This document shows positions 1 to 64,000 of a stretch of 64,000 nucleotides of DNA, piece after piece. Source of the DNA: an uncultured Lachnospiraceae bacterium (GTDB lineage Bacteria > Bacillota > Clostridia > Lachnospirales > Lachnospiraceae); assembly GCA_900314085.1 (NCBI GenBank), contig OMTX01000023.1, positions 62,001 through 126,000 on the forward strand. Direction: 5' to 3'. Under the pieces are notes generated by a model. That model was not told where the DNA came from and searched no databases. It saw nothing but the letters and a program-made list of their open reading frames with translations. Numbering within the stretch: the first letter of the stretch is position 1; each line of letters begins with the position of its first letter. The position numbers and the translations under genes were made by a program.

Positions 1-392
1 ATTGCCTCATACATGCCGGTCCCATCCCCCGGCTTATAGCATTGATCCACCTGATGGAACTGATAGATGTCGATATAGCCGCAGTGCATGAGCTCAAGTG
101 ACGTATGCAGGTCTTTCCAAAAGCCCGCCACCGTCCGTTCGTGCGTTTTTGTCGCAAGAATAATATTTTCGCGCCCAGTTTCGAACAGTCCGCCCGGGCC
201 TCCGAAAGCCAGCCCGATCTTTTCCTCGGAATCGCTGTAGGCACGGGCTGTGTCGAAAAAACGCATTCCCCCGGCATAAGCCTTCCGCAGCAGATGAACA
301 GATGTTTCAGCGTTATCCCGCTGAATTGGAAGCGCCCCGAAAGCATTCTGGGGAACGGTGATTTCTGTCGTTCCAAGTGTTACATTCTGCAT
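1..392 (-). CDS. Aldo/keto reductase, partial (C-terminus beyond window)
   Basis: The first 130 codons of an aldo/keto reductase are present; the rest runs off the left edge. The start ATG is at 392, with a GGAGG ribosome binding site about ten bases upstream. The N-terminus has the family's first strand and helix. A motif reading DTARAYSDSEEKIG around residues 42-55 carries the conserved Asp and Tyr of the catalytic tetrad (D..Y), and ILATKT follows as the third barrel strand with the catalytic Lys. A YIDIYQFHQVD segment near the edge is the usual beta-strand before the catalytic His. The enzyme family reduces aldehydes and ketones with NADPH in the cytoplasm; the substrate cannot be told. 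The gene starts 28 bases after lspA ends and may be co-transcribed with it. Confidence 0.85.
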   Translation of the reverse strand, partial: MQNVTLGTTEITVPQNAFGALPIQRDNAETSVHLLRKAYAGGMRFFDTARAYSDSEEKIGLAFGGPGGLFETGRENIILATKTHERTVAGFWKDLHTSLELMHCGYIDIYQFHQVDQCYKPGDGTGMYEA

Positions 393-420
393 ATTCTGCA
401 ATCCTCCAAAAAAAAGGATG

Positions 421-960
421 TCATTTGTTCGGAATACCCTCGCTGTTTCCACCGTCATCCGACTTGTGTTCAAGCTCATCCCCCTTGTATACAAAGAGAA
501 CGAGGACAATCAGCACAATGACGGATAGTGTTACATAGATATCCGCCACATTGAAGACAGGAAAATCGATCAGGGAAAAGTAGATGAAATCAATGACATA
601 GCCCTGGAAAAGGCGGTCGTAGAAATTCCCCAGAGCGCCGGCCAGGAGAAAAACCAGTGTGACGTAGAGTGGAAACTGTCTCTTTGTCAGGGCAATCCGA
701 TGCAAAAAATAGATAATAACGGCAGAGAAAGCAACTGTAATCACGTAGAAGAACCACTGCTGTCCCTGCAGCATAGAAAAGGCAGCTCCCCGATTTTCAA
801 GGTAGTGAAGCTGCAGCACGCCCGGTATCAGAATGGCATCGTCCTGCCCCATCAGGATCTTCTGCGCCAGCGCCTTTGTCAGGCGGTCAAAGATGTCCAG
901 GGCAAATAGCAGGACAATGGCAAACAGGATTCTTTTTTTTCGCGATTCGTATTTTTTCAT
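421..960 (-). CDS. lspA: Lipoprotein signal peptidase (signal peptidase II)
   Basis: The 179-residue membrane aspartyl protease cleaves the signal peptide of prolipoproteins after the lipobox Cys has been modified. Four hydrophobic segments are visible. The diagnostic motifs are present: NRGAAF near residue 56, GNFYDR near residue 111 and FNVADIYV near residue 137, which supply the two catalytic Asp residues. The charged C-terminal tail (DELEHKSDDGG) is of ordinary length. A GGAG sequence lies about 12 bases before the ATG. It follows aroB by 15 bases. In many Clostridia lspA sits near sepF and divIVA; here aroB lies between sepF and lspA. Confidence 0.96.
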   Translation of the reverse strand: MKKYESRKKRILFAIVLLFALDIFDRLTKALAQKILMGQDDAILIPGVLQLHYLENRGAAFSMLQGQQWFFYVITVAFSAVIIYFLHRIALTKRQFPLYVTLVFLLAGALGNFYDRLFQGYVIDFIYFSLIDFPVFNVADIYVTLSVIVLIVLVLFVYKGDELEHKSDDGGNSEGIPNK

Positions 961-975
961 AATTTCTTTCTGCTC

Positions 976-2085
976 CTATCCGAGAATATATCGGATGCCG
1001 GACAAAAGCTCTTCATCGTCAAGCGTCGTGTCGATGACTGCGTGCCCGACCGGATTCAGAAGAATAAATTTGACATGATTCCCGACCATCTTTTTGTCGT
1101 TCTTTGTCGCCGCAAGCACATCCATGGCCGTAAAAAGTTCCCGGACATAGTCAGGTATACGGACAGGCAGATCATATGCCCGAAATGTCTGTTCAATGCC
1201 GGAAAGGTCAGCGCCGGAAATCAGTCCCTTTTTCATGGAAATGTACGAAGCAGCAACGCTTCCCAGCGCTACACATTCGCCGTGACAGAGGAGAAAGTCA
1301 GACATTTTTTCAACGGCATGCCCAATGGTATGGCCGAAATTCAGCGTCGCCCGGATGCCTTTTTCCGTCGGATCTTCTTCCACAACAGCGCCTTTGATTT
1401 CGCAGCTTTTATAGATTGTCCGCTCGATTGTATCCGGCTGCAGGGTACGTACGGGTTCTACATTATTCCTGAGAAAATCGAAATATTCCCTGTCTGCAAT
1501 CAGGCCGTGTTTGATGACCTCCCCCATTCCGGAAGCAAACTGCCGGTCAGGAAGCGAAGAAAGGGTGCTGTAATTCATATAGACGAGGACGGGCATATGA
1601 AAGGCGCCGACCATATTCTTGTATTGGGAGAAATCGACACCTGTCTTGCCGCCGATGGAGGAATCCACCTCGGATAGCAGCGTCGTCGGCAACTGAACGA
1701 AGTCAATGCCGCGCAGGTAGGTGGCCGCCGTGTAACCGGTGAGGTCGCCGACCACGCCGCCGCCAAGGGCCAGAAGCAGGTCTGTCCGGTCGAAGCGGCT
1801 TTCAATCAGAACGGTATAGAGGCGTTCGACATTCTTCAGATTCTTCGAAGTCTCCCCTGCAGGGAATTCAAAAGTAATGACATTGGGAAATACAGGTATC
1901 AGGGCTTCCCGAACCGCCCGCATATAGAGGGGCGTCACATTGGAATCCGAAACGATGCAGATCTTCCGCTCTTTCCGGCCGCCGTACAGCGTCAGAATAT
2001 TTTCAGCCAGTTCACGCCAGTCCTGTCGCAGGAGAATATCATAGCAGGGCTTCCCATTTGCATTGATTGTGAGTTGTTGAGCCAT
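976..2085 (-). CDS. aroB: 3-dehydroquinate synthase
   Basis: The 369-residue protein matches the usual length of AroB, the second enzyme of the shikimate pathway, which converts DAHP to 3-dehydroquinate using NAD+ and a divalent metal. Visible family motifs are LALGGGVVGDLTG (about residues 104-116, NAD binding), PTTLLSEVDSSIGGKTGVD (about 132-150) and the metal-binding GEVIKHG (about 187-193) and FGHTIGHAVE (about 249-258). The start ATG follows a CGGGAGG ribosome binding site. A strong terminator hairpin lies between it and sepF upstream, so it may depend on readthrough or on a promoter I could not identify in the short gap. The other shikimate genes are not in the window. Confidence 0.97.
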   Translation of the reverse strand: MAQQLTINANGKPCYDILLRQDWRELAENILTLYGGRKERKICIVSDSNVTPLYMRAVREALIPVFPNVITFEFPAGETSKNLKNVERLYTVLIESRFDRTDLLLALGGGVVGDLTGYTAATYLRGIDFVQLPTTLLSEVDSSIGGKTGVDFSQYKNMVGAFHMPVLVYMNYSTLSSLPDRQFASGMGEVIKHGLIADREYFDFLRNNVEPVRTLQPDTIERTIYKSCEIKGAVVEEDPTEKGIRATLNFGHTIGHAVEKMSDFLLCHGECVALGSVAASYISMKKGLISGADLSGIEQTFRAYDLPVRIPDYVRELFTAMDVLAATKNDKKMVGNHVKFILLNPVGHAVIDTTLDDEELLSGIRYILG

Positions 2086-2112
2086 GAAACAACCTCCCGA
2101 AATTGCAGCCTA

Positions 2113-2141
2113 CAAAAAGTACCGGACTATTCGTCCGGTAC
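2113..2141 (-). terminator. Intrinsic terminator after sepF
   Basis: A perfect 9-bp stem (GTACCGGAC / GTCCGGTAC, 2119-2127 with 2133-2141) has a 5-base loop and on the minus strand is followed by TTTTTG. It lies 28 bases after the sepF stop codon and 28 bases before the aroB start. Confidence 0.85.
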
Positions 2142-2168
2142 AAAATCGTACATAAAAATACAGGGAAC

Positions 2169-2678
2169 TCAAAACCCGGTCTTCAGGCCGTTCACCTCAA
2201 AGGAATCCATGATTCCCTGCAGGTCACCCGAAAGATCCACATTTTTCGGTGTGACAATGAAGATATAATTCGAAATTTTCTGAAGATTGCCGTCAATAGC
2301 GTAGCAGGCACCGGACATGAAGTCGATGATCCGCTGCCCGATAGCCAGATCCATGCCTTCCATATTCAGCACTACCGTCCGGTTGCAAAGGAGTGTCTCA
2401 GCAATATCCCGGGCCTCTTCAAAAGACGTCGGTTTGATCACGCAGACTTCCGAAGTGGCAGCAGCTGTCTGTTTCCGCCGCATCGGGGTGATTTTCTGAG
2501 TCTCCCGAACGACAGGCCGTTTCTTTGCCTCATCGTCATCGTCCTCTGCGTCATCGTCTGCCTTTTTGAAGAGTCCCTTTTTCTTTGGCTCGTCATCTTC
2601 GTAATCGTCATCGAAGTCATCGTCATAATCATCATCAGAAAGACGCATGGCATCGATCAGTTTGTCAAAAACTCCCAT
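2169..2678 (-). CDS. sepF: Cell division protein SepF
   Basis: SepF is a membrane-associated FtsZ partner that shapes and anchors the Z-ring in Gram-positive bacteria. I use the second ATG (MGVFDKLIDAMRL), because the AGGAG site is 9 bases from it but only 3 from the upstream ATG at 2684. The N-terminal amphipathic helix is followed by a very acidic linker of about 45 residues made largely of Asp. The conserved SepF core (EVCVIKPTSFEEARDI, then VVLNMEGMD, RIIDFMSGA and IFIVTPKNV) occupies about residues 77-155. The gene follows the YggS-type gene, a usual pairing in Firmicutes, and a terminator follows it. Confidence 0.95.
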   Translation of the reverse strand: MGVFDKLIDAMRLSDDDYDDDFDDDYEDDEPKKKGLFKKADDDAEDDDDEAKKRPVVRETQKITPMRRKQTAAATSEVCVIKPTSFEEARDIAETLLCNRTVVLNMEGMDLAIGQRIIDFMSGACYAIDGNLQKISNYIFIVTPKNVDLSGDLQGIMDSFEVNGLKTGF

Positions 2679-2766
2679 AATCATTCGCTCCTATCGGAAA
2701 CGGCTTCCGCTTGCACCGGGAAAATGCCGCGAAGCAACAGGGCGTCATAAACACCTTCCCTATGCA

Positions 2767-3465
2767 TTACTGCTTGCTGTAATCTCTGGGGCCGAAAATC
2801 TTCGTTCCGACGCGAACCATGGTGGCGCCTTCCTCAATGGCCACTTCATAGTCTCCGCTCATCCCCATAGACAAAATATCCATTTGAATATTATCAATGT
2901 TTTTCGATGCTATGTCAATTGATAAGTCCTTAATTTTTCTAAATACCGGGCGATTCTCATTGGCATCTACTACATATGGTGCCACCGTCATGAGACCGCG
3001 AACCTTTACCCGCTTCAACGCCGCGATTTCCCGACACAGCTGCTCTACTTCTTCAGGCCGTACACCGAACTTGCTGATTTCGCCGGAAGCGTTGACTTCC
3101 AGGAGAATATCCACGTGGTCAACACCCTTTTTTGCAGCCTGCACTTCGATTTCTTCAGCCAGCCTCAGGGAATCGACGGAATGAATGAGAGCTGTCTTCC
3201 CGACGATATATTTGACCTTGTTTCGCTGCAGGTGACCAATCAGGTGCCAGCGGATATCCTCGGGCAGGACCTCAATTTTTTCGGTCAGCTCCTGCACCTT
3301 GTTTTCGCCGAAATCCCGGCTGCCGGCGTCATAGACCTCTTTGATGGCCTCGGTGGGGTGCATCTTTCCGACAGAAATCAGGGTGACATCTGAAGGCTGC
3401 CGTCCGGAACGGACCGCAGCCTCTTCTACTGTCTTTTTTACCTGTGCATAGTTTTCAGCAAGCAT
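2767..3465 (-). CDS. YggS-family pyridoxal phosphate homeostasis protein (PLPBP)
   Basis: This 232-residue single-domain TIM-barrel protein binds PLP and takes part in vitamin B6 and amino-acid homeostasis; no enzymatic reaction is established for the family. The PLP lysine lies in LISVGKMHP near residue 33. Other conserved blocks are DFGENKVQEL, WHLIGHLQRNKVK, EVNASGEISKFG, LSMGMSGDYEVAIEEGAT and VRVGTKIFG. Its ATG has an AAGGAG site 7 bases upstream. In Firmicutes the gene commonly precedes sepF, as here, with an 88-base gap. Confidence 0.95.
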   Translation of the reverse strand: MLAENYAQVKKTVEEAAVRSGRQPSDVTLISVGKMHPTEAIKEVYDAGSRDFGENKVQELTEKIEVLPEDIRWHLIGHLQRNKVKYIVGKTALIHSVDSLRLAEEIEVQAAKKGVDHVDILLEVNASGEISKFGVRPEEVEQLCREIAALKRVKVRGLMTVAPYVVDANENRPVFRKIKDLSIDIASKNIDNIQMDILSMGMSGDYEVAIEEGATMVRVGTKIFGPRDYSKQ

Positions 3466-3570
3466 TTTGACTCCTTACAAAAATAGAAACAGTTTGAATA
3501 TTACAAAGAATTCAACAATGTCGAACCGGAGCACCCCTTTCTGAGGAGCCGGAAAGCACGGCGCTTTATC

Positions 3571-3689
3571 GTAAACGTCAAAAGGATTTGCCGTTTACTA
3601 TAAATGATGCACACGGACACGTAAGGAAATTAGCCGCTTCGTGGCACGTGTCCGGCGCGTTTTTCGGAAACGACGAAAGTCGTTTCCGA
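3571..3689. other. Three consecutive hairpins in the gap between the HlyD-like gene and the yggS-type gene
   Basis: The 238-base gap holds three perfect inverted repeats in a row: a 7-bp stem (3571-3577 with 3592-3598), a 9-bp stem (3614-3622 with 3646-3654) and an 11-bp stem with a GAAA loop (3664-3674 with 3679-3689). None has a run of T on either side that would make it an ordinary terminator. An inverted repeat of TTGAAT/ATTCAA overlapping a TAATAT sequence near 3495-3515 could be a promoter for the yggS-type gene, but this is weak. The hairpins could be mRNA end structures, a structured RNA or remains of a palindromic repeat. Confidence 0.5.
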
Positions 3690-3703
3690 GATAATAGTAA
3701 TGA

Positions 3704-5149
3704 CTAATAAACCAGCTTGTTTTCCTCGACGGAATCCCCCTGCAGGGCAATGTGGTCATAAAGGGAAATGCCGTAGGACGTTCCGGAGGAAACGATGCAG
3801 TAATTGCCGCTCTCGTAAACAATATCAATCAGCTTGAATACAGCATAGCCCTTGTTGACATTGTATACGCCCTTGCGGGCAGTGACATTCGAGCCGACAG
3901 TAAAGGATGACCCGCCGCCCGGAGCCGTCAGGACATCGCCCTTCTCCAGCTTTTCCCCGTCGGTATAATAATTCTCCTCGTCCTCAAAGTAAACCGTAGG
4001 TTTCACGAATTCGCTATCCCCGCCTTTTCTCTGTACCAGGACACCGTAATCATTCGAATCATTTCCCTTCAGGAAGCAGCTCTTGGGAATACCGTAGAAC
4101 TGCTTCTCAACAATGGCAGACTCCGGAATTTTCAGTCCCTTTGCCTGGTCTAAGTGCAAAGAGACATTCAGGAAGCGGTCATCAGCATAGCGTTCCATCG
4201 AATCATCGAAGGATACCAGCAGATACTCCTGTCCGGCCTTTTCCGTCAGCGTCACGGCTCCGGTTGCGCTCTTTCCGTCTTCTTCAAAGGTCACGTCGAC
4301 ATAGGACTTGTCAGAGAGGGCCTTCTTCGTTTCTGCGGAAACCGGCATGACAATCTGCCAGTTGTCGTCCGTAACAAGCTTGTAGATAGGCTGTCCTGCA
4401 GTCACATCGGAATCCGACGAAAAAGTAGTCTTTTTGTAATCCTTCTGGGAGAAAAGATCCGAAGTGAAGTTGTCCGCATTCACGTCTTCCATTCCGTCAG
4501 TAGAAAGTATGAGAAGGCCTGGCGTTGCAGGATAATTGTTCTGAAAGGTGCCGCCGGCTGCGGCTGCCTGTATCCGATCGGCATTGTCCGCATAGATCCG
4601 CCGTCCGTAGGCCGTCGTCAGACTCTCCGAGAGAGCGTTTTTGAAGGCATATGTCTTGTCGTAATTCCTGTTCGTATAGGAAGAGACAAAGTCGGAAATC
4701 GTTTCTTCCGAATCCCTGAGGTCGTCCGCTGTCAACGCGCTCTTCTGCCCTTTGTCTGAAATCAAAGACGCAATGTCCCCGCTGGTATCCAGAGCGCATA
4801 CGAGGCTTCGAACGCCTACCCTCGCTCCGTTTTCCGTGAAGTAGACGATTTTCCCGTCTCCCGGGCTCGTGACAAGGGTTTCCTGCCGCAGAGCCAGCGC
4901 CCGATATCGGTTGTCTGTCGTAATGGAGCCCTGTGTCACTTCATAAACCGTGACATTTTTCCGGGTAAAGTAGGAAAATATATGGAAGATGACATAGGCC
5001 AGAATGAAGATGGCAATGATCAGACCAATATTGAATTGAAGCGTCCGCGGAAACGGAGAAATATTCGACCGTTTCTTTTTTTCATGTCTGCTCAAGAAAA
5101 AACCTGTTCTATCAAATCCGGAATAGGCGTAGCAAAAAAAACCTGTCAC
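3704..5149 (-). CDS. HlyD-like single-pass membrane protein
   Basis: The protein has a basic cytoplasmic N-terminus, one hydrophobic segment (about residues 40-62, IGLIIAIFILAYVIFHIF), then about 400 extracytoplasmic residues. The part after the membrane (VYEVTQGSIT, DGKIVYFTENGARV) resembles the lipoyl/barrel-sandwich start of HlyD-type adaptor proteins, and the C-terminal half has beta-rich stretches. No partner transporter is encoded next to it. Genes of this type commonly sit next to yggS/sepF in Lachnospiraceae, and the role is unknown; a link to the cell envelope or division is inference. The start is uncertain: GTG at 5149 lies just after a terminator without a clear ribosome site, and an in-frame TTG at 5095 is an alternative. 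Confidence 0.7.
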   Translation of the reverse strand: MTGFFCYAYSGFDRTGFFLSRHEKKKRSNISPFPRTLQFNIGLIIAIFILAYVIFHIFSYFTRKNVTVYEVTQGSITTDNRYRALALRQETLVTSPGDGKIVYFTENGARVGVRSLVCALDTSGDIASLISDKGQKSALTADDLRDSEETISDFVSSYTNRNYDKTYAFKNALSESLTTAYGRRIYADNADRIQAAAAGGTFQNNYPATPGLLILSTDGMEDVNADNFTSDLFSQKDYKKTTFSSDSDVTAGQPIYKLVTDDNWQIVMPVSAETKKALSDKSYVDVTFEEDGKSATGAVTLTEKAGQEYLLVSFDDSMERYADDRFLNVSLHLDQAKGLKIPESAIVEKQFYGIPKSCFLKGNDSNDYGVLVQRKGGDSEFVKPTVYFEDEENYYTDGEKLEKGDVLTAPGGGSSFTVGSNVTARKGVYNVNKGYAVFKLIDIVYESGNYCIVSSGTSYGISLYDHIALQGDSVEENKLVY

Positions 5150-5153
5150 GCCG

Positions 5154-5193
5154 CAAAAGAAAAGCGCCTGACAGCGGAAGGCTTTTCAGGCGC
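5154..5193 (-). terminator. Intrinsic terminator after the small P-loop gene
   Basis: An 8-bp stem (5164-5171 with 5186-5193, GCGCCTGA / TCAGGCGC) is followed on the minus strand by TTTTCTTTT. It lies 17 bases after the stop of the gene ending at 5210 and so separates it from the HlyD-like gene. Confidence 0.8.
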
Positions 5194-5209
5194 GACTGTT
5201 AACGTGAAA

Positions 5210-5632
5210 TCAGAGGGAAACGATGATTTTGTCTTTGACCGAATCAGGCAGGTCGCCTGCATTCTTTGAAACCGAAAGAAGGAAGTCCGTTTCAAACTTG
5301 TCGGAAAGCTTCGTCAGCTTGTCAATTGCATCATCAAGGCCTTCCGTTGTATCAATGAATGCAATGGTCAGGAAGCTGTCCAGGTAGATTTTCTCGATGT
5401 CACGGTTGCTTGAAATAATGCCGGCCAGGAAGCCTAAAAACTCGCCGGTAGTATTCATGTCGAAGTCTTCCATATTGATGAGACGGACCTTGGAATCAAG
5501 CTCGAACATATGCTGATTGTTCTTGTCGATGAAAATCAGGCTGCCGTTCGACTTCTTGACATCTGCAGAAACCCGGTCGAGAAGCTGTCTGGTTTTTCCC
5601 TTTCCTTTTTCTCCTGCAATAATCTCTACCAT
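5210..5632 (-). CDS. Small P-loop protein of unknown function
   Basis: I do not recognise a named family. The 140-residue protein begins with a beta strand and a Walker A sequence GEKGKGKT (about residues 7-14), followed by FIDKNNQHMFEL and a run of alternating beta and alpha elements including IEKIYLDSFL (about 80-89), which could be the Walker B strand. It looks like a minimal P-loop NTPase fold without other domains. Start choice is firm, with GGAGG 8 bases before the ATG. It stands alone: a promoter (5707-5735) precedes it and a terminator follows it. Similar short proteins are sometimes labelled 'twitching motility PilT', but nothing here supports a role in pili. Confidence 0.8.
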   Translation of the reverse strand: MVEIIAGEKGKGKTRQLLDRVSADVKKSNGSLIFIDKNNQHMFELDSKVRLINMEDFDMNTTGEFLGFLAGIISSNRDIEKIYLDSFLTIAFIDTTEGLDDAIDKLTKLSDKFETDFLLSVSKNAGDLPDSVKDKIIVSL

Positions 5633-5706
5633 AGTCGCCCTCCTTCAAAAACTTCATGAATAATATAAAGCCCAAGGGAGCCATTCGCTCCGCTAAATCT
5701 AAAGAC

Positions 5707-5735
5707 ATTGTAGACGATACACGGGCAAAAAACAA
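5707..5735 (-). promoter_or_regulatory. Sigma-A type promoter for the small P-loop gene
   Basis: On the minus strand TTGTTT (5730-5735) and TACAAT (5707-5712) are separated by exactly 17 bases. Transcription would begin near 5700 and give a leader of about 70 bases containing a GGAGC/GCTCC hairpin before the ribosome site. It lies directly after hydE and marks the end of the accessory cluster. Confidence 0.55.
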
Positions 5736-5750
5736 CCGCGCAAAGGAAAT

Positions 5751-6797
5751 TTATCCCTGACAATAATCTCCCCGGCTCACCACCACCTGATAGCCTGTGG
5801 AGGCAATCCGCATCTCCATACAATTACGGCATTCGGCAGCTTCGTCGCCGGTACAGATTTTTCCGTCATAGAGCAGGTATTTGTCACGGACACCTCTCGG
5901 AGACAGGTTTGGCATGACGACATTGGCACCGGCCAGAATGCCCTTCTCCCGCCCACGGGGATCAATCGTCCCGAGAGCTGTTGTCGCCGGGAGCAGGCAG
6001 CGGGGAAAAAGAAGCCGCAGAATGCCGAGAAGATGCAGGGTGTCTGTCAGTGTCCCGTCCGGCTCATGGGCAAAGGGCGTTCCCCCGGCATGGATGAAGG
6101 GGCCGATGCCGATCATGTGGGGAGTCAGGCTCTGCAGGAAACGAAGGTCTGCGATGATATTTTCGGCCGTCTGGCCGGGAGATCCCACCATAAAGCCGGC
6201 TCCCACCTGGTAGCCGATTTCCTTCAGGTCATAGAGACACCTTTTCCTGTTTTCTCCCGAAAGGGCCGGCGGATGCAGCTTGACGTAGTGGACAGGATCT
6301 GCGGTTTCTTCCCGGAGGAGGTAGCGGTCAGCGCCGGCATCAAAGTAGGCTTCATATTCCTCCCTGGTTTTTTCGCCGATGGATAATGTGACTGCGCAGT
6401 CCGGATGAGCCTCCTTGATGGCTGAAACCAGATGACAGATGTCCGTGCAGGAATAGGTCAGATCTTCTCCGCTCTGCAGAACGAATGTGCGAAAGCCCAG
6501 CGCATACCCCTGGTTGCAGCAGGCAAGGATTTCGTCTGCAGAAAGCCGGTACCGGCTCACGCCGGAGGCAGCCGCCCGGATTCCGCAGTAGTAGCAGTCA
6601 TTCCTGCAGTAATTTGAAAACTCGATGAGCCCCCGCAGATAGACAGCTTTGTCGTAGTGGCGCTCGCGAACGGCTCGCGCACGGGCATAGAGCAGCTCCT
6701 CCTCTTTTTCTGTCAGCGATGTCAGGAGGGCATAAAGGTCTTCGTCCGGCAGATTCTGCTCCGCTGCTAATTTTTCGATACGATCAATATTTGTCAT
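5751..6797 (-). CDS. hydE: [FeFe] hydrogenase maturation radical SAM enzyme HydE
   Basis: HydE is a radical SAM enzyme that acts in building the two-iron subsite of the [FeFe] hydrogenase H-cluster, normally on the Fe(CO)2CN-cysteine unit made by HydG. The 348-residue protein has the SAM-cluster motif CRNDCYYC (Cys64, Cys68, Cys71) after the family's EFSNY lead-in. It also keeps the C-terminal second-cluster motif CX7CX2C (ICTGDEAAECRNC), which is present in only some HydE proteins. GEDLTYS, MVGSPGQT and MPNLSPRGVRDKY are further family blocks. It overlaps the end of hydF by 14 bases and is the last gene of the cluster. HydG is not encoded in the window. Confidence 0.93.
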   Translation of the reverse strand: MTNIDRIEKLAAEQNLPDEDLYALLTSLTEKEEELLYARARAVRERHYDKAVYLRGLIEFSNYCRNDCYYCGIRAAASGVSRYRLSADEILACCNQGYALGFRTFVLQSGEDLTYSCTDICHLVSAIKEAHPDCAVTLSIGEKTREEYEAYFDAGADRYLLREETADPVHYVKLHPPALSGENRKRCLYDLKEIGYQVGAGFMVGSPGQTAENIIADLRFLQSLTPHMIGIGPFIHAGGTPFAHEPDGTLTDTLHLLGILRLLFPRCLLPATTALGTIDPRGREKGILAGANVVMPNLSPRGVRDKYLLYDGKICTGDEAAECRNCMEMRIASTGYQVVVSRGDYCQG

Positions 6798-8076
6798 TTG
6801 AAGAAAGAAGGTCTGTTCGCCCGATGGCCGTCAGGCTTCGCTGTAAAATGCCGTTCATGTAGGCAATCAGAATGCCGTAATTGGTGAAGGGAATGCCCTG
6901 GTCCTCGGCCTGCCGCCGGCGGAAACGGACTTCGCGCTCGTTCAGCATGCAGCCGCCGCAGTGGATGACCATATGATAAGGGGACAGGTCCTCCGGGAAA
7001 GAAAAACCGCTCGTCGTTTCAATTTCAAAGGATTTCTGCGTGTACTTTTTGAGCCAGTTCGGGATTTTTACCGTACCGATATCGTCGCACTGCCGGTGGT
7101 GGGTACAACCCTCGGAAATAAGCACCCGGTCGCCGTCCTGAAGGCTCTCGGCAGCATAAACTCCCCGGGCTGCCGTATCGAGAATCCCTTTGTAGCGGGC
7201 CATCAGGATGGAGAAGGAGGCCAGGGGGATGTCCTCAGGGACGACCTTGGACACGTGTTCGAAGGCCTGGGAATCCGTGATTACCATGTGGATCGGCTTG
7301 CCGGACTTCAGCAGGAAGGACAATGTGTGTTCCAGATCCTCCGGCTGGCAGCAGATGGGCTCAGCGTGGTGGTCCAGGATTTCGTGAATCATCATCTGTT
7401 CGGGCAGTATCAGGCGCCCTTTGGGAGCGGACGTATCCTGAGGGATGACGAGGACGAAAAGGTCGTGCTCGTCTGCCAGGCCGTCCAAAAGTCCCTTCGA
7501 TTCCATCGTCGCCTTGCCCAGACGGCCAATCAGGCTCTTCAGTTCATAGATGTGATAACCTGTTTTGGCGCTTACCCGTATTTCTCCGTATTCCGCATGG
7601 GCGTTGTATTTCGCAATCACAGCGGCGTTTTCGTCTTGTCCGTTGATCTCCGGATTTTTTACGGCAACGGCATCTTCTGAGAGATCTGCCTTATTATAAG
7701 CAACGACGTAGGGCAGCTTCTTCTCCCGGAAAATATGAATCAGGGCTTCGTCATTCGGCCGCAGGCCGGCCTCGCCATCAACGACAAGAACGGCAATATC
7801 TACGCGGTTCAAAATCTCCTTTGTCTTTTTTACCCGTTTTTCCCCGAGCTCGCCAACATCGTCGATGCCCGGCGTGTCAATGACGACGACCGGACCGATC
7901 GGCGGAATTTCCATGGCCTTCTTCACGGGATCCGTTGTCGTGCCCGGCGTCCCGGAAACGACGGAAAGTTCCTGTTCAGTGACTGCGTTGACGACCGAAG
8001 ATTTGCCTGCATTCCGGATTCCGAAGAAACCGATATGCACCCGCTCCGACGACGGCGCCTCATCCATCATACCCAT
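6784..8076 (-). CDS. hydF: [FeFe] hydrogenase maturation GTPase HydF
   Basis: HydF is the scaffold that receives the immature two-iron subsite and delivers it to apo-hydrogenase. The 430-residue protein has a G domain (Walker A FFGIRNAGKSS near residues 18-28; DTPGIDD switch II; NKADL), a dimerisation domain and a C-terminal cluster domain. The cluster ligands are visible as CTHHRQCDD followed by HCGGC, the family's CxH...HCxxC pattern. AAAGGAG lies 6 bases before the ATG. A 99-base gap separates it from the NifK-like gene upstream and hydE overlaps its end. All catalytic and ligand motifs are intact, so it should be functional. Confidence 0.95.
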   Translation of the reverse strand: MGMMDEAPSSERVHIGFFGIRNAGKSSVVNAVTEQELSVVSGTPGTTTDPVKKAMEIPPIGPVVVIDTPGIDDVGELGEKRVKKTKEILNRVDIAVLVVDGEAGLRPNDEALIHIFREKKLPYVVAYNKADLSEDAVAVKNPEINGQDENAAVIAKYNAHAEYGEIRVSAKTGYHIYELKSLIGRLGKATMESKGLLDGLADEHDLFVLVIPQDTSAPKGRLILPEQMMIHEILDHHAEPICCQPEDLEHTLSFLLKSGKPIHMVITDSQAFEHVSKVVPEDIPLASFSILMARYKGILDTAARGVYAAESLQDGDRVLISEGCTHHRQCDDIGTVKIPNWLKKYTQKSFEIETTSGFSFPEDLSPYHMVIHCGGCMLNEREVRFRRRQAEDQGIPFTNYGILIAYMNGILQRSLTAIGRTDLLSSNDKY

Positions 8077-8175
8077 AGCTGCTCTCCTTTCGCTGCCAGG
8101 TATTTTTATATGACTGATATTGGATCCGACACTTTCATAAAAATGCAGTATTTTTTGCCTTTCCCACTGCCTGAT

Positions 8176-9414
8176 TTAAATGTCGAAATAATTGATGTAG
8201 TGTCCCTGATACTGCCGGCCAGACATGGCAAGGACGGGTTCCGGAACGAAACGGACAGTATCCGGCAGAAGCAGGCCATACATAGGATCCGCATAAACCG
8301 TAATCTGTGCTTTCGGATATCTTTCAAAGATTTCCTTTAAGGCGGAAAGATAGCCTTCTTCCCCGCAGAAATATTTTCCGTTTGCGGCAAGCAAAGCCCT
8401 TCCGGCTTCAAAGGGGCACAAAACAAGCGTCTTGTCTGCCTCCCGATTGAAGGCCGCAAGGGAGGAGGCGAGCACTGCTTCACCAATGTAGACTGCGATT
8501 TTCAATGGGGAAAACCTGTCCGCGTCCTGCCCTGGCAAAATAGGATTCCTTTGTTTCCCCATCCTGCCGTCAGGCGAACAGTTTTCAAAGAACGGAGAGG
8601 CGTCAGCATAGATTTTTTCCCCGCTTAATCCGGCTGCCGCCGCATCTTTCAGGGCTTCTTCCACCGCATCTGCTGCGTCCGGAGAAACCGGACAGCCAAT
8701 CACATAGGGGGTTCCGTAAATTCTTTTCAGATATTCTGCCAAAGGCAGGGCGGTTTCGGAAAGGACCAGGTTGACTGCCGCATCACCGGTTTTCCCGATA
8801 TTTGCCGTCTTCTCTCCCATCGCCCAGACGGCATTGACAGAAAAACCGCAGCCTTTCAGCAGGGAAATCAGATCATACGCTGTATCGCGGTGGCTGAAGC
8901 TCAGCGGCGTCAGTCCCAGCAGATTGATTGAATCGTCTGCGGCCAGTGTCAGGCGTCTTTGATCCGGCAGCATTTTTTTCGCATAGGAAAGGAAAGCCTG
9001 CCGGATTCCGGTGACATAGTCGTGCATCCCGTTTGAGAGAACATAGAAAGTTGGAATCCCGCTCTCCCGCTCGATGATGCGGCAGATTCCTGTGAAGTCC
9101 GTTCCGTTCAAAAAAGGCACCGGGGAATTACAGATGGCAATGAAGGCCGGCGCGGGGGAAATGCCGTCTGCTGCTTCGAGAATGTCAGCGATGAATTTTC
9201 TGTCATTGCCCAGGACCGCATCCCTCATATGTAGCCCGGAGATAAAGATGTTTGACTCCGTCTCGTACCAGCGCAGCTCGTCGTGGGTATTGTAGGTGGA
9301 ATTGCAGCCGGAGGGATCGTGGATGACCACCATTCCGCCAAGTTCATAGAGGGCGGAGGCGATGCCGGAGACGTCCCCTGCGTAGACCGGCAGCAGGCGG
9401 TAGCTTTCTTTCAT
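8176..9414 (-). CDS. Nitrogenase component 1-like protein, NifK-type, second copy
   Basis: The start is ATG at 9414, overlapping the previous stop as ATGA with a GGGAGGGG site; a longer frame reaching to 9627 lies inside the upstream gene. The 412-residue product is a clear paralogue of the NifK-like protein at 16357-17475: both start with about 35 residues ending in a strand and Cys37 (DPSGC here, DAGGC there), share 'EP/EL-RW', a DAV-G-DR block and a PVP..GTD loop. Cys37 matches the second P-cluster Cys of NifK (Cys95 in Azotobacter). The third ligand position is Pro98, with Cys95 three residues earlier. The protein is far shorter than true NifK (about 520). With the NifD-like partner just upstream it could hold one [4Fe-4S] at the interface. 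Function unknown. Confidence 0.8.
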   Translation of the reverse strand: MKESYRLLPVYAGDVSGIASALYELGGMVVIHDPSGCNSTYNTHDELRWYETESNIFISGLHMRDAVLGNDRKFIADILEAADGISPAPAFIAICNSPVPFLNGTDFTGICRIIERESGIPTFYVLSNGMHDYVTGIRQAFLSYAKKMLPDQRRLTLAADDSINLLGLTPLSFSHRDTAYDLISLLKGCGFSVNAVWAMGEKTANIGKTGDAAVNLVLSETALPLAEYLKRIYGTPYVIGCPVSPDAADAVEEALKDAAAAGLSGEKIYADASPFFENCSPDGRMGKQRNPILPGQDADRFSPLKIAVYIGEAVLASSLAAFNREADKTLVLCPFEAGRALLAANGKYFCGEEGYLSALKEIFERYPKAQITVYADPMYGLLLPDTVRFVPEPVLAMSGRQYQGHYINYFDI

Positions 9415-10961
9415 GATGCCCCTCCCTTCGCACGGCCAGAATGTGCTATAGGCTCCTTTTCTTCGGTCGGAAAAAGCCTCCGGTACTGCTCCGTTTTCTC
9501 CGGGAAGTCTTCCACAAGCGATGGCCAGCCCAGCCCCTTCTTCTGGACGATTTCTTCCGGATTTTTCGGCTTTTTTACGGCAGCAATCATGGCGGCACAG
9601 AGCCTTTGCAGGCCGTCGTATCCCCAATTCCCGTCATTTTCAATCCAGTTGACGAAATAGGGGGTATCGGCAAAGAATGCAGCTTTGGGGCCCAGAGCCA
9701 GAACATTTTCTCTTTCCGGCCGATCCAGATTTTCCTGTTTTCGAACAAGTGTACTATTCGTGGATTGAAGGAGGAGGTCCGGATACTTTTCCTGCAGCCA
9801 GAGAAAGTCCTCATGCTCTTCCGGAGAGATACTGTCCAGGTAAACACGGGTAACCCGAAAGCCTTCTTGCAGAAGGCGGCGGGCAAAGGACAGGGGGCGG
9901 GAAAAGGCCAGGTAATCAAGTTCGACATCCCGCCCTCCCACGGTTTCCCGGGCAGCGGCAAAAGCCTGTTCGGTCTTCTCTTTTTCAGAGGAAAGAAAGG
10001 CGGTAATGTCAAAGGCGCGTGCTGACTTTTCATTTGACTGCGAGACGGACGGCGGAAGTTTTTTTGCTGTTTGACCGGATTTCTGCAGGTCTCCACCCAT
10101 TCCACAGATCCCCAGGGCCTCCTGTAAAGACAAAAGAGCCGCGTCAATTTCGGCATCGCCGGCCGTCGGCGGCAGATAGAGTTCCATTCGCCCGTTCTTT
10201 TCGGCGGCAGCCTTCAGCCCGTAAACAGACAGAGCCGACCGTGTGATATAGAGCCCGGCATTCCCCATGGAAAGATAATCTTCAAAGGTTTTGCAGTCCT
10301 GGATCTGGCGGATGGTAAAGCCTGCGACGGCAAGCACCCTGGAAATATCGGCCGATGCAGGAAGGCGGAGGTTGTCACCGAGTACCGAAATCATATTATT
10401 CTCAAAATGAGATGCGGTCAGCAGATCCATCATGGATTTCCGCTGCTTCTGTTCGGGCGTCAGGGAAACCTTCTGCATAATCGGGTCCATAAAGCAGGGG
10501 ACGAAAGCAATGTCCGGAAAGCGGTTACCGAGGGTGTCATAGATGTAGCGAAAATCTGCTCCTGTCTGGTGGTGCATGCAGACAAGAAAGAGTTCGACAG
10601 CCTTGGGACGGACCGGAAGCTTTTCAATGACATCGGCGACGCCTTCAATTGTCACTTCTTCCAGTCGCCCGTTGACGACTTCGTTTTCATCGGGCATTAC
10701 AGAGGAAATGCGGCTCAACGCGCCCATCTCCGCTGCTGTCAGAATGACTCCCCGCAGGCAGTTGTCCGAGCAGACATAAATCTGCTGTGTCTCCGGAAGG
10801 AGCATTCCGGTGTGGACGATATTCCAGTTCTCATGAACCGGACAGTTGTACTCGAGGCGCCAGGGAAAGAGGGGGCGTTCCTTCGCGTCACCGATGCGCA
10901 CGACGGCTGCCGTTTTGGAATCGTACCGATATTCACTTGTCCCGCCAACCCGTGTCAGCAT
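9411..10961 (-). CDS. Nitrogenase component 1-like protein, NifD-type, second copy
   Basis: The 516-residue protein has the nitrogenase component-1 layout by eye. Three cysteines sit where NifD holds its P-cluster: Cys40 (EYNCPVH), Cys68 (CSDNCLRG) and Cys128 (LVCMHHQTGADF, six residues before the conserved Gly). Cys64 is extra. The C-terminal block ending in W(I)ENDGNWGYDGLQRL matches the 'GYxGL' end of the other NifD-like protein in this cluster. No counterpart of the cofactor ligands Cys275 and His442 of NifD is apparent, so a FeMo-co-type site is unlikely. A low-complexity stretch near residues 300-330 may be a linker. It overlaps its NifK-like partner by 4 bases, which suggests a heterodimer. 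Related scaffolds (NifEN) and reductases (BchNB) use the same architecture. Confidence 0.78.
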   Translation of the reverse strand: MLTRVGGTSEYRYDSKTAAVVRIGDAKERPLFPWRLEYNCPVHENWNIVHTGMLLPETQQIYVCSDNCLRGVILTAAEMGALSRISSVMPDENEVVNGRLEEVTIEGVADVIEKLPVRPKAVELFLVCMHHQTGADFRYIYDTLGNRFPDIAFVPCFMDPIMQKVSLTPEQKQRKSMMDLLTASHFENNMISVLGDNLRLPASADISRVLAVAGFTIRQIQDCKTFEDYLSMGNAGLYITRSALSVYGLKAAAEKNGRMELYLPPTAGDAEIDAALLSLQEALGICGMGGDLQKSGQTAKKLPPSVSQSNEKSARAFDITAFLSSEKEKTEQAFAAARETVGGRDVELDYLAFSRPLSFARRLLQEGFRVTRVYLDSISPEEHEDFLWLQEKYPDLLLQSTNSTLVRKQENLDRPERENVLALGPKAAFFADTPYFVNWIENDGNWGYDGLQRLCAAMIAAVKKPKNPEEIVQKKGLGWPSLVEDFPEKTEQYRRLFPTEEKEPIAHSGRAKGGAS

Positions 10962-11051
10962 AGTTTTTCCACTCCGCTTCGATCAGAAGCATCCCCTGAA
11001 ACGGCAAAACACACTTTTGTATGAAAAACGCTTGCCAGTAATCTGTCTGCA

Positions 11052-11306
11052 TCACTCCGACGTGATGTTCGAATAGGCCGTTTTTGCGCTGACGCCGGGA
11101 ATCTGTCCCAGTTTGCCGGAAAGCCCGCTGATGAAAGGCTGGGGGGCATCAACTGCCAGGCTGATTAGGTTGATATTCCGTGCCTTGTAGGGAATGCCCA
11201 TGCGGCCGATGATATAGTCGCGGGCCGCATGCAGAAGCTCGTTCACCTGCTCCACGGCATCCGCATTTTCAATCACGATTGCAATTACAGCTACTCTTGT
11301 CTCCAT
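11052..11306 (-). CDS. TM1266-family iron-only hydrogenase system regulator
   Basis: This 84-residue protein matches the TM1266 family (putative iron-only hydrogenase system regulator), a ferredoxin-like fold related to the C-terminal ligand domain of NikR/ACT proteins. It starts with METRVAVIAIVIEN, then a helix, then YIIGRMGIPYKARNINLISL, and ends in LSGKLGQIPGVSAKTAYS, the recognisable family signature. It has no DNA-binding domain of its own. An AGGAG site lies 6 bases before the ATG. A TTGACA sequence (about 11356-11361 on the minus strand) in the 124-base gap upstream could be part of an internal promoter, but its -10 partner is poor. The family is usually found near hydE/F/G genes; here it sits between the hyp genes and the second D/K-like pair. 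Confidence 0.88.
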   Translation of the reverse strand: METRVAVIAIVIENADAVEQVNELLHAARDYIIGRMGIPYKARNINLISLAVDAPQPFISGLSGKLGQIPGVSAKTAYSNITSE

Positions 11307-11430
11307 GAAAAACTCCTATTTTCCGTATCATCGAAAAATTTTTCTGTTGAAAAACTCCATGTCAAAAACAAAAAGCGCGTTTTTTTAAGGAGTAAATTTT
11401 CAATTCTTTCCCACGTATTCGCTTCCCGCA

Positions 11431-12441
11431 TCAGCAGATCCGCGGCAGCAGCTCGTTCCCCGGTTCCGGCAGGATGGTCTGTGCTCCGATTTCCGTCGTC
11501 ATGATGACCAAGCCCTTGTTCTCTTCCGTGACATGGCCAATGACAGCAGCGCCGCTCGTATATACCTGCCCTTTCAAAACGCCAAGGAGGTCAGACGTAT
11601 GTTCGTGGGGACAGAACATCACGAGGCGGCCTTCGCATGCCAGGTAAAGGGGCTCAAGCCCGAGCATGGATGTCACGCCCCGGACGGCAGGATCAACGGG
11701 AATGGCTTCTGCTGAAAGGTGAATGCCGACATTTGATTCCGCGGCAATTTCATAGAGGACAGTGCCTACCCCACCACGGGTGGCGTCCCGGATGACGTGA
11801 AGTCCCGGTACTGCCTTCAGAGCTGCCTCTACCGGTTTCCACAGGGGAGCGCAGTCTGATGTGACGTCAGCATCGATTCCGTAGTCATCCCGGGCAAGAA
11901 GAATCGTGCAGCCGTGGCGGCCGATGTCACCCGTCACGATAATATCATCGAAAGGCTCTGCCAGAGCGCCGGAAGTATGTACATCCGGCAGCAGTTCGCC
12001 GACACCGGTAGTTGTAATGAAGACGCCGCCGCACTGTCCTTTTCCGGCCACTTTTGTGTCGCCGGCCACGAGATGCACGCCGGCTTCGTCCGCCGTCTTT
12101 GCCATAGCGGAAGCGATTTTGTCAAGGTCTGCCACCGGAAACCCTTCTTCGATGACAAAGGCACACGTCATATAGAGAGGACGGGCTCCCATGCAGGAGA
12201 GGTCGTTTACGGTGCCGCAGATAGAGAGCTTGCCAATGTTTCCGCCCGGGAAAAACTGCGGGGAAACGATGAAGCCGTCCGTTGTCATCGCAATTTTCCC
12301 ATTTGGCGCCGGCAGGACGGATGCGTCGTCTGCCGTGAAATACGGATTCTCGAAGTATTTTTTGAAAATACCGGAGATCAGGGCGGATGTCTGTTTCCCG
12401 CCCGCCCCATGGGCCATGGTTATCGTGTCACTATTCTTCAT
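11431..12441 (-). CDS. hypE: Hydrogenase maturation protein HypE
   Basis: HypE takes the carbamoyl group from HypF on its C-terminal Cys and dehydrates it with ATP to a thiocyanate, the source of the cyanide ligands. The 336-residue protein shows the AIR-synthase-like fold: MAHGAGG near the N-terminus, TADDASVLP, GGNIGKLSICGTVNDL, GDTKVAGKG and DATRGGVGT. It ends with the diagnostic LLPRIC, whose last residue is the essential Cys. The gene follows hypD after 106 bases. An intact HypE argues that cyanide ligands are really made. Confidence 0.97.
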   Translation of the reverse strand: MKNSDTITMAHGAGGKQTSALISGIFKKYFENPYFTADDASVLPAPNGKIAMTTDGFIVSPQFFPGGNIGKLSICGTVNDLSCMGARPLYMTCAFVIEEGFPVADLDKIASAMAKTADEAGVHLVAGDTKVAGKGQCGGVFITTTGVGELLPDVHTSGALAEPFDDIIVTGDIGRHGCTILLARDDYGIDADVTSDCAPLWKPVEAALKAVPGLHVIRDATRGGVGTVLYEIAAESNVGIHLSAEAIPVDPAVRGVTSMLGLEPLYLACEGRLVMFCPHEHTSDLLGVLKGQVYTSGAAVIGHVTEENKGLVIMTTEIGAQTILPEPGNELLPRIC

Positions 12442-12547
12442 CAGATGAATCCTTTCACACGAATAGAAATGATGTTCTGCATGTCAAAAAATGTTTCTTC
12501 CCCCCATATACCGGACTTTGCCTGAAAACAGGAATTCCCCGTGCGCA

Positions 12548-13603
12548 TCATATTCCTCCGCGCTGATTTCCATAGAGATACCAGGCAGAGCAGGCACCCT
12601 CTGACGACACCATACAGGCACCGACCGGGTGTTCGGGGGTACAGGCTTTTCCGAAAAGGGGGCAGGCAGTGGGCAGGATCCGTCCCCGCAGGACCTCTCC
12701 ACAGTGGCAGGCGGGATTGCCGCGCCCTTCCATCGGTGGCACAGAGTACTTCTTCCGCGCGTCATAGGAAGCGTATTCCTCCCGAAGGCAGAGTCCGGAG
12801 CCGGAAATCATGCCGATTCCCCGCCACTCGCTGTCACAGGGCGTCATGACTTTATGAATAATATTTACGGCTTCCGGACTGCCCTCCTGCCGGACCACCC
12901 GCGGATAGCAGTTGACAAAGAAGGGCTTCCCCTTTTTGAAATTTGTTACGGCCACTGCCAGCGCTGTTAAGAGCTCTCCGGCAGTAAATCCCGCACAGAC
13001 GCCACTGACACCTTCTCCCACCAGTTGCTCACAGATTGCCGTTCCGGTAATCGCATGGACATGACCGGGATAGAGAAAGAGATCTGTCGAGCCCTTCATG
13101 GCCTCGTATGCGCCAGGCATGGTCTTGTTTGCAGTCAGCAGGGAAAAGTTGGAAAGTCCGGCTTCCCGGGCCGCCAAAACGGCCAGGCAGTTGGCCGGCG
13201 TTGTTGTCTCAAAGCCGACGGAGAGAAAGACCACCTGCTCCTCCTGATGCTGTGCCGCATAGGTTTCCGCATCAAGGGGCGAATAGACGACTTTCACCTG
13301 AGCGCCTTTTCCCCGGGCCGTCTGCAGGGAGTCGGCGCTGCCAGGCACCCGCACGAGGTCGCCGAAAGTGCAGATGGTGCAGCCCTTTTCGAGAGCGAGA
13401 TATATGGCTTCGTCAATGAAGCCGACCGGTGTCACGCAGACGGGACATCCCGGTCCGCTGATGAGTTCAATCGTTTCCGGCAGCACATTGCGGATGCCCT
13501 GGCGGAAAATTTCGTGGGTGTGAGTCCCGCACACCTCCATGATGCGGCAGTGTGCCCCGTCATAGTTTTGAAGAATTTCACGCGCACGTTCGATGGAGCT
13601 CAT
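12548..13603 (-). CDS. hypD: Hydrogenase maturation protein HypD
   Basis: HypD, an iron-sulfur protein, is the platform with HypC on which the Fe(CN)2CO unit is assembled. The 351-residue protein has the characteristic motifs MEVCGTHTHEIFRQGI (about residues 23-38), GPGCPVCVTP (about 50-59), GFETTTP, the NYVR-like NCYPRVV, and the C-terminal Cys-rich part (GLCLREEY, NPACHCGEVLRG, CPLFGKACTPEHPVGACMVSSEGAC) that binds the [4Fe-4S] cluster. The start ATG overlaps the hypC stop as ATGA. Nothing is missing compared with the family. Confidence 0.97.
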   Translation of the reverse strand: MSSIERAREILQNYDGAHCRIMEVCGTHTHEIFRQGIRNVLPETIELISGPGCPVCVTPVGFIDEAIYLALEKGCTICTFGDLVRVPGSADSLQTARGKGAQVKVVYSPLDAETYAAQHQEEQVVFLSVGFETTTPANCLAVLAAREAGLSNFSLLTANKTMPGAYEAMKGSTDLFLYPGHVHAITGTAICEQLVGEGVSGVCAGFTAGELLTALAVAVTNFKKGKPFFVNCYPRVVRQEGSPEAVNIIHKVMTPCDSEWRGIGMISGSGLCLREEYASYDARKKYSVPPMEGRGNPACHCGEVLRGRILPTACPLFGKACTPEHPVGACMVSSEGACSAWYLYGNQRGGI

Positions 13604-13809
13604 TGCAGTGCCTCCAGCAGCTGATCGGTTTCCTCTTCATCGTCATCCGTGATCTTTGCAATCGCCGTTCCGGCGTGCACCATGACATAGTCTCCCGGCG
13701 TCAGGTCATTTAAAAGAGCTGCGGAAACCGTTCGTTTCGCGCCACCCGCGTCAACTATGCAGGTGTCCTTGCTGATACTCACTACTTTGGCAGAAAGTCC
13801 TACACACAT
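13600..13809 (-). CDS. hypC: Hydrogenase maturation chaperone HypC
   Basis: HypC is a small chaperone that holds the Fe unit with HypD and delivers it to the large subunit of [NiFe] hydrogenase. This 69-residue copy begins MCVGLSAKV with the essential Cys2, and has the OB-fold ending GDYVMVHAGTAIAKI that is typical for the family. The acidic tail (DDDEEETDQ) is ordinary. It overlaps hypD by 4 bases and follows hypF by 49 bases, with an AAGGATGAAG ribosome site. No hydrogenase large subunit lies in the window, so the client of this HypC is an open question. Confidence 0.96.
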   Translation of the reverse strand: MCVGLSAKVVSISKDTCIVDAGGAKRTVSAALLNDLTPGDYVMVHAGTAIAKITDDDEEETDQLLEALQ

Positions 13810-13858
13810 TTCTTCTTCATCCTTTCACTGAAAGCGGATTTAAAAAAATCCATCCTGT

Positions 13859-16360
13859 TCATTGAATTATTAATTTGCCCCTTTGGAGCGCGTTCATAGC
13901 ATATATCGCCTGCCCCAGACAGATGCCGCCGTCATTGGGTGGCAGCAGGCGGTGACGGAGGACGGTAAAGCCCTCGCGTTCGAGACCGCCTTCCACAAGG
14001 GAAAGCAGCAGACGGTTTTGGAAGACACCGCCTGTCAGCGCTGTGACAGATACGCCGGTCTCCTGCCGCAGGGAAACCGCTTTGTTCACGATCATTGCCG
14101 AAAGATTTTTGTGGAACAAATATGCCAGGCGGTCAGTATCTGTCCTGCCGGCCAATCTCTTTTCCACAAGCCAGGCAAAGAGACGATCAGTCGGAAGGCA
14201 TGTCTTTTCCTGCCGGATGGCAGGCGCCTTTTCTTTCGAGGCTTTCTCGTTCGAATCCTGTATAGCATCTGCCCCGAAAGAAAAAGTCTCAAAAGCAGCC
14301 GGACACAGCTCGTCGGGCAGGGGCTTTCCGGAAATAGCATCCTGTCCCCGCAGAGCTGCATACATGAGGGCGGTCGCTGCCTCTCCTTCAAAGGTGGATT
14401 CCTGCCGTATTCCCAGCAGGGCAGACACGGCATCGAAAAGACGGCCGGCACTGGTCGAGGCCACCGCATTCATCCGGTGCGCAAAGAGCATCCGCTGGGC
14501 TTTGACGGTCTTTTCATTGGCGAGATTCAGCTGCAATGCTATGTCTTCTGCCCTCTCTCCGCAAAGGGAAAATAGCATGGAAACAGCAATCCGCCAGCCT
14601 TCCCTGGCGGAGGCATCCCCACCGATCTGCAGGAAGGGTTTGATGGAGGACAGACGTTCAAAGCCGTCGAAGTCGCAGAGCAGGAACTCACCGCCCCAGA
14701 TGGTCCGGTCTGTCCCGTACCCGGTTCCGTCAAAGGAAATTCCGATCACCGGATCCGAAAAATCGTTCTCTCCCATGCAGGAAAGGACATGGGCGTAATG
14801 GTGCTGAACCCGGATCAGAGGAATCCCATGCTCATCAGCCAGTTTTTCTGCCAGAATACCGGAATTATACCTGGGATGCAGATCCGCGCAGATAATGTCC
14901 GGCTTCATCTCCAGCAGGCTTTCCGTTTTTTCGATAGCATCCTCCAAGGCGTGCACTGTCCGAATGTCGGCAAGGTCACCGACATAGGCAGACGGATAAA
15001 AATTCTGATCGACGGCCAGGCAGAAGGTATTCTTGAGTTCGCCGCCGATTCCCAAAGCCCTTCCATGGAAGGAATCGCTCATGATATAGGGAAGCGGCGC
15101 ATAGCCCCGGGACCGACGGATCATGTAAGGACTGCCCTTATAGAAATCCATGACGGAGTCGTCCGTCCGGATACGGATGTCACGGTTGTTTGTCAGAATA
15201 GCGTCGCAGAAGCCGCTGATCTCGTCCAGAGCCTCCGCATCCGTAGAAGCAATCGGGGCACCGGAGGCATTGCCGCTCGTCATCACAAGGACGTCTGACA
15301 TATCCGTGACCTCATCCGGATAGGAGAATAATAAAAGCTGCACCGGCGCGTACGGAAGCATAATGCCCACCGTCGGATTGTCCGGAGCGACGCTTTCCGC
15401 GATTTTCCCGCCTGCCCTCTTTGCGAGCAGCAGGATCGGCTTCTGCGGGCCTGTCAGAATCTTCTCCTGGATACTGTCAAATACACATTCTCTTGCTGCG
15501 GTTCCCAAGTCTTTTGCCATGACGGCAAAGGGCTTCATCGGGCGCTTCTTGAGCTGACGCAGCCTTTTTACCGCTTCTCCATTCGCTGCATCACAGGCCA
15601 GGTGAAAACCTCCGATGCCTTTGACGGCCACAATGCCGCCGCCGGAGAGAATTTTCCTCGCATGGGTGATCGCCGCCCCTCCCCGCAGAGACGCTTCCTT
15701 TCCCAGAATATATACTTCCGGGCCGCAAACCTTGCAGCAGACCGGCTGGGCGTCAAAGCGGCGGGAGTTCCTGTCATAATACTCTTTCTCACATTCCGGG
15801 CACATGGGAAAGGCCTTCATGGAGGTCCGTTCCCGGTCATAGGGCAGGCCTTCCAGAATCGAAAAACGCGGGCCGCAGAGGGTACAGTTGATGAAGGGGT
15901 GCAGATAGCGCCGGTTTTTCGCATCAAACAGTTCTTCACGACAGGTATCACAAATAGCGATGTCCGGTGAAATGAAAATCTCCCCCCGCTCCTTTTTGCT
16001 CTCGACAATATGAAAACCGGTGAAAAAGGGTTGGCTAAATTCTGTCAGGTCATGTGTTTCCGGAAGAGTACCGGCTTCCTTTCGGGAAAGTTCTTCTACC
16101 GGCAGGTCATTTGCCGGCAGATCCTGCACATCAGTCTTCAGAATGACGGCCCGCTCCGGGGCTTCGTCTGTAACCAGCCGAATGAAGTCCGTGACAGCAC
16201 TGTTCTGCCCCTCTGCGAGGATCTCCACATAGGAGCCCCGGTTTGAAACCTGCCCACTGATTCCGCAGGCTTTGGCATGGCGGACGACCGTGGGCCGAAA
16301 ACCGACTCCCTGAACGATGCCATAGACACGGATTCGTTTTCTTACAAGCGCTTCCCTCAT
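13859..16360 (-). CDS. hypF: Carbamoyltransferase HypF
   Basis: HypF converts carbamoyl phosphate to carbamoyl-AMP and transfers the carbamoyl group to HypE. The 833-residue protein has the full domain order: N-terminal acylphosphatase (VYGIVQGVGFRPTVVRHA, about 12-29), two zinc fingers of the CX2CX18CX2C type (about 137-220; CDTC/CTLC and CPEC/CKVC), a YrdC-like domain (GGGIVAVKGIGGFHLACDA; MTSGNASGAPI) and a Kae1-like carbamoyltransferase domain (VQHHYAHVLSCM; GISFDGTGYGTD; TGGVFQNRLL). It overlaps the NifK-like gene by 4 bases (ATGA), so it is translationally linked to the nitrogenase-like genes. That link is not usual for hypF. Confidence 0.97.
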   Translation of the reverse strand: MREALVRKRIRVYGIVQGVGFRPTVVRHAKACGISGQVSNRGSYVEILAEGQNSAVTDFIRLVTDEAPERAVILKTDVQDLPANDLPVEELSRKEAGTLPETHDLTEFSQPFFTGFHIVESKKERGEIFISPDIAICDTCREELFDAKNRRYLHPFINCTLCGPRFSILEGLPYDRERTSMKAFPMCPECEKEYYDRNSRRFDAQPVCCKVCGPEVYILGKEASLRGGAAITHARKILSGGGIVAVKGIGGFHLACDAANGEAVKRLRQLKKRPMKPFAVMAKDLGTAARECVFDSIQEKILTGPQKPILLLAKRAGGKIAESVAPDNPTVGIMLPYAPVQLLLFSYPDEVTDMSDVLVMTSGNASGAPIASTDAEALDEISGFCDAILTNNRDIRIRTDDSVMDFYKGSPYMIRRSRGYAPLPYIMSDSFHGRALGIGGELKNTFCLAVDQNFYPSAYVGDLADIRTVHALEDAIEKTESLLEMKPDIICADLHPRYNSGILAEKLADEHGIPLIRVQHHYAHVLSCMGENDFSDPVIGISFDGTGYGTDRTIWGGEFLLCDFDGFERLSSIKPFLQIGGDASAREGWRIAVSMLFSLCGERAEDIALQLNLANEKTVKAQRMLFAHRMNAVASTSAGRLFDAVSALLGIRQESTFEGEAATALMYAALRGQDAISGKPLPDELCPAAFETFSFGADAIQDSNEKASKEKAPAIRQEKTCLPTDRLFAWLVEKRLAGRTDTDRLAYLFHKNLSAMIVNKAVSLRQETGVSVTALTGGVFQNRLLLSLVEGGLEREGFTVLRHRLLPPNDGGICLGQAIYAMNALQRGKLIIQ

Positions 16361-17475
16361 GCCCGCCGCTTTCCCGAAAGAGCAAATTCCGGAATATGAA
16401 TGAAAGTGCCAGAGTAATCCGGAATCAGCTTCTTCTGTACCTCATCAGCCATAATAATTTCCGATTTCTGTTCTGTCACCAGCCGGGTGAAGTCGTCCTC
16501 TTCCCGAAGCCGGAAAACGTTCTCATTTTTGCTTGCAAACCAGGATGCTATCGTGACGTCTGCTGTCGGCAGATACTGAAGAATTGCCTTTCCAAGGGAC
16601 TGGGCGAAAACCGACGAGTTGACAATCAGTATGCTTTGCGCTCCGCCAGGCAGGTTTTCCGCCTCTGCAGTGTTTCCGGTGTCCGGTTGGCCCGAATCAG
16701 GGAACAGAATCTTCAGATAATCATCCGCCCCAGGGAAATCAACCCGGTAAGGCGTTTTGAACTTCTCCTGCAGAAAGCTGCAGGCAGCGACGCCATCCTC
16801 GGAAACCGCAATATTCAGCACGTTTGCAGGTGCGTTTCTGTAAGCGGAGAAATCAGCATCCGCCCCGTAAAATATTATTTTTGAAAAGCCTTCCCTCCGC
16901 AGGGCAGCTGAAATCCGCTTCCTGTCAGCATCATATTCAGGCAGATCCAAAGGCGACACCCCGAAAAGGCCAACACGCTTTTCGTCGACGGGAATAGCAG
17001 CAAACAGGTTCCTTTCAGCCAACTCCTGAAGCAGGGACAAATAGGCCAGCGACTCTCCCCGGTCGAAGGTATGCATGCCGTCAGTCGGAATCGCAAGCAC
17101 AGGAAGAGGCGGCAGGGAAAGCTCTGAAAGTTTCTGATCAAGCATTCGCTTCAAAGCGGAAAAATCCGTCCCGATGACTGCCGGGACAGGCGTTCCGACA
17201 AAGGCAACGAAATTTGCTTTCAATTTGCGGACACAGTCAACCGTTTTTTTGATGAGCAGGCGGTCCCGCCCCATCACGGCATCCATGTCCCGGAGGCCGG
17301 CAGAGAATACAGCCGATCGTTCCGATGACCAGCGCGGCTCGTCAAAACCGCAGATATTGCCGGCGCAGCCGCCGGCATCAATAATGACGATAATTCCGCC
17401 AAGAGAATAAAGAACGGAGACTGCCCCGGACTGATCCGGAGCAAAGGGAGTCAGCGCCTTACGAAGCCCTTTCAT
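16357..17475 (-). CDS. Nitrogenase component 1-like protein, NifK-type, first copy
   Basis: This 372-residue protein is a paralogue of the NifK-like protein at 8176-9414 and is shorter than any standard NifK. Cys37 (DAGGC) aligns with the second P-cluster Cys of NifK; Cys42 is extra; the third ligand position is Pro in the loop TPVPAVIGTD. A NSSVFA block and a final ADEVQKKLIP keep the Rossmann-like repeats of the component-1 fold. The N-terminal segment that would hold the first P-cluster Cys is absent. The gene overlaps the NifD-like gene before it by 17 bases and hypF after it by 4 bases. The likely partner is the NifD-like protein and the likely electron donor is the NifH-type protein; the substrate is unknown. 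Confidence 0.78.
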   Translation of the reverse strand: MKGLRKALTPFAPDQSGAVSVLYSLGGIIVIIDAGGCAGNICGFDEPRWSSERSAVFSAGLRDMDAVMGRDRLLIKKTVDCVRKLKANFVAFVGTPVPAVIGTDFSALKRMLDQKLSELSLPPLPVLAIPTDGMHTFDRGESLAYLSLLQELAERNLFAAIPVDEKRVGLFGVSPLDLPEYDADRKRISAALRREGFSKIIFYGADADFSAYRNAPANVLNIAVSEDGVAACSFLQEKFKTPYRVDFPGADDYLKILFPDSGQPDTGNTAEAENLPGGAQSILIVNSSVFAQSLGKAILQYLPTADVTIASWFASKNENVFRLREEDDFTRLVTEQKSEIIMADEVQKKLIPDYSGTFIHIPEFALSGKRRA

Positions 17476-18847
17476 GGCGTTCCTCCCCTCTGACAGCCAA
17501 AGCGATGGCTTCCACGAGCTTTTTCAGTCCCATGTAGCCAAAGGGCTGTTCATCGCTATTCCAATAGACATGGATGTCATCCGGATGATACCAGGCTGCA
17601 TCCTTGCCGAGCGTTACCAGCCGCTTCTTTCGGCAAATTGGTTCAGCTTCACAGGAAGCAGATTCTTCCTGTTTTCCTGTCCCGAAGTCATAATAGATCA
17701 TCGTGGGCTCCATATTGGAATAGACACGTGTCTCCGGCGACAGCCCGGCAAGCGCTTTCAGATAATATTCATCCTCCCTCGCGGGATTCCGGAAGATTTC
17801 CAGAATATCAAATCCTGCCTCGCAAAACGTCAGGGCAAGTTCGAAGGAGTTGGCATTTATCGTTTCACCTATGGAAAAAACAAGGTCAGGATAAGCTTTT
17901 TTCAGAGCAGCAAGTCCATCTTCCGCTGCTGACTTTCCCTTAGATGAATCCCATTTCACGCCCAATGCGCCTGCAAGAGCCTCATACTGCTTTTCAATCC
18001 GATCCGGTCCGTAGAAACGGGAAAGCTCTATATAGGGAATGGAGAGGCGGTCTGCCAGGTCGTCTGCCGCTGCCCTGGCTTCGGAATTCAATACCAGATT
18101 GAAATTGGCCTCCCCCATTCTGCAGAACTCAAGAATATCCGGGCAGGTGGAGATTTCCCGGATGTGTTTCACCCCGATATCCTGGAGCAGGGAAAAAAGC
18201 TCGCTCTCAGCATCCACCGGGGCGAAGTATCCGAGCAGATTTACGGAAGCTCCCCGCTTTTTCTGCTGCGGAAGAAGGGAATAAAGAGACTGCCGTATCT
18301 GTACCATTGGCGGCTTCCTTCCTTCCCGTGTCAGCGCGTACATATAGCAGGGACGAACAGGAATGCCGGCAGCCGTTTCTGCCGCCCGGCATACCCTCTC
18401 CATATCCGTTCCCAGAAGGGCATCCACGCAGGTGATGCAGACCATTACCAGGGAAGGCCTTTCCACGCAGGAATCCACGATTTCCCTGACTGCTTCCGGA
18501 ATCTTTTTTAAGTGTCTGGCCGTCACCAGATCCGTTTCGCTGATCTCCAGGTAGAAAAAACGGTCCTCATAGCCCCTGATCGCAGTGATTTCCGATGTGT
18601 TTCGTCCGCAGCAGCCCGGAGAGACAATCAGCATGACTGATCCCGGGATGGCAAGTCCAGCCCTTTTCACGCCAAAGCCTTCAGCTCCGGGAGAATTAAA
18701 AGCCAGAGCGGCCGGGGAATTGTAGATCAGGTGGCGCTCTGTCCGATAGATATCCGGCAGGCGCTCAGGTCCAAGTTCCGCCAGGTCGGCAACCGTATGG
18801 CTTTCAGGAAGCATGCCGGTATTCACCCGTTTCGAATCGGCGCGCAT
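17459..18847 (-). CDS. Nitrogenase component 1-like protein, NifD-type, first copy
   Basis: I start at ATG 18847 (462 residues, TGATG overlap with the gene before); an in-frame GTG at 18856 is possible. The N-terminal block NSPAALAFNSPGAEGFG matches the start of the NifD core, but Ala stands where NifD has its first P-cluster Cys. The second position is a Cys pair (VSPGCCGR, Cys79-Cys80) and the third is ITCVDALLGTD (Cys140, with Cys137 three residues before). In the region of FeMo-co ligand Cys275 the aligned sequence reads NLVLNSEA, so that Cys is replaced; near His442 the alignment has a His one place off, which I do not count as a ligand. The C-terminus has the usual GYMGL block. Probable heterodimer with the next gene product. 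Confidence 0.82.
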   Translation of the reverse strand: MRADSKRVNTGMLPESHTVADLAELGPERLPDIYRTERHLIYNSPAALAFNSPGAEGFGVKRAGLAIPGSVMLIVSPGCCGRNTSEITAIRGYEDRFFYLEISETDLVTARHLKKIPEAVREIVDSCVERPSLVMVCITCVDALLGTDMERVCRAAETAAGIPVRPCYMYALTREGRKPPMVQIRQSLYSLLPQQKKRGASVNLLGYFAPVDAESELFSLLQDIGVKHIREISTCPDILEFCRMGEANFNLVLNSEARAAADDLADRLSIPYIELSRFYGPDRIEKQYEALAGALGVKWDSSKGKSAAEDGLAALKKAYPDLVFSIGETINANSFELALTFCEAGFDILEIFRNPAREDEYYLKALAGLSPETRVYSNMEPTMIYYDFGTGKQEESASCEAEPICRKKRLVTLGKDAAWYHPDDIHVYWNSDEQPFGYMGLKKLVEAIALAVRGEERHERAS

Positions 18848-19662
18848 CACAGGCACCCGCAGTCGGAAAGCTTTCCGGGATGAATAGCAGACTCTTCAAA
18901 TTCTCCCGCTGCCTCCTCAGAAAGCAGCCGGTCGGCAAGATCAAAGAAATTCCGGGCAAGAGGACTTTCCGGAGCCAGTTCCACAATTGTCTTTCCGGCA
19001 TCTTCCGCCGTCTGAAAAGCAGGATCTCTCGGAATATCCGCCACGATTGAAAGTCTGTTTTTTTCCGCAAAGGCCTCGACTTTCTCCCTTTCATCCTCCA
19101 CATTCCGCCGGTTCAAAATAATACCTTCTACTGACGCATAGCCCCTGTCCTTGAAATTTTCAACGGCTGAATTGATGTTTCCGGCTGCATAGAGGGCCAT
19201 CTTTTCTCCGCTGGTAACGATCAAAACCCGATTGGCAAAGCCCTCACGGATCGGCGCGGCAAAACCTCCGCAGACCACATCGCCAAGAACATCAAAGAGG
19301 ACGACGTCCGGCTGCTCCTTCTCCATCAGCTCCATTTCATCCAAAAGGTTGAAAGTAGAAATAATTCCGCGGCCGGCGCAGCCCAGCCCCGGTGTGGGGC
19401 CGCCGGTCTCTATGCAGAGGACATTGCCAAAGCCCCGGGCGGAAATCTCATCGAGGGAAGCAGGATCCGCATCGTGTTCCCTGAGATAGTTCATGATAGG
19501 CTCAATGGGCTTCCCGGACAGGAGATTTCCGGTGGAATCCGCTTTGGGATCGCAGCCAATCTGAATGACTTTTTTCCCCCGCATGGCAAAAGCCGCCGAC
19601 AGGTTCGAAGTGATGGTTGACTTGCCAATGCCGCCCTTGCCGTAGATTGCAATTTTGATCAT
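18847..19662 (-). CDS. NifH-type nitrogenase reductase-like ATPase
   Basis: The 271-residue protein is a complete NifH-family iron protein. It has Walker [10 protein letters not shown] (residues 8-16), switch I DPKADST (38-44), both cluster ligands (Cys94 in GLGCAGRG and Cys130 in DVVCGGFA) and the switch II DVLGD (123-127). Arg97 matches the Arg ADP-ribosylated in some nitrogenases. As a dimer it should carry one [4Fe-4S] and pass electrons to a component-1 partner with ATP hydrolysis. The C-terminus is unusual, ending DCGCL with Cys268 and Cys270. I start at ATG 19662, which has TTGGAG 8 bases upstream; the longer frame to 19719 runs through a terminator-like hairpin. It is the first gene of the cluster. 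Confidence 0.92.
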
Positions 19663-19677
19663 ATTACGATCTCCAAT

Positions 19678-19716
19678 AAAAAAATCTCCTGCCAAAAATC
19701 CATGGCAGGAGGTTTT
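19678..19716 (-). promoter_or_regulatory. Terminator-like hairpin (possible attenuator) before the nifH-like gene
   Basis: On the minus strand an 8-bp perfect stem (CTCCTGCC / GGCAGGAG, plus-strand 19704-19711 with 19686-19693), extendable with a G-U pair and an A-T run, is followed by seven T. It ends only about 5 bases before the ribosome site of the nifH-like gene. Upstream in the same leader GCAGGA (plus 19738-19743) can pair with TCCTGC of the 5' arm, so a competing antiterminator stem is possible. No known riboswitch class was recognised. It could also simply terminate transcription from dacF. Confidence 0.55.
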
Positions 19717-19780
19717 CAAGGTCTTCTATGAGATCTTTCCTGCTCAGAAATTTCTTTGCGGTCAAGATAAGTTTGATAGC

Positions 19781-19814
19781 TCGTATACTATTTCGTATGG
19801 CTTAAAAAGTTCAG
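19781..19814 (-). promoter_or_regulatory. Candidate promoter and direct repeat for the accessory cluster
   Basis: On the minus strand CTGAAC (19809-19814) and TAGTAT (19785-19790) are 18 bases apart, a weak -35/-10 pair overlapping the end of dacF. Two copies of ATACGA, 12 bases apart (19793-19798 and 19781-19786), flank the -10 and could be an operator. The match is weak and I did not test other spacings exhaustively. Confidence 0.28.
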
Positions 19815-20785
19815 GTTCCGCCGTAGGCGGAAAGGATTTCCCCCATCAGAAGGTAGAGATTCGTCCGCGCATCCGCCCCGTATACGAGGGAGATGATATT
19901 CTGGCCGGCTGCATTCCGGGAAAGGAGCACGAGACAGTAGCCGGCCGCCCCTGTCGTCCCGGACTTTCCACCGATGACCTCAATTCCGTCCGGCATGCGG
20001 CGAAAACCGGTAAGGTACTGATTCGAATTGCCCCAGGTCTTTGTCACCTGGTTTCCTGCCGCATCCAGGTAATAGGCATCGTAGGATGCCGAATGGACGA
20101 TATCCACGAAATCCGTGTTTTTCACCGCAGCGTTCATGATCAGGTACATGTCATAAACTGTTGTATAGTGATTGGGATCCGGAAGTCCGTGGGGATTGAC
20201 GAAGTTGGAGTGAGTAGCTCCCAGGGAAGCCGCTTCCGAATTCATCTGAGCGACGAAGGTATCCACATCTCCTGAAACGCCCTCCGCAATGGCAATTGCT
20301 GCATCGTTTCCGCTAACCAGAAGCAGACCATATAGAAGCTGCCGGATGGTCAGGCTGTCTCCGGCTTTTAAGTTTGCGACCGATGATTCGGAAGGCAGAT
20401 TGACGGCATTCTCAGACACCGTCACCGTTTTGTCCAGATCTCCGTAACGAATGGCGACAAGAGCGGTCAGGATTTTTGTCGTGGAAGCGGGATAGACCTG
20501 CCCGAAGATGTTCTGCTTGTAAGTGACTGCGCCGTTGTCACAGTTGAAGACGCCGGCCGCTGCAGCCACCTGGGAATCTACGGCTTCCGTATGGAGGTCG
20601 CTTTCATCCGTGACGCAAAGACCGGAAGAAAAGAAGCCCTCAGCCGCATCATCCGCAGGAGCAGCTGTAATACCGTAAGCAGCCGGTGTGATATAGGCAT
20701 GATAGGTATTGGAAGCCTCCTTCCCGCAGGAGGTCAAAAGCAGCAGGCAGGAAATCGCCAGACAGAGAGCTGCGTTTCTTTTCAC
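19811..20785 (-). CDS. D-alanyl-D-alanine carboxypeptidase, DacF-like, predicted lipoprotein
   Basis: This serine carboxypeptidase trims the terminal D-Ala from peptidoglycan stem peptides outside the cell. All three active-site motifs are visible: STTK (PASTTKIL), SGN (VSGNDAA) and KSG (GGKSGTTGAAG). I place the start at GTG 20785, which overlaps the mgsA stop (GTGA) and has GGGAG 8 bases upstream; an ATG at 20803 lies inside mgsA. The N-terminus has a signal peptide with a lipobox, LLLLTSC, so the protein would be lipid-anchored. The 324-residue protein ends soon after the catalytic domain and lacks the C-terminal PBP5-type beta domain and anchor helix seen in many relatives. Confidence 0.9.
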   Translation of the reverse strand: MKRNAALCLAISCLLLLTSCGKEASNTYHAYITPAAYGITAAPADDAAEGFFSSGLCVTDESDLHTEAVDSQVAAAAGVFNCDNGAVTYKQNIFGQVYPASTTKILTALVAIRYGDLDKTVTVSENAVNLPSESSVANLKAGDSLTIRQLLYGLLLVSGNDAAIAIAEGVSGDVDTFVAQMNSEAASLGATHSNFVNPHGLPDPNHYTTVYDMYLIMNAAVKNTDFVDIVHSASYDAYYLDAAGNQVTKTWGNSNQYLTGFRRMPDGIEVIGGKSGTTGAAGYCLVLLSRNAAGQNIISLVYGADARTNLYLLMGEILSAYGGT

Positions 20786-21177
20786 TTGTACATCTCCCGC
20801 CATTCGAGATCGCCCCGGTCCAGGGACTTGATCAGGAGCTCTGCCGTTGCCAGATTTGTTGCCAGAGGAATATTGTGGGCATCACAAAGCTTTACAATGG
20901 AATTCACATCCGGTTCCCCGCTCTTCTGCCGGAAGGGATCGCGAAGAAAGATCACGAGATCGATATTGTTGTGTTCGATCTGGCTTCCCAGCTGCTGGGA
21001 ACCGCCGAGGTGGCCGGGCAGGAACTTCTGGATGTGAAGATTTGTCACTTCCTCGATGAGACGCCCTGTCGTTCCTGTGGCGTAGAGCTTGTGTTTTGAA
21101 AGGATTGCATGATAGGCGATGCAGAAGTTCTGCATCAGCTTCTTCTTCGAGTCGTGCGCTACAAGTCCGATATTCAT
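20782..21177 (-). CDS. mgsA: Methylglyoxal synthase
   Basis: MgsA turns dihydroxyacetone phosphate into methylglyoxal and phosphate, a bypass that relieves phosphosugar build-up. The 131-residue protein starts MNIGLVAHDSKKKLM, with AGGAGG 7 bases upstream. Further family blocks are LYATGTTGRLIE, the phosphate loop GHLGGSQQLGS and DLVIFLRDPF with the catalytic Asp. Its length is standard. The gene lies at the end of the mre/min/rodA block, a position known from Lachnospiraceae, with its own extended -10 promoter and two hairpins in the leader (21259-21278 and a GCGGTC/GACCGC stem closer to the start). Confidence 0.96.
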   Translation of the reverse strand: MNIGLVAHDSKKKLMQNFCIAYHAILSKHKLYATGTTGRLIEEVTNLHIQKFLPGHLGGSQQLGSQIEHNNIDLVIFLRDPFRQKSGEPDVNSIVKLCDAHNIPLATNLATAELLIKSLDRGDLEWREMYK

Positions 21178-21293
21178 GTCATTTCCTCCTAACTGAAGTT
21201 CGTCTTCCCCTGAAGCGGTCCCCCGACCGCTGTAAAACGCCAAAGATGCATTATTTCCGGCTGCGCCCCGAAGCAGCCGACATCACGCCTATT

Positions 21294-21302
21294 ATTATAG
21301 CA
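21294..21302 (-). promoter_or_regulatory. Extended -10 promoter upstream of mgsA
   Basis: The minus strand reads TGCTATAAT, a perfect TGn extended -10 with TATAAT at 21294-21299. No good -35 is seen, which fits an extended -10 promoter. Transcription would start near 21287 and give a leader of about 110 bases with a GGCTGC/GCAGCC hairpin. Confidence 0.55.
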
Positions 21303-21326
21303 TAACGGCGGCAAAAGAATAACCGC

Positions 21327-22469
21327 TTACCACCTCAGCGGCGCCTTTTCATCGATATAATTTTTCTTGGCCTGCAGGCCGACATTCAGCACGAGGCCGA
21401 TGCCGATATAGGTCGTCACCAGGGAGGTCAGGCCATAGCTTACAAAGGGAAGCGTCAGGCCGGTATTGGGCATGAGTCCTGTCACGACGCAGATATTTAC
21501 AAAGCTCTGAATGGAGATGTACGAAGCCATTCCAATGCAGATGAGCTTTCCCGCCGTATCCTTCGCCTTCTTTGAAACCCGGATGCACTCGATGGCAATG
21601 ACGAGAAGCAGGGCAATGATGACAAAAGCGCCGATAAAGCCCATTTCCTCGGAAGCAACGGCAAAGATAAAGTCCGTATGCGGTTCCGGAATATAATTCC
21701 CGTTCTTGACCGACTGGGCGGATTCATTGAAAAGCCCCTTGCCGAAGATCCGTCCGGAGCCCACCGCCATGATGGAATTCTGCTGCTGGAAGGAATCTCC
21801 CGGATAGTCATCAGGCCTCAGCCAGGCCAATATCCGCTTTTCCTGATAGCCCCGGAGCAGAGATTGTCCCCGTGACTCCATAACGAGAAAGATGATGAGG
21901 AGGGGGATGGAAATGCCAAGCACCGGAGCCACAACCTTGTAGGTAAGGCCGGCGACAAAAAGCATTGTGGCAAGGATCAGAAATGTGACGATGGTCGTCG
22001 AAAGATCCGGCTCCCGCTCAATCAGAAGCAGGGGAACGCCCATCAGAAAAACGGTCAGCAGAAGGGTTTTCGGCTGATTGATCTTCTCCTCATTTCGCAT
22101 CAGGAAAAAGGAAAAGAATAATATTAATAATATTTTTGCCAGCTCAGAGGGCTGAAATCGAAAGCCGTGAATGACCAGCCACCGCTGGGCACCCAGGGAA
22201 GAATCCCCCCAGAGGAGGACAGCCGTGAGAAGCCCCAGGGCAAGAAAATAATAGCCCCAGGCGAACTGCAGCAAGAGACTGTAGTCAATGACAGCAACAG
22301 CCGTCATCACAATGACGCCGATAATCATGCCCATGATCTGACGGTTCTGGTAGTAGCCGTTGGCCCCGCCACGAGCCGATCCCACCACGAGAACACCTAT
22401 GATCGTAATGGCGATGCAGGCAATGATCAGCCGCAGATTTAAGTTTTTCAGCCGGTAATTACGAAACAT
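21327..22469 (-). CDS. rodA: Peptidoglycan polymerase RodA (SEDS family)
   Basis: RodA is the SEDS-family glycosyltransferase that polymerises lipid II in the cell-elongation machine together with a class B PBP. The 380-residue protein has about ten membrane segments. SEDS landmarks include VIHGFRFQPSELAKI (about 137-151), IEREPDLST (catalytic Asp region), and TDFIFAVASEEMGFIGA (about 265-281). The gene lies 48 bases after minC and in the same block as its likely partner PBP2. In many Lachnospiraceae minD and minE lie between minC and rodA; they do not here. Confidence 0.95.
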   Translation of the reverse strand: MFRNYRLKNLNLRLIIACIAITIIGVLVVGSARGGANGYYQNRQIMGMIIGVIVMTAVAVIDYSLLLQFAWGYYFLALGLLTAVLLWGDSSLGAQRWLVIHGFRFQPSELAKILLILFFSFFLMRNEEKINQPKTLLLTVFLMGVPLLLIEREPDLSTTIVTFLILATMLFVAGLTYKVVAPVLGISIPLLIIFLVMESRGQSLLRGYQEKRILAWLRPDDYPGDSFQQQNSIMAVGSGRIFGKGLFNESAQSVKNGNYIPEPHTDFIFAVASEEMGFIGAFVIIALLLVIAIECIRVSKKAKDTAGKLICIGMASYISIQSFVNICVVTGLMPNTGLTLPFVSYGLTSLVTTYIGIGLVLNVGLQAKKNYIDEKAPLRW

Positions 22470-22517
22470 GAGCCTTCAGGCAACCTTCTAAAAAAATCGA
22501 AAAACAGGCAGAAAAAA

Positions 22518-23171
22518 TCACTGCATTTCAGCCACTTCATCCGCAAGAAGCTCCCCGTTCTCCGCCCGAACAGCAACCGGCCGGACGACATTCTTTTTCC
22601 CGAACAGGGACTTCTTCGGGCGGGTGGCAATGTCACCGGACACCGTTCCAACGGTGACTGCGGCGTTGTCAAAGACGGCTGCCGCAACGAAGCTTTTACC
22701 ATCCTTGGTTTCCGCTGAACCGGAAAGGGTTCCCATGACGGTGACGGAGCCGGCTGCAGAGACCTTCCCGCCCTCTTCCACATCTCCGAGAACAAGAAGG
22801 GAAGATGTCGAGGTAACCGTCTGCCCGCTCTTCACATTTCCCTTGTGGATGCGGGCATTGATGCTTTTGGCTTCCGCATAGAAGCGGTCCGCATCTCCGA
22901 TGGTCTGCCGGTCCCGAAGCTCATCTCCGTCATAGATGAGGCGGATCTTGATGTCCGTGTTGAGTTCAACCGCCTCGACAAGGGCCTCCTCTTCTTCCGG
23001 AGAAAGCTCTCTTCCTGAAAAAGAAATCGTAAGGATGGTCTGGCCGAAAAAATCCCGTGATTCATAGAATTTGCGGCAGACATCCGTGCAGAGCTCCGTG
23101 AAGGGCATATCCGGGTTTAATGTCAGCGCGATGCCATGGGGCATGCTTTTGATTACACAGGAATCCGTCAT
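22518..23171 (-). CDS. minC: Septum site-determining protein MinC
   Basis: MinC blocks FtsZ assembly away from midcell and normally works with the ATPase MinD. The 217-residue protein has a short N-terminal domain (about residues 1-100) and the C-terminal right-handed beta-helix domain with the repeats LVLGDVEEGGKVSAAGSV and VMGTLSGSAE (about 126-155), typical of MinC. AGGAGG lies before the ATG. A GGAAACG/CGTTTCC hairpin (23194-23215) sits in the gap after PBP2. No MinD or MinE gene is present in the window. Confidence 0.92.
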   Translation of the reverse strand: MTDSCVIKSMPHGIALTLNPDMPFTELCTDVCRKFYESRDFFGQTILTISFSGRELSPEEEEALVEAVELNTDIKIRLIYDGDELRDRQTIGDADRFYAEAKSINARIHKGNVKSGQTVTSTSSLLVLGDVEEGGKVSAAGSVTVMGTLSGSAETKDGKSFVAAAVFDNAAVTVGTVSGDIATRPKKSLFGKKNVVRPVAVRAENGELLADEVAEMQ

Positions 23172-23223
23172 GGTTTACCTCCTGCCAAATTTTGGAAACG
23201 GCTTAGGGCGTTTCCGATATCTG

Positions 23224-26094
23224 TCAATCCGTACGCGTCGTTGCAGCAGTATTCTCTTCGACCACACTGTCTGCCTTCGCCTTGCTGTCTTCGACGCCCA
23301 GGCAGACGCCCAGAATATCCCGTGCCACATCGGCCGCATTGTGGGATGTATATCCGAAAGGAATGCGGACCGCTACCGAATACTGAGGCGCGGCAAAGGG
23401 GGCATAGCCGATGAAAAGAGCGTGGTTGGGGCGCTTCTTCGATTCCTGCGCCGTCCCCGTCTTGCCGGCCACCTGAACAGGGAAATCGTCGTAAACGGAC
23501 ATATTTTCAACTACTTCCCGCATACCGGTATGGATGGCGCCCCACTGGCTCTGGGACAGGACGTCCACGGAAGCGTCAGCGGAAGGCGCAAATTCCTGCA
23601 CGACATTGCCGTCCGGATCCGTCACCTTTGAAAGCAGGGTGAGATTGTAGACCGTTCCGGAATTGGTAATCGCAGCGGCATAGCGCCCGAGGGCAATCGT
23701 CGTGTAGTTATTATCTGACTGACCGATGGCCGCCATGACCGGATATTGGGTAGCTACATGAGACGTATTCTCTTCGATTTCAACGCCGGTCTTCCGGTCG
23801 AGGCCGTACAGATTCGCATACTTCTGAATCTTTGCAATACCGGTCTTGTCATTGTAGCCATTCCCTCCGGCCAGCCGCCAGCCGACCTCGTAGAAGAAAT
23901 AGTTGCAGGAATCCCGGATGGCATCCGTCACGTTTTCCTCGCCGTGGGTTGTATGGGAACCCGTATAAATCCAGCATCGCGGCTGATTTGAGACCTTATC
24001 GAAGATACCGAGGTCGTCAATCTGCGTAGAGATGTCAATGACACCCTCCGCAAGTCCGGCCGTTGCCGAAAGGGGCTTGAAGGTAGAGCCCGGCGCCGTC
24101 ATCTGCTGGGTAGCATGGTTGTAGAGGGGCGCGGCCGACGTCGTATTGAGGTAGGTATAATATTTTCTGTCCACCGTATTTGCCAGCCGGTTTGTATCAT
24201 AGCCCGGGTAGGAAACACAGGCAAGAAGGGAACCGTCATTGGGGTTGATCACAACGGCGGAGGCGGAGCAGGGATCGAGCGCCAGCTGGCCGGGCGTGAT
24301 TTCCAGATTCTTCAGCTTTTCCCGAATGAAGCTGTAGGCGGTAACCTTTCCCGTCAGGACATTATCCCTGGCGGTCTCATCGTAAGAAAGCACCCCCTGA
24401 TCATAGAGGATGGCGCAGAGCTGATTCCCGGTCACGAGGTCGTCCCGGACGGCATATTCATACACGATCCGCTTGAAGGCCGCGTCCGAGGACAGGGTGT
24501 TGATAATATAATCCACGAGGCTCGTGTACATCTCGTCCGAGTCCGAATACTTCTTCTCGGTCTGATAGGCGTTGATGTCGATCCAGTCGCTGCTGATACA
24601 GTATTTCAGGTACTCTTCCACGGAAAGCTTCTGGTTGGACCAGGCCTTCTGGGTATCATCATTGTCGTCGATTTTGTCCTCGACCAGGACCTTTTGGGAC
24701 TTCAGGAGCTTGATGATATAGGTGGAGTAATCCTGCCCTTCCTCGTCCTGATCCTCATATACTGTCGGACTTTCGGAAGTAAGTTCTGCCCGGATGCCGT
24801 CAAGGACATCACTGTTCTTCTGCGAAAGGACACCGTATACCTGCTTTTCCAGGTCCGTCGCATCCTCTGCTGCCATATCTGAAACAGAGATAAGTCCGTT
24901 TTTCAGCAGGGATACATAGGCGTCATAGATGGGAATCAGGATGTCCTTTGTGCTGTCCGTCACCGTAAAGGAGCGGATGTTTGCGAGCTTTGAAAGCACG
25001 ATGCCTGCAACTTCCTTCTCAAGCAGCTTGTAGGTGCTCTCCTGGATATTGACGTCGATAGACAGGTAAGCATCGTCGCCGGGGACGGACTTTGTCTCCT
25101 GGGCCACCTTGATCTCATTTCCGACATTGTCTACATAGACGGTTCGGTCGCCCTTCTTTCCTGTCAGATAGTCGTTTAAATACTGCTCGATTCCACTCTT
25201 TCCGACCGTGTCCGTCAGGGAATAGCTATCCTTGTTGTCGGGATCCTTTTCAATGGCTGCATTATATTCTTCAGACGAAATGGTACCGGTATAGCCGACA
25301 ATATTTGCCGTACAATAGGGGTAATTGTACTGACGCATCGAGTCCTCCTCGATGCTGACACCTGTCAGGGTATCAGAATGCTCCCGGACATAGGCCACCG
25401 TCTGCTCGTTCACGTCGGATGCAATCGAAATCGGAATATATTTCTGATAAGCATTCAGGCTCAGACGGTAGCGAATGACGACGATCTTGTAGCGCATCGC
25501 ATCGTCGTAATCTCTGCTGACGCCGAATTTCAGGCTGCTTTCCAGGTAATTGATGATATCCCCTGCAGAACAGGTTTTCTCATTCAATCCGGCCTTCCTG
25601 TTTTCACCGAGATCATGGGTTTTGGCATGGCCGAAGACATCCGCCCGGAAGCGGAGTTCTGCCGTTTCCGTCGTTGCGGTAAAGGAATAAGTGCCGTCGG
25701 AATTTCTCGTAATCCCGAAGTCATTGTCGATTTCATCCCCGCGTTTTTCGATATTTGTAATCAGCTCGTAGAGTTCGGCGTTTAATATTTCGTTCTTTTC
25801 AGACTTCTTCTTGTTGCTGTAGTCGCCGCTGTCCTCAATCATGACCTTGTAGGCCAGGCGGTTGTAGGCGAGCAGAACGCCATTCCGGTCATAGATGTTT
25901 CCGCGGGTGGCCGGCAGCTTCTCCGTCTTTTCCGTCAGGAGATTGTAGTTTGACTGGTAGGACTCTCCCCGCACGACCTGCAGGACAAAGAGTCTGGCCG
26001 CCAGCACAAAGGAACCGAGGCAGAATATGAACAGGACAACCTTCGTACGCGCCGCAAAAAATTTTTCGTAAATGGCATGAAAAAATTCAGACAA
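23224..26094 (-). CDS. mrdA: Class B penicillin-binding protein 2 (elongation transpeptidase)
   Basis: The transpeptidase cross-links peptidoglycan during elongation, paired with RodA. It has one N-terminal membrane anchor (VVLFIFCLGSFVLAARLFVL, about residues 19-38), the dimerisation domain starting at RGNIYDRNG, and the transpeptidase domain with STFK (about residue 672), SCN (about 729) and KTGTAQ (about 879). At 956 residues it is much longer than the usual 600-700. About 250 residues are inserted between the dimerisation domain and the catalytic domain (about 350-600), acidic and predicted helical. Long forms like this are known in Lachnospiraceae. It overlaps mreD by 8 bases. Confidence 0.93.
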   Translation of the reverse strand: MSEFFHAIYEKFFAARTKVVLFIFCLGSFVLAARLFVLQVVRGESYQSNYNLLTEKTEKLPATRGNIYDRNGVLLAYNRLAYKVMIEDSGDYSNKKKSEKNEILNAELYELITNIEKRGDEIDNDFGITRNSDGTYSFTATTETAELRFRADVFGHAKTHDLGENRKAGLNEKTCSAGDIINYLESSLKFGVSRDYDDAMRYKIVVIRYRLSLNAYQKYIPISIASDVNEQTVAYVREHSDTLTGVSIEEDSMRQYNYPYCTANIVGYTGTISSEEYNAAIEKDPDNKDSYSLTDTVGKSGIEQYLNDYLTGKKGDRTVYVDNVGNEIKVAQETKSVPGDDAYLSIDVNIQESTYKLLEKEVAGIVLSKLANIRSFTVTDSTKDILIPIYDAYVSLLKNGLISVSDMAAEDATDLEKQVYGVLSQKNSDVLDGIRAELTSESPTVYEDQDEEGQDYSTYIIKLLKSQKVLVEDKIDDNDDTQKAWSNQKLSVEEYLKYCISSDWIDINAYQTEKKYSDSDEMYTSLVDYIINTLSSDAAFKRIVYEYAVRDDLVTGNQLCAILYDQGVLSYDETARDNVLTGKVTAYSFIREKLKNLEITPGQLALDPCSASAVVINPNDGSLLACVSYPGYDTNRLANTVDRKYYTYLNTTSAAPLYNHATQQMTAPGSTFKPLSATAGLAEGVIDISTQIDDLGIFDKVSNQPRCWIYTGSHTTHGEENVTDAIRDSCNYFFYEVGWRLAGGNGYNDKTGIAKIQKYANLYGLDRKTGVEIEENTSHVATQYPVMAAIGQSDNNYTTIALGRYAAAITNSGTVYNLTLLSKVTDPDGNVVQEFAPSADASVDVLSQSQWGAIHTGMREVVENMSVYDDFPVQVAGKTGTAQESKKRPNHALFIGYAPFAAPQYSVAVRIPFGYTSHNAADVARDILGVCLGVEDSKAKADSVVEENTAATTRTD

Positions 26095-26626
26095 AGCTCT
26101 TTGTACTCCTTTGATCCGTCTTCCCCAGGAAATTGTAGATCAGGAGAAGAGGGACATACAGGATGACGCCCAGGGCAACCGTATAGACCGCCTCAGGAAG
26201 GATAATATTGTTCGCGAAGAATAAAACGTCCGTCCGCTGTCTCGTAAAGAAGAGAAAGAAATAGATGATAAAACCGTACATCACATCGGAAAGTCCGATA
26301 AAGAGGAGGGGCAGCTTCATGTCGTCCCCGAAAAAGAGGCGGCGGAAAAGGCCGTTAATGAAACCGATATACATGTAGATTAAGGCATACATCCCGAACC
26401 AGCTGCCGAAGAAGAGGTCGACGAGCAGGCCGGAACAGAAACCGACGACCATGCCCTCTTTCCTGCCCCGCGTAAAGCCGGCAAAGGAAACCAGAATCAA
26501 CAGGATGTTGGGAGAAACATTCCCGAGCTTCAGGCGGGAAAAGACCGATTCCTGCAGAACAAAAAGAACTATGATCAGAAGAGCCGTGATCAGGATACGG
26601 CGGAGAATCGGCCGGATTTTACTCAT
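26087..26626 (-). CDS. mreD: Rod shape-determining protein MreD
   Basis: MreD is a small integral membrane protein of the elongasome. The 179-residue protein has five or six hydrophobic segments and the family's GFxxGLLVDLFFGSWFGMYALIYM stretch (split here as GFCSGLLVDL and GMYALIYMYIG). It overlaps mreC by 8 bases and PBP2 by 8 bases, so the genes are translated together. Sequence conservation in MreD is low, and the call rests on topology, length and position. Confidence 0.92.
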   Translation of the reverse strand: MSKIRPILRRILITALLIIVLFVLQESVFSRLKLGNVSPNILLILVSFAGFTRGRKEGMVVGFCSGLLVDLFFGSWFGMYALIYMYIGFINGLFRRLFFGDDMKLPLLFIGLSDVMYGFIIYFFLFFTRQRTDVLFFANNIILPEAVYTVALGVILYVPLLLIYNFLGKTDQRSTKSFV

Positions 26627-27476
26627 CTGAGGTCTCCTTCAGCTGCTTGATCACAAGGACTTCCGACAGGTGGCGAAAATCACAGACCGGCGTCAGAGTG
26701 CCGGACTTGGTGAGATTGTTGCTATCCGCCTCTATGCTTGTCAGATAGCCGATCAGGAGCCCCGGCACATATTCGCTGGAAATATTTGACGTAACGACAG
26801 GATCACCGACAGCAGCCTTCCCGTCCGTATCCTGCAGGTTCGCAAATGTAATCGTGTTTTCTTCCGTCATTCCCTGCAGAGAACCGGAAACGATGCAGTT
26901 GTCCTGGGTAGAAACAACCATGGCACTGACATTGTTCGTGTCGTCAATCAGAGCCCGAACCGTCGAAGAATGCTTGCCGACGGAGGTGACAATGCCGCAG
27001 AGACCGCCGTTTGCAATGACATTCATGCTTCTTTCAATCCCGTCAGCCGAACCCTTGTCAATGGTGAAGGTATTGAACCAGTTGCTTTCACCCCGGGCGA
27101 TGACGTGAGCTCCTGTCGTCTCATAGTTGCTGTAGGTATCCTTGAGTTCAAGCAGGGACCTGAGGCGCTGCAGTTCGTCCTGTTCCAGTTTTGCCTGGGT
27201 ATTGTCCTCCCTGAGCTGCTCCACCTGGCTTTGGAGCTCGGCATTTTCCTTCTGCAGAACAACCTTTGCCTCCCTGTCCTTCGATGACTCGGCAGCTGCA
27301 TTGGAGACAAAGGTAATACCCTTTTCCATGGGCACGAAAATATAGGCGGCAGCCTCCTCGAAGACTCCGCCTGAGAATCCGGTCGCATAACTGAAAAACA
27401 AAAGCAGAATAGCTACTGTCGTCAAAGCAAACAGGATATACCGGCTTGGAATGTTTCTCTTGTTTCTGACAGGCAT
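26619..27476 (-). CDS. mreC: Rod shape-determining protein MreC
   Basis: MreC links the cytoplasmic MreB filaments to the cell-wall synthases. The 285-residue protein has one N-terminal membrane segment (YILFALTTVAILLLFFSYAT, about residues 13-32), a coiled coil (about 65-115, rich in Gln, Glu and Leu) and the beta-rich MreC core starting at VIARGESNWFNTFTIDKGS (about 125-143). Family motifs NGGLCGIVTSVG and VPGLLIGYL are present. It follows the mreB-like gene by 57 bases and overlaps mreD. Confidence 0.95.
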   Translation of the reverse strand: MPVRNKRNIPSRYILFALTTVAILLLFFSYATGFSGGVFEEAAAYIFVPMEKGITFVSNAAAESSKDREAKVVLQKENAELQSQVEQLREDNTQAKLEQDELQRLRSLLELKDTYSNYETTGAHVIARGESNWFNTFTIDKGSADGIERSMNVIANGGLCGIVTSVGKHSSTVRALIDDTNNVSAMVVSTQDNCIVSGSLQGMTEENTITFANLQDTDGKAAVGDPVVTSNISSEYVPGLLIGYLTSIEADSNNLTKSGTLTPVCDFRHLSEVLVIKQLKETSDE

Positions 27477-27533
27477 GAAAAAATCCTTATCCTATCGCAT
27501 GATAAACAGGGAGAAATCCCTTTCCCTGAAGAG

Positions 27534-28547
27534 TTATCTGAAAATCCGCGACTTGATGCTGTAGCCGTAGCGGGCGCATTCCGGATCCGTCAGGATCTTT
27601 CCAAGGCCCCGGGCCGCCGTCGTTTCCCCGTCATCCGCCACATTGACGTCAATATTTGTAATATTCTGAACGAAGGCATCGATGGAATCGATATTGGCAG
27701 ATCCCCCTGTCAGATAGATGCCGGAATGGACGATATCCTTGGCCAGTTCCGGCGGTACCTTCTCAAGGAGCAGGCGGATGCTGTTCGAAATATTTGTCAG
27801 GTCGTCTTTGATGCCCTCGTATATGATCTCGGAGGAAACCTCCATCTCGATGGGCAGACCGGAAACGACATCACGGCCGACCACCGTCATCTTTTCCTTT
27901 CGGTCATTCAGGGCAGAACCTATCGTCTCCTTCAGCTCACAGGCCGTCTTCTTTCCGATGACGAGGTTGAATTTCCGTTTCAGGTGGGTGACGATGGCCT
28001 CATCCAACCGGTTGCCTCCGAAGGGAATGAGGTCGGAAAGGACAAGCCCGCCCAGGGAAATGACGGAAATTTCCGTCGTGTCCGCTCCCATATCCACGAC
28101 CATGATGCCGGTCGGCTGGGAAATGTCCAGTCCGAGTCCCAGGGCGTCTGCCAGAGCCTTCTCGCAAAGGAGGATAGAACGTGCCTTGATTTTTGTCTTT
28201 GCAAAAATATCGTAGAAGGCTTTTTTCTCCACCTCTGTGATATCCGTCGGTACGGAAAGAACGATATCCGCCCCCTTCAGATGGGCGTTCATGCGGGACT
28301 TCAGAATTTCAATCAGCATGGTCTGCATATTGTCGAAGTCGGCAATGACGCCGTTTACAATCGGGAAAGAGACGTTGATCGTCTCCGGCGCCTTTTCGTA
28401 CATGGAATAGGCTTCATCCCCGTAGGCATACATGCGGTTCTTGTCGACAATGGCAATCGTGTTTTTCTCCACGGTCACCTGGCTCTTGCTCTTGTCAAAT
28501 ATTTTTAAATTTCCGGTTCCCATATCTATCCCGTACCCGTTCGACAT
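27534..28547 (-). CDS. mreB: Rod shape-determining protein MreB/Mbl (actin-like)
   Basis: MreB forms short filaments under the membrane that guide wall synthesis. The start ATG at 28547 has AAAGGAGG 7 bases upstream; a longer frame to 28592 lies over the terminator. The 337-residue protein has the actin-fold phosphate motifs: GIDMGTGNLKIF near residue 5 (phosphate 1), DMGADTTEISVIS (about 155, phosphate 2) and YLTGGSANI near the C-terminus (adenosine site). It is the first gene of the mre block. The N-terminus GIDMGTGN differs slightly from the common DLGTAN. Confidence 0.94.
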   Translation of the reverse strand: MSNGYGIDMGTGNLKIFDKSKSQVTVEKNTIAIVDKNRMYAYGDEAYSMYEKAPETINVSFPIVNGVIADFDNMQTMLIEILKSRMNAHLKGADIVLSVPTDITEVEKKAFYDIFAKTKIKARSILLCEKALADALGLGLDISQPTGIMVVDMGADTTEISVISLGGLVLSDLIPFGGNRLDEAIVTHLKRKFNLVIGKKTACELKETIGSALNDRKEKMTVVGRDVVSGLPIEMEVSSEIIYEGIKDDLTNISNSIRLLLEKVPPELAKDIVHSGIYLTGGSANIDSIDAFVQNITNIDVNVADDGETTAARGLGKILTDPECARYGYSIKSRIFR

Positions 28548-28569
28548 GGAAAACCTCCTTTCATTTATG

Positions 28570-28613
28570 AATAATAGAAAGCCCGAAGGCAAGCGAAAAG
28601 CTCTGCTTCGGGC
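28570..28613 (-). terminator. Intrinsic terminator between the methionine gamma-lyase family gene and mreB
   Basis: An 8-bp stem (28581-28588 with 28606-28613, GCCCGAAG / CTTCGGGC) on the minus strand is followed by TTTCTATTATTC. It lies 31 bases after the stop of the upstream gene and 20-30 bases before the mreB ribosome site, so it could also act as an attenuator of mreB. Confidence 0.65.
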
Positions 28614-28643
28614 AGAAGAATCCGACTCACAAGCCTATAAAGT

Positions 28644-29936
28644 TTAGCATAAGAGCCCTTTGTCGTAAAGGTTGGCCTCGTACATTTTTTGCATGGCCAT
28701 GAGGATGCCGAACTTGCCGTGGGGCCAGGTCAGGCCGCCCTGGAAGAAAACCCGGTAAGGGGGACGTAAGGGGCCGTCAGCAGAAAGCTCGATGGAAGAA
28801 CCCTGCACGAAAGCGCCTGCCGCCATGATGACCTGGTCATCGTAGCCCGGCATATCCCAGGGCTCCGGCGTGACAAAGGAGTCCACAGGAGCCGCCGCCT
28901 GAATGCCTTCACAGAACGCCAGAAGTCCTTCCTTTGAATTCAGGTCGACGGACTCGATGATGTCGCCACGTTTTTCCGTCGATGACGGAGACACGTGATA
29001 GCCTAATCTTTCAAAGCAGGCCGCTGCAAAAACAGCCGTCTTCTCTGCTGCTGCCGTTACAGTCGGAGCAAGGAAAAAGCCCTGGTAGAGGGTTCTCATC
29101 ACATCAAGGGAAGCGCCGACTTCCCGACCGAGCCCCGGCGCCGTCAGGCGGTAGGCTGCATTTTCTACCATATCATGATTGCCGCAGATATAGCCGCCGA
29201 TCGGAGCCAGGCCGCCGCCGGGATTCTTGATGAGGGAACCGACGATGATGTCCGCTCCGACAGCCAGTGGCTCCCGGTCTTCAATAAACTCTCCGTAGCA
29301 GTTGTCCACCATAATCTTCACATCCGGCTTCACGGAGCGGATGAAGGATATGAGGTCAGCAAGCTCATCGATTGTAAAAGTCTTCCGGCCGGCATAGCCC
29401 CTGGATCGCTGGATTTCAACAAGGGCTGTCCTTTCATTCATCTTTTTCTTTATGTCCTCATAGTCGAATTTGCTTCCGGGCAGAAGGTCTGTCTGGGCAT
29501 AGGTGACGCCGTATTCTGCCAGGGAACCCTTCTGGGGGCGGATTCCGATGACTTCGTCCAGAGTGTCATAGGGCTTTCCCACCGGGGAATAGAGTTCATC
29601 GCCCGGTCTCAGATTTGACATCAGGGCAAGGGCCAGAGCGTGGGTTCCGCAGGTGATCTGCGGCCGCACCAGGCAGTCCTCGCCGCCAAAGGCATCCGCA
29701 TAGACCTTTTCCAGCGTATCCCTGCCGATGTCGTCGTAGCCGTAGCCGGTGGAGCCGGTAAAGCATTCAGCGGCTACCCTGTTCTTCTGCATGGCGGCAA
29801 GCACCTTTAGCTGGTTTACCTCCGCCGTTGCATCAATCTCAGCAAAGCGGTCCGCAAGGCCGTCAAGAATCTTCCCGCCGAAGGCCAGGACTTCAGGGGA
29901 GATGCCCATATGTTCATACATTTCAATCGTGTTCAT
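28644..29936 (-). CDS. Methionine gamma-lyase family PLP protein (YnbB-like)
   Basis: The 430-residue protein is a fold-type I PLP enzyme of the family often called aluminium-resistance or methionine gamma-lyase family protein (YnbB in Bacillus). Motifs seen are TGYGYDDIGRDTLEKVYADAFG, RPQITCGTHALA (PLP phosphate region), MVDNCYGEF (Asp that pairs with the PLP nitrogen) and the lysine motif GSLIKNPGGGLAP (about residue 244). The true reaction of the family is not firmly known. In Clostridia the gene is commonly next to miaA, as here, with a 74-base gap. A terminator follows. Confidence 0.9.
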   Translation of the reverse strand: MNTIEMYEHMGISPEVLAFGGKILDGLADRFAEIDATAEVNQLKVLAAMQKNRVAAECFTGSTGYGYDDIGRDTLEKVYADAFGGEDCLVRPQITCGTHALALALMSNLRPGDELYSPVGKPYDTLDEVIGIRPQKGSLAEYGVTYAQTDLLPGSKFDYEDIKKKMNERTALVEIQRSRGYAGRKTFTIDELADLISFIRSVKPDVKIMVDNCYGEFIEDREPLAVGADIIVGSLIKNPGGGLAPIGGYICGNHDMVENAAYRLTAPGLGREVGASLDVMRTLYQGFFLAPTVTAAAEKTAVFAAACFERLGYHVSPSSTEKRGDIIESVDLNSKEGLLAFCEGIQAAAPVDSFVTPEPWDMPGYDDQVIMAAGAFVQGSSIELSADGPLRPPYRVFFQGGLTWPHGKFGILMAMQKMYEANLYDKGLLC

Positions 29937-30010
29937 TGTTCCATATCCTTTTTTTCAATACAAAGTTCCACCAAACGCGGCCGGCGCGTTTGGCCTGCAG
30001 CCGTTTCCCG

Positions 30011-31009
30011 TTACAGGCCTCCGCTGTAAAAGCCACTGTCGGCAAGAACTTCCAAGGCGGCAGCCAGAACTCCTTCATTCGTGCCGCCGCAATCGGTCCG
30101 GTTCAGGAAAACCGCCCCTCTCTCCCGCCTGAACCAGGTCAGCTGCCGCTTGGCATAGTGGCGGGAATCCTGCTTGATTTTTGCCACAGCTTCATCATAC
30201 GCGCATTTTCCTTCGATACAGTCCATGAGCTGGCGGTAGGAAATGCCCTGCATAGAATTGTCATTCTGCCTGAGTCCCCGGTCATAGAGGCCTTTCACTT
30301 CCTCAAAAAGCCCTGCGGAAAGCATCTCATCCACCCGTTCATCAATCCGCCGGTAAAGCTTTTCCCGCTCATCCGTCAGGACAAAGAAGACAGAATCGTA
30401 AGGCGATTCCTTCTGCCGTTCCTCCGCATTGTGGGCGGAAATGGGCTGCCCGGTGTGCTCATAATACTCGATGGCACGAATGACGCGCTTTATATTATTC
30501 TCATGAATGGTCTCATAGGAGACGGGATCGATGGATTTGAGCCGCTCGTGCAGGGCGTGATTTCCGTGTGACGCAGCAAATTCCGAAAGTTCCTGCCGCA
30601 GCGCGCCGTCTTCACCCTCTTCCGAAAAATCCGTGTCATAGAGGACTGCATCGATATAGAAGCCGGTTCCCCCGCAAAGGACGGGAATCTCGCCCCGGGA
30701 CCGGATCTCATCCATTGCTTCCTTTGCCAGTGCCTTAAAACGGACGGCATCAAAGGCTTCTTCAGGCTCCGCCACATCGATCATATAGTGGCGGACACCT
30801 TCCGTCTCTTCCGGCGTGATCTTCGCAGAACCGATGTCTAGCCCCCGGTATACCTGCATGGAATCGCAGGAAATGACGGAGCCGCGTAAACGCTTACACA
30901 GCGAGACAGCCAGGGCGCTCTTCCCGGAGGCTGTCGGCCCGGCCACCACAATCACTTTTTCCTTTTCGCCCGGACTGTCTTCTTTCACCGGAGAATTTAT
31001 GTTTGACAT
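30011..31009 (-). CDS. miaA: tRNA dimethylallyltransferase MiaA
   Basis: MiaA adds a dimethylallyl group to A37 of tRNAs that read codons starting with U. The 332-residue protein has the P-loop GPTASGKSA (about residues 24-32), the DSMQVYRGLDIG substrate motif (about 49-60), LCGGTGFYIDA and GISYRQL. The length includes a short N-terminal extension before the P-loop. It follows mutS and mutL, an order very common in Bacillota and other bacteria. Confidence 0.97.
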   Translation of the reverse strand: MSNINSPVKEDSPGEKEKVIVVAGPTASGKSALAVSLCKRLRGSVISCDSMQVYRGLDIGSAKITPEETEGVRHYMIDVAEPEEAFDAVRFKALAKEAMDEIRSRGEIPVLCGGTGFYIDAVLYDTDFSEEGEDGALRQELSEFAASHGNHALHERLKSIDPVSYETIHENNIKRVIRAIEYYEHTGQPISAHNAEERQKESPYDSVFFVLTDEREKLYRRIDERVDEMLSAGLFEEVKGLYDRGLRQNDNSMQGISYRQLMDCIEGKCAYDEAVAKIKQDSRHYAKRQLTWFRRERGAVFLNRTDCGGTNEGVLAAALEVLADSGFYSGGL

Positions 31010-31040
31010 CTATGCAAAGGATTTCTATCTGTAACAAACA

Positions 31041-31068
31041 ATTATGAATTATGCATTATGTATTATGC
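31041..31068. repeat. Short tandem repeat, 7-bp unit, four copies
   Basis: The sequence ATTATG plus one variable base (A, C, T, C) occurs four times in a row in the 66-base gap between mutL and miaA. The gap is strongly AT-rich compared with its neighbours. Confidence 0.8.
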
Positions 31069-31075
31069 ATTTCTC

Positions 31076-33112
31076 TCAGACGATCCTCTTGAACCGCTTC
31101 TCAAGCTCCGTCTCGGAGATGGAGATCATCGTCGGCCGCCCGTGGGGACAGTGATAGGGATTGTCAAGAGTCAGCAGCTCTTCAATGAGGGCCTTCGCCT
31201 CTGCTTCGGGCAGGCGGGTATTCCCCTTGACAGCTGCCTTGCAGGCCATAGTTGCGACGCGGATATAGAGACTTTCGTTGATGGCGCGCCCCTTCCCGTC
31301 GGAGAGATCGGCAAGCGTCTCCATGAAAATCTGTTCCGGATCCAGGGAGTAGAGGTTCCCGGGAACTGCCGTAATCCGGTACTCGGAGCCGCCGAAATTT
31401 TCAACGGCATAGCCCAATTGCTCAAAGGCTTCGTGATAGCAGGCAAAGGTCTCTTCTTCCGTCGGGGAAAGCGAAACTACAATGGGCGGAGCGATGAGCT
31501 GGCTCGTCATTTCTTTCTTTTCATACGCCTTCATGAAGCGCTCGTACATGACCTTCTCATGGGCTGCATGCTGGTCGATGATATAGACCTTGCCATTAAA
31601 CTCGACAATCCAGTAGGTATCAAAGATCTGCCCGATGATGCGGTGGCTCTTCACCGCCTCTTCTGAAAGAAAGGAAAGCTGCTCCGGCTTTTCTCTGTCA
31701 GCCGTCCGCATATAGACAGCGGGGGCAATCCCTGCCGCTTCCGCAGCGGCGCGGTTTGTCTGGTGGCTGAAGGCAGCCGTGTCAAACTCGGGCTTAGGGG
31801 CTCTTTCTGATGCTTGATTATTTAAATATTGCCCGTTTCCATCACCGGAGAAGAAGGCTGTTTTGTCTTCTGTATTCGAGTCTTCTCCGGAGGTCCTGCT
31901 GATGCTGCCATCCTGAAGGACATTGAAAGCAGTGCCTGAAGCATTGCCGGGTGTCTTTTCCACCGGAAGCGCTGCCGCAATCTCTTCCTGCACGGCTTCC
32001 TTATAGGCTGAGAGGCGGGATTTTTCAAAGGCTTCCGGCGCCTTCTCCTCCCGGTTTACGACTTTCTCGTCAGAGGTGGAAAGATCCGTCACCGGGATGT
32101 CGACCGCTGCGGACAGGCGGCTGCGGACAGCCTTGTAGACAGAGTCATAGACAGCCGGTTCATCCGTGAAGCGGACTTCCGCCTTCCTGGGATGGACATT
32201 GACATCGACATGCCCGTCCGGAAAAGTCAGAAAAAGGACACAGTAGGGATACTGGTGCAGCATCAGAAAGCCCTGGTAGGCGTCTTCCACTGCTTTGGAC
32301 AGAATTTTGCTTTTGATGTAGCGGCCGTTTACAAAGAAAATTTCCCTGTTCCGGTTTGATCGCCGGATCTCCGGCTGGCCGAGGAAACCGCGTACGGAAA
32401 GCGTTTCATCCGACCAGGACAGGTCGTAGAGATGACTTGCCACCTCCCGTCCGTCTTCCCGGTAGATGCAGTCGAAAAGCTTCCCGTTTCCGGGCGTAAA
32501 AAGCTTTTCCCGCCCGTCTGCCTGCAAAGAGAAGGAAATCTCCGGATGGGAAAGGGCAATCCTGCTGCAGAGTTCCGCCAGATAGTTTCCCTCCGTCATC
32601 GGAGACTTCAGGAATTTCCTCCGGACAGGGGTATTGTAGAATAACTGCCGGACAAAAATGGACGTTCCCTGTGGCGCAGCAGTCTCTTCGAGGATTTCTT
32701 CCTCCGAGCCTTCGATTACATAGTGGCTTCCCATGACTTCGTCTGCCGTCTTTGTAAAGACCTCTGTCTTTGAAACGGCGGCAATGGAGGAAAGAGCCTC
32801 TCCCCGGAAGCCCAGGGAGGCAATGGAATCGAGGTCTTTGATGGAACGCAGCTTCGATGTCGAATGGCGCAGAAATGCCGCCCGGAGCTCATCATAGGGG
32901 ATTCCTGCTCCGTCATCCGTCACGCGCAGGTAGGAAATTCCCCCGTCCTTCCACTCAACGGTAATATTCTTTGCCCCGGCGTCGATGGCATTTTCAATGA
33001 GCTCCTTGGCGACAGAGGCCGGCCGTTCAACCACTTCGCCGGCGGCAATCTTGTCGATGGTCTCCGGGGAGAGCAAAAGTATGGGGGATCGCTCAGACTT
33101 AATAGAATTCAT
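31076..33112 (-). CDS. mutL: DNA mismatch repair protein MutL
   Basis: MutL couples mismatch recognition by MutS to strand incision. The 678-residue protein has the GHKL ATPase motifs (IAAGEVVERPA, DAGAKNITVE, DDGAGI, LGFRGEALSSIA; residues about 20-110) and the C-terminal dimerisation domain. The endonuclease motif DQHAAHEKVMYE is present (about residue 510), so this is a nicking MutL as found in bacteria without MutH. CPHGRP, a zinc-binding motif of the same domain, is also seen near the C-terminus. The linker of about 150 residues is variable. It lies 8 bases after mutS. Confidence 0.97.
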   Translation of the reverse strand: MNSIKSERSPILLLSPETIDKIAAGEVVERPASVAKELIENAIDAGAKNITVEWKDGGISYLRVTDDGAGIPYDELRAAFLRHSTSKLRSIKDLDSIASLGFRGEALSSIAAVSKTEVFTKTADEVMGSHYVIEGSEEEILEETAAPQGTSIFVRQLFYNTPVRRKFLKSPMTEGNYLAELCSRIALSHPEISFSLQADGREKLFTPGNGKLFDCIYREDGREVASHLYDLSWSDETLSVRGFLGQPEIRRSNRNREIFFVNGRYIKSKILSKAVEDAYQGFLMLHQYPYCVLFLTFPDGHVDVNVHPRKAEVRFTDEPAVYDSVYKAVRSRLSAAVDIPVTDLSTSDEKVVNREEKAPEAFEKSRLSAYKEAVQEEIAAALPVEKTPGNASGTAFNVLQDGSISRTSGEDSNTEDKTAFFSGDGNGQYLNNQASERAPKPEFDTAAFSHQTNRAAAEAAGIAPAVYMRTADREKPEQLSFLSEEAVKSHRIIGQIFDTYWIVEFNGKVYIIDQHAAHEKVMYERFMKAYEKKEMTSQLIAPPIVVSLSPTEEETFACYHEAFEQLGYAVENFGGSEYRITAVPGNLYSLDPEQIFMETLADLSDGKGRAINESLYIRVATMACKAAVKGNTRLPEAEAKALIEELLTLDNPYHCPHGRPTMISISETELEKRFKRIV

Positions 33113-33119
33113 TATGCAT

Positions 33120-35822
33120 TTAAATATCCTTTCCCGCTAATTTTATGAGTGAGTTCAGCCTGTTCATGGCGGTCATGGGTGTCATGTCGTTGATATTCAG
33201 GCTCCGCAGGGTTTCCATTATCTTTTTCTCGGTGTCGGTGAGGCCGGAAACCTGCGGTGCATTGTCGAAAAGGGACATCTGGGTAAACACAGGCTCCGGG
33301 GCAGCAGGAGCTGCCACAGCTTTGTGTTCCTTTGAAATATCGCTGGCAGAAAGCTCAGAGGCTATTTTCTCCGCCCGCGTCAGGACATCATCCGGCAGGC
33401 CGGCCAGACGGGCAACAGCGATGCCGTAGGACTTGTCCGCCCCTCCCTTCACAATCTTCCGGAGAAAGACGATATCGTCTCCATTCTCCCGGACGGCCAC
33501 GCAGTAATTATTCACGCCGTCCACCTGTCCTTCGAGCTCGGTCAGTTCATGGTAATGGGTAGCAAAGAGGGTTTTCGCCCCGATCTTCTTCCGGTCCGCG
33601 ATATATTCGACTACCGCCCAGGCAATGGAAAGGCCGTCGTAGGTGGAAGTTCCCCGCCCGATTTCATCGAGGATAAGCAGGGAATTTTCCGTCGCATTCT
33701 TCAAAATATTTGCAACTTCATTCATCTCGACCATGAAAGTGGATTGGCCGCTTCCCAGGTCATCCGAAGCCCCGACTCTCGTGAAAACACGGTCGCAGAG
33801 ACCGATATCGGCAGAGGATGCCGGAACAAAGGAGCCAATCTGCGCCATGAGGACAATCAGGGCAGTCTGCCGCATATAGGTGGACTTGCCGGCCATGTTC
33901 GGTCCTGTAATGATGGCTATGCGATGAGCCTCGCTGTCCAGATAAGTGTCATTTTCTATGAAAAGCTCTTCCTGGCGCAGTTTCTCAATGACCGGGTGCC
34001 TGCCGCCTTTGATATCGATTTTTCCTTCCGTATTGAGAGTCGGCCGTATATAGCGGTTCCTGTCTGCCGTATAGGCCAGGGACTGGTAAAAATCAAGTTC
34101 TGCAATATATCCGGCCGTTGCCTGAATTCTTTTGATCTCATTTGCCGTCTGGTCAAGAACATTTGAATAGAGCTCCCTCTCGAGGGAAAGAAGCCGCTCC
34201 TCGCTTCCGAGGATGGTATTCTCCAGTTCCTTAAGCTCAGGCGTATAATACCGCTCGGCATTGACAAGCGTCTGCTTCCGGATGAAATAATCCGGCACCT
34301 GATCCTTGAAGGAATTTGAGACCTCGATATAGTAGCCGAAAACCTTGTTGTACTTCACCTTGAGTTTGGTGATGCCGGTCTTTTCCCTCTCCTTTTCCTC
34401 CAGGTCGGAGAGCCACTTTTTCCCGTCCGTCTTTGCTGACTTCAGCCGGTCCACTTCTTCGGAGAAACCGGCCTTGATGATGCCCCCGTCGTGGATGACC
34501 GCCGGCGGATCGTCGACAATTGCCTTCTCCAGAAGCTCCTTCACATCGGAAAGGGTGTCGATGCCTGACCGGATTCTGACCAGGGCTTCTGCCCTGGCAT
34601 CGGAAAGAACTGCCTGAATGGCAGGAAGGACGGAAAGGGACCCCTTCAGGGCAATCATGTCCCGGGGATTGGCCGACCTGTAAGCTACCCGTGTAAGAAG
34701 CCGTTCCAGGTCGTATACCGCAGCAAGATATTCGCGCAGTTCTTCCCGGAGAACCATATTATCCTTGAGCTCTTCCACGGCGTTGAGCCGCTCTTCTATG
34801 GCGTCCTTTTTCACAAGGGGCTGCTCGATTTCCCGGCGAAGCATCCGGGCGCCCATAGCTGTCTGCGTGTGGTCGAGTACCCAGAGGAGGGAGCCGTATT
34901 TCCGCTTCTCCCTCATCGTTTCCGTCAGTTCCAGGTTCCGCCGCGTCGACGCGTCGAGGACCATATAGGCGGCTCCCGCATACCGCTTCACCGTCGTGAT
35001 CTGGGCAAGCTCAATCATCTGTGTTTCATGAAGATAATCTAAGAGCGCCCCGGCAGCCGGAATGGCCAGGTCATCCGCCGTCAGCCCCAGCGCTTCCGGA
35101 TCTTTCACGGAAAACTGCTTCTCAACCGTCCGCAGGGCGTTGTCCGGGTCAAAGGCCATATTGTCAAGCCCCTGAAAGGCAACTCCTGTACGGGAGGTAT
35201 AGGCGCTATCCGGGAAAGAGGACATGAAAAAGGAATCATTGACAATAATTTCAGAAGGAGAATTCGCTTCCAGCTGGTTTAAAAGCTCGCCATAATCAGC
35301 AGCCCTCGACACAAAGAAATCGCCTGTCGATACGTCGCAGAAGGCAATGCCGAAGGCGCCTCCCGCATAGAAGATGGAAAAAAGAAAGTTGTTCTTTGAC
35401 TCATCGAGGGCTGTCGAATCGATATTCGTTCCCGGCGTAATGACGCGGTTGACGCCCCGCTTCACCATTCCCTTGGCAAACTTCGGATCTTCGAGCTGCT
35501 CGCAGATAGCCACCTTGTAGCCGGCCTTGATGAGACGGTTCACGTAGGAATCCACAGCGTGAAAAGGAATGCCGCACATCGGCGCCCGGTTTTCAAGCCC
35601 GCAGGACTTCCCCGTCAGCGTCAGGTCGAGTTCCCTGGATACGGTTTCTGCGTCATCAAAGAACATCTCATAGAAATCGCCAAGGCGGTACATGAGAATG
35701 CAGTTGGGATAGGACTGCTTCGTCTGAAGATAATGGATCATCATCGGCGTCAGCTTGCCCGCCGTTTCCGGATCATTCAGAAGCTCGTCCGCATATAAGG
35801 TTTTCTTCTTCTCTTCACTCAT
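33120..35822 (-). CDS. mutS: DNA mismatch repair protein MutS
   Basis: MutS recognises mismatches and small loops. I start at ATG 35822 (900 residues); the frame continues to an ATG at 35855, but neither has a strong ribosome site. The mismatch-binding domain starts with TPMMIHYLQTK and has YRLGDFYEMFFDDA with the intercalating Phe. The ATPase domain shows GPNMAGKST (Walker A), LLILDEIGRGTSTYDG (Walker B) and ATHYHELT. The C-terminal tail carries a short helix motif as in full-length MutS. It lies 55 bases after the flavoprotein gene. Confidence 0.97.
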   Translation of the reverse strand: MSEEKKKTLYADELLNDPETAGKLTPMMIHYLQTKQSYPNCILMYRLGDFYEMFFDDAETVSRELDLTLTGKSCGLENRAPMCGIPFHAVDSYVNRLIKAGYKVAICEQLEDPKFAKGMVKRGVNRVITPGTNIDSTALDESKNNFLFSIFYAGGAFGIAFCDVSTGDFFVSRAADYGELLNQLEANSPSEIIVNDSFFMSSFPDSAYTSRTGVAFQGLDNMAFDPDNALRTVEKQFSVKDPEALGLTADDLAIPAAGALLDYLHETQMIELAQITTVKRYAGAAYMVLDASTRRNLELTETMREKRKYGSLLWVLDHTQTAMGARMLRREIEQPLVKKDAIEERLNAVEELKDNMVLREELREYLAAVYDLERLLTRVAYRSANPRDMIALKGSLSVLPAIQAVLSDARAEALVRIRSGIDTLSDVKELLEKAIVDDPPAVIHDGGIIKAGFSEEVDRLKSAKTDGKKWLSDLEEKEREKTGITKLKVKYNKVFGYYIEVSNSFKDQVPDYFIRKQTLVNAERYYTPELKELENTILGSEERLLSLERELYSNVLDQTANEIKRIQATAGYIAELDFYQSLAYTADRNRYIRPTLNTEGKIDIKGGRHPVIEKLRQEELFIENDTYLDSEAHRIAIITGPNMAGKSTYMRQTALIVLMAQIGSFVPASSADIGLCDRVFTRVGASDDLGSGQSTFMVEMNEVANILKNATENSLLILDEIGRGTSTYDGLSIAWAVVEYIADRKKIGAKTLFATHYHELTELEGQVDGVNNYCVAVRENGDDIVFLRKIVKGGADKSYGIAVARLAGLPDDVLTRAEKIASELSASDISKEHKAVAAPAAPEPVFTQMSLFDNAPQVSGLTDTEKKIMETLRSLNINDMTPMTAMNRLNSLIKLAGKDI

Positions 35823-35877
35823 CAATAGATTCCAATTCCAAAAGAGGAAGTTCATCGATCAAAGGCAGCAGGAAAGT

Positions 35878-37509
35878 TCAAAAGCCACTGCTTTCCACCA
35901 GTTCCTGCGCCACACGTTCCGCGCAGCGGATACCGTCTACTGCGGCAGACATAATTCCGCCGGCAAAACCGGCTCCTTCTCCGCAGGGGTAGAGTCCTTT
36001 CATGGAAGGCGACTGGTAATCCTCTTCCCGGTTGATCCGAACAGGGGAGGATGTCCTGCTCTCCACCCCGGAAAGAATGGCATCTTCCCGGTCGAAGCCC
36101 TTTATTTTTCGTCCGAATTCTTCGATGCCATCGGTTATTGCGTTTTTCAGTTCCGGAGGAAAAATCGCATCCACCCTCCCGAAATCCCGAAGGCCGCCGG
36201 TTTCGGAAGAAAACGCCCCGTAGGACGAAGACATTCGGCCATTCCGGAAGTCGGCAAAAAGCTGCTGGGGAATTTTTCCTTTGCAGAGAGAAAAGGCTTT
36301 CTCCTCCAACCCCTCCTGAAAAGCAATGGCGGCAAGGGGATCCGTCAGTGAAAAATCCTCCGCCCCAACGTGGACAATGACGGCGCTGTTGCAATTCTTT
36401 CCATCCCGCAGGCGATTTGACATCCCGTTGACAGACAGACGGCCGTCTTCACTTGAGGAATTCACCACCGTGCCGCCCGGGCACATGCAGAATGTCCAGA
36501 CACCGCGCCCGGATGCTGCCTTGCCGGCAAGCTTGTAGTCGCCCCGTGGCAGCAGTGGGTGGGTAAGCTCGAACTGGGCCCGGTCCAGCCATTCCTGCGG
36601 ATGCTCGATCCGGACGCCAACTGCGAATTCTTTGGAGCGCATGGAAACGCCCATGCCATTCAGCGTCCGGACAGTATCTCTGGCGCTGTGTCCCATAGCA
36701 AGAACAGCTTCATGAGAATAATATTCTTTCCCGGATTCCGTGCGGATTCCGGCAAGGACAGGCCGACCGTCCTCTCCTGCGGTCGTCAGGAAGTCCGTCA
36801 CCCTGGTATTGAAGTGAAATTCCCCGCCCATTTCTTCAATGGCCTTCCTCATGCGGGGGAGGACTTCCCGCAGCCGATCCGTCCCGATGTGAGGTTTGGC
36901 ATCATAGAGAATATTTTCATCGGCCCCGTATTTGTAAAAAGTCTCGAGAACGAACTGCTGACGGCCAAACCGGTCCTTTGTCAGCGTATTCAGCTTGCCG
37001 TCGGAAAAAGTTCCGGCACCGCCTTCGCCGTAGCAGACATTGGTCCGGTCCGAAAGCTTTCCTGTCGCAAAAAAATTGTCAACCGCCTGTATCCGCTCCT
37101 CCACCGCCGCTCCCCGCTCGAAGACGACAGGGCAAAAGCCCAAAACCGCCAGCAGATAGGCAGCAAAAAGCCCGGCCGGTCCGTCTCCGATGATGAGGGG
37201 ACGCTCCCTTTTTCCCGGCGCAGCATGGGCAGGAAGGGTATAGACAGTCTCCTTCGGCCGCTCAATCAGGATGTGCTTTTTCGGGTGTTTCCGGAGGATG
37301 GCATTTTCGGCAGCGAAGGCCACCGAAAGGGTGTAGTTGAAATAGATGTCCGGCTTCTTCCGGGCATCCACGGACTTCTTCAGAATCCGAATGTCTTTGA
37401 TATCCCGGACATTGCAGGGAATGGCATCCGCTATGAAGCTTTTGATTCCGTCTTTTTCGTCTTCCGCAAAAAAAGACAGGGGGATCTTCACCTGTCGCAG
37501 AGTCAGCAT
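35878..37509 (-). CDS. FAD-dependent dehydrogenase of unknown substrate
   Basis: The 543-residue protein is an FAD-dependent oxidoreductase (COG2509-type). I start at ATG 37509, which has AAAGGA 6 bases upstream and overlaps the previous gene by 7 bases; an upstream in-frame ATG lies inside that gene. An N-terminal domain of about 90 residues (LRQVKIPLSFF...KKHILIERP) precedes the FAD-binding motif PLIIGDGPAGLFAAYLLA (about 101-118). Further family blocks are CYGEGGAGTFSDGKLNT and FCMCPGGTVVNSSSE, and the C-terminal GEGAGFAGGIMSAAVDG. The substrate is not known for the family. Confidence 0.88.
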   Translation of the reverse strand: MLTLRQVKIPLSFFAEDEKDGIKSFIADAIPCNVRDIKDIRILKKSVDARKKPDIYFNYTLSVAFAAENAILRKHPKKHILIERPKETVYTLPAHAAPGKRERPLIIGDGPAGLFAAYLLAVLGFCPVVFERGAAVEERIQAVDNFFATGKLSDRTNVCYGEGGAGTFSDGKLNTLTKDRFGRQQFVLETFYKYGADENILYDAKPHIGTDRLREVLPRMRKAIEEMGGEFHFNTRVTDFLTTAGEDGRPVLAGIRTESGKEYYSHEAVLAMGHSARDTVRTLNGMGVSMRSKEFAVGVRIEHPQEWLDRAQFELTHPLLPRGDYKLAGKAASGRGVWTFCMCPGGTVVNSSSEDGRLSVNGMSNRLRDGKNCNSAVIVHVGAEDFSLTDPLAAIAFQEGLEEKAFSLCKGKIPQQLFADFRNGRMSSSYGAFSSETGGLRDFGRVDAIFPPELKNAITDGIEEFGRKIKGFDREDAILSGVESRTSSPVRINREEDYQSPSMKGLYPCGEGAGFAGGIMSAAVDGIRCAERVAQELVESSGF

Positions 37510-38831
37510 ATCGTTCCTTTCAAAGCGCTTCCGGCCAGATGGCCGGTTGCAAATGCCCACTGAAGATTGTAGCCTCCGCAGCGGCCGTCACAATTCAAAT
37601 CTTCCCCGATGACAAAAAGCCCGGGGTAGTTAACTGTCTCACAGGATTCCGGATGAATTGCGGAAAGAAGAAGGCCTCCTGACGTCACCTGGGCCCGATC
37701 AAAATCCGCATAGCCGGTGACCGGGAAATGCAGACCGGTCAGAGTTTTTGCAATTTCTTCCGCATCGGACAGGTGAAATCCTCCAACGGAAATGCTCTTT
37801 TTCAACCCTGCCTGTTCAAGGAAAAACGGAGCCGCCTTGTAGGGAAGAAGACCTGTCAGCGCCTGGGAAACAGGCCGGCCGGCTCCGCTCTTTTTTACGA
37901 TTGAATATACACTATCCCCGGTAAGTCCCTCCGGAAAAAGATTTAAGGAAAGCTCAACTTCCTTTCCGGCAGCAAGGCAGCGGACGGCCGGGCTGCTGAC
38001 ATTCATGACGGGAATGCCGGACAGGCCTTCCTTCGTGAACTGAATTTCACCCGTGTCTTCGGATAGCAGTACACTGTCTGCAAACACGGCTGTCTTCGCC
38101 GGAAGCCGCAGGCCGAAAAGTTCCGGATCATAGGGCTTGCCGAGATGCAGGGAAACCAGGGCGGGCAGGGGCTTCTCTACAGGGAGGCCGAGTTTTTCAA
38201 GAAAAAGAAAGCTCTCTCCGGCTGAGCCTGTCTTCGGAGCTGCTGCCCCGCCGGCCGCAAGCACCAGATTCCGGCAGGAGAACATCTCTTCTGCTGCAGT
38301 TTCTCCGTCCACGGTCTCCCTTTCGCGGGCCGCCTTCGCAGCCGCCTTTTTCCCGGAAGGTCCCTTCTTTTTTGCCGGTTCGACGGGGGTTTGCTGAGAA
38401 GTAAGGAAATACGCATCCCCCCTTGTTTCAATGCCCGTCACCGTGCAGGACATATGCAGTTGAGCTCCGGCGTCGATGACGGCCGCCGTCAGAAGATCGG
38501 CAAAGGACCTTGCCTCCCCGGAAGCCGGATAGCAATATCCTTCCCGGAATACCGGAACGATGCCGATTCCTTCAAAGAAGGAAACCGTGTCCTGCCAGCC
38601 GAAGCGGTCAAGCACTTCCTTCACGGCCTCGGGAGAATCACTGTGATAATATTCATACGCCATGGCGCTGTTTGTGAAATTGCAGCGCCCATTCCCTGTC
38701 TGGGAAAGCTTCTTTCCGCACCGGTCATTCTTTTCGAGGACGCAGACAGATAGCCCCCGTCGGGCAGCTGTCAGGGCACAGACAAGGCCTGCCGCCCCGC
38801 CGCCTATGATGATGGTATCAAAAACTTTCAT
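37503..38831 (-). CDS. HI0933/BaiN-like flavoprotein
   Basis: The 442-residue protein belongs to the HI0933/YhiN family of NAD(P)/FAD-dependent oxidoreductases. It starts with the dinucleotide motif IIIGGGAAGLVCALTAA (about residues 6-22), followed by the family signature KKLSQTGNGRCNFTN (about 40-54) and ends with GGYNLQWAFATGHLAG, also a family signature. A Lys/Ala-rich insertion (KKGPSGKKAAAKAARERE, about 160-177) is not typical and may be a surface loop. I use ATG 38831; an upstream TTG at 38852 is possible. BaiN in some gut bacteria acts on bile acids, but the family is broad and no such role is supported here. Confidence 0.88.
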   Translation of the reverse strand: MKVFDTIIIGGGAAGLVCALTAARRGLSVCVLEKNDRCGKKLSQTGNGRCNFTNSAMAYEYYHSDSPEAVKEVLDRFGWQDTVSFFEGIGIVPVFREGYCYPASGEARSFADLLTAAVIDAGAQLHMSCTVTGIETRGDAYFLTSQQTPVEPAKKKGPSGKKAAAKAARERETVDGETAAEEMFSCRNLVLAAGGAAAPKTGSAGESFLFLEKLGLPVEKPLPALVSLHLGKPYDPELFGLRLPAKTAVFADSVLLSEDTGEIQFTKEGLSGIPVMNVSSPAVRCLAAGKEVELSLNLFPEGLTGDSVYSIVKKSGAGRPVSQALTGLLPYKAAPFFLEQAGLKKSISVGGFHLSDAEEIAKTLTGLHFPVTGYADFDRAQVTSGGLLLSAIHPESCETVNYPGLFVIGEDLNCDGRCGGYNLQWAFATGHLAGSALKGTIC

Positions 38832-38890
38832 CCGAAAATACCGCCCTGCCAAAAGTTTACTGCTGCCCGGGAAAAATATTAGTCATATGA

Positions 38891-40543
38891 TCATAAAAGC
38901 CCGGTCTTTTTGATGATACGGACGAGCGCTGCCCCCTTCGGAAGGCGAAGCAATTCTTCTTCCGTCACGGAATGGGTGATCAGAAGAAGGAAGAGATAAA
39001 TCAGCATTCCGGCAAGGATAGCAAGGATCGTGGAAATTGCGTTGCTGTGCGTCAGCGCATGAAAGCCGGTGTAGATCAGCCACACGGCAATTGCCATCAC
39101 AATCGATGCGATGCAGGGCTCAATATAGGTCGTATGGATGTCCTGCTTCGTTCCGGAATACCTGCGCACGGCAATACCGTTTAAGACGCACATCAGAAGG
39201 GCATAGAAGGCATTGGCCAGCACCACGGCATAGATATTGAGGCGGCAGGTCCGCATCAGAAAGACGAGAAAGAGCGCCTGAATCACCAGGGCAATCGCGG
39301 CATTGCGCACCGGAATCCGCAGGCGGTCAATTCCCTGCAGGAGCCCGTTCGAGAGTGTCGAAAGGGAATAGAAAATGACGGAAGCTGCGCCGACCGTCAT
39401 CATCATCTGCGATGTCTTGTCCGGATCGGAGAATAGCAGCATCATGATGGGCCCGCCGAGAGCCATGAGGCCGAAGGCGCAGGGGAAAGCAATCAGCATG
39501 GTAAAGCGGGTAGCTGAGTGAATCTGCCGCCGGCAAAGCTTCATGTCTCCGGCCTTATAAGCCTTGGTCAGAGTGGGAACGGCAGATGCCGCCATAGCTG
39601 ACGCAATGGAAATCGGGACATTGATCAGAACCTTGAACTGGCCCGTATAAACACCCCACCACTCGGAAATTTCCCCGGCGCTGTAGGCCTGGGCAACCGC
39701 AATATTCTTAAAAATCGTCTGATCGATGATGGAGCTGATATTGTAAATGGTCGTAGAAAGAAGGACGGGAACGATGGTAAAGACAAGCGTCTTCATGATC
39801 TGCCCGTAGCCGGCATAGTTCACCGTGTGATCTCTCACAACCTTTGCCTTGAACCTGCTGTAAAAAAGGAAGAAGACAAAGATCATAAAAGCAAGGGCAA
39901 TCAGGGCTCCGCAAGCCGTACCAAGCGTTCCGCCGGCTGCCCCGTAGGCTGCAGCCACCTGCTTTTCATTTCCGAGAACCGCGCCGACCTTCTTTCCGTA
40001 GGCGAAAAGGGAGTAGGCCGCGACTACACTGACAATGGCGTTCGTGATCTGTTCCGCGATCTGGGAAATTGCGGTCGGCACCATAGTGCCGAGTCCCTGG
40101 AAGAAACCGCGGAGAACCCCGAGAATCGCCACAATCAAAATGACAGGGGCAAGCACCCGAAGGGCGGGCGATGCATAAGGGGTTTTGAGCCAGCCGGTGA
40201 ACAGATCTGCCGCAAACCAGACAATGGCGCAGCCCGCTCCGCCGGAAATGGCTGCAAAAACCAGCGATCCTTTCAGAACCTTCATCATATTCTTCCGCTC
40301 TCCTGCGGCGAGCCGCGCAGCGACGAGCTTGCTGACGGCCAGGGGAATGCTGTAGGAAGAAATAATCAGGATGATATTGTAAATTTCAAATGCAGTTCCG
40401 TAGTAGTCGTTCCCGGTTTTCCCGATGATGGCTGTCAGCGGGATCCGGTAAACAAGCCCGATGATCCGGCTGATGATGGATGCCACCGCAAGAATCGAGC
40501 CCTGGACGATGAAAGCGGAGTCGCTTTTCTTTGTGTTCGGCAT
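38891..40543 (-). CDS. Polysaccharide biosynthesis/lipid II flippase-like protein (MurJ/SpoVB type)
   Basis: The 550-residue protein has about 14 membrane segments and begins SAFIVQGSILAVASIISRIIG, the typical start of the MATE-like MOP superfamily proteins SpoVB and YtgP. These move lipid-linked sugars such as lipid II across the membrane. A pair of charged residues lies in the first helices, as in the family. Whether it is the main lipid II flippase (MurJ) or a relative for another polymer cannot be told from the sequence alone. The gene stands between the DUF3048 gene and the flavoprotein genes; the ribosome site is weak. Confidence 0.88.
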   Translation of the reverse strand: MPNTKKSDSAFIVQGSILAVASIISRIIGLVYRIPLTAIIGKTGNDYYGTAFEIYNIILIISSYSIPLAVSKLVAARLAAGERKNMMKVLKGSLVFAAISGGAGCAIVWFAADLFTGWLKTPYASPALRVLAPVILIVAILGVLRGFFQGLGTMVPTAISQIAEQITNAIVSVVAAYSLFAYGKKVGAVLGNEKQVAAAYGAAGGTLGTACGALIALAFMIFVFFLFYSRFKAKVVRDHTVNYAGYGQIMKTLVFTIVPVLLSTTIYNISSIIDQTIFKNIAVAQAYSAGEISEWWGVYTGQFKVLINVPISIASAMAASAVPTLTKAYKAGDMKLCRRQIHSATRFTMLIAFPCAFGLMALGGPIMMLLFSDPDKTSQMMMTVGAASVIFYSLSTLSNGLLQGIDRLRIPVRNAAIALVIQALFLVFLMRTCRLNIYAVVLANAFYALLMCVLNGIAVRRYSGTKQDIHTTYIEPCIASIVMAIAVWLIYTGFHALTHSNAISTILAILAGMLIYLFLLLITHSVTEEELLRLPKGAALVRIIKKTGLL

Positions 40544-40613
40544 AAAAATAAAGACTTCTGTAGTGCTTGCGCTGCCTGTTTGTTAGTTATGTCTAACCGA
40601 TTGTAATCCTCTT

Positions 40614-41777
40614 TTAATTTCCGGTCAATTGGTTCTGCGTGGCAAAATAGGTGTTCTTTTCCATTGCCGAGCTGCTTTCAAGGCAGATCCAGGTCTTCCC
40701 CGGATTCAGGGCAATTTCACTGCCGTCCGGCATATAGTAATGGGTGATATCCGTATTCCCGGCCTTTGACCAGGTGATGTCCACCATTTTTCCGTTTGTC
40801 AGGAACTTTCCGCTCCCGCTGCCTGTGAGCGGGATATTCAGATATTCGAAGCCTTCGTAGTTTGAAACCGGTGCCTGTTCAATGATAATATTCCGAACCG
40901 CAATCTGCTGCCCGTCAACGGAATCCGTCTCGGGCGCGTTGAATTCAAACCGCTGGTAAGTTTTTGAAGCATCATCGTAGACGAAATAAGGCTTGCTGTT
41001 CGGGTAATAGACGGTCAGCGCCTTGCAGTCGGTTCCGGAAGCAAGCGTATTCTCCGTCCCTGAAAACGAGAAATGGTTGGCTGCCTTGTTTGCCGTATCA
41101 AAGCCCTTGGCCTCGATTCCGGCAGTGATACCGGCTGCCGAAGTGAAAGCATTGTGAGGGGCTTTCCGATCAGAAGACCGGAAAAAGACCTGGTTCGAGA
41201 TGGTGCCGTCCAACCCGTTCATCTCATCGACAATGCCGCTCTTTAAGACTTCCTCTCCCTGAACGGACTGACCATAGTGGATATAGACGGCATTGTATTC
41301 AGAAGCGAAATAAGCGAAATAGGGGCGGCAGGAACGGACATTTCCCACAATGTCCAGGCCGTCGTAATCGTCAAACAGGGCCATATAGCGGGAAATGCCG
41401 CCCTCCATGGGGCATTCATAGATAATGCCCGCCCGATTGATAGCTGCATGGGGAAGGGCTGCTTTCGTATTTTCAATCATCACCGCTACCAGCCGGCGGC
41501 CGGCTGCATCTGCGTGCTCCAGGGGAAGCCCCGTGAGGGCGGAAACAGGTCCCTGCGGAGAAACCTCCTCCGGCTGCTTTTCTTCCTCTTTTTTCACGTC
41601 TGATTTTTTTTCAGCCGCATTGGTTTCCGTCTGCGCTGCTTCTTTTGCCTGCTGTTTTTGCCTGTAGTCGAGTACAAAAAAAGCAGCAATCAGAGCAGCC
41701 AGAAGGATGATCAGAATGACGATCAGAATTTTGTGTCCCTTTTTCAAAGTCTTATTTCCTCTCTCTGTTTTTTTCAT
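40614..41777 (-). CDS. DUF3048 (YerB-like) membrane-anchored protein
   Basis: The 387-residue protein has a basic N-terminus and one membrane segment (ILIVILIILLAALIAAFFVL, about residues 18-37), then a linker rich in Lys and Glu, and the extracytoplasmic DUF3048 domain. The recognisable family blocks are PVSALTGLPL, VMIENTKAALPHAAINRAGIIYE, and GNVRSCRPYF. The function of the domain is unknown. I start at ATG 41777; a GTG at 41801 just after ybeY is an alternative, and neither has a strong ribosome site. There is no lipobox Cys, unlike the Bacillus YerB lipoprotein. Confidence 0.85.
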   Translation of the reverse strand: MKKTERGNKTLKKGHKILIVILIILLAALIAAFFVLDYRQKQQAKEAAQTETNAAEKKSDVKKEEEKQPEEVSPQGPVSALTGLPLEHADAAGRRLVAVMIENTKAALPHAAINRAGIIYECPMEGGISRYMALFDDYDGLDIVGNVRSCRPYFAYFASEYNAVYIHYGQSVQGEEVLKSGIVDEMNGLDGTISNQVFFRSSDRKAPHNAFTSAAGITAGIEAKGFDTANKAANHFSFSGTENTLASGTDCKALTVYYPNSKPYFVYDDASKTYQRFEFNAPETDSVDGQQIAVRNIIIEQAPVSNYEGFEYLNIPLTGSGSGKFLTNGKMVDITWSKAGNTDITHYYMPDGSEIALNPGKTWICLESSSAMEKNTYFATQNQLTGN

Positions 41778-41806
41778 GGTAAGTCCGCCGGTCCGTGACA
41801 CTTACC

Positions 41807-42307
41807 CTATGCATCATCCCGGCTGATGCCGAGCTTCTCCATGATCTTTCTCTGCTCTTCTTCCATCCGGATCCGCTCGTCATCTTCCATGTGGTCATAT
41901 CCCAGCAGATGCAGCATGGAATGGCAGATCAGGAAAGAATATTCCCTCCGAACCGAATGCCCGTACTCTGCAGCCTGCGAACGGATGCGTTCCAGGCAGA
42001 GAACGATATCGCCCAAAGGAATTTTCCCGGTATCCGGATCCATATCCAGGGAAAAATCGTGTACGGAATAATCCTCGTCCGGTGAAAGGGCGAGAAGCGG
42101 AAAGGAAAGCACATCTGTTTCCGCATCCACCGCCCGGTATTCCCTGTTCAGGGCGTGTACTTCGTCCGCATGCGTGAGTGTAATGGAAACTTCAGCCGGA
42201 AGAGAAAAGTCCTCCACGGAAAGCGCAGCATTTACCGTATCTTCCGCGGTCTTTTCCAAATCAAAACCCAGATTTTCTTCGCATTCATCCGAAAAAATTA
42301 TACTCAT
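41807..42307 (-). CDS. ybeY: Endoribonuclease YbeY (rRNA maturation)
   Basis: YbeY is a zinc endoribonuclease acting in 16S rRNA 3' end processing and ribosome quality control. The 166-residue protein has the zinc motif HSMLHLLGYDH (about residues 130-140; HxxxHxxGxxH) and the lead-in LGDIVLCLE. The N-terminal part EVSITLTHADEVHALNREYR also matches. It follows the HD-domain membrane protein after 53 bases and in the usual PhoH-HD-YbeY order of Firmicutes. Confidence 0.96.
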   Translation of the reverse strand: MSIIFSDECEENLGFDLEKTAEDTVNAALSVEDFSLPAEVSITLTHADEVHALNREYRAVDAETDVLSFPLLALSPDEDYSVHDFSLDMDPDTGKIPLGDIVLCLERIRSQAAEYGHSVRREYSFLICHSMLHLLGYDHMEDDERIRMEEEQRKIMEKLGISRDDA

Positions 42308-43537
42308 GAATAATATTTCTCCCCACCAGGAAAATGCTCTGCGTTTGCAGTACCATCATGTCATCCCTCCGTCTGTCCCAGGAGATCCTTCTTCGCCAGA
42401 AAATCCCGAATGCGGAGAAACTGGTTGATGCCCATGCCGGACTGGTCATAAAAGCCCTCAGCGGAAATGTCGTTGAGCGTCCGGTATATCACCATGGACT
42501 GATTCCAATCCGTTGTGAAAGTATCCGAATCCAGAAGTTCCAGCTTTGTAATAATCGTATCCACCATATGGACAATAGCCGATTCCACGGTCGACGGTTT
42601 CTGTTCCAGCCCCTGATATTCCGAGAGAATCGTGATGACATCCGTAGGAAAGCAATTGTCAACGGCCTGACGAACCCCGTTCGCCACGACCGGTTCCCCG
42701 GCCATGACACCAAGACGGTAATACATTCCGGCGCAGCGGGCTGTCAGCACTTTTGCCCCGGCAAGGCGGGCACAGGCTCCGGAAGCCATGGAAACACGTT
42801 TTGCGTGCTCATACTCGGCAAGAGAATAGCGGCGGATATCCTGCACCAGGGGACAATCGGGATCCAGCAGGGTTTCATAAGCAGAAACCGGTTCCCTGCG
42901 GTCAAACCTGACCAGAATGGGGAAAAGAATCCAGGCGGTCAAAGCCGTAATGAGACCGGAAGCAAAGGCGTCCTTTAAGAAGGACACCGGAAGCGTCCGG
43001 TAGGAAAGATACTGGAATACAGCCGGAATAAACATATCCGCGCAGAACACGATGACACCCGTAAAAACGGTCACATGCTCATCCCGGATGTAGTCGGAAA
43101 GCAGGGCTCCCACGCAGGCAAGCGAAACATAGCAGAGAAGCATATACATGCCGGCTCCCTCCGCCAGGGAAAAGATGCAGGCAAAGTAGACACTCAGAGC
43201 GATGGAAAGCTTTCCGTCCGTCACGGATGTCACCAGAAAACTGATGATCATGATCGGGAAAAAGAAATCCGGAAGGTAGGTTCCGGCTATGACAAGGGCA
43301 AAGCAGACGGCAAAAATCACGATGAGCTTACGGTAACCGGTTCCGTTGAAGGCGAGGCGATCCGAAAGCCTCTCATGCCGCAGGGCGAGGAAAAAAACAG
43401 CCAGAAACAGGGCCGACAGGGCAAGAATGCAGACTTCTTCATCGAGAAGAAGGCTTTCCCTGTAGGAAAGCAGAATCAGGCCTGCAGCGAAAATTACAAT
43501 ACAGAAGAAAACGCTCGCAATCCGTCGGACGGAAAGC

Positions 43538-44539
<1,002 letters not shown>

Positions 44540-44599
44540 ATCCGTTTACTTATCGCTCCTGAAAAACCACAACAAGTTGTATCTTAACACTTTTGACCT

Positions 44600-44611
44600 A
44601 CTATTAATAGT
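44600..44611. promoter_or_regulatory. Perfect 12-bp palindrome in the phoH leader
   Basis: ACTATTAATAGT is an exact palindrome in the 117-base gap between the pyrimidine-nucleoside phosphorylase gene and phoH. It could be a binding site for a dimeric regulator. A possible -10 (TAAGAT) lies just downstream on the minus strand, without a good -35. A weak GC-rich hairpin followed by TTTT (about 44632-44655) sits directly after the upstream stop codon and may be its terminator. Confidence 0.25.
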
Positions 44612-44656
44612 GAGAATACATATTTCTAAAAGCCGCAGGAAAACTTCCGGCGAAAA

Positions 44657-45970
44657 TCACCCGAAGTCCTCCGGTCTTTTTTTGATGACCTGCTTTTTGC
44701 CCGGATCGGCCGCCCCGATGGTATAGGCCTTTGCCAGGAGTTCCCTTGCCGCATCTGCCTTTTCACGGCTGTTAAAATGTACGGCAAGAAGCGGTTCACC
44801 CTCTTGTACATAGTCTCCCGTCTTTTTTAAAAGCGTGAGCCCGACGGAAAGGTCAATCGGATCCTCCTTGGTTTCCCGGCCGCCGCCCAGGGCTGCCTCA
44901 GCCCTGCCGACGAGTTCCGCCTGTATGCCCTGAATGTAGCCGGAATGCGGTGCAGAGAAAGTCTCCTCCTCTGCTGCAGTCTCCAAAAGCCCCGTATCAA
45001 GAACATACTTCCTGTTCGAACCCTGGGCATCCAAAATGCGGCAGAGCTGCTCTAAAGCAGAGCCGTCTTCTATCGTTTTTTCGGCTCTTGTCCGGCCTTG
45101 TGCCGCACTGTCAGCCTTTCCGCCTTCAAAGATCATCTCCCCCGCAAGAGACAAAACCAGTTCCCTGTAATCGGCAGGACCATTCCCCTTCAGAAGTTCG
45201 ACAGCTTCCATGACTTCATAGACGTTGCCAACCGCATTTCCGAGCGGCTCATTCATATCCGTAATGAAACAGGAAACCCTGTGCCCGGCAATTTTTCCCA
45301 GTTCAATCATCGCTTTGGCAAGCCTGACGGAATCTTCCTCCGTTTTCATGAAAGCGCCTGCGCCGGTTTTTACATCAAGAACGATCGTGTCCGCCCCGCT
45401 GGCCAGCTTTTTCGACATGATGGAAGAAGCGATCAGGGGAATGGACTCTACCGTTCCGGACGCATCCCGGAGGGCATAGAGCTTCCTGTCCGCCGGTGTC
45501 AGATCGTCCGTCTGTCCGGAAATCGCTGCCCCGATTGTCTTCACCTGGCGTACAAATTCATCATCTGAAAGATCCGTGCGAAAGCCCGGGAAGCATTCAA
45601 GCTTGTCCAGTGTTCCGCCCGTAAAGCCAAGCCCCCGGCCGGAAAGCTTGGCACAGGGAACGCCTGCCGCCGATACAATCGGGATCAGGGAAATCGTCGT
45701 CTTGTCACCGACACCGCCGGTTGAATGCTTGTCAACCTTGATCCCGGAAATCTGAGACAGATCCATGATCTTTCCGGAGTCCCGCATGGCAAACGTAAGA
45801 GCAGCCGTTTCCGCATCACTCATTCCGTTCAGGCAGACAGCCATGAGAAAGGCGGAAACCTGATAATCAGGGATATTTCCGTCGGTATAGCCGTTTACAA
45901 GAAAGGAAATCTCTTCTGCCGAAAGCTCCCGTCCCCGTCTTTTTTCATTGATAATATCCAGCGCGTTCAT
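44657..45970 (-). CDS. pdp: Pyrimidine-nucleoside phosphorylase
   Basis: The enzyme splits thymidine, deoxyuridine and (in the pyrimidine type) uridine with phosphate to the base and (deoxy)ribose 1-phosphate. The 437-residue protein has the N-terminal helical domain (RRGRELSAEEISFLVNGY), the phosphate-binding motif KHSTGGVGDKTTISLIP (about residues 79-95), the family signature SGRGLGFTGGTLDKLE (about 106-121), and MSKKLASGAD (about 178-187). It overlaps the zinc-ribbon gene by 4 bases. The symbol is given by family; deoA (thymidine phosphorylase) cannot be excluded. Confidence 0.93.
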   Translation of the reverse strand: MNALDIINEKRRGRELSAEEISFLVNGYTDGNIPDYQVSAFLMAVCLNGMSDAETAALTFAMRDSGKIMDLSQISGIKVDKHSTGGVGDKTTISLIPIVSAAGVPCAKLSGRGLGFTGGTLDKLECFPGFRTDLSDDEFVRQVKTIGAAISGQTDDLTPADRKLYALRDASGTVESIPLIASSIMSKKLASGADTIVLDVKTGAGAFMKTEEDSVRLAKAMIELGKIAGHRVSCFITDMNEPLGNAVGNVYEVMEAVELLKGNGPADYRELVLSLAGEMIFEGGKADSAAQGRTRAEKTIEDGSALEQLCRILDAQGSNRKYVLDTGLLETAAEEETFSAPHSGYIQGIQAELVGRAEAALGGGRETKEDPIDLSVGLTLLKKTGDYVQEGEPLLAVHFNSREKADAARELLAKAYTIGAADPGKKQVIKKRPEDFG

Positions 45971-47178
45971 TGCTGCGGCTCCTCTCCTGTCGGCAGATAG
46001 ACGAAATTGCAGCGGTAGACGCTGCTGATCAGATCATGGGAATCCACGACAATGGCGGAGAGAACATTGTTCCCCTCGGGGATGTCGACAGGGCCGGTAT
46101 AGAGGGAGGATGCCTTCGTCGGATCGCTTCCGTCCCAGGTATAGTAAATCTTTGCCTCGCTATCCTTGGGATAGGACATAACGACCTGGGTGGGCGCGGA
46201 AAACTCGCCACCGTCCGGGCTGACCTTGGGATAATCCGGCAGTGCATATTTGACGGAAAAATCCTTCTCCGTCACCGGTCCCAGACTCCCGCTGCCGGAA
46301 ACAGCCCTCGCCTTAACTGTCGTATCCCCTTCCGTAATCTCTATCGGTTCCCCGTCTTCAAACAAGTCAGCCGTATCCGGTTCAGGTTCCTTACCGTCTG
46401 TCGTGTAGTAGACTGAAAAACCTTCCGGAGATGAAAGAGAGAGCTCGACATCATCGTCATACTCTCCGCCCTCTTCCGAGAAGGTAACTTCGGAAATATA
46501 GGCGCCTTCAATTGCTTTCTGCTGCTCAGCCGTAACAGCAGCATCCTTCATGGCATTCAGCCCGTCATAGTTCTGTGTTTCCGCATAGAGGCTGCAGAGA
46601 CCGGCAAAGGCCTTTGCATTTTCGGAATCGTTTGAAAGGGCAATCTGATAATACTTTTCCGCATTTTCATTATCTTTGAGTTTCATATAGGAATCGCCGA
46701 GAGAAGCGGCAATATCCGCATCCGTATCGTGAACAGACAGAGCCTTCGTGTAATGCGAAACCGCGCCGGAATAGTTCCCGGAAGCAAATGCCCGGTCGCC
46801 GGCTCCCTTCTGATAACCGGGCGTATTCATATAAAAAGCCAGTATCACGATAACCGCAAATGCTGCAATCATAATGCAGGAAAAGATCATGACCTTCTTT
46901 GAAGCCTTTTTCTCCGGCTTTCCGTATGATGGATTTTCAGCAGAAGCATTTCCTTTTTCTGCGGAAGATACGCGACTCTCCTCGTCCTGTCCGGCAGCGG
47001 TCTCCTGGGCAGCCGAATTCTGCTGCTTTCCCCCGTTTCCCTTCTGTCCGGAAACGATGGACGGCAGGACGTCATCCTCAAACATATTGTAATCCGGAAC
47101 CATCTGCACGGGCTTACCGCAGTGTTCACAGTAGATGGCGCCATCAGGCATTTCAAATCCGCAATGCTTGCACTTCAT
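45967..47178 (-). CDS. Zinc-ribbon, TPR and chitobiase-C-like beta domain membrane protein
   Basis: The 403-residue protein combines four parts. A zinc ribbon comes first (CKHCGFEMPDGAIYCEHCG, residues 2-20). A polar linker follows, then one membrane segment (VMIFSCIMIAAFAVIVILAF, about 97-116), TPR-like repeats (AFASGNYSGAVSHYTKALS; ENAEKYYQIALSNDSENAKAF, about 125-200) and two chitobiase/beta-hexosaminidase C-terminal-like repeats (VELSLSSPEGFSVYYTTDGKEP; VVMSYPKDSEAKIYYTWDGSDP). The last two would be outside the cell and may bind wall material. The function is unknown. The start ATG 47178 has GGAG upstream. It overlaps the phosphorylase gene by 4 bases, though the two products have no evident link. 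Confidence 0.85.
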   Translation of the reverse strand: MKCKHCGFEMPDGAIYCEHCGKPVQMVPDYNMFEDDVLPSIVSGQKGNGGKQQNSAAQETAAGQDEESRVSSAEKGNASAENPSYGKPEKKASKKVMIFSCIMIAAFAVIVILAFYMNTPGYQKGAGDRAFASGNYSGAVSHYTKALSVHDTDADIAASLGDSYMKLKDNENAEKYYQIALSNDSENAKAFAGLCSLYAETQNYDGLNAMKDAAVTAEQQKAIEGAYISEVTFSEEGGEYDDDVELSLSSPEGFSVYYTTDGKEPEPDTADLFEDGEPIEITEGDTTVKARAVSGSGSLGPVTEKDFSVKYALPDYPKVSPDGGEFSAPTQVVMSYPKDSEAKIYYTWDGSDPTKASSLYTGPVDIPEGNNVLSAIVVDSHDLISSVYRCNFVYLPTGEEPQQ

Positions 47179-47243
47179 AATTCTTCTCCGGGACAAAAAA
47201 CAGAAAATCAGTCACAAAAAAAATCCGCTGCAAAAGCAAAGAG

Positions 47244-50159
47244 TCAGTTCTCCCCGCCCTCTCCGGCCAGATAATTTTCAAATTCTTCCGGCTTCATAAG
47301 AACGGTCCGTGGCTTCGTTCCGAGATCCGGACCGACAACACCGGCCTCATCGAGCTGGTCCATGATCCGGGCCGCCCTGTTGAATCCGATTCGGAAAGCC
47401 CGCTGCATCATGCCGATCGATATTTTTCCTTTTTCGCAGGCGAGCCTGCCTGCATCGGCAAAGAACTCATCCCTGCCGTCATCAAATCCGCCGCGGCCAT
47501 TACCGTCAATAGCCGTTGTATCAGAAGAAAGCGCTTCTTCATGGGAAGCGATATCCGATTCCGTCGCTTCCTGTCTGGCCAGGGCTTCCTGCACGGCTTC
47601 TGCATTCTCCGTCCGGATGAAATCGCATACCCTGCCGACCTCTTCATCAGAGACATAAGCGCCCTGTACGCGGAGGGGCTTTGGAATGCCCTGAGGGAAG
47701 TAAAGCATATCGCCCTTGCCGAGAAGTTTCTCTGCCCCGTTCATGTCGAGAACGACACGGGAATCCACCCCGCTCGTGACCGCAAAAGCAATCTTTGAAG
47801 GCATGTTCGCCTTGATGAGACCGGTGATGACGTCCGCCGAAGGCCGCTGGGTTGCAATGATGAGGTGAATCCCCGCTGCCCGGGCCAGCTGGGCGAGGCG
47901 GCAGATGGATTTTTCCACTTCTTTGCCGGCAACCATCATAAGGTCGGCCAGCTCGTCCACGATGACAACAATCTGCGGCATGGGCTCGGTAACAGGCGCT
48001 CCGTTTTCAACGACGCCGCCCGTCTTTACCTTTGCGTTATATCCCTTCATGTCACGGACAGCTGCATCGGCAAAACGCTTGTAACGTGTCGTCATTTCCG
48101 TGACCGCCCACTGCAGAGCTCCCGCTGCCTTCTTCGGATCCGTAACGACCGGTACGAGCAGGTGGGGAATGCCGTTGTAGACGGAAAGCTCCACGATTTT
48201 GGGATCGATCATGATGAACTTTACCTCGTCCGGCCTTGCCTTATAGAGAAGGGACATGATGATCGTATTGATGCAGACGGACTTGCCGGACCCGGTAGCC
48301 CCGGCAATCAAAAGGTGGGGCATCTTTGCAATATCAGAAATAATAATATTTCCCGCAATGTCCCGGCCTGCCGCAAAAGCAATATTCGATTTGCTTGTCC
48401 TGAATTCGGAAGACTCCATGAGTTCCCGGAAATTCACCATCTGGGGATGGGCATTCGGAACTTCAATTCCGATGGCTGCCTTCCCAGGAATCGGAGCCTC
48501 CATCCGGATGTCTGGAACAGCCAGGTTCAGCTTGATGTCATCGGAAAGGTTCAGAATCTTTGAAACCTTGACGCCGGTCTCCGGCTCTATTTCAAATCGC
48601 GTTACGGCTGGGCCCTGCATATAGTTTGTGACACAAGCCTTGACGCCGAAATTCTCCAGGGTTTTCTGCAGTTTTCCCGCCATGGTCTGAATGGCCGCTT
48701 CCCCGTCCTTCTTTCCTGCCCCTTTGGACGCATCCAGAAGATCCGTCTCCGGCAGGCGGTAATTCTTCAGGAGATTTTTCTGCGGATTGACAGACGATGC
48801 AGTTGCTGCGCCTGCTGAGGCCATTGTTCTTGCCGGCTCAGGTACTTCCGCCGGGGATGAGACTTCCGTTTCCCTTCCGGCAACAGGATTGGCTTCTCCC
48901 TCTCCGCCTGCAGGCGCCTCTTCAGCCAAAACCGCCTCCGGGGAAACGGAAGGGTTCAAATCCACGGGAGACTGCATTTCAGAATCTGTTGATTCCTTGA
49001 TTCCGCGAATGATTCCGGCAGTTTCGCCCTGCCTGTCCTCATGTACGATAACCGGCATTTCGTCCGGCGGGAAGAAAGGAAGACTATCCTCCTCCCTGCC
49101 TGCAGAAGTGAATTCGTCAGGGACAGCATTTCCGTTCCCTGCCCCGAAGACATAGTCTCTGTCAAGGGAGGGATTCTCAGGCGTATCAGGAGAGATCGCC
49201 TGTTTTCCCGATAGCAGCTCTGCAGAGGTTTTCGCCTTTTCTCTCGAATACAATACTGCTTCTTTTCCCGCATCAACAGAAGAAAGGGTTTCCGCCGTGA
49301 TTTCGCTCATGGCATCCGAAGAAGAGGATTCTGCCTTCGGCTGCAAAGCCGTATCGAGAGAGACGCCTCTTCCTGCCATAGGCTTCCGCCTCGGCAGCTC
49401 TTCATCCATTGCCGAATAGCGCTCTTCCTTGGCCGTATCCAGTTCTCTTCTCGTTTCCCGCTCAGCTGCAGCAAGCTCTCTCCGTTTCCGGATATTCCGT
49501 CCCTTGTGCTCTGCCCGGCGGACAAAGGACTTTCCGAAGAAAAAGAGGAGGGAAACAAAAAGACCGATGATGTCGAGAAACCAGGCAGCGACCGTTCCAA
49601 AACCCTTGTAAAAAGCCCCGGCAACCAACCCGCCGATCAGGCCGCCGCCGGTCCGGTCGTGATAGGATGAAATATAGGAGGCAATTCCGCTGCCGTCCCC
49701 GCCGGTCTTCAGAAGCTCAAAGAAGGTCATGAGAAAGACAGAAAAGACTGCCAGGGAAACCGCCTTGACACGGAAGGAAGGATTCTGCCTGTTTGCAAGT
49801 ATGGGCAGCGTTCCTAAGGCCAGGACAAAGGGCAGAATATAGGCGATGAGGCCGAAGATGCCAAACGTAAAACGGGACACGGCGTCGAGGACAACCCCTC
49901 CAAAGCCCACTTCTCCGATGAAAAGAAGAACAGCTGACGCAAAAATGGAAATAACTGTTACGTCAAGGCCAAGAGATTCCCGAATCTCACCTGCTGCGGA
50001 TTCCTGTGCGGTTTTCCCGGAAGCCGTTTCCCCGGATGCGCTTTTTTTCTCATCCGGTTCAAAAGCCCTTTTCGGCGCAGATTTGCCCCGGTCGGTGCCT
50101 CTCGATTTCGTATTCTTTGTATTATTCTTTTTCTTCTTTGCTGCGCTGCTTTCTGCCAT
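47244..50159 (-). CDS. ftsK: DNA translocase FtsK/SpoIIIE
   Basis: FtsK pumps DNA and aids chromosome segregation at the septum; SpoIIIE does so into the forespore. The 971-residue protein has an N-terminal basic stretch, four membrane segments (about 65-210), a long acidic and Ser/Glu-rich linker (about 230-470), and the motor domain with Walker A IAGATGSGKSVCINT (about residue 632) and Walker B IVVIVDELADLMM (about 725). The gamma winged-helix domain (ISIGMMQRAFRIGFNRAARIMDQL) is at the C-terminus and would read the KOPS/SRS sequences. Its ATG follows a run of T and has no good ribosome site. Confidence 0.94.
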   Translation of the reverse strand: MAESSAAKKKKNNTKNTKSRGTDRGKSAPKRAFEPDEKKSASGETASGKTAQESAAGEIRESLGLDVTVISIFASAVLLFIGEVGFGGVVLDAVSRFTFGIFGLIAYILPFVLALGTLPILANRQNPSFRVKAVSLAVFSVFLMTFFELLKTGGDGSGIASYISSYHDRTGGGLIGGLVAGAFYKGFGTVAAWFLDIIGLFVSLLFFFGKSFVRRAEHKGRNIRKRRELAAAERETRRELDTAKEERYSAMDEELPRRKPMAGRGVSLDTALQPKAESSSSDAMSEITAETLSSVDAGKEAVLYSREKAKTSAELLSGKQAISPDTPENPSLDRDYVFGAGNGNAVPDEFTSAGREEDSLPFFPPDEMPVIVHEDRQGETAGIIRGIKESTDSEMQSPVDLNPSVSPEAVLAEEAPAGGEGEANPVAGRETEVSSPAEVPEPARTMASAGAATASSVNPQKNLLKNYRLPETDLLDASKGAGKKDGEAAIQTMAGKLQKTLENFGVKACVTNYMQGPAVTRFEIEPETGVKVSKILNLSDDIKLNLAVPDIRMEAPIPGKAAIGIEVPNAHPQMVNFRELMESSEFRTSKSNIAFAAGRDIAGNIIISDIAKMPHLLIAGATGSGKSVCINTIIMSLLYKARPDEVKFIMIDPKIVELSVYNGIPHLLVPVVTDPKKAAGALQWAVTEMTTRYKRFADAAVRDMKGYNAKVKTGGVVENGAPVTEPMPQIVVIVDELADLMMVAGKEVEKSICRLAQLARAAGIHLIIATQRPSADVITGLIKANMPSKIAFAVTSGVDSRVVLDMNGAEKLLGKGDMLYFPQGIPKPLRVQGAYVSDEEVGRVCDFIRTENAEAVQEALARQEATESDIASHEEALSSDTTAIDGNGRGGFDDGRDEFFADAGRLACEKGKISIGMMQRAFRIGFNRAARIMDQLDEAGVVGPDLGTKPRTVLMKPEEFENYLAGEGGEN

Positions 50160-50166
50160 AAAAAAT

Positions 50167-50225
50167 AAAAAAAATCCTGTCTATATACAACAACAGGCGC
50201 CGTGAACTAAATATCAGTCCACGGC
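50167..50225 (-). terminator. Tandem hairpins between glgA and ftsK, probable terminator
   Basis: On the minus strand a 6-bp stem (GCCGTG / CACGGC, plus 50199-50204 with 50220-50225) is followed by a 5-bp stem (CCTGT / ACAGG, 50176-50180 with 50193-50197) and then eight T. The T run ends about 8 bases before the ftsK start codon, so it may limit ftsK expression from upstream. Confidence 0.55.
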
Positions 50226-50270
50226 TCCCGTCTTTTTCTTCATTCAGTTTCTTACGGAGCAGGCCATATT

Positions 50271-51722
50271 TCAGGCTCCGATGAGGTAATTGTAGAGTTC
50301 TTCATAGCTGCCCTTGGAATTCGTCCACGAGTAGTCTTTCTTCATCCCCCGCTCCACCATCTTGTTCCACTGGACTTTCTTCGTGAAGTAGATGTACTTG
50401 GAGTAGTTGACGGTATTCAAAAGCTCGTCCCCGTTGTAATTCCGGAAGGAGAAGCCGTCTCCCGTATGCTCGTACTCATTGAAGGGCTCCACCGTATCCT
50501 TGAGACCGCCTGTCTCACGAACGATGGGCACGGTGCCGTAACGGAAGGAAATAAGCTGCGTCAGACCGCAGGGCTCAAACCGGCTCGGCATAAGGAAGGC
50601 ATCCGCAGCTCCGTAGAGTTTCCGCGCCAGGTCGTCGGAATAGCAGATATTCGCGGATACCCGGTCGGGATACTTCCAGGCATAATGGCGGAACATGTTC
50701 TCATAGCGGCTTTCGCCGGTTCCGATGACCACAAGCTGGGTATTCTCATCGACAATGCCTTCAATGCAGTAATTGATGAGGTCAAGCCCTTTCTGATCCG
50801 TCAGACGGGAAACCAGTCCGATCATGTATTTGCCTGTATCAACGGTCAGATCCATGTCTTCCTGCAGGCGTTCCTTGTTGATCTTCTTGTACTTGCGGAA
50901 GTTGCCGGCGTCGTAATTCTTGTAGAGCTTTTCGTCCGTCGCCGGATTGTAGGAAACGTAGTCGATGCCGTTAACGATGCCCTTCATGTCGAAGTGGCGG
51001 GACCCTAAGAGGCCGTCAAGTCCTTCCCCGTAATAAGGCGTCTGAATTTCCTCTGCATAGGACTCGGAAACTGTCGTGATGTAGTCGGCGTAGACGAGGC
51101 CGCCCTTCAGCATATTTCCGGCCTTGTTGAACTCCAGCTTGTCGGGAGTGAAAAGATCCGGAGACAGACCGGAAAGCCCCTGCAAGGTCTTGATATCCCA
51201 GATGCCCTGGAACTTGAGATTGTGAATCGTCATCATGGACTTGATGCCCCAGAAGAAGGGGTTGCCCTGGAACTCATTCTTGAGATAGACAGGGATGAGA
51301 CCGGTCTGCCAATCGTGGCAGTGGATCAGGTCCGGCCGGAAGTCGATGACCGGCAGCATGGAAAGCACCGCCTTGTCGAAGAAGGTGAACTTCTCCATGT
51401 CATAGCGGGTATCGGAGTAAGGATAGAAGCACTCGAAATACTCGAGATTGTCGATGAAGTAGTAGGTGATGCCTTCCCACTCGTACTCCTTGACACCGAC
51501 ATATTTTTCACCGATGTAGGGACCGCAGGCCATGTTGAAATGGCAGACATCACGGAAGTTGTCGCGGAAATAGGGAGGGATGCAGGTATAATTCGGAAGA
51601 ACAACCCGGATATCCCATTCACTCTTGTCAAATTCCTTGGGAAGGGCGCCGACGACGTCGGCCAGTCCTCCGGTTTTCACAAAAGGAACGCACTCACTGG
51701 CAGCAAACAGAATCTTTTTCAT
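50271..51722 (-). CDS. glgA: Glycogen synthase (ADP-glucose type)
   Basis: The enzyme extends alpha-1,4-glucan from ADP-glucose. The 483-residue protein starts MKKILFAASE at ATG 51722; a longer frame to 51812 lies in a repeat element and is not coding. The ADP-glucose motif KTGGLADVVGALP (Lys16) is at the N-terminus. IHNLKFQGIWD (about residue 160), DYITTVSESYAEEI, VSRLTDQKGLDLI (about 298) and MPSRFEPCGLTQL (about 376) are family blocks of GT5. No other glg gene is in the window. A terminator region follows and a MITE-like repeat lies directly upstream. Confidence 0.96.
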   Translation of the reverse strand: MKKILFAASECVPFVKTGGLADVVGALPKEFDKSEWDIRVVLPNYTCIPPYFRDNFRDVCHFNMACGPYIGEKYVGVKEYEWEGITYYFIDNLEYFECFYPYSDTRYDMEKFTFFDKAVLSMLPVIDFRPDLIHCHDWQTGLIPVYLKNEFQGNPFFWGIKSMMTIHNLKFQGIWDIKTLQGLSGLSPDLFTPDKLEFNKAGNMLKGGLVYADYITTVSESYAEEIQTPYYGEGLDGLLGSRHFDMKGIVNGIDYVSYNPATDEKLYKNYDAGNFRKYKKINKERLQEDMDLTVDTGKYMIGLVSRLTDQKGLDLINYCIEGIVDENTQLVVIGTGESRYENMFRHYAWKYPDRVSANICYSDDLARKLYGAADAFLMPSRFEPCGLTQLISFRYGTVPIVRETGGLKDTVEPFNEYEHTGDGFSFRNYNGDELLNTVNYSKYIYFTKKVQWNKMVERGMKKDYSWTNSKGSYEELYNYLIGA

Positions 51723-51764
51723 GATCCACTTGTCCTTTCTGCAAGGTTCCTGATCCCGTTTGTA

Positions 51765-51909
51765 ACTATTCAGCACAGAAAATAGAAAATCACGTTGGAT
51801 GCCTGCATCCATAAGCGGCTTTCTATTTTCTGTGGTCTGGCGGCGAAGCCGCCCGGAAGCCCATACAACGAGAATTCCGAAGGAATTCGAGTATGGGCTT
51901 CTGAATAGT
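51765..51909 (+). repeat. MITE-like palindromic repeat element, copy 1
   Basis: The 145-bp element has 9-bp perfect terminal inverted repeats (ACTATTCAG at 51765-51773 and CTGAATAGT at 51901-51909). Inside are three hairpins: an arm of CAGAAAATAGAAA pairing with TTTCTATTTTCTG around a GGATGC/GCATCC stem, a central GGCGGCGAAGCCGCC (51839-51853), and an AGCCCATAC / GTATGGGCT stem. It shares most of its sequence with the element at 58404-58547 in reverse orientation. It has no coding capacity and fills the gap between yebC and glgA. Confidence 0.88.
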
Positions 51910-51917
51910 CATTCGCG

Positions 51918-52661
51918 TCACTCCTCGTCGTCCGGCTCGTCCCAGTTGTTGTAGACGTCCTGGACGTCGTCGTCCTCGTCGAGAAAGTCGAGGATGCGGC
52001 GGATGTTTGCGATGTCTTCGGGGCTGTCAAGGGTGACGTAATTCTGGGGAATCATCGTGACTTCGGCTTCAGCCATGGGAATCTTCTGCTCTTCAAAGGC
52101 TGTACGTACCGTCTCGAAATCAGCAGGCGCCGTCGTAATGACATAAGAGTCCTCCTCTTCGGAGAAATCCTCTGCTCCGGCATCAATCGCCGTCATCATG
52201 AATTCGTCGGGATCCGTCTCATAGTCCTCTTTTGCGACGATGATCTGGCCTTTTTCATCGAACATATAGGAAACGCAGCCCTGGGTTCCGATGTTGCCGT
52301 GCCCCTTGGAAAAAGCATTCCGGACATTTGCTGCCGTGCGGTTCTTGTTGTCCGTCAGTGCTTTCACGATGATGGCTGTTCCCGAGGGACCATAGCCCTC
52401 GTATGTGACGGTTTCGTAATTGACACTTCCGAGGTCGCCGGCCGCCTTCTTGATGCCGCGCTCAATCGTGTCGTTCGGCATATTGGCTGCCTTGGCCTTC
52501 AGGATGACTTCACGGAGCTTTGAATTGTTGTCCGGATCCGGACCGCCTTCCTTGACCGCTACGGCGATGAGGCGTCCCATCATCGTAAAGACCTTGCCCT
52601 TGGCAGCGTCGTTCTTCTCTTTCTTGTGCTTGATGTTTGCGAATTTTGAATGTCCTGACAT
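51918..52661 (-). CDS. YebC/PmpR family protein
   Basis: The 247-residue protein begins with the signature MSGHSKFANIKHKKEKNDAA and has the family's GRLIAVAVKEGGPDPDNN (about 28-45) and NMPNDTIERGIKKA (about 58-71). YebC proteins were long called transcription regulators; some relatives act on ribosomes stalled at proline stretches. The acidic tail (DEDDDVQDVYNNWDEPDDEE) is normal for this family. A sigma-A promoter with a 17-base spacer precedes it. Confidence 0.96.
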   Translation of the reverse strand: MSGHSKFANIKHKKEKNDAAKGKVFTMMGRLIAVAVKEGGPDPDNNSKLREVILKAKAANMPNDTIERGIKKAAGDLGSVNYETVTYEGYGPSGTAIIVKALTDNKNRTAANVRNAFSKGHGNIGTQGCVSYMFDEKGQIIVAKEDYETDPDEFMMTAIDAGAEDFSEEEDSYVITTAPADFETVRTAFEEQKIPMAEAEVTMIPQNYVTLDSPEDIANIRRILDFLDEDDDVQDVYNNWDEPDDEE

Positions 52662-52702
52662 TGTTGTAACTAAACTCTCTTTCTAAAAAAACTTCAGTTA
52701 AA

Positions 52703-52731
52703 ATTTTAGCATTTCACCTGTATTTATTCAA
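52703..52731 (-). promoter_or_regulatory. Sigma-A type promoter for yebC
   Basis: On the minus strand TTGAAT (52726-52731) and TAAAAT (52703-52708) are 17 bases apart, about 42 bases before the yebC start codon. The surrounding stretch is AT-rich. Confidence 0.6.
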
Positions 52732-52792
52732 GACTGGGAAGCCCCGACTGACCGCAGCAGGCAAGAATTAAAAACACCCAGGAGGCTTTATA

Positions 52793-54112
52793 TTACTCTT
52801 CTTTTTCCCCGATTCCGATGTCGCCGCCGTCCTCGCGCCGCACCTTCACCTTTCCGATGACGCCGTCCTTCACGCCGCAGACGTGGAAGATGTAACCCCT
52901 TGCGTGAACGTCAAAGGCCTCATGATCCTCGGGAATGCGGTCAATCTCATTGATGAGAAAGCCGTTCAACGTCTCGAAATCAAGGTCAGAGAAGTCGAGA
53001 TCCAGCGTTTCCCCGACTTCTTCGAGAGGCGTCAGTCCGTCCATCGCATAAGACTTCTCGGAAAGTCGGACCATCTGCTCCTCGTCGTCGTCGTGCTCAT
53101 CCTGAATGTTTCCGACAATTTCCTCGAGGATATCCTCCATGGAGATGAGGCCGGAGGTCTGGCCGTATTCGTCCGTGACAATGACCATATGCGTCTTGTC
53201 AAACTGCATCTGGGTGAAAAGGGTGTTGATACCGTGGGTTTCCGGCACACTCTCCGCCTTCTGCAGGAGGGAATCTATGTCCCGGATCTTCCTGGAGAGA
53301 TTGCTCTCATCGCTCGAATAGGCCAGAACGTCCTTGATGTGAAGAATTCCGATAATATTGTCCAGGTCGCCGACGTAGACGGGAATTCGTGAATAGCGGG
53401 TATCCACCATGACGCGAATGGCTTCGCGGAGAAGAATTTCTCCGTCGAGCGCCTCGATGTCGTTCCGGTGAGTCATGATGTCCTTCGCAATCTTGTCGTC
53501 GAATTCGAAGATATTCTGGATCATCTCGGCTTCGGTACCGAGAAAAACGCCTTTTTCATGGCCGGCCTGAACCATGGAAAGGACGTCCTCTTCCGTCACA
53601 TCCTCGCTGTCCTCCCGGATATTGACGCCGAAAACGGACGAAAACAGGAGGGCAAGAAGATTGATGACCTCTATGAAGACGATAAAGACCGCTTCAATAA
53701 TGCGGAAGGGAACGAAAAATCCAGGCGCCGCCGATTCATGCTTCTTTCCGCCCACATAGTAGGGAGTAATGACGGAAAACGCCGTATAGAGCATCAGGAG
53801 GCCGATCATCAGGAGAACGGTAAAGAGGATTTCAAACCGGTTTCCCGCAAATGCATTCCGCCCGAGAAAATAAACGCTGATCCCGGCCAGGGGAAAGAGT
53901 CCGGTGGATACACCCCCGTAGGCCTTGATGAGGCGTCCCGGATGCAGGAGGTAATTCCGCGCAGCCCTGTAATAGTGGGGATGCGTCTTTTCATGTACCT
54001 CTATGTCGCTCTCCGTCTGCTCCCGTTCGGCAAAGACAAAGGCCGATGTGATGAGTTCGGCAAAAGTTGAAAACAGGTACAGAAAAATCCACAATCGACT
54101 TGGATCGTCCAT
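52793..54112 (-). CDS. CNNM/CorC-type hemolysin family membrane protein with CBS pair
   Basis: The 439-residue protein has an N-terminal DUF21/CNNM membrane domain (about residues 1-175, about four hydrophobic segments), a CBS pair (DIMTHRNDIEALDGEI... and SGLISMEDILEEIVGNI, about 205-335) and a C-terminal CorC/HlyC domain (about 350-425). Proteins of this type affect magnesium or cobalt export; hemolysin is a historical name. I start at ATG 54112; the frame runs on to 54169, but AGGAG is placed for the ATG. The ion and direction of transport are not shown by the sequence. Confidence 0.88.
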   Translation of the reverse strand: MDDPSRLWIFLYLFSTFAELITSAFVFAEREQTESDIEVHEKTHPHYYRAARNYLLHPGRLIKAYGGVSTGLFPLAGISVYFLGRNAFAGNRFEILFTVLLMIGLLMLYTAFSVITPYYVGGKKHESAAPGFFVPFRIIEAVFIVFIEVINLLALLFSSVFGVNIREDSEDVTEEDVLSMVQAGHEKGVFLGTEAEMIQNIFEFDDKIAKDIMTHRNDIEALDGEILLREAIRVMVDTRYSRIPVYVGDLDNIIGILHIKDVLAYSSDESNLSRKIRDIDSLLQKAESVPETHGINTLFTQMQFDKTHMVIVTDEYGQTSGLISMEDILEEIVGNIQDEHDDDEEQMVRLSEKSYAMDGLTPLEEVGETLDLDFSDLDFETLNGFLINEIDRIPEDHEAFDVHARGYIFHVCGVKDGVIGKVKVRREDGGDIGIGEKEE

Positions 54113-54193
54113 GTAAGTGTCACGCTCCTTTAAAAATAATACACAGTTCACCTGCCATTCCATTCGCATCCCGTGACTAAGGGTGAACTGTTG

Positions 54194-55351
54194 CTACAGG
54201 TACTCCACCGTGTCAACAAGTTTCCCATTCCGGTAATAGAGCCGCGGAATCCGGTTGCCCAGACAGCAGGCAAATTCATAATTGAAACGGCCGGACTTTT
54301 CTCCGAGCTCTTCAAGTGTGATGTGTTCCTCTCCGTCCGTTCCGATCAGCGTCACCGTATCGCCGACTGCAACAGGGCCGATATCCGTCACATCCACCAT
54401 GATCTGGTCCATGCAGACACGGCCTACAATCGGAACCCTCTTGCCCTGGATCAGAACATGGCCCTTGTTTGAAAGGCTTCTGGCATAGCCGTCCCCGTAG
54501 CCGACGGGAACCGTGGCAATCACGGATTCCCGCGATGTGACAAATGTACCGCCGTAGCTGATCGGCGTCCCCCGGGGAACCGTCTTTACAAAGGCAACCC
54601 GGCTGTAGAGCGAAAGAGCCGGCTGCAAGGGAAAGCTGTGGTCGACGTCGTCCGAGGGCCAGAGCCCGTACAGGGTAATGCCGGCTCTCGCCATATCAAG
54701 ACTCTTTTCCGGGAAACGGACAATTCCTGCCGAATTGTCGCAATGACGCACTTCAAAGGAAATGCCGCGTTTTTCAAGCCGTCCGATCATGTCCGTAAAC
54801 AGGCCGTACTGAATATCCGTCGGTTCCTGACTGCTCTCATCCGCCTTGGCAAAGTGGGTGAAAATGCCTTCCGGAACAAGTCCCGGCAGAGAAAAGTACG
54901 ATGCGATTTCATCAGCGGCTTCATCCGTCACGGGAAAACCGATGCGTCCCATGCCGGTATCAACGGCAATGTGGCAATAGGCTTTCTTCCCCTGGGAAAC
55001 CGCCTCCCTTGAAAAGGCTTCCGCCATCTGCCGTGTCAAAAGAGCCGGCCGGATTTCCTGTCTCACCATATCCGCATAGGAATCCGGAAAGGTATAGCCC
55101 AGTACGAGAATCGGCTTTTCAATGCCCGCCTTCCGAAGGTCAGCCGCCTCATCTGCCGTGGCCACACAGCAGCCCCACACATAAGGCAGCGCACAGACCG
55201 TCTTTGCAATCGGAACCACTCCGTGTCCGTAGGCGTCCGTTTTCAGGACGGCGGCCAGGCGGACATTTTCCGGGATGTTTTCCTTCATCCGATCCATATT
55301 GTTTACGATTGCGTCAAGATTGATTTTTGCATGAACCCGATTGTGGTCCAT
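54194..55351 (-). CDS. alr: Alanine racemase
   Basis: Alr interconverts L- and D-alanine with PLP, for the peptidoglycan stem peptide. The 385-residue protein has the PLP lysine motif AAVLKTDAYGHG (Lys37), VDTGMGRIGF (about residue 131) and the second catalytic residue Tyr in PISYGGTF (about 268). GVCMDQIMVDVT-like VGRVCMDQIMVDVTDIG (about 308) is also present. GGAGG lies 9 bases before the ATG. The gene follows nnr after 108 bases, a common pairing in Clostridia. Confidence 0.97.
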   Translation of the reverse strand: MDHNRVHAKINLDAIVNNMDRMKENIPENVRLAAVLKTDAYGHGVVPIAKTVCALPYVWGCCVATADEAADLRKAGIEKPILVLGYTFPDSYADMVRQEIRPALLTRQMAEAFSREAVSQGKKAYCHIAVDTGMGRIGFPVTDEAADEIASYFSLPGLVPEGIFTHFAKADESSQEPTDIQYGLFTDMIGRLEKRGISFEVRHCDNSAGIVRFPEKSLDMARAGITLYGLWPSDDVDHSFPLQPALSLYSRVAFVKTVPRGTPISYGGTFVTSRESVIATVPVGYGDGYARSLSNKGHVLIQGKRVPIVGRVCMDQIMVDVTDIGPVAVGDTVTLIGTDGEEHITLEELGEKSGRFNYEFACCLGNRIPRLYYRNGKLVDTVEYL

Positions 55352-55459
55352 CGCCTGATTCCTCCATCATTCAAAAATCCGAAAGCTGCATGCCATGCAC
55401 AAGCCGCCAGGTAAAGGCAACTCTTCCCGCCAGGCGCTGCTCCGGAAGGATTTGCGCCT

Positions 55460-56962
55460 TTAAGAATGGTCCTTAAATACTGCCGGAAGGGCGGACAGGA
55501 TGTCTCCTGCAAGAGCCGACCGGCTTCCCACCGTCTGGCCCGCAGCCTCCCCGGCTTCCCCGTGCAGGAAGACACCGACTCTCGCTGCATCCGGAGCCTT
55601 CATGCCTGTTGCAATGAGGCCGCCGATCAGGCCGGACAGGATATCGCCGGAACCTGCTGTGGAAAGGCTGTCATCCCCTGATCTGTTGATGCAGGTCTCC
55701 TTAAAGGGTTCAAAAACAAGAGTGGATGCACTCTTTGCCACCAGCGTGACCTGGCTGCTCCGGGAAAAATCCCCACAGAGGGAGAATATCCGGGGTTCAA
55801 TCAGCTCATAGGGCTCCGAAAGCAGGCGGGACAGCTCTCCGGGGTGCGGCGTCAGTACCAGGGAGGTATGCGGCCGCTGCAGAACATTCACATCTTCGGA
55901 AAGAATATTGAGCCCGTCCGCATCGATTACCATGGGAACGGAAGCAGCCGCAAAGACCGCTGAAAAAAGCTCCTTCGCTGATTTCGAAGTGGAAAGCCCG
56001 GGACCGAGGACGATAGCATCCGCCCGGTCGCAGCACGCTTTCACCAATGTTTCCGGGCACCGGCCGGAATACGTGTGAAGGATTGCCTCCGGCAGCCTTT
56101 CCTGCAGGATGATCCGGTTTTCTTCCGTTGTCAGGATATCCACAAGTCCTGCACCGGAAAGACAGGCTGCCTTTCCGGCAAAGTAGCAGGCGCCTGCCAT
56201 GCCCGGAGATCCGGCAACGATCAGTACCCGCCCGTATGTTCCCTTGTGGGAGTTCTTTTCCCGCTTCGGGAGAAGGCTTTTCGCATCTCTGTCTTCAAGG
56301 CAGCAGCACTCCGGTCTTCTATCCGAAAAGACCTCTTCCGTAATGCCGATATTTTTGCAGCGGACCTCCCCGCAAAAAGCCCTTCCGGGATAGAGGACAT
56401 GCCCCCGCTTCCGGAAGGAATAGGTCGTCGTCAGGTCCGCCTGCACCGCCTTCGAATGAATCTGCCCGGTCGAAGCATCCACGCCGGAGGGAATATCCAC
56501 GGAAACGACGAAAGCCGGAGAAGCATTCATATCGTTGACTGCTTCAGCCGCAGCCCCGTCCACAACCCTCGAAAGCCCGGTTCCGAAGAGGGCATCAATG
56601 ATGACATCGGCTTTTGCAAGGCAGTCCGGATTGGCGGAAACGTCAATACCGTAGGCAAGCGCCGACTCATACTGGACTTTTTCCGAAGCAGAAAGTCCGT
56701 CCGCCCCAAGAGGCATATAGATTTTCAGATGGCGGTAGCCGTTTTCATAGAGAATGCGGACAACTGCGATGCCGTCACCGCCGTTATTCCCCTTCCCGCA
56801 GCAGGAAACGATTGCGCTATCCCTGTCCGGGAAGCGGTCCATAATGGTTTCCGCCGTAAAAAGAGCTGCCCGCTCCATCAGAACAAGGGGGCTTACTTTG
56901 AACTTTTCAGTTGTCATCCGGTCCGCATCAGCGGCCTCTTTTGCACTGAGTATGTATTCCAC
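55460..56962 (-). CDS. nnr: Bifunctional NAD(P)H-hydrate repair enzyme Nnr
   Basis: Nnr repairs hydrated NADH and NADPH. The N-terminal half is the epimerase (YjeF_N: CCGKGNNGGDGIAVVRIL, about 54-71; DALFGTGLSR, about 127-136) and the C-terminal half the ADP/ATP-dependent dehydratase (YjeF_C/ribokinase-like: GSPGMAGACYFAGKAA, about 254-269; VLTPHPGELSRLL, about 385-397; STAGSGDILSGLIGGL, about 441-456 with the catalytic Asp). The 500-residue length is standard for the fused form. It sits between the coiled-coil gene and alr. Confidence 0.96.
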   Translation of the reverse strand: MEYILSAKEAADADRMTTEKFKVSPLVLMERAALFTAETIMDRFPDRDSAIVSCCGKGNNGGDGIAVVRILYENGYRHLKIYMPLGADGLSASEKVQYESALAYGIDVSANPDCLAKADVIIDALFGTGLSRVVDGAAAEAVNDMNASPAFVVSVDIPSGVDASTGQIHSKAVQADLTTTYSFRKRGHVLYPGRAFCGEVRCKNIGITEEVFSDRRPECCCLEDRDAKSLLPKREKNSHKGTYGRVLIVAGSPGMAGACYFAGKAACLSGAGLVDILTTEENRIILQERLPEAILHTYSGRCPETLVKACCDRADAIVLGPGLSTSKSAKELFSAVFAAASVPMVIDADGLNILSEDVNVLQRPHTSLVLTPHPGELSRLLSEPYELIEPRIFSLCGDFSRSSQVTLVAKSASTLVFEPFKETCINRSGDDSLSTAGSGDILSGLIGGLIATGMKAPDAARVGVFLHGEAGEAAGQTVGSRSALAGDILSALPAVFKDHS

Positions 56963-57013
56963 TTTCCGCCGACCTCATGTCTGCATGCAAACGGACTTAA
57001 AAACTGTTTCCCT

Positions 57014-57709
57014 TCAATCGTCCTTCTTGGTATCCGCCTTGAAATCCTCCGGCGGCCGCTGGGCAGCGGCATCCTTTGAATCGACCTTCACGTCCTCCGG
57101 CTTTTTCTCCGGAGGCTTTGCCGTCGTTACCAGATCGTTCTCATCCGCGATATCAAAGAGATTCATGACGTCCTTGCCGAAGATGTCATGCATATAGGCA
57201 TAAATCTCTTTATTATTAATTTCCCTGTTCTGCTTTTTGATGATGTTTTTCTTGAGCTCCACCCGGACATTCTTGATCCAGTCGGAAATCTCCGCGGCTT
57301 CCTGGGCATTCGTCCGAAGTTTCGTATAGCAGAAGCGCATCGTCGCAAGCATCAGCGCCGCATCCGTCTCCTTGATCCGGTTCGGAATATCGAGAAGCTC
57401 ATCTTCATTGACCTCAATCTTGGCATTCGTTTCGTCTATGAGACGCTTGTCGTTTGCCATGGCATCGTCTCCGGCATGGTCGATGTTCTCGACGATATTG
57501 TTCATGAGGCGGTTCTTGAGCTTTTTCAGTTCCTTCTGCTCATTGTTCAGCTTGCCCTGCTGGACCAGGAGGTCGTTCAGCTCCTTTTCCAGCGTCTTCA
57601 CATCGTCCGGTTTTCCGGACAGGGCAAAAAGCCGGTGCCACTTCTGGTCGAGAACCAGTACCGGAACCTTCGCATGACGCACCGCGTCTTTAAAGGACTC
57701 CTCATCCAT
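57014..57709 (-). CDS. Coiled-coil protein of unknown function
   Basis: I do not recognise this 231-residue protein. The N-terminus (FKDAVRHAKVPVLVLDQKWHR) is followed by a long charged helix region with heptad-like spacing (about residues 38-120), a second helical part with FCYTKLRTNAQEAAEI (about 126-141) and a C-terminal tail with two related acidic/Pro units (PPEKKPEDVKVDSKDA and PPEDFKADTKKDD). It has no signal peptide or membrane segment, so is cytoplasmic. An AAGGTGA site lies before the ATG. It is 12 bases after rex and may be in its operon; similar proteins at this place are common in Lachnospiraceae as hypothetical proteins. Confidence 0.85.
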   Translation of the reverse strand: MDEESFKDAVRHAKVPVLVLDQKWHRLFALSGKPDDVKTLEKELNDLLVQQGKLNNEQKELKKLKNRLMNNIVENIDHAGDDAMANDKRLIDETNAKIEVNEDELLDIPNRIKETDAALMLATMRFCYTKLRTNAQEAAEISDWIKNVRVELKKNIIKKQNREINNKEIYAYMHDIFGKDVMNLFDIADENDLVTTAKPPEKKPEDVKVDSKDAAAQRPPEDFKADTKKDD

Positions 57710-57720
57710 GATGATTCACC

Positions 57721-58371
57721 TTACCCCTCATCACTTGAGCTTTCGGATTCACGCTCGGTCAGATTGTAGGACAGCTGCATGAGACTGTCAGACAGGTGGA
57801 CATTTTCCACAACGACATCGTCCGGTACAACGAGATCGACATGGGTGAAATTCCAGATGGCATGGACGCCTGCAGCGATGACGTCATCCGCCACATCCTG
57901 GGCATGCTGCTTGGGAATTGTCAGGGCAGCGATATCCACCTCGTGGTTTTTCAGGAAGTCTGAAAGATGCCCGTAGGTCTGAATCTTCGTTCCGGCGACT
58001 TCCCGCCCCTCCAGTGCCTCATTCGTATCGAAGAGACCGGCGATTTCAAAAGGCAGCCGGGAAAAATGCACGTAATTCGAAATGGCCTGGCCAAGGTTTC
58101 CGACGCCGATCAGGATGACCGGGTGCACCCGGGTAAGTCCCAGAATCTTTGCAATTTCATCGTGCAGATAGTCGACATTGTAGCCATAGCCCTGCTGGCC
58201 GAAGCCGCCGAAATTGTTCAGGTCCTGCCGGATCTGTGATGCCGTCACATTCATGAGCCGCGACAGGTCGCCTGAGGAAATCCGGTCAACGCCTTCTGCC
58301 TTCAGTTCCTCCAGGTACCGATAATAGCGCGGCATACGCCGGATGACAGCAGAAGAAATATCTTTGTCCAT
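57721..58371 (-). CDS. rex: Redox-sensing transcriptional repressor Rex
   Basis: Rex represses fermentation and hydrogen genes when the NADH/NAD+ ratio is low. The 216-residue protein has an N-terminal winged helix (IRRMPRYYRYLEELKAEGVDRISS, split at about residues 8-31; SQIRQDLNNFGGFGQQGYGYNV, about 46-67) and a Rossmann domain with VILIGVGNLGQAI (about 84-96). The length is typical. Directly upstream is a MITE-like repeat that ends next to a TACAAT sequence, which may be the -10 of this gene. The Rex regulon commonly includes hydrogenase and fermentation genes, so it could also affect the accessory cluster, but I see no Rex site there. Confidence 0.96.
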   Translation of the reverse strand: MDKDISSAVIRRMPRYYRYLEELKAEGVDRISSGDLSRLMNVTASQIRQDLNNFGGFGQQGYGYNVDYLHDEIAKILGLTRVHPVILIGVGNLGQAISNYVHFSRLPFEIAGLFDTNEALEGREVAGTKIQTYGHLSDFLKNHEVDIAALTIPKQHAQDVADDVIAAGVHAIWNFTHVDLVVPDDVVVENVHLSDSLMQLSYNLTERESESSSDEG

Positions 58372-58403
58372 GAAATACCGCCTATGTGTGTCAAAATATT
58401 GTA

Positions 58404-58547
58404 ACTATTCAGCACCACAAAGTCGAAATTCTTCGAATTTCTCGTTGTTGTGGTTCCGGGCGGCTTCGCCGCCAGGCCACAGAAAATAGAAACCCACTTA
58501 TGGATGCAAGCATCCAACGTGATTTTCTATTTTCTGTGCTGAATAGT
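58404..58547 (-). repeat. MITE-like palindromic repeat element, copy 2
   Basis: The 144-bp element is the reverse complement of copy 1 at 51765-51909 over most of its length. Its terminal inverted repeat is perfect over 15 bp when flanks are included (58401-58415 with 58536-58550). It keeps the AATAGAAA-type stem, the central GGCGGC/GCCGCC hairpin and a third hairpin with a changed arm (CCACAA / TTGTGG-type). It lies between the ABC-F gene and rex. Confidence 0.88.
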
Positions 58548-58645
58548 TACAAACAGTATAAAGAATAATCCTCTTTTGTCAAATTCTTAACAAGGCGTAT
58601 TTATGTCCTCTTCTCCGCTGTCCGTTCGACGCCTTTTGCCCTGTT

Positions 58646-60619
58646 TTAAAGCTGCTCGGATAGAACTTCCCACTGGCTGTAGAGGTCCTCAAGGCGCTCC
58701 TTCAAAGCATCTTGTTCTTCCGTCAGTTCTCTGAGTTTCTTCGAGTTCGTCTGGTACTCCGGATTTAAGAATTCCGCATCAATGGCCTTGATCCGGTCCT
58801 CTGCCGCAGCAATTTCTTCTTCCGCCTTCGCAAGCTGTCGTTCAATTTTCTGCCGGGCAGCCTTTTCTTCCTTGGCCTTCTGCCAGGCGTCCCGTCCGTC
58901 AGCGGTGTCTGCGGAAGCCCCGGCGTCCGTTCCGCCTGCAGCGTCCCCATACCTAATATTTTTCTTCTGCGCGGATGCCGGGTTTTCAGCAGCTGCAAAT
59001 GTTTGGTGAAACTCGTCCCTCTTCGATACGTAGTAGTCATAATTGCCGAGGTACTCGATCAAATGACCGTTGTAGAGCTCGAGAATCCGCGTTGCTACCC
59101 GGTTTACAAAGTAACGGTCGTGGGACACGAAGAGGATGGTTCCATCATAGTCTCTGAGAGCGCCCTCCAGAGCCTCCTTCGACTCCATGTCGAGATGGTT
59201 TGTCGGCTCATCCAGGATCAGAAAGTTAAAGTGCCCTAACATCAGTTTTGTGAGAGACACCCGCGCCTTTTCCCCGCCGGACAGGGTGCCGATGATGTCG
59301 TAAATCCGGTCGCCGCGGAAGAGAAATCCAGCCAGTTTCTGCCGCACTTCCCCGTCCGTCATGGAGGGAAAGGCATCGTGGACCTCGTCAAAGACGGACT
59401 TCGCCGGATCGAGATTCTTCTGGGCCTGGTCGAAGTAGCCGACGTCGACGTTCATCCCGAAGCGGACGGGCGAATCGAAGCCACTCTCACAGGGGTAGGA
59501 GAGAATTTCCCGCAGCATGGTGGTCTTTCCGGTGCCGTTGTCACCAAGAATGGCAACACGTTCGCCTTTCTTCACTTCGAAGGAAATGTCCGTGAAAAGA
59601 TTATTCTCATCGAAACTCTTGGAAATGCCGTTTACGGAAAGGACGTCCTTGCCCGACTCGCGCGAGCATTTAAAGACCGGCCGCATGACGGCTTCCTCGG
59701 AAAAATCCTCAATCACTTCCACCTTGTCAAGCATCTTCTTCCGCGATTCCGCCCTTTTGATGGACTTCTCCCGGTTGAACTGCTGGAGCTTTTTGATGAC
59801 TTCTTCCTGGTGGGCAATCTCCTTCTGCTGCTTTTCGACCTCGCGGGACCGGGTGATGAGTTCGTTCTCCCGCTGGTCGGCAAAGGCCTGGTAATTGCCC
59901 CGATAGACACGGGCCCGCTCATCGTAAAGAGACAATATATGGTCTGTCACCCGGTTCAGAAAATACCGGTCGTGGGCAACAAGCAATACCGCCCCCTTGT
60001 AGGCGGAAAGGAAGCCTTCGAGCCATTCGATGCTTTTTAAGTCCAGGTGGTTGATGGGCTCGTCGAGGATCAGAAGATCCGGGGAGCCCATGAGGATGCG
60101 GGCCAGGGAAAGCCGCGTCTTCTGCCCGCCCGACAGGGTGTCCGTATCCCGGTCGAAGTCCTCTCTCGTGAAGCCGAGGCCGAACAGGGCTCCCTCCACC
60201 TGGCTTCTGTAGGCGGTTCCGCCCTTCATGTCAAAGATATGGGAGAAGGACTGATAGGCATCGATGAGGCGGTTCAGGTCAGCGCCTTCTGCCGTCTTCA
60301 TCTCCTCTTCCATGGCGGCGAGTTTTTTCTCGTCATCGAGGATGTCCTCCCTGGCATGCAGGACGAAGTCGTAGAGGGTTCCCTCCATCACCATATCGAG
60401 ATACTGTGGCAGGTAACCGACCGTGGCATCCTTCTCCAGGGAGACGACACCATCGTCTGCAGCCAGGTCGCCGACAATGATGTTTAAGAGGGTAGACTTG
60501 CCCGACCCGTTCCGGCCGACAAGGGCGAAGTGGTCGCCCCGCTCCATCGTAAAGGATACATTGGGCAGGACGACCGTTTCGCCATAAGCTTTGTGGATAT
60601 GTGAAACACTAAGTAACAT
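58646..60619 (-). CDS. ABC-F family ATPase
   Basis: The 657-residue protein has two ABC domains and no membrane domain, as in ABC-F ribosome-associated ATPases. Domain 1 has VGRNGSGKSTLLN (Walker A, about residue 35) and LSGGQKTRLSLAR; domain 2 has LGDNGTGKTTMLR (about 345) and LSGGEKARVSLTK. Between them is a linker of charged helices. A C-terminal coiled coil (about 590-650) is preceded by an Ala/Asp/Gly-rich stretch (GDAAGGTDAGASADTADG). Such proteins help translation or protect ribosomes; resistance cannot be claimed from the sequence. It follows icd by 12 bases. Confidence 0.92.
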   Translation of the reverse strand: MLLSVSHIHKAYGETVVLPNVSFTMERGDHFALVGRNGSGKSTLLNIIVGDLAADDGVVSLEKDATVGYLPQYLDMVMEGTLYDFVLHAREDILDDEKKLAAMEEEMKTAEGADLNRLIDAYQSFSHIFDMKGGTAYRSQVEGALFGLGFTREDFDRDTDTLSGGQKTRLSLARILMGSPDLLILDEPINHLDLKSIEWLEGFLSAYKGAVLLVAHDRYFLNRVTDHILSLYDERARVYRGNYQAFADQRENELITRSREVEKQQKEIAHQEEVIKKLQQFNREKSIKRAESRKKMLDKVEVIEDFSEEAVMRPVFKCSRESGKDVLSVNGISKSFDENNLFTDISFEVKKGERVAILGDNGTGKTTMLREILSYPCESGFDSPVRFGMNVDVGYFDQAQKNLDPAKSVFDEVHDAFPSMTDGEVRQKLAGFLFRGDRIYDIIGTLSGGEKARVSLTKLMLGHFNFLILDEPTNHLDMESKEALEGALRDYDGTILFVSHDRYFVNRVATRILELYNGHLIEYLGNYDYYVSKRDEFHQTFAAAENPASAQKKNIRYGDAAGGTDAGASADTADGRDAWQKAKEEKAARQKIERQLAKAEEEIAAAEDRIKAIDAEFLNPEYQTNSKKLRELTEEQDALKERLEDLYSQWEVLSEQL

Positions 60620-60631
60620 AAAATATTCGTT

Positions 60632-61846
60632 TTAAAGCAGTGTATCAAGCGTCGCGCGGACAGCCTTGATGAAGTCTTCCGTATTGAGCTTCGTCGGGTT
60701 CGGTGTCGTGGTGATCAGCGTCAGATCCCCGGTCATCTTCCCGTCTTCAATCGTTCGAATGGTTGCCTTCTCCAGGCAGTTGGCGAAATGCATGAGGTCG
60801 GGCAGATGGTCGAGCTCGCCCCGCTTCCGAAGGGCTCCTGTCCAGGCAAAGATCGTAGCGACGGAGTTCGTCGACGTCTCCTCACCCTTCAGATACTTAT
60901 AATAATGCCGCTGCACGGTTCCGTGGGCTGCCTCGTACTCGTAGTAGCCTTTTGGAGAAACAAGAACAGACGTCATCATGGCAAGGGAACCGAAAGCCGA
61001 AGATATCATATCGCTCATGACGTCGCCGTCGTAGTTTTTGAGGGCCCAGATGAAACCGCCATGGCTCTTCATTACTCTTGCAACCGCATCGTCAATCAGG
61101 GTGTAGAAATAGGTAATGTCCGCCGCTTCGAACTTCTCATGGTATTCCCGGTCGTAGAGATCCTGGAAGATGTCCTTGAAGGTGTGGTCGTACTTCTTCG
61201 AAATCGTGTCCTTCGTGGAAAACCACAGGTCCTTCTTCTGCTCGAGGGCAAACGTAAAGCAGGACCGGGCAAAGGATTCAATAGATTCCTCGATATTGTA
61301 CTGTTCCTGCAGGATGCCCTTCTGACCTTCGCCGAATTCAAAGACGGTCTCCCGGTCTTCGGTTCCGTCGGCATGGGTGAAGACGAGCTCTGCCTTCCCG
61401 GGTCCTTCCACTTTCATTTCCGTATCCCGGTAGACGTCCCCGTAGGCGTGACGGGCCACAATGATGGGAGCTTCCCAGGTCCGTACATTCGGTTCGATGC
61501 CCTTCACGAGAATCGGCGCCCGGAAGACCGTTCCGTCGAGGATGGCCCGGATGGTGCCGTTCGGGGACTTGTACATCTTCTTGAGGCCGTATTCCTCCAC
61601 GCGGGCTGCATTCGGGGTGATGGTCGCGCACTTGACGGCAACGCCGTATTTCTTCGTTGCATTCGAGGCGTCGATCGTCACCTGATCATCGGTTTCATCC
61701 CGGTGCTTCAGGCCGAGATCATAGTAATCGCTCTTCAGATCGATGTATGGGAGAATCAGTTCATCCTTCAGAATCTTCCAGATGATCCGTGTCATTTCGT
61801 CTCCGTCCATCTCAACGAGGGGAGTCTTCATCTCGATTTTTGACAT
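60632..61846 (-). CDS. icd: NADP-dependent isocitrate dehydrogenase
   Basis: The enzyme converts isocitrate to 2-oxoglutarate and makes NADPH. The 404-residue protein is of the type found in eukaryotes and some bacteria ([18 protein letters not shown] start), with [16 protein letters not shown] (about 92-107), the substrate loop YDGDVMSDM (about 269-277) and [11 protein letters not shown] (about 306-316), where the residues after HGT favour NADP. The start has a GGAGCGCC site. In an anaerobe it probably serves glutamate synthesis in a partial citrate pathway; other cycle genes are not in view. Confidence 0.95.
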
Positions 61847-61912
61847 AGCGGCGCTCCTTTCAAATACAGCTTCTGTGCTGGGCTTTTTCCTGGGGAAGGA
61901 AGTTACAAGAAG

Positions 61913-61948
61913 CAGGCGCCGGCGGAATTTTCAAGCCGTCAGCGCCTG
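61913..61948 (-). terminator. Hairpin after leuS, weak terminator
   Basis: A 7-bp outer stem (CAGGCGC / GCGCCTG, 61913-61919 with 61942-61948) with inner CGG/CCG pairs lies 16 bases after the leuS stop. On the minus strand it is followed by CTTCTTG, so the T run is poor. Confidence 0.4.
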
Positions 61949-61963
61949 TTCAAAGTCAGTTCG

Positions 61964-64000
61964 TCACTGTTTTACAACGAAATTAATGATCTTGCCGGGA
62001 ACGAAGATTTCCTTCACGACATTTCCTGTCATCTTTCCGGCAACCGCCTCACGGCCGGCAGCAAGAGCCGCCTCCTTGTCCGCATCCTTTTCGATTTCGA
62101 TGACGGCCTTCGTTTTTCCGTTGATCTGTACGGCAACCTTCACCGTATCTTCCACGGTCAGCGCCTCGTCGTAAGTCGGCCACGGCGTATGGAAGACGGA
62201 CTCTGTCCCGCCCAGCTGCTCATGCAGTTCCTCTGCAATGTGGGGAGCGAAAGGAGCGAGCATCGTGACGAGCGTATTCAGGGTTGTCCGGTCAACGCCT
62301 GTCGCCTTTGCAATATCGGCAAGCCGGTTCGTATATTCCATGAAGCCGGAAACAACGGTGTTCAGGGAGAACGACTGGAAACGCTGGGTGATGTCCCGTA
62401 CCATCTGATTTCGCACGCGGATGAGCTCAGGTGTCTCCGGCGCATTCTTTTCGTTTTCTTCCGTGACGAGCTTCCAGACCTTGTTCAGATAGCGGGAAAC
62501 GCCATCAATGCCCCGGTCATCCCAGGCACTATCGAGCTCAGGCGGTCCGATGAAAAGCTCATACATACGAAGGGCGTCGCAGCCGTATTCCTCGATCATG
62601 TCGTCAGGGGAGACAACATTCCCGAGGGATTTTGACATCTTGATACCCTTGGGCCCCAGAATCATTCCCTGGTTAAAGAGCTTGTGGAAGGGCTCGTCAA
62701 AGTCGATGACTCCGATATCGTGCAGGAACTTCGTATAGAACCGTGCATAGAGAAGGTGGAGAACCGCATGCTCCACGCCGCCGATGTAGAGGTCTACGGG
62801 CAGGTACTTGTCCGCCTTCTCGCGGGATACGAGCTCCTTGTCATTATGAACATCCACATACCTGAGAAAGTACCAGGAAGACCCGGCCCACTGGGGCATG
62901 GTATTCGTCTCCCGCTTCGCCGGTCCGCCGCAGCAGGGGCAGGTGGTGTTGACCCAGTCCGTCATCTTCGCAAGCGGGGACTCGCCGGTGTCCGTCGGTT
63001 CGTAGGACTCGACAGCGGGAAGCAGAACGGGAAGCTGGTCCTCTGGAACGGGAACAGCCCCGCACTTCGGGCAGTGTACAATCGGGATGGGCTCGCCCCA
63101 GTAGCGCTGACGGGAGAATACCCAGTCCCGCAGCTTGTAATTCACTTTCTTACGGCCGAAGCCCTTCTTCTCGATCATGTCCGGGGCTTCTTTTTTGAGG
63201 ACTGCCGACTCCATGCCTGTCCACTCGCCGGAATTGATCATGATGCCGGAAGCGGCGGTATATGCCTCTTCCATGTCGTCCGGCAACGGCTTCCCGTCCG
63301 GAGAAATGACGGGAATGATGGGCAGATCAAACTTCTTTGCAAAGGCAAAGTCCCGGTCATCGTGGGCAGGAACGCACATGACGGCCCCGGTACCGTAATC
63401 GCCGAGCACATAGTCCGCAATCCAGATGGGAATCTTCTTCTGATTCAGGGGGTTGATGGCATAGGAACCCGTGAAGGCGCCGGTCTTTTCCTTGCCGGAC
63501 ATACGGTCGACGTTCGACTTGTTCAAAGCGTCCTTGATGTACTGCTCTACGGCGTCCTTCTGGTCTGCGGTTGCAAGCTCTTTTGCCAGAGGATGCTCCG
63601 GGGCGATGACCATAAAGGTCGCGCCGTAAAGGGTATCCGGCCGGGTTGTATAGACAGTCAGCTTGTCGTCGCGTCCATCGATGGGGAAGTCAACCTCCGC
63701 GCCGGTGGAACGCCCGATCCAGTCCGTCTGCATCTTCTTCACGCGGTCAGGCCAGTCGAGATCCTCGAGGCCGTCCAGGAGGCGGTCCGCATATTTCGTA
63801 ATCCGGAGCATCCACTGGCGGAGGTTCTTCTTCGTAACCTCCGTACCGCAGCGCTCACACTTGCCGTCAACGACCTCCTCGTTCGCGAGGACGGCCTTGC
63901 AGTTGGGGCACCAGTTCAGTGGCATCTGCTTTTCATAGGCAAGCCCGTGCTTAAACATCTGCACGAAGATCCACTGGGTCCACTTGTAGAAGGCGGGATC
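61964..64000 (-). CDS. leuS: Leucyl-tRNA synthetase, partial (N-terminus beyond window)
   Basis: The C-terminal 678 codons are present; the frame is open to the right edge, where YKWTQWIF is read, so the HIGH motif and the start lie outside. The CP1 editing domain (TVYTTRPDTLYGATFMVIAP with the conserved Thr-rich peptide) and the zinc-binding cysteines (CPNCKAVL...CERCG) are seen. The KMSKS motif is exact (GIKMSKSLGNVVSPDD). The anticodon-binding domain and the C-terminal domain end in KTKAVIEIEKDADKEAAL and VPGKIINFVVKQ. It charges tRNA-Leu. Confidence 0.97.
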   Translation of the reverse strand, partial: DPAFYKWTQWIFVQMFKHGLAYEKQMPLNWCPNCKAVLANEEVVDGKCERCGTEVTKKNLRQWMLRITKYADRLLDGLEDLDWPDRVKKMQTDWIGRSTGAEVDFPIDGRDDKLTVYTTRPDTLYGATFMVIAPEHPLAKELATADQKDAVEQYIKDALNKSNVDRMSGKEKTGAFTGSYAINPLNQKKIPIWIADYVLGDYGTGAVMCVPAHDDRDFAFAKKFDLPIIPVISPDGKPLPDDMEEAYTAASGIMINSGEWTGMESAVLKKEAPDMIEKKGFGRKKVNYKLRDWVFSRQRYWGEPIPIVHCPKCGAVPVPEDQLPVLLPAVESYEPTDTGESPLAKMTDWVNTTCPCCGGPAKRETNTMPQWAGSSWYFLRYVDVHNDKELVSREKADKYLPVDLYIGGVEHAVLHLLYARFYTKFLHDIGVIDFDEPFHKLFNQGMILGPKGIKMSKSLGNVVSPDDMIEEYGCDALRMYELFIGPPELDSAWDDRGIDGVSRYLNKVWKLVTEENEKNAPETPELIRVRNQMVRDITQRFQSFSLNTVVSGFMEYTNRLADIAKATGVDRTTLNTLVTMLAPFAPHIAEELHEQLGGTESVFHTPWPTYDEALTVEDTVKVAVQINGKTKAVIEIEKDADKEAALAAGREAVAGKMTGNVVKEIFVPGKIINFVVKQ

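Follow-up and report, generated by a model that had tools for sequence, protein, structure and literature searches.

The window (the whole 64,000-nucleotide stretch of DNA analyzed, from an uncultured Lachnospiraceae bacterium) contains a 13.9-kb minus-strand gene cluster (19662–5751) in the order nifH–D1–K1–hypF–hypC–hypD–hypE–D2–K2–hydF–hydE, which holds two nitrogenase D/K-like pairs, and we propose, at a probability of about 0.62, that HypCDEF and two NifH-driven nitrogenase-like complexes replace HydG by making the CO/CN-ligated iron unit for HydE/HydF. The observations behind this proposal are the gene content and order of the cluster, the intact motifs of its products, its co-occurrence with the loss of HydG, and its independence of [NiFe]-hydrogenase; we infer all of the chemistry of the route and the order of its steps. 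The D/K-like pairs, for which the original prediction gave no function, probably take part in this replacement route, because the cluster carries genes for cyanide and hydrogenase assembly (hypFCDE, hydF, and hydE) and every carrier that was checked lacks HydG. The genes of the cluster are as follows.

18847..19662, minus strand: nifH-like ATP-dependent reductase, 271 aa (PF00142, 284.6 bits)
17459..18847, minus strand: D1, component-1 alpha-like subunit, 462 aa from ATG, or 465 aa from GTG at 18856 (PF00148, 93.9 bits)
16357..17475, minus strand: K1, component-1 beta-like subunit, 372 aa (PF00148, 49.1 bits)
13859..16360, minus strand: hypF, carbamoyltransferase of the cyanide pathway, 833 aa (TIGR00143, 702.5 bits; cut-off 466)
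13600..13809, minus strand: hypC, 69 aa (TIGR00074, 62.1 bits; cut-off 48)
12548..13603, minus strand: hypD, Fe(CN)2CO scaffold, 351 aa (TIGR00075, 360.8 bits)
11431..12441, minus strand: hypE, thiocyanate-forming dehydratase, 336 aa (TIGR02124, 396.6 bits)
9411..10961, minus strand: D2, divergent component-1 alpha-like subunit, 516 aa (PF00148, 17.9 bits; cut-off 28.6)
8176..9414, minus strand: K2, component-1 beta-like subunit, 412 aa (PF00148, 89.9 bits)
6784..8076, minus strand: hydF, H-cluster [2Fe] scaffold GTPase, 430 aa (TIGR03918, 504.1 bits; cut-off 325.6)
5751..6797, minus strand: hydE, radical-SAM H-cluster maturase, 348 aa (TIGR03956, 537.7 bits; cut-off 254.6)

The four hyp genes thus lie between D1–K1 and D2–K2, K2 is followed by hydF and hydE, and all of these genes share one strand. 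The four component-1-like ORFs had been predicted at this place, and their coordinates are confirmed, including the lengths of K1 and K2; the nifH gene, the hypFCDE genes between the pairs, the downstream hydF and hydE, the D–K fusions, and the absence of HydG are additions of the present analysis. A family profile search, which the original prediction had named as a check, places D1, K1, and K2 above the gathering cut-off of PF00148 (nitrogenase component-1; 28.6 bits), but not D2, which in the tree groups with D1 and NifDE. In profile searches against the NCBIfam nitrogenase, NifEN, BchNB, and Cfb models, no cluster protein reached a cut-off: 22.7 bits vs 653.6 for the nifD equivalog; 63.0 bits (D1) and 42.0 bits (K2) vs 505.1 for NifEN (TIGR01283); at best 46.4 bits (BchB) vs 490 for the DPOR/COR equivalogs (BchNB, BchYZ); and 299.9 bits vs 402 for the CfbC equivalog with the NifH-like protein, the cluster also encoding separate K subunits, unlike the single-D CfbCD. 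The NifH and CfbC profiles tie on this NifH-like protein (18847–19662) at about 299 bits, under the nifH, cfbC, and bchL cut-offs. The view that neither pair is a nitrogenase therefore stands, since no equivalog cut-off is reached and the FeMo-co ligand position is lost (in D1, the region of NifD Cys275 reads NLVLNSEA, as originally noted). Both a nitrogenase and a FeMo-co scaffold are ruled out by the family cut-offs together with the gene context.

Structure prediction, likewise suggested at the outset, was obtained for D1–K1 from a natural fusion (L116; 798 residues, 103 sequences), for which the model comprises two component-1 domains and is confident (pLDDT 89.0, pTM 0.90). Among solved structures, the K half best matches BchB (Z 28, rmsd 3.2 Å, 331 residues), and the D half matches VnfD/AnfD (Z 16.3–16.4, 411 residues). 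The best Foldseek match of the fusion model was a fused NifEN (9i0g, E 4e-25), with an rmsd of about 26–27 Å across both halves, so how the two halves sit relative to each other in the model is unproven. In the component-1 tree, D1, K1, D2, and K2 are each monophyletic (ultrafast bootstrap 99–100, aLRT 93–100) with NifD/E and NifK/N outside, and modules linked to ABC transporters group with D2 among the D proteins and, weakly, with K1 among the K proteins. Among such modules, a family member (G117; L031:3898-12623) has the order hydE–nifH–D2–K2–three FecCD/siderophore-type ABC transporter genes–hydF, without hypD and without HydG, and at L027, L028, and L029 a FecCD-type ABC transporter comes after the NifH–D–K module, some of these genomes lacking HydE/HydG. 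By this tree, D1/K1 and D2/K2 are old paralogues rather than recent copies. The expectation that the pairs have diverged into different roles agrees with their separate clades (93–100) and with their different cysteine sets (eight in D1/K1, four in D2/K2).

Cysteine conservation was scored over about 50 homologues per protein (D1 48, K1 49, K2 43). The invariant cysteines of D1 are C82, C83, C140, C143, C170, and C238 (48 homologues; numbering from GTG), and those of K1 are C37 and C42 (49 homologues); the residues first listed for this pair, D1 Cys79/80/137/140 and K1 Cys37, were correct, the former being C82/83/140/143 when counted from the GTG start three codons earlier. D1 Cys143 aligns onto NifE Cys124 (phmmer). 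The eight invariant D1/K1 cysteines could provide the ligands of both an interface cluster and one additional metal site. In D2, C64 (98%), C68 (100%), C128 (100%), and C223 (94%) are conserved, and K2 C37 is invariant (43 homologues). Cys68, Cys128, and K2 Cys37, as originally listed, are therefore retained as candidate ligands, but D2 Cys40 was discarded, being a cysteine in 21% of homologues, and the unlisted Cys64 is conserved instead. A single NifEN/BchNB-like interface cluster is accordingly still plausible for D2/K2, with D2 C64/C68/C128 and K2 C37 as the 3+1 set expected of such a cluster, rather than with Cys40.

The catalytic motifs of the other cluster proteins are intact. NifH1 has the P-loop GKGGIGKST and both cluster cysteines in 53/53 homologues, and NifH2, encoded by the second nifH of some loci, has the P-loop and cluster cysteines in 25–26 of 26; the MCxG start of HypC is present in all 38 cluster copies, CGTHT and GPGCPVC of HypD in 52/52, the C-terminal PRxC of HypE in 31/31, and CxxxCxxC of HydE in 31/31. 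Overall, the catalytic Cys and P-loop motifs of HypC, HypD, HypE, and NifH are found in 95–100% of copies.

A profile scan over 84,980 species gave 429 D1 relatives, of which the best 80 were read; named carriers include Blautia, Roseburia faecis, Anaerobutyricum hallii, and Coriobacteriia. Among these best 80 of 429, 63 loci cover 9 kb or more downstream of D1, and all 63 encode K1 and hypC/D/E; hypF is present in 62, D2 in 60, and K2 in 55, a second nifH lies ahead of D2 in 35, and hydF falls inside the fetched flank at 22. Many of these loci include hydF or hydE. The complete gene order was found again in L034, L032/L033, L073, and L074, and variants include nifH–D1–hydE–hydF–K1 (L126, L129) and a hydE–hydF unit divergent from nifH (L088, L107, L112, L119, L131); in Blautia, HydE is unlinked from the cluster. 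Natural D1–K1 fusions occur at 22 of the 80 loci (e.g., L116, L085, L038), with NifH2–D2 fusions at L094, L134, and L140 and a D2–K2 fusion at L072, so D1 and K1, D2 and K2, and NifH2 and D2 are partners; these fusions would also be handy for expressing the complexes or solving their structures. Actinomycetota D1 proteins fall in two separate places among those of Bacillota in the tree (metagenome-bin labels being imperfect), which suggests inter-phylum transfer.

The genome that contains the window (88.6% complete) encodes a group B1 [FeFe]-hydrogenase and no HydG over cut-off, and HydG is also absent from its sister G083 (98% complete). In a family sample of 120 genomes, 66 encode HydE and 58 HydG, each scored over its cut-off. 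Of the 66 HydE-encoding genomes, the 56 with HydG include none with D1 (scored as a relative at ≥50% identity), and six of the ten without HydG carry the D1 cluster (Fisher p = 2.3e-6, a value that ignores shared ancestry, the genomes not being phylogenetically independent). These six (the present genome, G083, G069, G071, G025, and G091) all encode HydE, lack HydG, and have an [FeFe]-hydrogenase domain. HydG was likewise over cut-off in 0/50 further cluster-bearing genomes drawn from the best 80 of 429, single-contig Blautia chromosomes included. Nearly all of these 50 have a 50–85 bit match to the HydG model in a frame of ~350–390 aa, as HydE gives, and on this cross-match, a proxy rather than a direct HydE search, HydE appears to be kept in nearly all of them.

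Four other family genomes with HydE and without HydG follow different patterns: in G117 and G048, a D2-like NifHDK module comes with a FecCD-type ABC transporter and hypD is lacking, and G011 and G086 lack both the D1–hyp part and a D2-like module, so that HypCDEF cannot be a strict requirement. Furthermore, in 43 of the 120 family genomes a HydA domain passes the Pfam cut-off but both HydE and HydG fall short of theirs, and three such examples (L155–L157) retain intact H-cluster motifs; since HydA can occur without the known maturases, HydG loss alone is weaker evidence. A ThiH-like protein is unlikely to stand in for HydG, as the matches concerned (~190 bits) also occur in HydE-less genomes and are missing from the present genome (G000), G069, and G117.

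These patterns bear on an alternative that we consider unlikely, although it retains some weight, in which the cluster makes another Fe–CN/CO cofactor for a client enzyme encoded elsewhere, HydE and HydF having been recruited and HydG lost for an unrelated reason. The unlinked HydE of several genomes would fit such a cofactor, as would the many family genomes with HydA and without HydE/HydG, where HydA maturation may not need the set, and the invariant cysteines of D1, which exceed the needs of a simple scaffold. However, the locus has no conserved candidate client gene, hydF and hydE belong to H-cluster-specific families and score over curated cut-offs, and the tie to HydG loss is strong.

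HypF and HypE generate cyanide from carbamoyl phosphate, and HypC and HypD are carriers of Fe(CN)2CO in [NiFe]-hydrogenase maturation, whereas HydE and HydF are H-cluster maturases. In the standard route to the H-cluster, the product of HydG is an Fe(Cys)(CN)(CO)2 unit, which passes to HydE and is dimerised there for HydF (PMC12752695). In the replacement of HydG that we favor, HypF and HypE would supply cyanide from carbamoyl phosphate, HypC and HypD would assemble an Fe-cyano-carbonyl unit, and NifH with D1K1, and NifH or NifH2 with D2K2, would convert this unit for HydE in ATP-driven steps, leaving HydE and HydF to complete the diiron subsite. D1K1, with its eight invariant cysteines, would most likely perform a low-potential reduction that yields a second CO, or a CN/CO exchange on iron, and D2K2, which adjoins hydF/hydE and is at times fused to NifH, would most likely act in hand-over or as a reducing scaffold; the assignment of D1K1 and D2K2 to individual steps is a guess. 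The Hyp product is Fe(CN)2CO and the H-cluster needs Fe(CN)(CO)2, and no enzyme is known to convert one into the other; this mismatch and the unlinked HydE of Blautia count against the replacement route. Whether there is, more broadly, a second, HydG-independent H-cluster route based on Hyp proteins and two nitrogenase-like reductases, joining the Nif, Hyd, and Hyp metallocofactor assembly systems and common in both the human gut and the rumen, we regard as an even chance.

Nitrogenases reduce cyanide to methylamine, which lends some support to a more improbable alternative: that the nitrogenase-like complexes make the dithiomethylamine bridge of the H-cluster, or only reduce HydE/HydF, with HypCDEF giving cyanide and CO being scavenged. 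D2K2 is the pair nearest to hydF/hydE, and the hydE–nifH–D2–K2–ABC–hydF arrangement of G117 is without any hyp gene. It has also been reported that HydF matured by HydE on its own activates HydA at about 1%, from stray CO and CN (PMC9431212). Against this, the bridge is already accounted for by HydF and the glycine-cleavage H-protein (PMC12752695), and two pairs with differing cysteine sets suggest more than one reductive step.

The present genome and G069 each have, besides the hypD of the cluster, a second hypD in a separate set, and hypD of this second type lies beside Ech [NiFe]-hydrogenase genes in G069, G011, G082, G038, and G067. In the present genome, an Ech-type [NiFe]-hydrogenase operon and a second hypCDE set are on different contigs (G000:C135, L043:11144-16616, and G000:C30, L054). 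Cluster-type HypD proteins are 64–79% identical to the copy in the window and Ech-type proteins 41–47%, and the two types lie on separate sides of the HypD tree (99/99; two Ech rows are long-branched). A [NiFe] large subunit is absent from G083, G025, G071, and G091 (97–99% complete), where the sole hyp set is that of the cluster, and from 42 of the 50 other cluster-bearing genomes (from the best 80 of 429); because 4/6 family carriers and 42/50 others are without it, in most carriers the cluster hyp set has no [NiFe]-hydrogenase to serve. An additional [NiFe]-hydrogenase maturation operon of the ordinary kind, with the nitrogenase-like genes for metal supply, is thus very improbable and was discarded on co-occurrence: hypCDEF are bona fide and the present genome does have Ech genes, but most carriers have no large subunit and the hyp genes linked to Ech form a lineage of their own.

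The cluster shares features with several known systems and differs from each of them as follows. It shares with HydEFG maturation hydE and hydF, both over their cut-offs (537.7 and 504.1 bits), and an [FeFe]-hydrogenase domain in the genome, but has hypFCDE and two nitrogenase-like pairs instead of HydG. As in HypABCDEF maturation, HypC, D, E, and F have all catalytic motifs, although the cluster set forms its own clade, occurs in mostly [NiFe]-less genomes, and is tied to nif-like and hyd genes. The component-1 fold, the alignment of D1 Cys143 with NifE Cys124, and a possible role in cofactor assembly recall NifEN, from which the pairs differ in an identity of about 15–20% and the absence of a nifB/nifDK context. 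The K1 domain is closest to BchB of DPOR among solved structures, yet no tetrapyrrole genes accompany the cluster and the sequences are far under the family cut-offs. MarHDK, IsrHDK, and CfbCD, other nitrogenase-like enzymes of Group IV, are also NifH plus D/K-like reductase modules, whereas the cluster is its own lineage with no sulfur-metabolism or F430 genes nearby.

In Coprococcus catus and Dorea longicatena, two linked NifHEN-like copies were reported beside hydrogenase maturation genes, and a role in assembly of an active-site metallocluster was suggested for them (Dos Santos et al., 2012; PMC3464626); these copies are probably the system described here. That report notes the maturation-gene neighborhood in a single sentence; it does not mention HydG, does not split the hyp set from [NiFe] maturation, and contains no co-occurrence test. 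HydG was not found in 5/8 Clostridium acetogens, with the cause only speculated on (PMC9431212), and the open-access literature (subscription papers being outside the search) contained no report linking nitrogenase-like proteins to HydG loss. The H-cluster's CO and CN are generally attributed to HydG, and a natural replacement, if true, would change the view of [FeFe]-hydrogenase assembly, explain genomes with HydE and without HydG, provide a large orphan group of nitrogenase-like enzymes with a function, and point to new chemistry in the form of ATP-driven reduction on iron carbonyl-cyanide complexes. As Blautia and other abundant gut genera are among the carriers, hydrogen metabolism in the gut may rely on the cluster.

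Several further genes were observed in or near these loci. A 140-aa ORF without a Pfam match follows hydE on the same strand (window 5210-5632), and searches found no conserved counterpart of it at other cluster loci. One family member (G050; L057:13518-19901) encodes a genuine-looking nifDKE, with nifD and nifK just under equivalog cut-offs. In Porcincola and the near-identical RUG10675 (L033:1895-3109, L151), hydE is followed by a gene for a DUF362 protein with two ferredoxin-like clusters, which is a possible electron donor.

Follow-up and report, generated by a model that had tools for sequence, protein, structure and literature searches.

How an [FeFe]-hydrogenase might be matured without HydG is the question raised by this locus, which lies in a window (the whole stretch of DNA analysed, 64,000 nucleotides) from an uncultured Lachnospiraceae bacterium. 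The accepted source of CO and CN for [FeFe]-hydrogenase is HydG, which makes both from tyrosine; HydE and HydF complete the di-iron cluster. HydG is missing from the window operon, though HydE and HydF are there, and the genes form a single minus-strand unit in the order NifH-D1-K1-HypF-C-D-E-TM1266-D2-K2-HydF-HydE. HypCDEF and two ATP-driven nitrogenase-like complexes probably replace HydG in H-cluster assembly, by a chemistry that we infer.

The operon, with all its genes on the minus strand, opens with a NifH-like ATP-dependent reductase (H1; 18847..19662; PF00142, 284 bits), which scores under every Nif, Bch and Cfb equivalog cut-off. It is followed by the nitrogenase-component-1-like protein D1 (17459..18856; C83 and C143 conserved) and its partner K1 (16357..17475; C37 conserved). 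The first-pass annotation had placed HypF, HypC, HypD, HypE and TM1266 between two D/K pairs, and curated models confirm this arrangement: the HypF carbamoyltransferase (13859..16360; TIGR00143, 702 bits), the HypC chaperone (13600..13809; TIGR00074, 62 bits), the HypD Fe scaffold (12548..13603; TIGR00075, 361 bits), HypE with its C-terminal PRIC (11431..12441; TIGR02124, 397 bits) and a TM1266-family putative regulator of [FeFe]-hydrogenase systems (11052..11306; TIGR03959, 105 bits) all score above cut-off. Beyond them lie the divergent component-1-like protein D2 (9411..10961; C68 and C128 conserved) and its partner K2 (8176..9414; C37 conserved), whose start is most likely the ATG at 9414, overlapping the end of D2. 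The H-cluster scaffold GTPase HydF (6784..8076; TIGR03918, 504 bits) and the H-cluster radical SAM maturase HydE (5751..6797; TIGR03956, 538 bits), both above cut-off, complete the unit. D1, NifH, HydF and HydE all fall outside positions 8176-17475. No ORF of the operon was recognised as hypA or hypB, and a second hypCDE set is present in the genome.

Against the PF00148 cut-off of 28.6 bits, D1 (93.9), K1 (49.1) and K2 (89.1) score above and D2 (17.9) below. The AlphaFold2 model of D2 (pLDDT 83) matches NifDK, NifEN and DPOR with Z about 21, and the fold of a D1-K1 fusion from a relative matches NifEN and NifDK; such fusion is seen in 24 of 83 D1 ORFs. The NifH-like relatives keep the P-loop (80/80) and a Cys132-type motif (79/80), and the key cysteines of the Hyp proteins are also kept (HypC Cys2 in 70/70, the C-terminal Cys of HypE in 69/69). 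Of the six NifDK P-cluster cysteines, only equivalents of D C88, D C154 and K C95 were found in the alignment; they are kept in 13 of 13, 12 of 12 and 7 of 7 units sampled, and are the same three in unit 1 (D1K1) and unit 2 (D2K2). The first-pass annotation likened the two pairs to nifDK/nifEN, one complex being catalytic and the other a scaffold; with these cysteines common to both units, such a split of roles may or may not apply here. No conserved Cys or His aligns in either unit with the FeMoco ligands Cys275 and His442 of NifD. The P-cluster numbering is consistent with that given by Dos Santos et al. (2012; PMC3464626). The cluster resembles NifDK/NifEN in fold, in its NifH partner and in having a doubled component-1 pair within one system, but differs in lacking the FeMoco ligands and three of the six P-cluster cysteines, and in gene context. 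With DPOR (BchNB) and CfbCD it shares a NifH-type reductase acting with a component-1 complex and probably one Fe-S cluster, but its gene context is different and its scores lie far under the DPOR and CfbC equivalog cut-offs (NifH-like protein, 201 bits against 345 for BchL and 300 bits against 402 for CfbC; D1, 26 bits and K2, 46 bits against 490 for BchB).

An internal duplication of the D/K pair had been proposed from the sequence. BLASTP aligns K1 with K2 (107 bits, E 3e-30, 28% over 254 columns) and D1 with D2 (59.3 bits, E 1e-13, 20% over 436 columns), and by this similarity, which is far beyond chance, D1/D2 and K1/K2 are paralogues. The layout said to be shared by the K proteins is indeed found in both (Cys37, then DE-RW, MDAV/RDAV-G-DR and PVPxxxGTD) and is the informative part, being common to only one of the aligned outside families. 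The C-terminal GYxGL block is likewise present in both D proteins (GYMGL and GYDGL), but this is weak evidence, and it was rejected as a sign of duplication because it is general in the superfamily, outgroup nitrogenase-like proteins having it or close forms. In trees built only from chosen loci within length limits (unit 2 of locus L141 was excluded by length), D1+D2 and K1+K2 each fall in a clade that holds just one outside family (SH-aLRT 100), apart from Nif and other nitrogenase-like proteins, which supports the duplication as homology. Since both pairs cluster with the same family, their derivation from two different outside families was rejected. Units 1 and 2 are each monophyletic (100/100) in Lachnospiraceae and the f11 family, unit 1 also taking in one Atopobiaceae row; the split therefore predates the spread of the cluster.

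Alternatively, the two D/K pairs may have been taken independently from one stand-alone HDK family linked to ABC transporters, rather than arising by duplication inside the cluster; this is possible but somewhat doubtful. The AU test does not reject the joining of unit 1 or unit 2 with the stand-alone family (p 0.33, 0.44), and the unit lying nearer to it differs between the D tree and the K tree, whereas units 1 and 2 come together in the best concatenated tree (52/91), the NifH tree favours sisters by joining H1 and H2 (90/92), and tandem HDK-HDK triplets are kept in some families. Separate recruitment concerns origin and is compatible with replacement of HydG. Judged across relatives, the whole HDK triplet was the unit duplicated, and the second NifH is lost in the window's lineage. 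The suggestion that one NifH serves both pairs stands for this genome, in which the only PF00142 match above 40 bits is the one in the operon (assembly 88.6% complete), but the condition is derived, since a second NifH (NifH2) occurs in 36 of the 63 loci with D2 and tandem triplets exist; on these grounds and on the NifH tree, a single NifH was rejected as the ancestral state. An additional NifH-type search covered 26 chosen genomes.

The cluster recurs as a unit. Loci with HypE (n = 67) adjoin D1 and hold HypF in 66 cases and HypC and HypD in all 67, and D2 is found in 61 of the 63 loci that have at least 2.5 kb beyond HypE. Carriers include members of Blautia, Roseburia, Anaerobutyricum and Coprococcus, Eubacterium ramulus and many Coriobacteria. 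Genome-wide searches, on which the absence of HydG rests, found no HydG over cut-off in any of 50 cluster genomes (50 of 80 loci); some match was obtained in 49, mostly HydE-sized, and HydE was confirmed with its own model in three of the 50. In the window's own genome the only HydG hit is a 53.9-bit cross-match at HydE. All the cluster genomes checked being without HydG, the cluster probably makes the CO and CN parts in another way. Matches of 169-206 bits, which from size and score we read as ThiH, occur in only 18 of the 50 genomes, with none of that size in the others; ThiH is therefore not a general HydG substitute and was rejected as such. A [FeFe]-hydrogenase family match is present in all 50, and H-cluster motifs are intact in 30/30 loci drawn from the [FeFe]-hydrogenase search. 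In some Lachnospiraceae (G027), HydA motifs are intact and HydF and HydG were not found, so an intact motif alone is no proof of an assembled H-cluster. The only HydA match of the window's own genome (88.6% complete) reads by its motifs as group B type. The genomes of B. luti and B. schinkii have the cluster and no HydG; hydrogenase activities reported for these species, measured in strains possibly not identical with the sequenced ones, are 20-640 mU/mg, with H2 production, and about 23,000 mU/mg, respectively (PMC12773636).

The cluster and HydG also exclude one another in a sample of 246 genomes from the order. Searching with D1 yielded 15 genomes at 1e-40, of which the 9 above 400 bits were counted as cluster; the remaining 6 (172-220 bits) belong to the ABC-linked family and were left out after inspection. 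HydF is present in 126 genomes: 110 also have HydG, none of these with the cluster, and 16 lack HydG, 9 with the cluster, so that all 9 cluster genomes are HydF-positive and HydG-negative (Fisher test, 7e-10, ignoring kinship). Two of the seven genomes with HydF, no HydG and no detected cluster are probably assembly gaps, and the rest call for another explanation. One genome (G322) has only NifH and a fused D1K1, with no adjoining hyp gene. Counts were not summed across samples, as B. schinkii occurs in two (G094, G257) and G001 is likewise the same as G063. Mapped onto a HydF tree, the cluster label requires no fewer than 6 changes along starred branches. Over 5 independent pairs on these branches, HydG changed opposite to the cluster in 4.4 on average and in the same direction in 0 (median p 0.125, five pairs being too few to reach significance). 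The cluster HydFs do not form a separate clade, and HydF therefore seems to serve the HydG route and the cluster route alike.

HypCDEF are known [NiFe] maturases, and they could in principle serve a [NiFe]-hydrogenase with the nitrogenase-like genes as unrelated neighbours; the second hypCDE set of the window's genome and a weak large-subunit match in 8 of the 50 cluster genomes, limited to the first 69-70 model positions, would fit. This is very improbable and already largely refuted, because [NiFe] large subunits are absent: no match was found in the other 42 genomes. Moreover, hypA and hypB are unrecognised in the operon, and the Hyp proteins of the cluster fall into a group of their own (HypD profile scores: about 600 and above within the group, 533-542 in orphan sets and 292-386 in other sets). 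The operon has the HypC, D, E and F of the HypABCDEF [NiFe]-cofactor system, with their key cysteines, but pairs them with HydEF. It is also unlikely, if less so, that the product of the cluster is another metal cofactor, HydE and HydF drawing CO and CN from free diatomics and HydG loss being a coincidence of lineage. HydE and HydF without HydG do activate HydA to about 1% with free diatomics (PMC9431212), and the Fisher test leaves kinship in. However, the cluster is repeatedly linked with hydE, hydF or TM1266, in Bacillota as in Actinomycetota, HydG is missing in 50/50 cluster genomes, and the HydF tree shows recurrent changes of the cluster label, with HydG never following in the same direction.

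Doubled nitrogenase-like copies beside hydrogenase maturation genes were described by Dos Santos et al. (2012) in Coprococcus catus and others, and a role in metallocluster assembly was already suggested for this double-copy group (PMC3464626). The window operon fits that group, hydrogenase maturation neighbours included, in its linked HDK copies, two Cys in D, one Cys in K and no FeMoco ligands, with one NifH copy lost. HydG, HydF and HypD were not found in the main text of that paper, which, in contrast to the present analysis, gives there no link to HydG loss and no census of maturase genes. Compared with the HydEFG system, HydE, HydF, TM1266 and the target [FeFe]-hydrogenase are the same, but the cluster genomes tested all have Hyp and nitrogenase-like genes instead of HydG. 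No publication was found on replacement of HydG by nitrogenase-like genes.

In H-cluster assembly every iron must receive two CO and one CN, but the Hyp proteins by themselves provide one CO and two CN; HypF and HypE convert carbamoyl phosphate to cyanide, which is handed to iron on HypCD. If the cluster replaces HydG, the NifH-like protein with D1K1 and D2K2 would provide what otherwise comes from HydG, chiefly the CO ligands on iron. The two complexes, presumably arisen from one ancestral HDK set, would use ATP-driven low-potential electrons via one Fe-S cluster positioned where D and K meet, and may also reduce iron ahead of hand-over. Unit 1, sited with hypFCDE, probably acts on HypCD-bound iron, and unit 2, often adjoining hydF/hydE, probably transfers the iron unit to them. 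Tentatively, HypCDEF might give iron-bound cyanide and each nitrogenase-like reductase add one CO, for example from CO2, to yield Fe(CO)2(CN). One candidate source of CO is CO2, needing about -530 mV and ATP according to a [NiFe] review (PMC12134894), a requirement that a NifH-type protein could satisfy.

If HydG is bypassed, the cluster is a meeting place of the nitrogenase-type and both hydrogenase-type assembly machines, and it gives a handle on the origin of CO ligands in anaerobes. Whole gut groups without HydG would imply a second biological route to the H-cluster. If the tentative two-reductase scheme holds, this would be a third kind of hydrogenase maturation, used by many common H2-cycling gut bacteria, and with it the first nitrogenase relative devoted to building organometallic ligands for a hydrogenase.

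The nitrogenase-like genes of the window lie on the minus strand in an operon of overlapping or closely spaced genes, identified from open reading frames and family searches as NifH-like, D1, K1, HypF, HypC, HypD, HypE, TM1266, D2, K2, HydF and HydE, where D1/K1 and D2/K2 are the nitrogenase-component-1-like pairs of units 1 and 2. This order bears out the first-pass annotation, which had placed the pairs on either side of hypFCDE and the TM1266 gene. D1 matches D2 (E 1e-13) and K1 matches K2 (E 3e-30) in BLASTP. D2 has a marginal Pfam match (17.9 bits); its predicted fold (pLDDT 83, pTM 0.84) is matched by chains of NifDK, NifEN and DPOR at a Z of about 21 across 365-392 residues. D1-K1, naturally fused in one relative (L095; predicted structure, pLDDT 78), has NifEN as its top fold match.

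Cysteines in the NifD C88 and C154 columns of D and the NifK C95 column of K are conserved in every aligned unit-1 (13/13), unit-2 (12/12) and stand-alone (7/7) row, the last being outside relatives linked to ABC transporters, and the FeMoco ligands and remaining P-cluster cysteines are absent from these rows. This combination of two D and one K cysteines kept and the other ligands missing suggests that the D/K interface would hold one Fe-S cluster and no FeMoco. The same cysteine pattern is described for Coprococcus catus and Dorea longicatena in the accessible part of a 2012 paper (PMC3464626).

When species genomes were searched with the D1 alignment, 416 relatives were found, of which the best 80 were used. 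These belong to the Lachnospiraceae, Coriobacteriaceae and Atopobiaceae, and carriers among them include Blautia luti, B. schinkii, Eubacterium ramulus, Coprococcus comes, Roseburia faecis, Anaerobutyricum hallii and Porcincola intestinalis. Within these 80 loci, NifH and D1 are always present and K1 is present in 78; the 67 loci with HypE all have HypC and HypD, and 66 have HypF; D2 occurs in 61 of the 63 with enough sequence past HypE. NifH2, the NifH-like protein of unit 2, is present in 36/63 loci with D2. Of 83 D1 reading frames, 24 are D1-K1 fusions, and four D2 reading frames (727-732 residues) start with NifH sequence, NifH2 and D2 forming one frame in L097, L104, L144 and L150. In one family (f11) the order is TM1266-HydF-HydE-H2-D2-K2-H1-D1-K1-HypF-C-D-E, with both NifH-D-K triplets complete and adjoining. 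In L136 and L139, inserted HydE and HydF separate D1 from K1. Two cluster genomes carry an additional NifH (427-428 bits; G065:C10, G066:C43) that is much nearer true NifH.

The first-pass annotation had read the two pairs as a duplication; its observation was right and this reading is largely right. The joint tree places D1 and D2 in one clade with the stand-alone D (SH-aLRT 100), leaving Nif and other nitrogenase-like proteins outside, and groups K1, K2 and the stand-alone K likewise (SH-aLRT 100). In the concatenated D+K tree each unit is recovered at 100/100, and several splits are common to both subtrees (f11 apart, the Blautia pair, the E. ramulus-R. faecis pair), which argues that the units separated before the cluster spread, the question that the annotation had raised. 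Sisterhood of the two units is the best tree (52/91), but the AU test does not reject the alternatives (p 0.33 and 0.44); in the NifH tree H1 (100/100) and H2 (99/97) are joined at 90/92. Among 26 chosen genomes, the window's and most others that have no NifH2 at the locus contain one NifH-type gene above 100 bits, so the single NifH of the window lineage is most likely a loss. The stand-alone NifH-D-K loci (L184-L189, L055) are the closest outside relatives of both units; we read the transporter alongside, from its reading frames, as of iron/siderophore type. It does not adjoin in the available stretch of L184, and a Crp-like regulator lies near several of these loci.

Of 61 relatives, 26 have a HydG above the curated cut-off, against none of 50 cluster genomes, drawn from the 80 loci. 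Weaker matches to the HydG search occur in 49 of the 50, mostly HydE-sized, and in B. luti, B. schinkii and R. faecis HydE's own model identifies them as HydE. All 50 have a PF02906 match; the H-cluster cysteine motifs are kept in all 30 loci taken from that search and in the HydA of the window's genome (assembly 88.6% complete), which we read as group B. [NiFe] large-subunit matches, weak and partial, occur in 8/50. Sampling the order evenly gave 246 genomes, of which 126 have HydF, and 110 of the latter have HydG; the cluster occurs in none of these 110 and in 9 of the 16 HydF genomes lacking HydG, where all nine strong cluster genomes fall (p 7e-10, uncorrected for kinship). Mapping the cluster label onto a HydF tree of 64 rows takes six or more changes on the starred branches, and in five independent pairs HydG changes opposite to the cluster or shows no difference, never in the same direction, a number of pairs that cannot reach p <0.05.

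Evidence against a HydG-independent maturation by the cluster comes from seven HydF genomes, from G322 and G027, and from the incompleteness of the window's own assembly. The seven, in the sample of 246, have neither HydG nor the cluster by our searches (G043, G052, G139, G213, G235, G240, G258). G235 and G258 may reflect assembly gaps, their genus otherwise having the cluster; for the other five, whose loci (L201-L206) include some with HydE, either assembly gaps or a third solution may account for the pattern. The nearest HydF row to that of G213 comes from a HydG genome. G322 (L199), a HydF genome in which HydG was not found, has, of the cluster, only NifH and a fused D1-K1 of 592 aa with no adjoining hyp genes. 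Four nearly complete genomes, G027, G013, G008 and G022 (L216, L219, L218, L217), encode HydA with intact or near-intact H-cluster motifs, and HydG and HydE were not found in them; in G027 the motifs are intact and HydF, and thus any maturase, was also not found. Orphan HypF-HypD-HypE sets with no adjoining Hyd genes occur in three same-genus genomes (L060, L062, L063; HypD 59-60% identical to the window's), and the window's own genome has a second HypC-HypD-HypE set (L050; HypD about 44% identical) near a transposase-like gene.

The sequenced genomes of B. luti and B. schinkii have the cluster and lack HydG, though the assayed strains may differ from those sequenced. A 2026 paper (PMC12773636), in its accessible part, reports that B. 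luti both produces and consumes H2, gives its hydrogenase activity as 20-640 mU/mg, and cites about 23,000 mU/mg for B. schinkii; its main text never uses the word 'maturation'. Dos Santos et al. (2012; PMC3464626), in the part available, associated two linked copies with hydrogenase maturation proteins and proposed a metallocluster-assembly role for them; HydG, HydF and HypD are absent from its main text. Among the papers listed by our search, which reached few subscription journals, none links nitrogenase-like genes with HydG loss.

In the sections available of PMC11736057, HydG passes an Fe(Cys)(CO)2(CN) unit to HydE, whose presumed product is Fe2(SH)2(CN)2(CO)4. HypCDEF, in those of PMC12134894, builds Fe(CN)2CO, for which the CO source under anaerobiosis is unknown, CO2 being one candidate that needs about -530 mV and ATP. 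Since the key cysteines of HypC (70/70), HypD (70/70) and HypE (69/69) are kept, the cyanide branch looks intact. The CO:CN ratio of the Hyp product differs from what the H-cluster requires, and two additional ATP-driven reductases would be obvious candidates for correcting it. The cluster is probably a HydG-independent maturation system for the [FeFe]-hydrogenase of these bacteria, with a ligand chemistry that we infer.
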